5,253 nucleotides of DNA from Desulfocapsa sp. (GTDB taxonomy: Bacteria > Desulfobacterota > Desulfobulbia > Desulfobulbales > Desulfocapsaceae): contig JAOZLI010000187.1 of NCBI GenBank assembly GCA_029934915.1, positions 1-5,253 of the forward strand, given 5' to 3'. The first letter of the stretch is position 1. Each line of letters begins with the position of its first letter. This document shows, piece by piece, positions 1-5,253 of this stretch. The translations under genes were made by a program, and so were the position numbers. The notes beneath the pieces are model-generated. The model saw only the letters and a program-made list of their open reading frames with translations, searched no databases and was not told where the DNA came from.

Positions 1-863
1 TTGATGAAGCGTCCCAAATACTTCTTCCCCAGGCATTGTTGTCACTTATTCATGGGAGAGGGAACTATCTTTTGCTGGGCGATGTCCGCCAGCTGCCGCC
101 AATCATCCGTTCGCAAGCTGGTGATTTGGAGGCAGGAGAAGAATCTGTTCGTTTGTCTGTCTTGGAATTGTTGCTCAAACACTATCCACATCAGAATCAG
201 GTATTGGATACAACATACAGGATGAATGATACGATTTGTCGTTTCCCCAGCAAGACCTGGTATAAGAACCAACTGATCCCGGCCAGTGAAATTGCCGAAA
301 ACCGTTTGCAGTTAAGGCCTTCAACAGAAAATGATCTGATAGACGAAATAATTGATCCTCAAAAACCTGTGGTGCTGGTGGGAATAGATCATCACGATTG
401 GAGTGAGGCTACCGGATTGGAAGCAGATTTGCTGGCCGCGATCAGCCATCGTCTGCTGACCAGCTATGGAATAGACAATGATCAGGTGGCAATAATCTCA
501 CCTCATCGCGCTCAAAATAATAGTATCGCCGAAAGTCTCGCTGGTCTGCTAGGCCATGATGATCTACCGGTAATTGATACGGTGGAACGTATGCAGGGAG
601 CGGAAAGGGATGTGATTCTTTTTGGCTTTGCCTGCACCGAGTATGATCAGATGTTCTCGGAGTTTTTGAATAATCCTAACCGCTTTAATGTGGCCCTCAC
701 CAGAGCGAGGCGTAAAGTCATTGTGGTGGGCAACAAAATCTTCTTTGAATCTCTTGCCGCAACGGAAAAACAGCTTTCTGACAATGCTTGTTTTAAGGAG
801 TTTGTCGAGTATTGTCGGGAGAAAGAGTGTTATTTTGAGTTTGAAGAGAATACCGTAAAGTAA
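1..863 (+). CDS. SF1 helicase, Upf1/DNA2-like C-terminal part (5' end outside window)
   Basis: This is the C-terminal RecA-like half of a superfamily 1 nucleic-acid helicase, which would use ATP to translocate on or unwind DNA or RNA. The reading frame is open from base 3, where the first codons read DEASQ (motif II, Walker B, 3-17). It continues with GDVRQLPP (motif III, 78-101), TYRM (motif IV, 213-224), DTVERMQGAERDV (motif V, 576-614) and RFNVALTRARR (motif VI with the arginine finger, 681-713). About 50 residues follow motif VI before TAA at 861-863. Because motif II sits at the very edge, motif I and the whole N-terminal half lie upstream; the TTG at 36 is internal and should not be taken as a start. 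The TYRM, QGxE and NVALTRAR pattern is typical of the Upf1/DNA2/SMUBP2 type (AAA_12) rather than UvrD/Rep. Any N-terminal nuclease or accessory domain is not visible. No frame damage is seen in this part. Confidence 0.93.
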   Translation, partial: DEASQILLPQALLSLIHGRGNYLLLGDVRQLPPIIRSQAGDLEAGEESVRLSVLELLLKHYPHQNQVLDTTYRMNDTICRFPSKTWYKNQLIPASEIAENRLQLRPSTENDLIDEIIDPQKPVVLVGIDHHDWSEATGLEADLLAAISHRLLTSYGIDNDQVAIISPHRAQNNSIAESLAGLLGHDDLPVIDTVERMQGAERDVILFGFACTEYDQMFSEFLNNPNRFNVALTRARRKVIVVGNKIFFESLAATEKQLSDNACFKEFVEYCREKECYFEFEENTVK

Positions 864-880
864 AAGTGGATATCGCTTTT
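862..880 (+). terminator. Weak hairpin at the helicase stop codon
   Basis: AAAAGTG (862-868) can pair with CGCTTTT (874-880) around a 5-nt loop, giving a 7-bp stem with one G-U pair that overlaps the helicase stop codon. The T-run lies inside the stem rather than after it, so this is at best a weak terminator. A second small stem follows (883-888 with 892-897). It is reported because it is the only termination-like structure between the helicase and the next gene. Confidence 0.2.
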
Positions 881-906
881 CTGTGGAATCTTTTCACAAT
901 TCCCGG

Positions 907-1080
907 TCAAAAAGAACGAGGATCTTCCTGCGCAAACAGCCTTTTGTCGGGATCCTCCAGTGAGGCATAGGGCTTGTCTGCAAAGATCTTCTTTGCAAGA
1001 GTGGGCTTTCCCGACTGCCTGGGACCAGTAATAGTTACAATGGGTAGGTTGGCTTACAGCAAGATCCTTTGGCAGATTTT
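907..1080 (-). pseudogene. Remnant of an AAA_14/DUF4143-type P-loop ATPase (N-terminal fragment)
   Basis: Read on the minus strand, 1053 down to 910 encodes an uninterrupted 48-residue stretch containing LPIVTITGPRQSGKPTLAK, then KPYASLEDPD and FAQEDPRSF. This matches, from family knowledge, the start of the widespread ATPases with an AAA_14 domain followed by DUF4143, which usually open with a GPRQSGKTTL Walker A and then a SLExPDxRxFAxEDPRxFL segment. The gene is clearly dead. A TAA in frame at 1056-1054 lies just before the Walker A, and a TGA at 909-907 ends it where several hundred residues should follow. The Walker A threonine after GK is proline (codon 1005-1003). Upstream, KDLAV appears in another frame (1069-1055), which fits a frameshift, since these proteins commonly carry a helix of that kind before the P-loop strand. 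The rest of the gene is missing. The plus-strand open frame over 974-1204 is the antisense shadow of this remnant. Confidence 0.75.
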
Positions 1081-1154
1081 TTTAGTTTCCTTCCTGAGGA
1101 TAAGAGCATTGAAATGCGTTGCTAGAATTTTAGTAATCTGCTATTTTCAGGTAC

Positions 1155-1183
1155 TTACAAAAAATAATCATTCTGCATATTTT
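1155..1183 (+). promoter_or_regulatory. Possible sigma-70 promoter for the three-gene operon
   Basis: TTACAA (1155-1160) and TATTTT (1178-1183) are spaced by 17 nt and lie about 25 nt upstream of the ATG at 1209. The matches to TTGACA and TATAAT are only 3/6 and 4/6, and the region is AT-rich, so chance is likely. The position is plausible because the operon is preceded by a non-coding interval and no promoter is needed further downstream. Confidence 0.2.
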
Positions 1184-1208
1184 CCCCCCAAAGAAAGAGA
1201 GTAAAACC

Positions 1209-2045
1209 ATGGATAACGAAGCATATCTACAAGAAAAACAAGAACAGTTAAAAACAGTCCTCAGCCCGTATCAGAAAGAGCTGAACCGTGGTCAGAAGTT
1301 TGCCGATTTCTTGAAGCAATGTGTGAATTGTGCCAGCCGTGATGATTTTTTGCGGCTGGATGAATTGTTGAACAGTAAAATGGCAAAAACGCTTGTTGAA
1401 GAAGAGGCGCTAGCAGAATGCGAACCATTGCTGGATAGTCTACGGGAAGATGCCAGGGAAAAAGTTGAACGATACCGCCTGGAATTTGTGGAGGCCTTGG
1501 TTCGGCGGGGTGAAGAGGCGGGGCTTGATATTGAGATTGATTTTCCCCGTTTTTCTATACTCAAAGGAATTGATGGTGAGATAGCCTTTGCCGATCGCAG
1601 TACCACCATCAACAAGAAAGTCATGAAATCCATTGATCCTCGTCGAATTGTGGCGGCGCTTGGACGGCTGAAAAAACAACTCTATGACAAACCCTTTGAT
1701 CCACGGAAATATGTGGAAAGCCTGTTCGCAACCTATGCAAAGATGTGTAAAAACGATAATACCCCCATGGGGGCGGACATTCCCATTCTAGATTTTTATT
1801 TGGAATATGTTATCGCTTCGCAGAGCAAGGTGTTCTTTTCCAATATGGAGAAAGGTAAATTCCGTGGCTACAGCCTGGAACAGTTCAGTGTGGATGTGTG
1901 GCGTTGTTTTGAGTCGAATTGTACCGCAACGTCCAAAGGGATGAATTTTCGCTTGACTCCCGGACGCAACTATTCGCTCTGGCTGCTGGATAGTACCGGA
2001 GAAAAGAAACAGATAGGCTTCATTTCCTTTCAGGAGAGTGAGTAA
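1209..2045 (+). CDS. Uncharacterised 278-aa protein, first gene of the ATPase operon
   Basis: I do not recognise this protein and assign no function. It starts at ATG 1209 with GAGAG seven bases upstream and ends at TAA 2043-2045. Three zones can be seen. Residues 1-100 are strongly helical and charged, with coiled-coil-like stretches (about 3-30 and 60-100). Residues 105-140 look like beta strands (LDIEIDFPRFSILKG, then GEIAFADRSTTINKKV). Residues 141-278 are mixed: a compact segment SIDPRRIVAALGRLKKQLYD followed by KPFDPRKYVESL (141-171), a helical part, and a C-terminal hairpin-like end (250-274). No P-loop, metal-binding cluster, signal peptide or membrane segment is seen, so it is probably cytoplasmic. 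Only two bases separate it from the next gene, an ATPase, which suggests a structural or adaptor partner of the ATPases; that is inference from context alone. Confidence 0.9.
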   Translation: MDNEAYLQEKQEQLKTVLSPYQKELNRGQKFADFLKQCVNCASRDDFLRLDELLNSKMAKTLVEEEALAECEPLLDSLREDAREKVERYRLEFVEALVRRGEEAGLDIEIDFPRFSILKGIDGEIAFADRSTTINKKVMKSIDPRRIVAALGRLKKQLYDKPFDPRKYVESLFATYAKMCKNDNTPMGADIPILDFYLEYVIASQSKVFFSNMEKGKFRGYSLEQFSVDVWRCFESNCTATSKGMNFRLTPGRNYSLWLLDSTGEKKQIGFISFQESE

Positions 2046-2047
2046 TA

Positions 2048-3340
2048 ATGAATGGAGGAGAGATTGCAGACTTAGAACCTTTTCAGGCACGCTCCATTAT
2101 AGAAGAGATGCGTAAGGGCAGTGTTCCGGCCGAGTATGTTTCGTTCTTCACCGTGGGACGGGATAATTGGCTGACTTTTATTGAAGATGATCTGGTGAAC
2201 TATATTGCAGAAGGTGGTGCCAAGGTTCGTTTTCTGCACGGCAGCTATGGCGATGGCAAGACTCATTTTATGTCTGTAATACGTCATATCGCGCTGAAAC
2301 AGGGTTTTGCTGTCTCCTTTGTGGTACTTACTCGTGATGTACCTATTCATAAATTTGAAGCTGTTTACCAGGCAATTGTCCAGCAATTGAGTGGAAAATT
2401 TGAAGGAACCGGGATCCGCAGCCTCCTCAATCACTGGCTGGATAGTTTGGCGGTAAATGATACGTTTCCAGACGCAAAACAAATTACTGGCCTTGCCGAA
2501 AGCCTGCGTAATCTGCCTGGTATGAATGTAAATTTTGCCAATGCTCTTGTTGCTCTGGTGAAAAATCGTTTTCTGCCTCTTGAGGGTGAAGAGTTACAGG
2601 AAGAACGCATTGATGCCCGGGAAACGCTTTTCCGCTGGTTTGAAGCCGGTAAAATGACGAAAAAGGAGATAAAGCCCTTTTCCATTTTTGAAGTGGTTAG
2701 CAAAGCAAATAGCAAGCAGATGCTTAATTCTTTGAATAGCTTTCTGCGCTTTTACGGTCACAAGGGTATTATCCTATTACTGGATGAACTGGAAACAGTT
2801 ATTGTACAAGGTAAATCCATTCGTAACGCTGCCTACGAAAACGTACGGCTTCTTATAGATAACACCGAACAGGCCTCATGTTTTCACATCTTTTTTGCAA
2901 TTATCCCTGAGGTACTCTTAAATGAAAATGGTTTTAAATCATATGATGCTCTGTGGAGCAGAGTACGTTCAATTGGGCAGCAGGGTAAGCAATTAAATTA
3001 TCGCGGGGTGTTGGTCGATTTGCATCGTACTCCATTAAAAACAGAAGAATTGGTCAACCTGGGGCAATCCCTGCGGCAGATTCATCAGATTTCCTATCGT
3101 TGGGATGCCACCGAGTCGGTTCCCGATGGAATATTGGAGGAAATCTGTGCAAATCAAAAAAAGATGGGTTTACTCAGCGAAGTTAGATTGTATGTCAAGC
3201 AGGTGATCCTTTTGCTGGATATGGCTGAACAGGGCATAGACGTTGTAAATAAACTGGATCTTGACGAGCATATCGTCAACAGTCAGCAGGAAATGGAGCA
3301 GGAAAAGGTAGAAAAGTTACAGCCGAGCTGGGATAATTAG
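2048..3340 (+). CDS. P-loop ATPase, DUF2791/BrxD-like (first of a tandem pair)
   Basis: This is a 430-aa AAA+/STAND-like ATP-binding protein. A short N-terminal helical segment (residues 13-45, with EEMRKGSVPAEYVSFFTVGR) precedes the P-loop GSYGDGKTH (65-73), and the Walker B strand IILLLDE ends with D246-E247. A strand reading FFAIIPE follows at about residues 282-288 and may be the sensor-1 position. Near the C-terminus, SEVRLYVKQVILLLDMAEQG marks a helical domain. The N-terminal R-x-G pattern followed by GR, then KVRFLHGSYGDGKTH, is what I associate with the DUF2791 family, including BREX BrxD; the assignment is by recollection. Its length of about 430 aa fits that family. ATG 2048 lies two bases after the upstream stop, with AGGAG (2032-2036) inside the end of that gene, so translation is probably coupled. 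All core ATPase residues are present and it should be active. No membrane segment or signal peptide is seen. Confidence 0.92.
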   Translation: MNGGEIADLEPFQARSIIEEMRKGSVPAEYVSFFTVGRDNWLTFIEDDLVNYIAEGGAKVRFLHGSYGDGKTHFMSVIRHIALKQGFAVSFVVLTRDVPIHKFEAVYQAIVQQLSGKFEGTGIRSLLNHWLDSLAVNDTFPDAKQITGLAESLRNLPGMNVNFANALVALVKNRFLPLEGEELQEERIDARETLFRWFEAGKMTKKEIKPFSIFEVVSKANSKQMLNSLNSFLRFYGHKGIILLLDELETVIVQGKSIRNAAYENVRLLIDNTEQASCFHIFFAIIPEVLLNENGFKSYDALWSRVRSIGQQGKQLNYRGVLVDLHRTPLKTEELVNLGQSLRQIHQISYRWDATESVPDGILEEICANQKKMGLLSEVRLYVKQVILLLDMAEQGIDVVNKLDLDEHIVNSQQEMEQEKVEKLQPSWDN

Positions 3341-3344
3341 CGTT

Positions 3345-4559
3345 ATGGATATGGATGAATTTTCCAGTGTGTTGAATGGTTGTGATAACTTTTTGTTGCG
3401 AAGAGCTGTTGAACGGTTGCGGGAGGGGCTTTTTGACCCTTTTGCCGTGCAGTTGTTGACGGCCAGAGAATCACAGTTAAATAAGGTGTTTGATACTGGA
3501 GTAAAAACGCTTGCCCGCAATGAATCACCCCATCTTTGTGTTTGTGGATCCTATGGTCAGGGAAAATCCCATAGCTTGACCTACCTCCGCGAGCGTGCTC
3601 GTAAGCAGGGTTTTGTTAGCAGTTTTATCAACCTTGATCCAAGAGAAATTCCATTTCATGATTTTCGGCAGGTTTACCGGGCATTAGTGGAGAGTATTCG
3701 CTTTCCGGATAGTGATGATACCCTGGCGCAATATTGGAAAAAATGGAATAAAGAGCACACCGGAGCTGATTGTATTCCTGATTCCATGCCTCATTTTTTT
3801 AAATCTGTCTTAACGGCTCTTGCCAGTAAAAATCTGCGACTCAGTCAAAAACAAAAAACCTTGAAAAAGCATGCCACCTTCCGGCCCCGCGAGTTTCCCT
3901 GGATGTTGGCAAATGCCTTGAAGGGTGAAGTTTTACCGGTGTTTCGTTTACGTCACGCTCTAAAATATCGGGAGGTGCCGTTTTATAAAGACGCTTCCTT
4001 GGTGTGTAAAGGTTGGGAACCTTATTTTCAGGCTGTATGTAGTTTTGCGGAAATGTTCCGGAATATGGGTTTCAAGGGGTGGGTACTGTTCTTTGATGAA
4101 GGCGAGTCCATTGTTCAGCGGCCTGTTAATATTCGTCGGAAAAGTTATACTATTCTGGATCGGTTCTTTGCACCAGTATCTTCTCGGGCGGGTCTTTATC
4201 CGATATTTGCCTTTACTAATGATTTTTTTATGCAGGTACGTGGTGAAGATTATGACAGGGTCGTTATCAAAAATGAGCAGGAACAACCTTATTTTGAAAA
4301 GGATTATGGTGAGTCATGGAAGCAGTTAACCTGTCACAATCTGCATGATCTTGTAGCACAGGATTGGCAGAAGTTGAGTAAAAAACTGATCTGTCTTCAT
4401 GCAGGCGCCTATGCCTGGAAGCCTTCGGATCAAACCATTTCCGACATAACGACTGCTGCAGCAAAGGCAACGGTCGGGCAGGAAGCCAGGTTGAAAATAA
4501 AAGCTCTGGTTGAGCATTTGGATCTTATGCAGCAGGAAATCGTACTACGAGTTTCCTGA
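3345..4559 (+). CDS. P-loop ATPase, DUF2791/BrxD-like (second of a tandem pair)
   Basis: This is a 404-aa ATP-binding protein and a diverged paralogue of the preceding gene. Matching landmarks run in the same order. The N-terminal helix is VERLREGLFDP (22-32), the Walker A is GSYGQGKSH (68-76), and the segment after it has KQGFVSSFINLDPREIPFHDFRQVYRAL-type spacing as in the neighbour. The Walker B is WVLFFDE (246-252), a sensor-like strand IFAFTND follows, and the C-terminal helix EARLKIKALVEHLDL matches the neighbour's EVRLYVKQVILLLDM. A basic stretch at about 164-182 (SQKQKTLKKHATFRPRE) is specific to this copy. It begins four bases after the upstream stop. No good ribosome binding site precedes ATG 3345, so expression probably depends on translational coupling; ATG 3351 is an alternative start two codons on. 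Both catalytic motifs look intact. Overall identity to the neighbour is low, so this is an old duplication and hetero-oligomer formation is plausible, though not shown. Confidence 0.92.
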   Translation: MDMDEFSSVLNGCDNFLLRRAVERLREGLFDPFAVQLLTARESQLNKVFDTGVKTLARNESPHLCVCGSYGQGKSHSLTYLRERARKQGFVSSFINLDPREIPFHDFRQVYRALVESIRFPDSDDTLAQYWKKWNKEHTGADCIPDSMPHFFKSVLTALASKNLRLSQKQKTLKKHATFRPREFPWMLANALKGEVLPVFRLRHALKYREVPFYKDASLVCKGWEPYFQAVCSFAEMFRNMGFKGWVLFFDEGESIVQRPVNIRRKSYTILDRFFAPVSSRAGLYPIFAFTNDFFMQVRGEDYDRVVIKNEQEQPYFEKDYGESWKQLTCHNLHDLVAQDWQKLSKKLICLHAGAYAWKPSDQTISDITTAAAKATVGQEARLKIKALVEHLDLMQQEIVLRVS

Positions 4560-4598
4560 AAATATCATAATTGATGGCATTGTAAAAAGACCACACTC

Positions 4599-4681
4599 AC
4601 CATGAAGGGCATGAAGGGCATGAAGTTAAAAGACTGCTTAGCTGTTATTTTTTTCTTCATGCCCTTCATGTGCTTCATGGT
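4599..4681. repeat. Long inner hairpin, 27-nt arms
   Basis: The left arm (4599-4625) begins ACCATGAAGGGC and ends GGCATGAAG. The right arm (4655-4681) begins CTTCATGCCC and ends CTTCATGGT. They are complementary at 25 of 27 positions; the two mismatches are adjacent, at left positions 4608-4609. The loop is 29 nt (4626-4654) and carries a T-rich run. As RNA it would form a very stable stem just after the operon stop codon. No U-tract directly follows the stem (the TTTTT at 4690 is eight bases further on), so it is not a textbook intrinsic terminator, but it could protect the 3' end of the operon mRNA or reduce read-through. Confidence 0.85.
4602..4625 (+). repeat. 9-bp tandem repeat, ATGAAGGGC
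   Basis: Two complete units of ATGAAGGGC (4602-4610 and 4611-4619) and a third partial unit ATGAAG (4620-4625) stand head to tail and make up most of the left arm of the inner hairpin. The right arm keeps the same nine-base periodicity on the other strand but with one altered spacer (TGTGC in place of TGCCC), so the two arms have diverged slightly. Confidence 0.85.
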
Positions 4682-4686
4682 AGAAT
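4678..4686 (+). promoter_or_regulatory. Possible extended -10 promoter for the dynamin-like gene
   Basis: TGGTAGAAT (4678-4686) fits an extended -10 element: TGn followed by TAGAAT, 5/6 to TATAAT. No good -35 hexamer is found at the usual distance, which extended -10 promoters can do without. Transcription would begin near 4693, giving a leader of about 44 nt before ATG 4737. The site straddles the outer end of the hairpin's right arm, so the repeat element would supply the promoter. Confidence 0.3.
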
Positions 4687-4736
4687 AGGTTTTTACGACG
4701 CCATCATAATTAATACGTCATACAGAGAGTTCTCCC

Positions 4737-5253
4737 ATGTTTGAAACGAAACTACAGACCGAAATTCAGAACAAAGTAGGCAAAAAAATAGCACCGTTAT
4801 TTTCCAAATATGATATGGATTTCAGCAGTCTTGAATCCGCTATGAAATGGAAACCCATTGTGCTTATCATAGGCAATTATTCCTCTGGCAAATCCACCTT
4901 GATCAACGAAATTATAGGTGAGGATATCCAGCGTACCGGCCAGGCGCCCACCGATGATGCCTTTACCATTATCACTTCTGAGGGGCGCGATAAGCCTCCG
5001 GAAGTTCCCGGATCAACGCTTATTCATGACCAAAAACTACCCTTTGGTAAATTCAGGGAATTTGGAGAGAAACTGAGCTCCCACCTCTGCCTGAGAAATG
5101 TCGATTCACCTGACTTTGAGAACATGGCTATCATTGATAGCCCGGGAATGCTTGATGCTACATCGGAAAAAGATCGTGGTTATGACTACATGGAGGTGCT
5201 GGGTGAATTTGCCAAAATGGCCGATCTCATTGTCCTCATGTTTGATCCCCATA
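4737..5253 (+). CDS. EHD-like dynamin-superfamily GTPase (3' end outside window)
   Basis: The N-terminal 172 residues of a large GTPase are present; the frame is open to the right edge. A helical lead (1-38) precedes the G domain. G1 is IGNYSSGKST (45-54). A G2 threonine is likely in APTDDAFT (70-77). After EVPGST (89-94) and FGKFREFGEKL (103-113) comes G3, IIDSPGML (132-139), and then RGYDY (147-151) and ADLIVLMFDPH (162-172). The VPG segment, the DxPG followed by RGYDY/F, and ADLIxLxFDxH are hallmarks of the EHD branch of dynamins, known for ATP- or GTP-driven membrane tubulation in eukaryotes; bacterial members are little studied. G4 and the assembly and membrane-binding helices would lie beyond the window. 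ATG 4737 is supported by GAGAG at 4725-4729. The 177-bp gap and the repeat element separate it from the ATPase operon, so it is likely its own transcription unit. Confidence 0.88.
   Translation, partial: MFETKLQTEIQNKVGKKIAPLFSKYDMDFSSLESAMKWKPIVLIIGNYSSGKSTLINEIIGEDIQRTGQAPTDDAFTIITSEGRDKPPEVPGSTLIHDQKLPFGKFREFGEKLSSHLCLRNVDSPDFENMAIIDSPGMLDATSEKDRGYDYMEVLGEFAKMADLIVLMFDPH

Follow-up and report, generated by a model that had tools for sequence, protein, structure and literature searches.

Does a compact run of three genes in a Desulfocapsa sp. genome, in which an unrecognised protein leads two BrxD-like ATPases, belong to a named defence system or stand as a system of its own? The window analysed here (5,253 nucleotides) is one complete contig (C204 of 606) that ends on both sides with the contig, from a genome assembly that is 83% complete.

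Gene layout and the leading protein

The core of the cassette consists of three plus-strand genes, all with ATG starts, and their open reading frame coordinates (Table 1) bear out the tight packing, with gaps of 2 and 4 nt, that had been described in a first-pass annotation of the sequence. The left end of the window is taken up by the 3' part of a helicase gene, the fourth gene in the cassette. The spacer that separates it from the leading gene, X278, is reduced to 4 nt in a close relative (L006). At most, the spacer holds, on the minus strand, 15 aa with some likeness to an AAA_14 P-loop (997–1041, E 0.036).

Table 1. Positions of the genes and motifs of the cassette in the window.
Feature	Position	Strand	Description
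SF1 helicase gene, 3' part	1–863	+	286 codons, frame from base 3; gene continues off contig
Spacer, helicase to X278	864–1208		
X278, leading gene of the cassette	1209–2045	+	278 aa; no named family
X278 C-terminal half, residues 163–278	1695–2042	+	weak winged-helix resemblance (ORC, Cdc6, Cdt1 chains)
ATPase 1, BrxD-like	2048–3340	+	430 aa; PF10923
Walker A, ATPase 1	2240–2263	+	GSYGDGKT (sequence)
Walker B region, ATPase 1	2783–2794	+	DELE (sequence)
ATPase 2, divergent BrxD-like	3345–4559	+	404 aa; PF10923
Walker A, ATPase 2	3546–3569	+	GSYGQGKS (sequence)
Walker B region, ATPase 2	4095–4106	+	DEGE (sequence)

Up to E 0.1, neither Pfam nor NCBIfam gave X278 a match, and PADLOC gave ZorF alone, weakly (E 0.0069). 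HMM searches of the kind that the first-pass annotation had called for, here against PADLOC 2023, Pfam and NCBIfam, connect the leader of the trio to no named system, in agreement with its view that this 278-aa protein fits no system it could name; the isolation of the protein is nevertheless incomplete, since distant relatives of X head other paired-ATPase loci. Searches of the PDB by sequence yielded nothing useful, those of the PDB by Foldseek and of a viral fold library gave no match at E ≤ 0.001, and no X278 turned up in collections of plasmids, phages or viral contigs. Homologues are numerous at E ≤ 0.001 (297 for X278 and 447 for ATPase 2), and these numbers, together with the recurring gene order, indicate that the observation is not due to chance.

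The AlphaFold2 model of X278 has a mean pLDDT of 91.5. Residues 163–278 gave weak fold scores against the winged-helix domains of ORC, Cdc6 and Cdt1 chains, and the residues conserved throughout the distant X family fall in this C-terminal half, where a winged-helix-like domain is tentatively predicted. Kinship with TerB, the type of protein that leads Shango loci, found no support, either in hhalign comparisons with four Shango SngA proteins (probability 0.1%) or in Pfam scans of 63 X278 homologues, where TerB was not found among the 25 of 31 families listed.

Two ATPase lineages and a giant predicted helicase-nuclease

Both ATPases score above the gathering cut-off of PF10923 (BrxC_BrxD; 22.2 bits), ATPase 1 with 186.4 bits and ATPase 2 with 76.7 bits, and both remain under the cut-off of 350 of the NCBIfam BrxD equivalog NF033438 (135.6 and 65.4 bits, respectively). 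In PADLOC, ATPase 1 reaches 135.7 bits with BrxD and 115.5 bits with SngB; it has no match in the PDB by sequence. The two proteins share 22.6% identity over 411 aligned columns (E 1.8e-22), which marks them as old paralogues. Among main loci whose two ATPases are labelled, Walker A is retained in 46/46 first and 46/46 second ATPases, and Walker B reads DELE in 37 of the 46 first and DEGE in 42 of the 46 second ones. A strict P-loop pattern fails on the second ATPase of L067 and on the pair of L065; by eye, two of these three, the first in L065 and the second in L067, carry a GxGK[ST] core that lacks the leading Gly. The main loci place all first ATPases (20/20) in one group and all second ATPases (20/20) in another, each with an SH-aLRT of 100, in a quick tree of 87 of the 146 labelled ATPases that came with a warning of long-branch joins. 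A recent tandem duplication is ruled out by the low identity and these separate groups. The first-pass description of diverged copies with intact Walker A and B motifs therefore holds for paralogy and motifs, and is to be corrected to two deep lineages. With the distant loci added to the main ones, the same quick tree needs 6 changes for each of the two labels, first and second, so that a single origin of the pair does not follow. No further PF10923 gene was found in the genome of the window (83% complete).

The helicase piece matches AAA_12 (126.5 bits) and, by sequence in the PDB, UPF1, IGHMBP2 (SMUBP-2) and DNA2. It begins at motif II (DEASQ) and carries the further motifs GDxRQLPP, YRMN and NRFNVALTRAR. 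It is 83% identical over 281 aa to the genes of L006 and L005, and 54% identical over 290 to the C-terminus of a 1,955-aa protein of L011. In relatives the fourth gene encodes 1,783–2,061 aa, in which a BrxHI/SngC-like SF2 helicase is fused to a nuclease predicted to be of the Cas4/Dna2 type, an RNase H-like domain that has degenerated and the SF1 helicase. The SF2 half, a region outside the window, scores 264 bits with SngC in L011, 247 in L047 and 251 in L046. Four cysteines of the iron-sulphur type and the PD-(D/E)xK nuclease residues are conserved in the effectors of the relatives; the first nuclease Asp is kept by 34/38 effectors and is absent in L011 and L071, the two reference proteins. 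The nuclease region gave nothing useful against the PDB by sequence. Of the positions in the RNase H-like (DEDD) domain, a single one is Asp or Glu in 80% or more of the 19 rows compared, which makes this domain a fold match without an active site. MkoA (Mokosh) and DpdJ (Dpd) match the helicase cores alone, both in the window fragment and in the giant proteins. The remainder of the effector gene was not found in the assembly of the window (83% complete) in a search run without a positive control. The earlier suggestion that the upstream SF1 helicase may be the effector was right in that the gene belongs to the cassette; in relatives, however, this piece corresponds to the C-terminus of a giant SF2-nuclease-SF1 protein, whose gene lies mostly downstream of the ATPases and is upstream only in close kin of the window.

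Recurrence and comparison with named systems

Whether the order of the trio recurs in unrelated genomes had been proposed as a check, and it does recur as a unit: of 45 loci anchored on X278, 43 have ATPase 1 no more than 400 nt after it, and 40 have ATPase 2. The helicase adjoins in 31 of them and 14 are without a linked one; when 11 genomes lacking the linkage were searched, 9 had a helicase elsewhere and 2 had none at E ≤ 1e-50. No linked helicase is present in L012, L016, L017 and L018 despite about 10 kb of downstream room, and L030 and L039 have a single ATPase beside X, though there is space for a second. The three-gene set next to the giant helicase gene is seen in several bacterial phyla. 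In distant relatives X and the paired ATPases are retained, and the effector is swapped for a lone SF2 helicase or an SNF2-Mrr nuclease. A comparison of 100 of the 134 candidate neighbours with PADLOC (E ≤ 1e-20) gave 27 families, the 25 listed being mostly single members (MTase_II, SspH, IetA, NsnA, SoFic, PDC-S01), with mad3 in 3. The hits, few, mostly one per family and obtained without a control set, speak neither for nor against a defence-island setting.

By layout, the nearest named system is Shango, not BREX. Shango (SngA, a TerB protein; SngB, an ATPase; SngC, an SF2 helicase) is likewise a compact operon of a leading protein, a PF10923 ATPase and an SF2 helicase of the BrxHI/SngC type. 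It has one ATPase, whereas the cassette has two of separate lineages; its leader is a TerB protein without sequence kinship to X278; and the helicase of the cassette, unlike that of Shango, in most cases continues into a Cas4/Dna2-like nuclease and an SF1 motor. The BrxD-BrxHI dyad of type 2 BREX also couples an ORC/Cdc6-type ATPase with a BrxHI-like SF2 helicase, and loading of that helicase has been proposed (PMC12839542). Unlike that dyad, the cassette has X278 and paired ATPases, both under the BrxD cut-off, and PglZ had no match in the genome of the window (83% complete; the family was detected in 2/14 control genomes). The first-pass annotation had measured the locus against BREX; the closest layout is that of Shango. 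COG2251/Dna2-like nuclease-helicases, reported to combine a DUF83/Cas4-type nuclease with an RNase H-like domain and tandem AAA (SF1) domains (PMC3985635), resemble the effector as well; in the cassette, in contrast, the nuclease-SF1 module sits behind an SF2 helicase and goes together with X278 and the two ATPases, and the RNase H-like acids are not conserved.

Proposed function and its alternatives

We lean towards reading the X-ATPase-ATPase core and the helicase-nuclease gene, cut here by the left edge of the window, as an anti-invader system in which the ATPases are predicted loaders onto foreign DNA. X278, with its predicted winged-helix-like C-terminus, would bind DNA or the ATPases, and ATPases 1 and 2 are predicted to assemble on DNA as a mixed ring of the ORC/Cdc6 type. 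The pair would load the helicase-nuclease on invading DNA, where the SF2 motor would open the duplex, the Cas4/Dna2-type nuclease would cut a strand and the SF1 motor would pull it through, leading to degradation of the invader. Since the cassette has no recurrent modification gene, DNA structure (ends, forks or gaps) seems more likely to be recognised than a self mark. In the distant relatives, X and the paired ATPases would instead power the lone SF2 helicase or the SNF2-Mrr nuclease. Counting against the anti-invader reading are the 14 loci without a linked helicase, the two with a single ATPase, the weak fold scores of X278 and its absence from the plasmid, phage and viral-contig collections searched, the effector remainder missing from the 83% complete assembly, and the lack of the first nuclease Asp in L011 and L071.

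The same parts might serve genome maintenance, with X278 and the ATPase pair loading an Lhr/Dna2-like machine at stalled forks or breaks in the host's own DNA. Nuclease-helicases of the Dna2 type act in repair, and among NCBIfam models the SF2 half scores highest with the ligase-associated DNA damage response helicase (196–213 bits in four proteins, below the cut-off of 850). Moreover, five genomes have the ATPase pair without an adjacent X, and in two genomes X-like genes stand behind metabolic-enzyme genes (OMPdecase/HUMPS and SIS families), which looks like housekeeping. However, strong X is present in just 8/395 genomes of the phylum and 2/96 near relatives (own genome counted), a patchiness unlike core repair. 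The exchange of the effector for a restriction-type nuclease in distant relatives, and the ATPase and helicase families common to the cassette, Shango and BREX, also argue against repair, which we consider unlikely, though it is the strongest alternative.

A Shango subtype, with the TerB protein replaced, the ATPase doubled and the mechanism retained, would account for the common logic of leader, PF10923 ATPase and SF2 helicase and for the SngB and SngC scores given above. Yet the Shango ATPases form one group (13/13, SH-aLRT 100) that excludes both cassette ATPases in the quick tree, which has several long branches, and the hhalign comparison finds no sequence kinship between X278 and the Shango TerB proteins. 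Furthermore, all of the leaders scanned in single-ATPase-gene loci (8/8, one of them in two pieces) have TerB_N and TerB_C, and X adjoins none of these loci, so this subtype appears quite improbable. Least credible is an origin of the cassette as debris from a type 2 BREX locus, in spite of the PADLOC BrxD score of ATPase 1 and of the one BrxD in the tree, which sides with the first ATPases (on a long branch, support 88). In L063, a type 2 BREX locus, one gene is annotated brxD; BrxC, PglX and PglZ were not found among the 25 of 27 PADLOC families listed for 100 of the 134 neighbours in relatives; and the cassette stands as its own unit in the 45 loci. A BREX remnant is rejected as very improbable, given the BrxD scores below cut-off and given that neither PglZ nor any further PF10923 gene was found in the 83% complete genome of the window.

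The cassette, modular and Shango-like, is likely a currently undescribed system. No description of the X278-ATPase-ATPase-helicase quartet was found among the titles and abstracts listed in searches of the open-licence PMC literature, and DUF2791 had no mention among the matches listed there. More tentatively, it could belong to a separate class of bacterial immunity, built on a loader of the ORC/Cdc6 type that has two subunits and a dedicated winged-helix partner (loosely comparable to ORC-Cdc6-Cdt1). Exchangeable helicase-nuclease machines (SF2-Cas4-SF1 giants, lone SF2 helicases, SNF2-Mrr nucleases) would be the plug-in effectors that it puts on invading DNA, and Shango and BrxD-BrxHI would be branches of this design with a single-subunit loader. 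If the anti-invader reading is true, the defence repertoire would gain a system that brings along a protein family not yet named. The role of BrxD, termed uncharacterised in a 2026 survey (PMC12839542), would become testable for an ATPase type common to type 2 BREX and Shango, as two divergent ATPases with a conserved partner and swappable effectors would offer a clean biochemical test of the loader hypothesis, free of methylation and PglZ.

The gene trio and its flanks

The window corresponds to the complete contig C204, from an assembly of 606 contigs representing a genome that is 83% complete (features below). X278, the leading 278-aa protein of the trio, is separated by 2 nt from ATPase 1, which lies 4 nt from ATPase 2 (22.6% identity between both ATPases). 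None of the Pfam and NCBIfam families searched up to an E-value of 0.1 matched X278, and its sole PADLOC match was a weak one to ZorF (E 0.0069). The inverted repeat folds as RNA with -53.9 kcal/mol (z -8.8), and it is a dispersed repeat, more than only a terminator, since its 16-mer has 21 matches across the window's genome (control 0). No relatives of the dynamin-like GTPase were seen among the ORFs of the compared cassette loci. The window's spacer contains a 15-aa AAA_14-like scrap; in locus L086 (2427-3638) an AAA_14/DUF4143 gene is placed between ATPase 2 and the helicase.

Features of the window
Feature	Position	Strand	Remarks
SF1 helicase, 3' part	first 863 bases		Upf1/Dna2-type; C-terminal 286 codons; gene runs off contig
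X278 gene	1209-2045	+	first gene of trio
ATPase 1 gene	2048-3340	+	PF10923 BrxC_BrxD, 186.4 bits
ATPase 2 gene	3345-4559	+	PF10923 BrxC_BrxD, 76.7 bits
Strong inverted repeat	4586-4690		3' of trio; long, near-perfect, arms CTTCATGCCCTTCATG
Dynamin-like GTPase gene, start	4737-5253		Dynamin_N 54.6 bits; weak PADLOC mad8, LeoA

Order and linkage of the cassette

Thirty aligned X278 homologues, used as query, yielded 45 loci from named genomes. Most of these are Desulfobacterota-type, with four from Latescibacterota, two from SAR324, two from Chlamydiae, one from Gemmatimonadota, one from Tharpella and a few unclassified (taxa per record names). No more than 400 nt separate ATPase 1 from X278 in 43 of the 45, the remaining two being L033, where the sequence ends, and L039, where ATPase 1 is 483 nt away. 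ATPase 2 comes next in 40 loci; three of the five lacking it are at contig ends (L024, L033, L042), and L030 and L039 are real exceptions. A helicase gene that matches either half (SF2 or SF1) of the fourth component, a giant helicase-nuclease effector, adjoins these genes in 31/45 loci, downstream in 27 and upstream in four (L006-L009), the latter as in the window. Genomes of 11 of the 14 loci without a linked helicase were searched (L024, L033 and L042 were left out); nine carry the giant helicase elsewhere, and it was not found in those of L014 and L015. The same search also covered the genomes of L046 and L048, which have a linked form. The genome of L012 (G477) has two copies of the giant helicase-nuclease, on contigs C1 and C2; provided that L012 belongs to C1, one copy and the X-ATPase pair are some 50 kb apart.

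In a sample of 395 phylum genomes, strong X matches were present in eight, the effector middle region in eight and both in six (Fisher p 1.5e-10, a statistic that ignores shared ancestry). The X-only genomes are the window's and G476, both cut at a contig edge; of the effector-only cases, the G346 contig begins inside ATPase 1 and the G371 match, in a frame of 1,290 aa, scores weakly at 54.7 bits. Pairwise distances of the four cassette proteins run in parallel. The first conserved nuclease Asp is kept in 34 of 38 effectors; the two reference proteins, L011 and L071, have Ser and Gly there, and their nuclease may be impaired.

The wider paired-ATPase family

The X profile extends to relatives only 16-20% identical to X278. 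PF10923 at E <= 1e-3 gave 61 phylum genomes, 48 above the cut-off, and loci were taken from 35, leaving out 13 of the 48 whose best single match was below ~30 bits. Paired ATPases could be seen in 24 of the 35, with X adjoining 18 of these. Eight loci are window-like, three combine X with an SF2 helicase that stands alone (674-714 aa; L065, L067, L081), one is cut at ATPase 1 (L086), and L076-L080 (five genomes, two families) lack adjacent X or SF2 helicase. Six form another X-led group: L069, L084 and L088 present X, a short P-loop-less ATPase, an ATPase, a 185-188-aa protein and an SNF2-Mrr nuclease, a layout suggestive of another restriction-type system not yet described; L089 shows an SNF2 start, and L085 and L087 no clear effector. 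Five members of this group (L069, L084, L087, L088, L089) have a first ATPase that lacks the P-loop and therefore may be a structural subunit there. The 24 also include L083, at a contig end, where X precedes a run of three PF10923 ATPases. Outside the 24, L082 has X and an SF2 helicase together with only one ATPase protein, of 722 aa. Nine of the 35 are Shango-like, with one ATPase gene (split in one locus) and no X; their leading gene is TerB in all eight scanned, the ninth locus being cut. L090 was placed in none of these classes.

The X-like genes of L066 (9652-10515) and L068 (6911-7747), from two genomes, lie directly 3' of genes of the OMPdecase/HUMPS and SIS-domain families, which may be an HPS-PHI pair. 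The X-less paired-ATPase locus L078 belongs to G253, one of these two genomes.

Relation to known systems and putative role

The cassette would resemble Shango and the BrxD-BrxHI dyad in its way of working; it is filed under neither, because X278 shows no kinship to TerB, PglZ was not found in the window's 83% complete genome, and its ATPases fall outside the SngB clade in a quick tree and below the BrxD cut-off. No description of it was found in the titles and abstracts listed by searches of an open-licence library. BrxD is grouped with ORC/Cdc6 ATPases and has been proposed as the loader of BrxHI (PMC12839542). Both cassette ATPases have intact P-loops and accompany a BrxHI-like helicase that is joined to a nuclease and a second motor, a set of parts suggestive of a loader plus a machine. 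A mixed ring of ATPase 1 and ATPase 2, guided by X278, would put the effector on DNA, which would then be unwound and degraded.

Such activities in the service of genome maintenance, with the cassette as a DNA repair module, seem to us less likely than defence. We infer a putative role in defence against invaders from the patchy spread of X (2 of 96 near relatives, the window's own genome counted), from the exchange of effectors, a restriction-type Mrr nuclease among them, and from the kinship to Shango and BREX.
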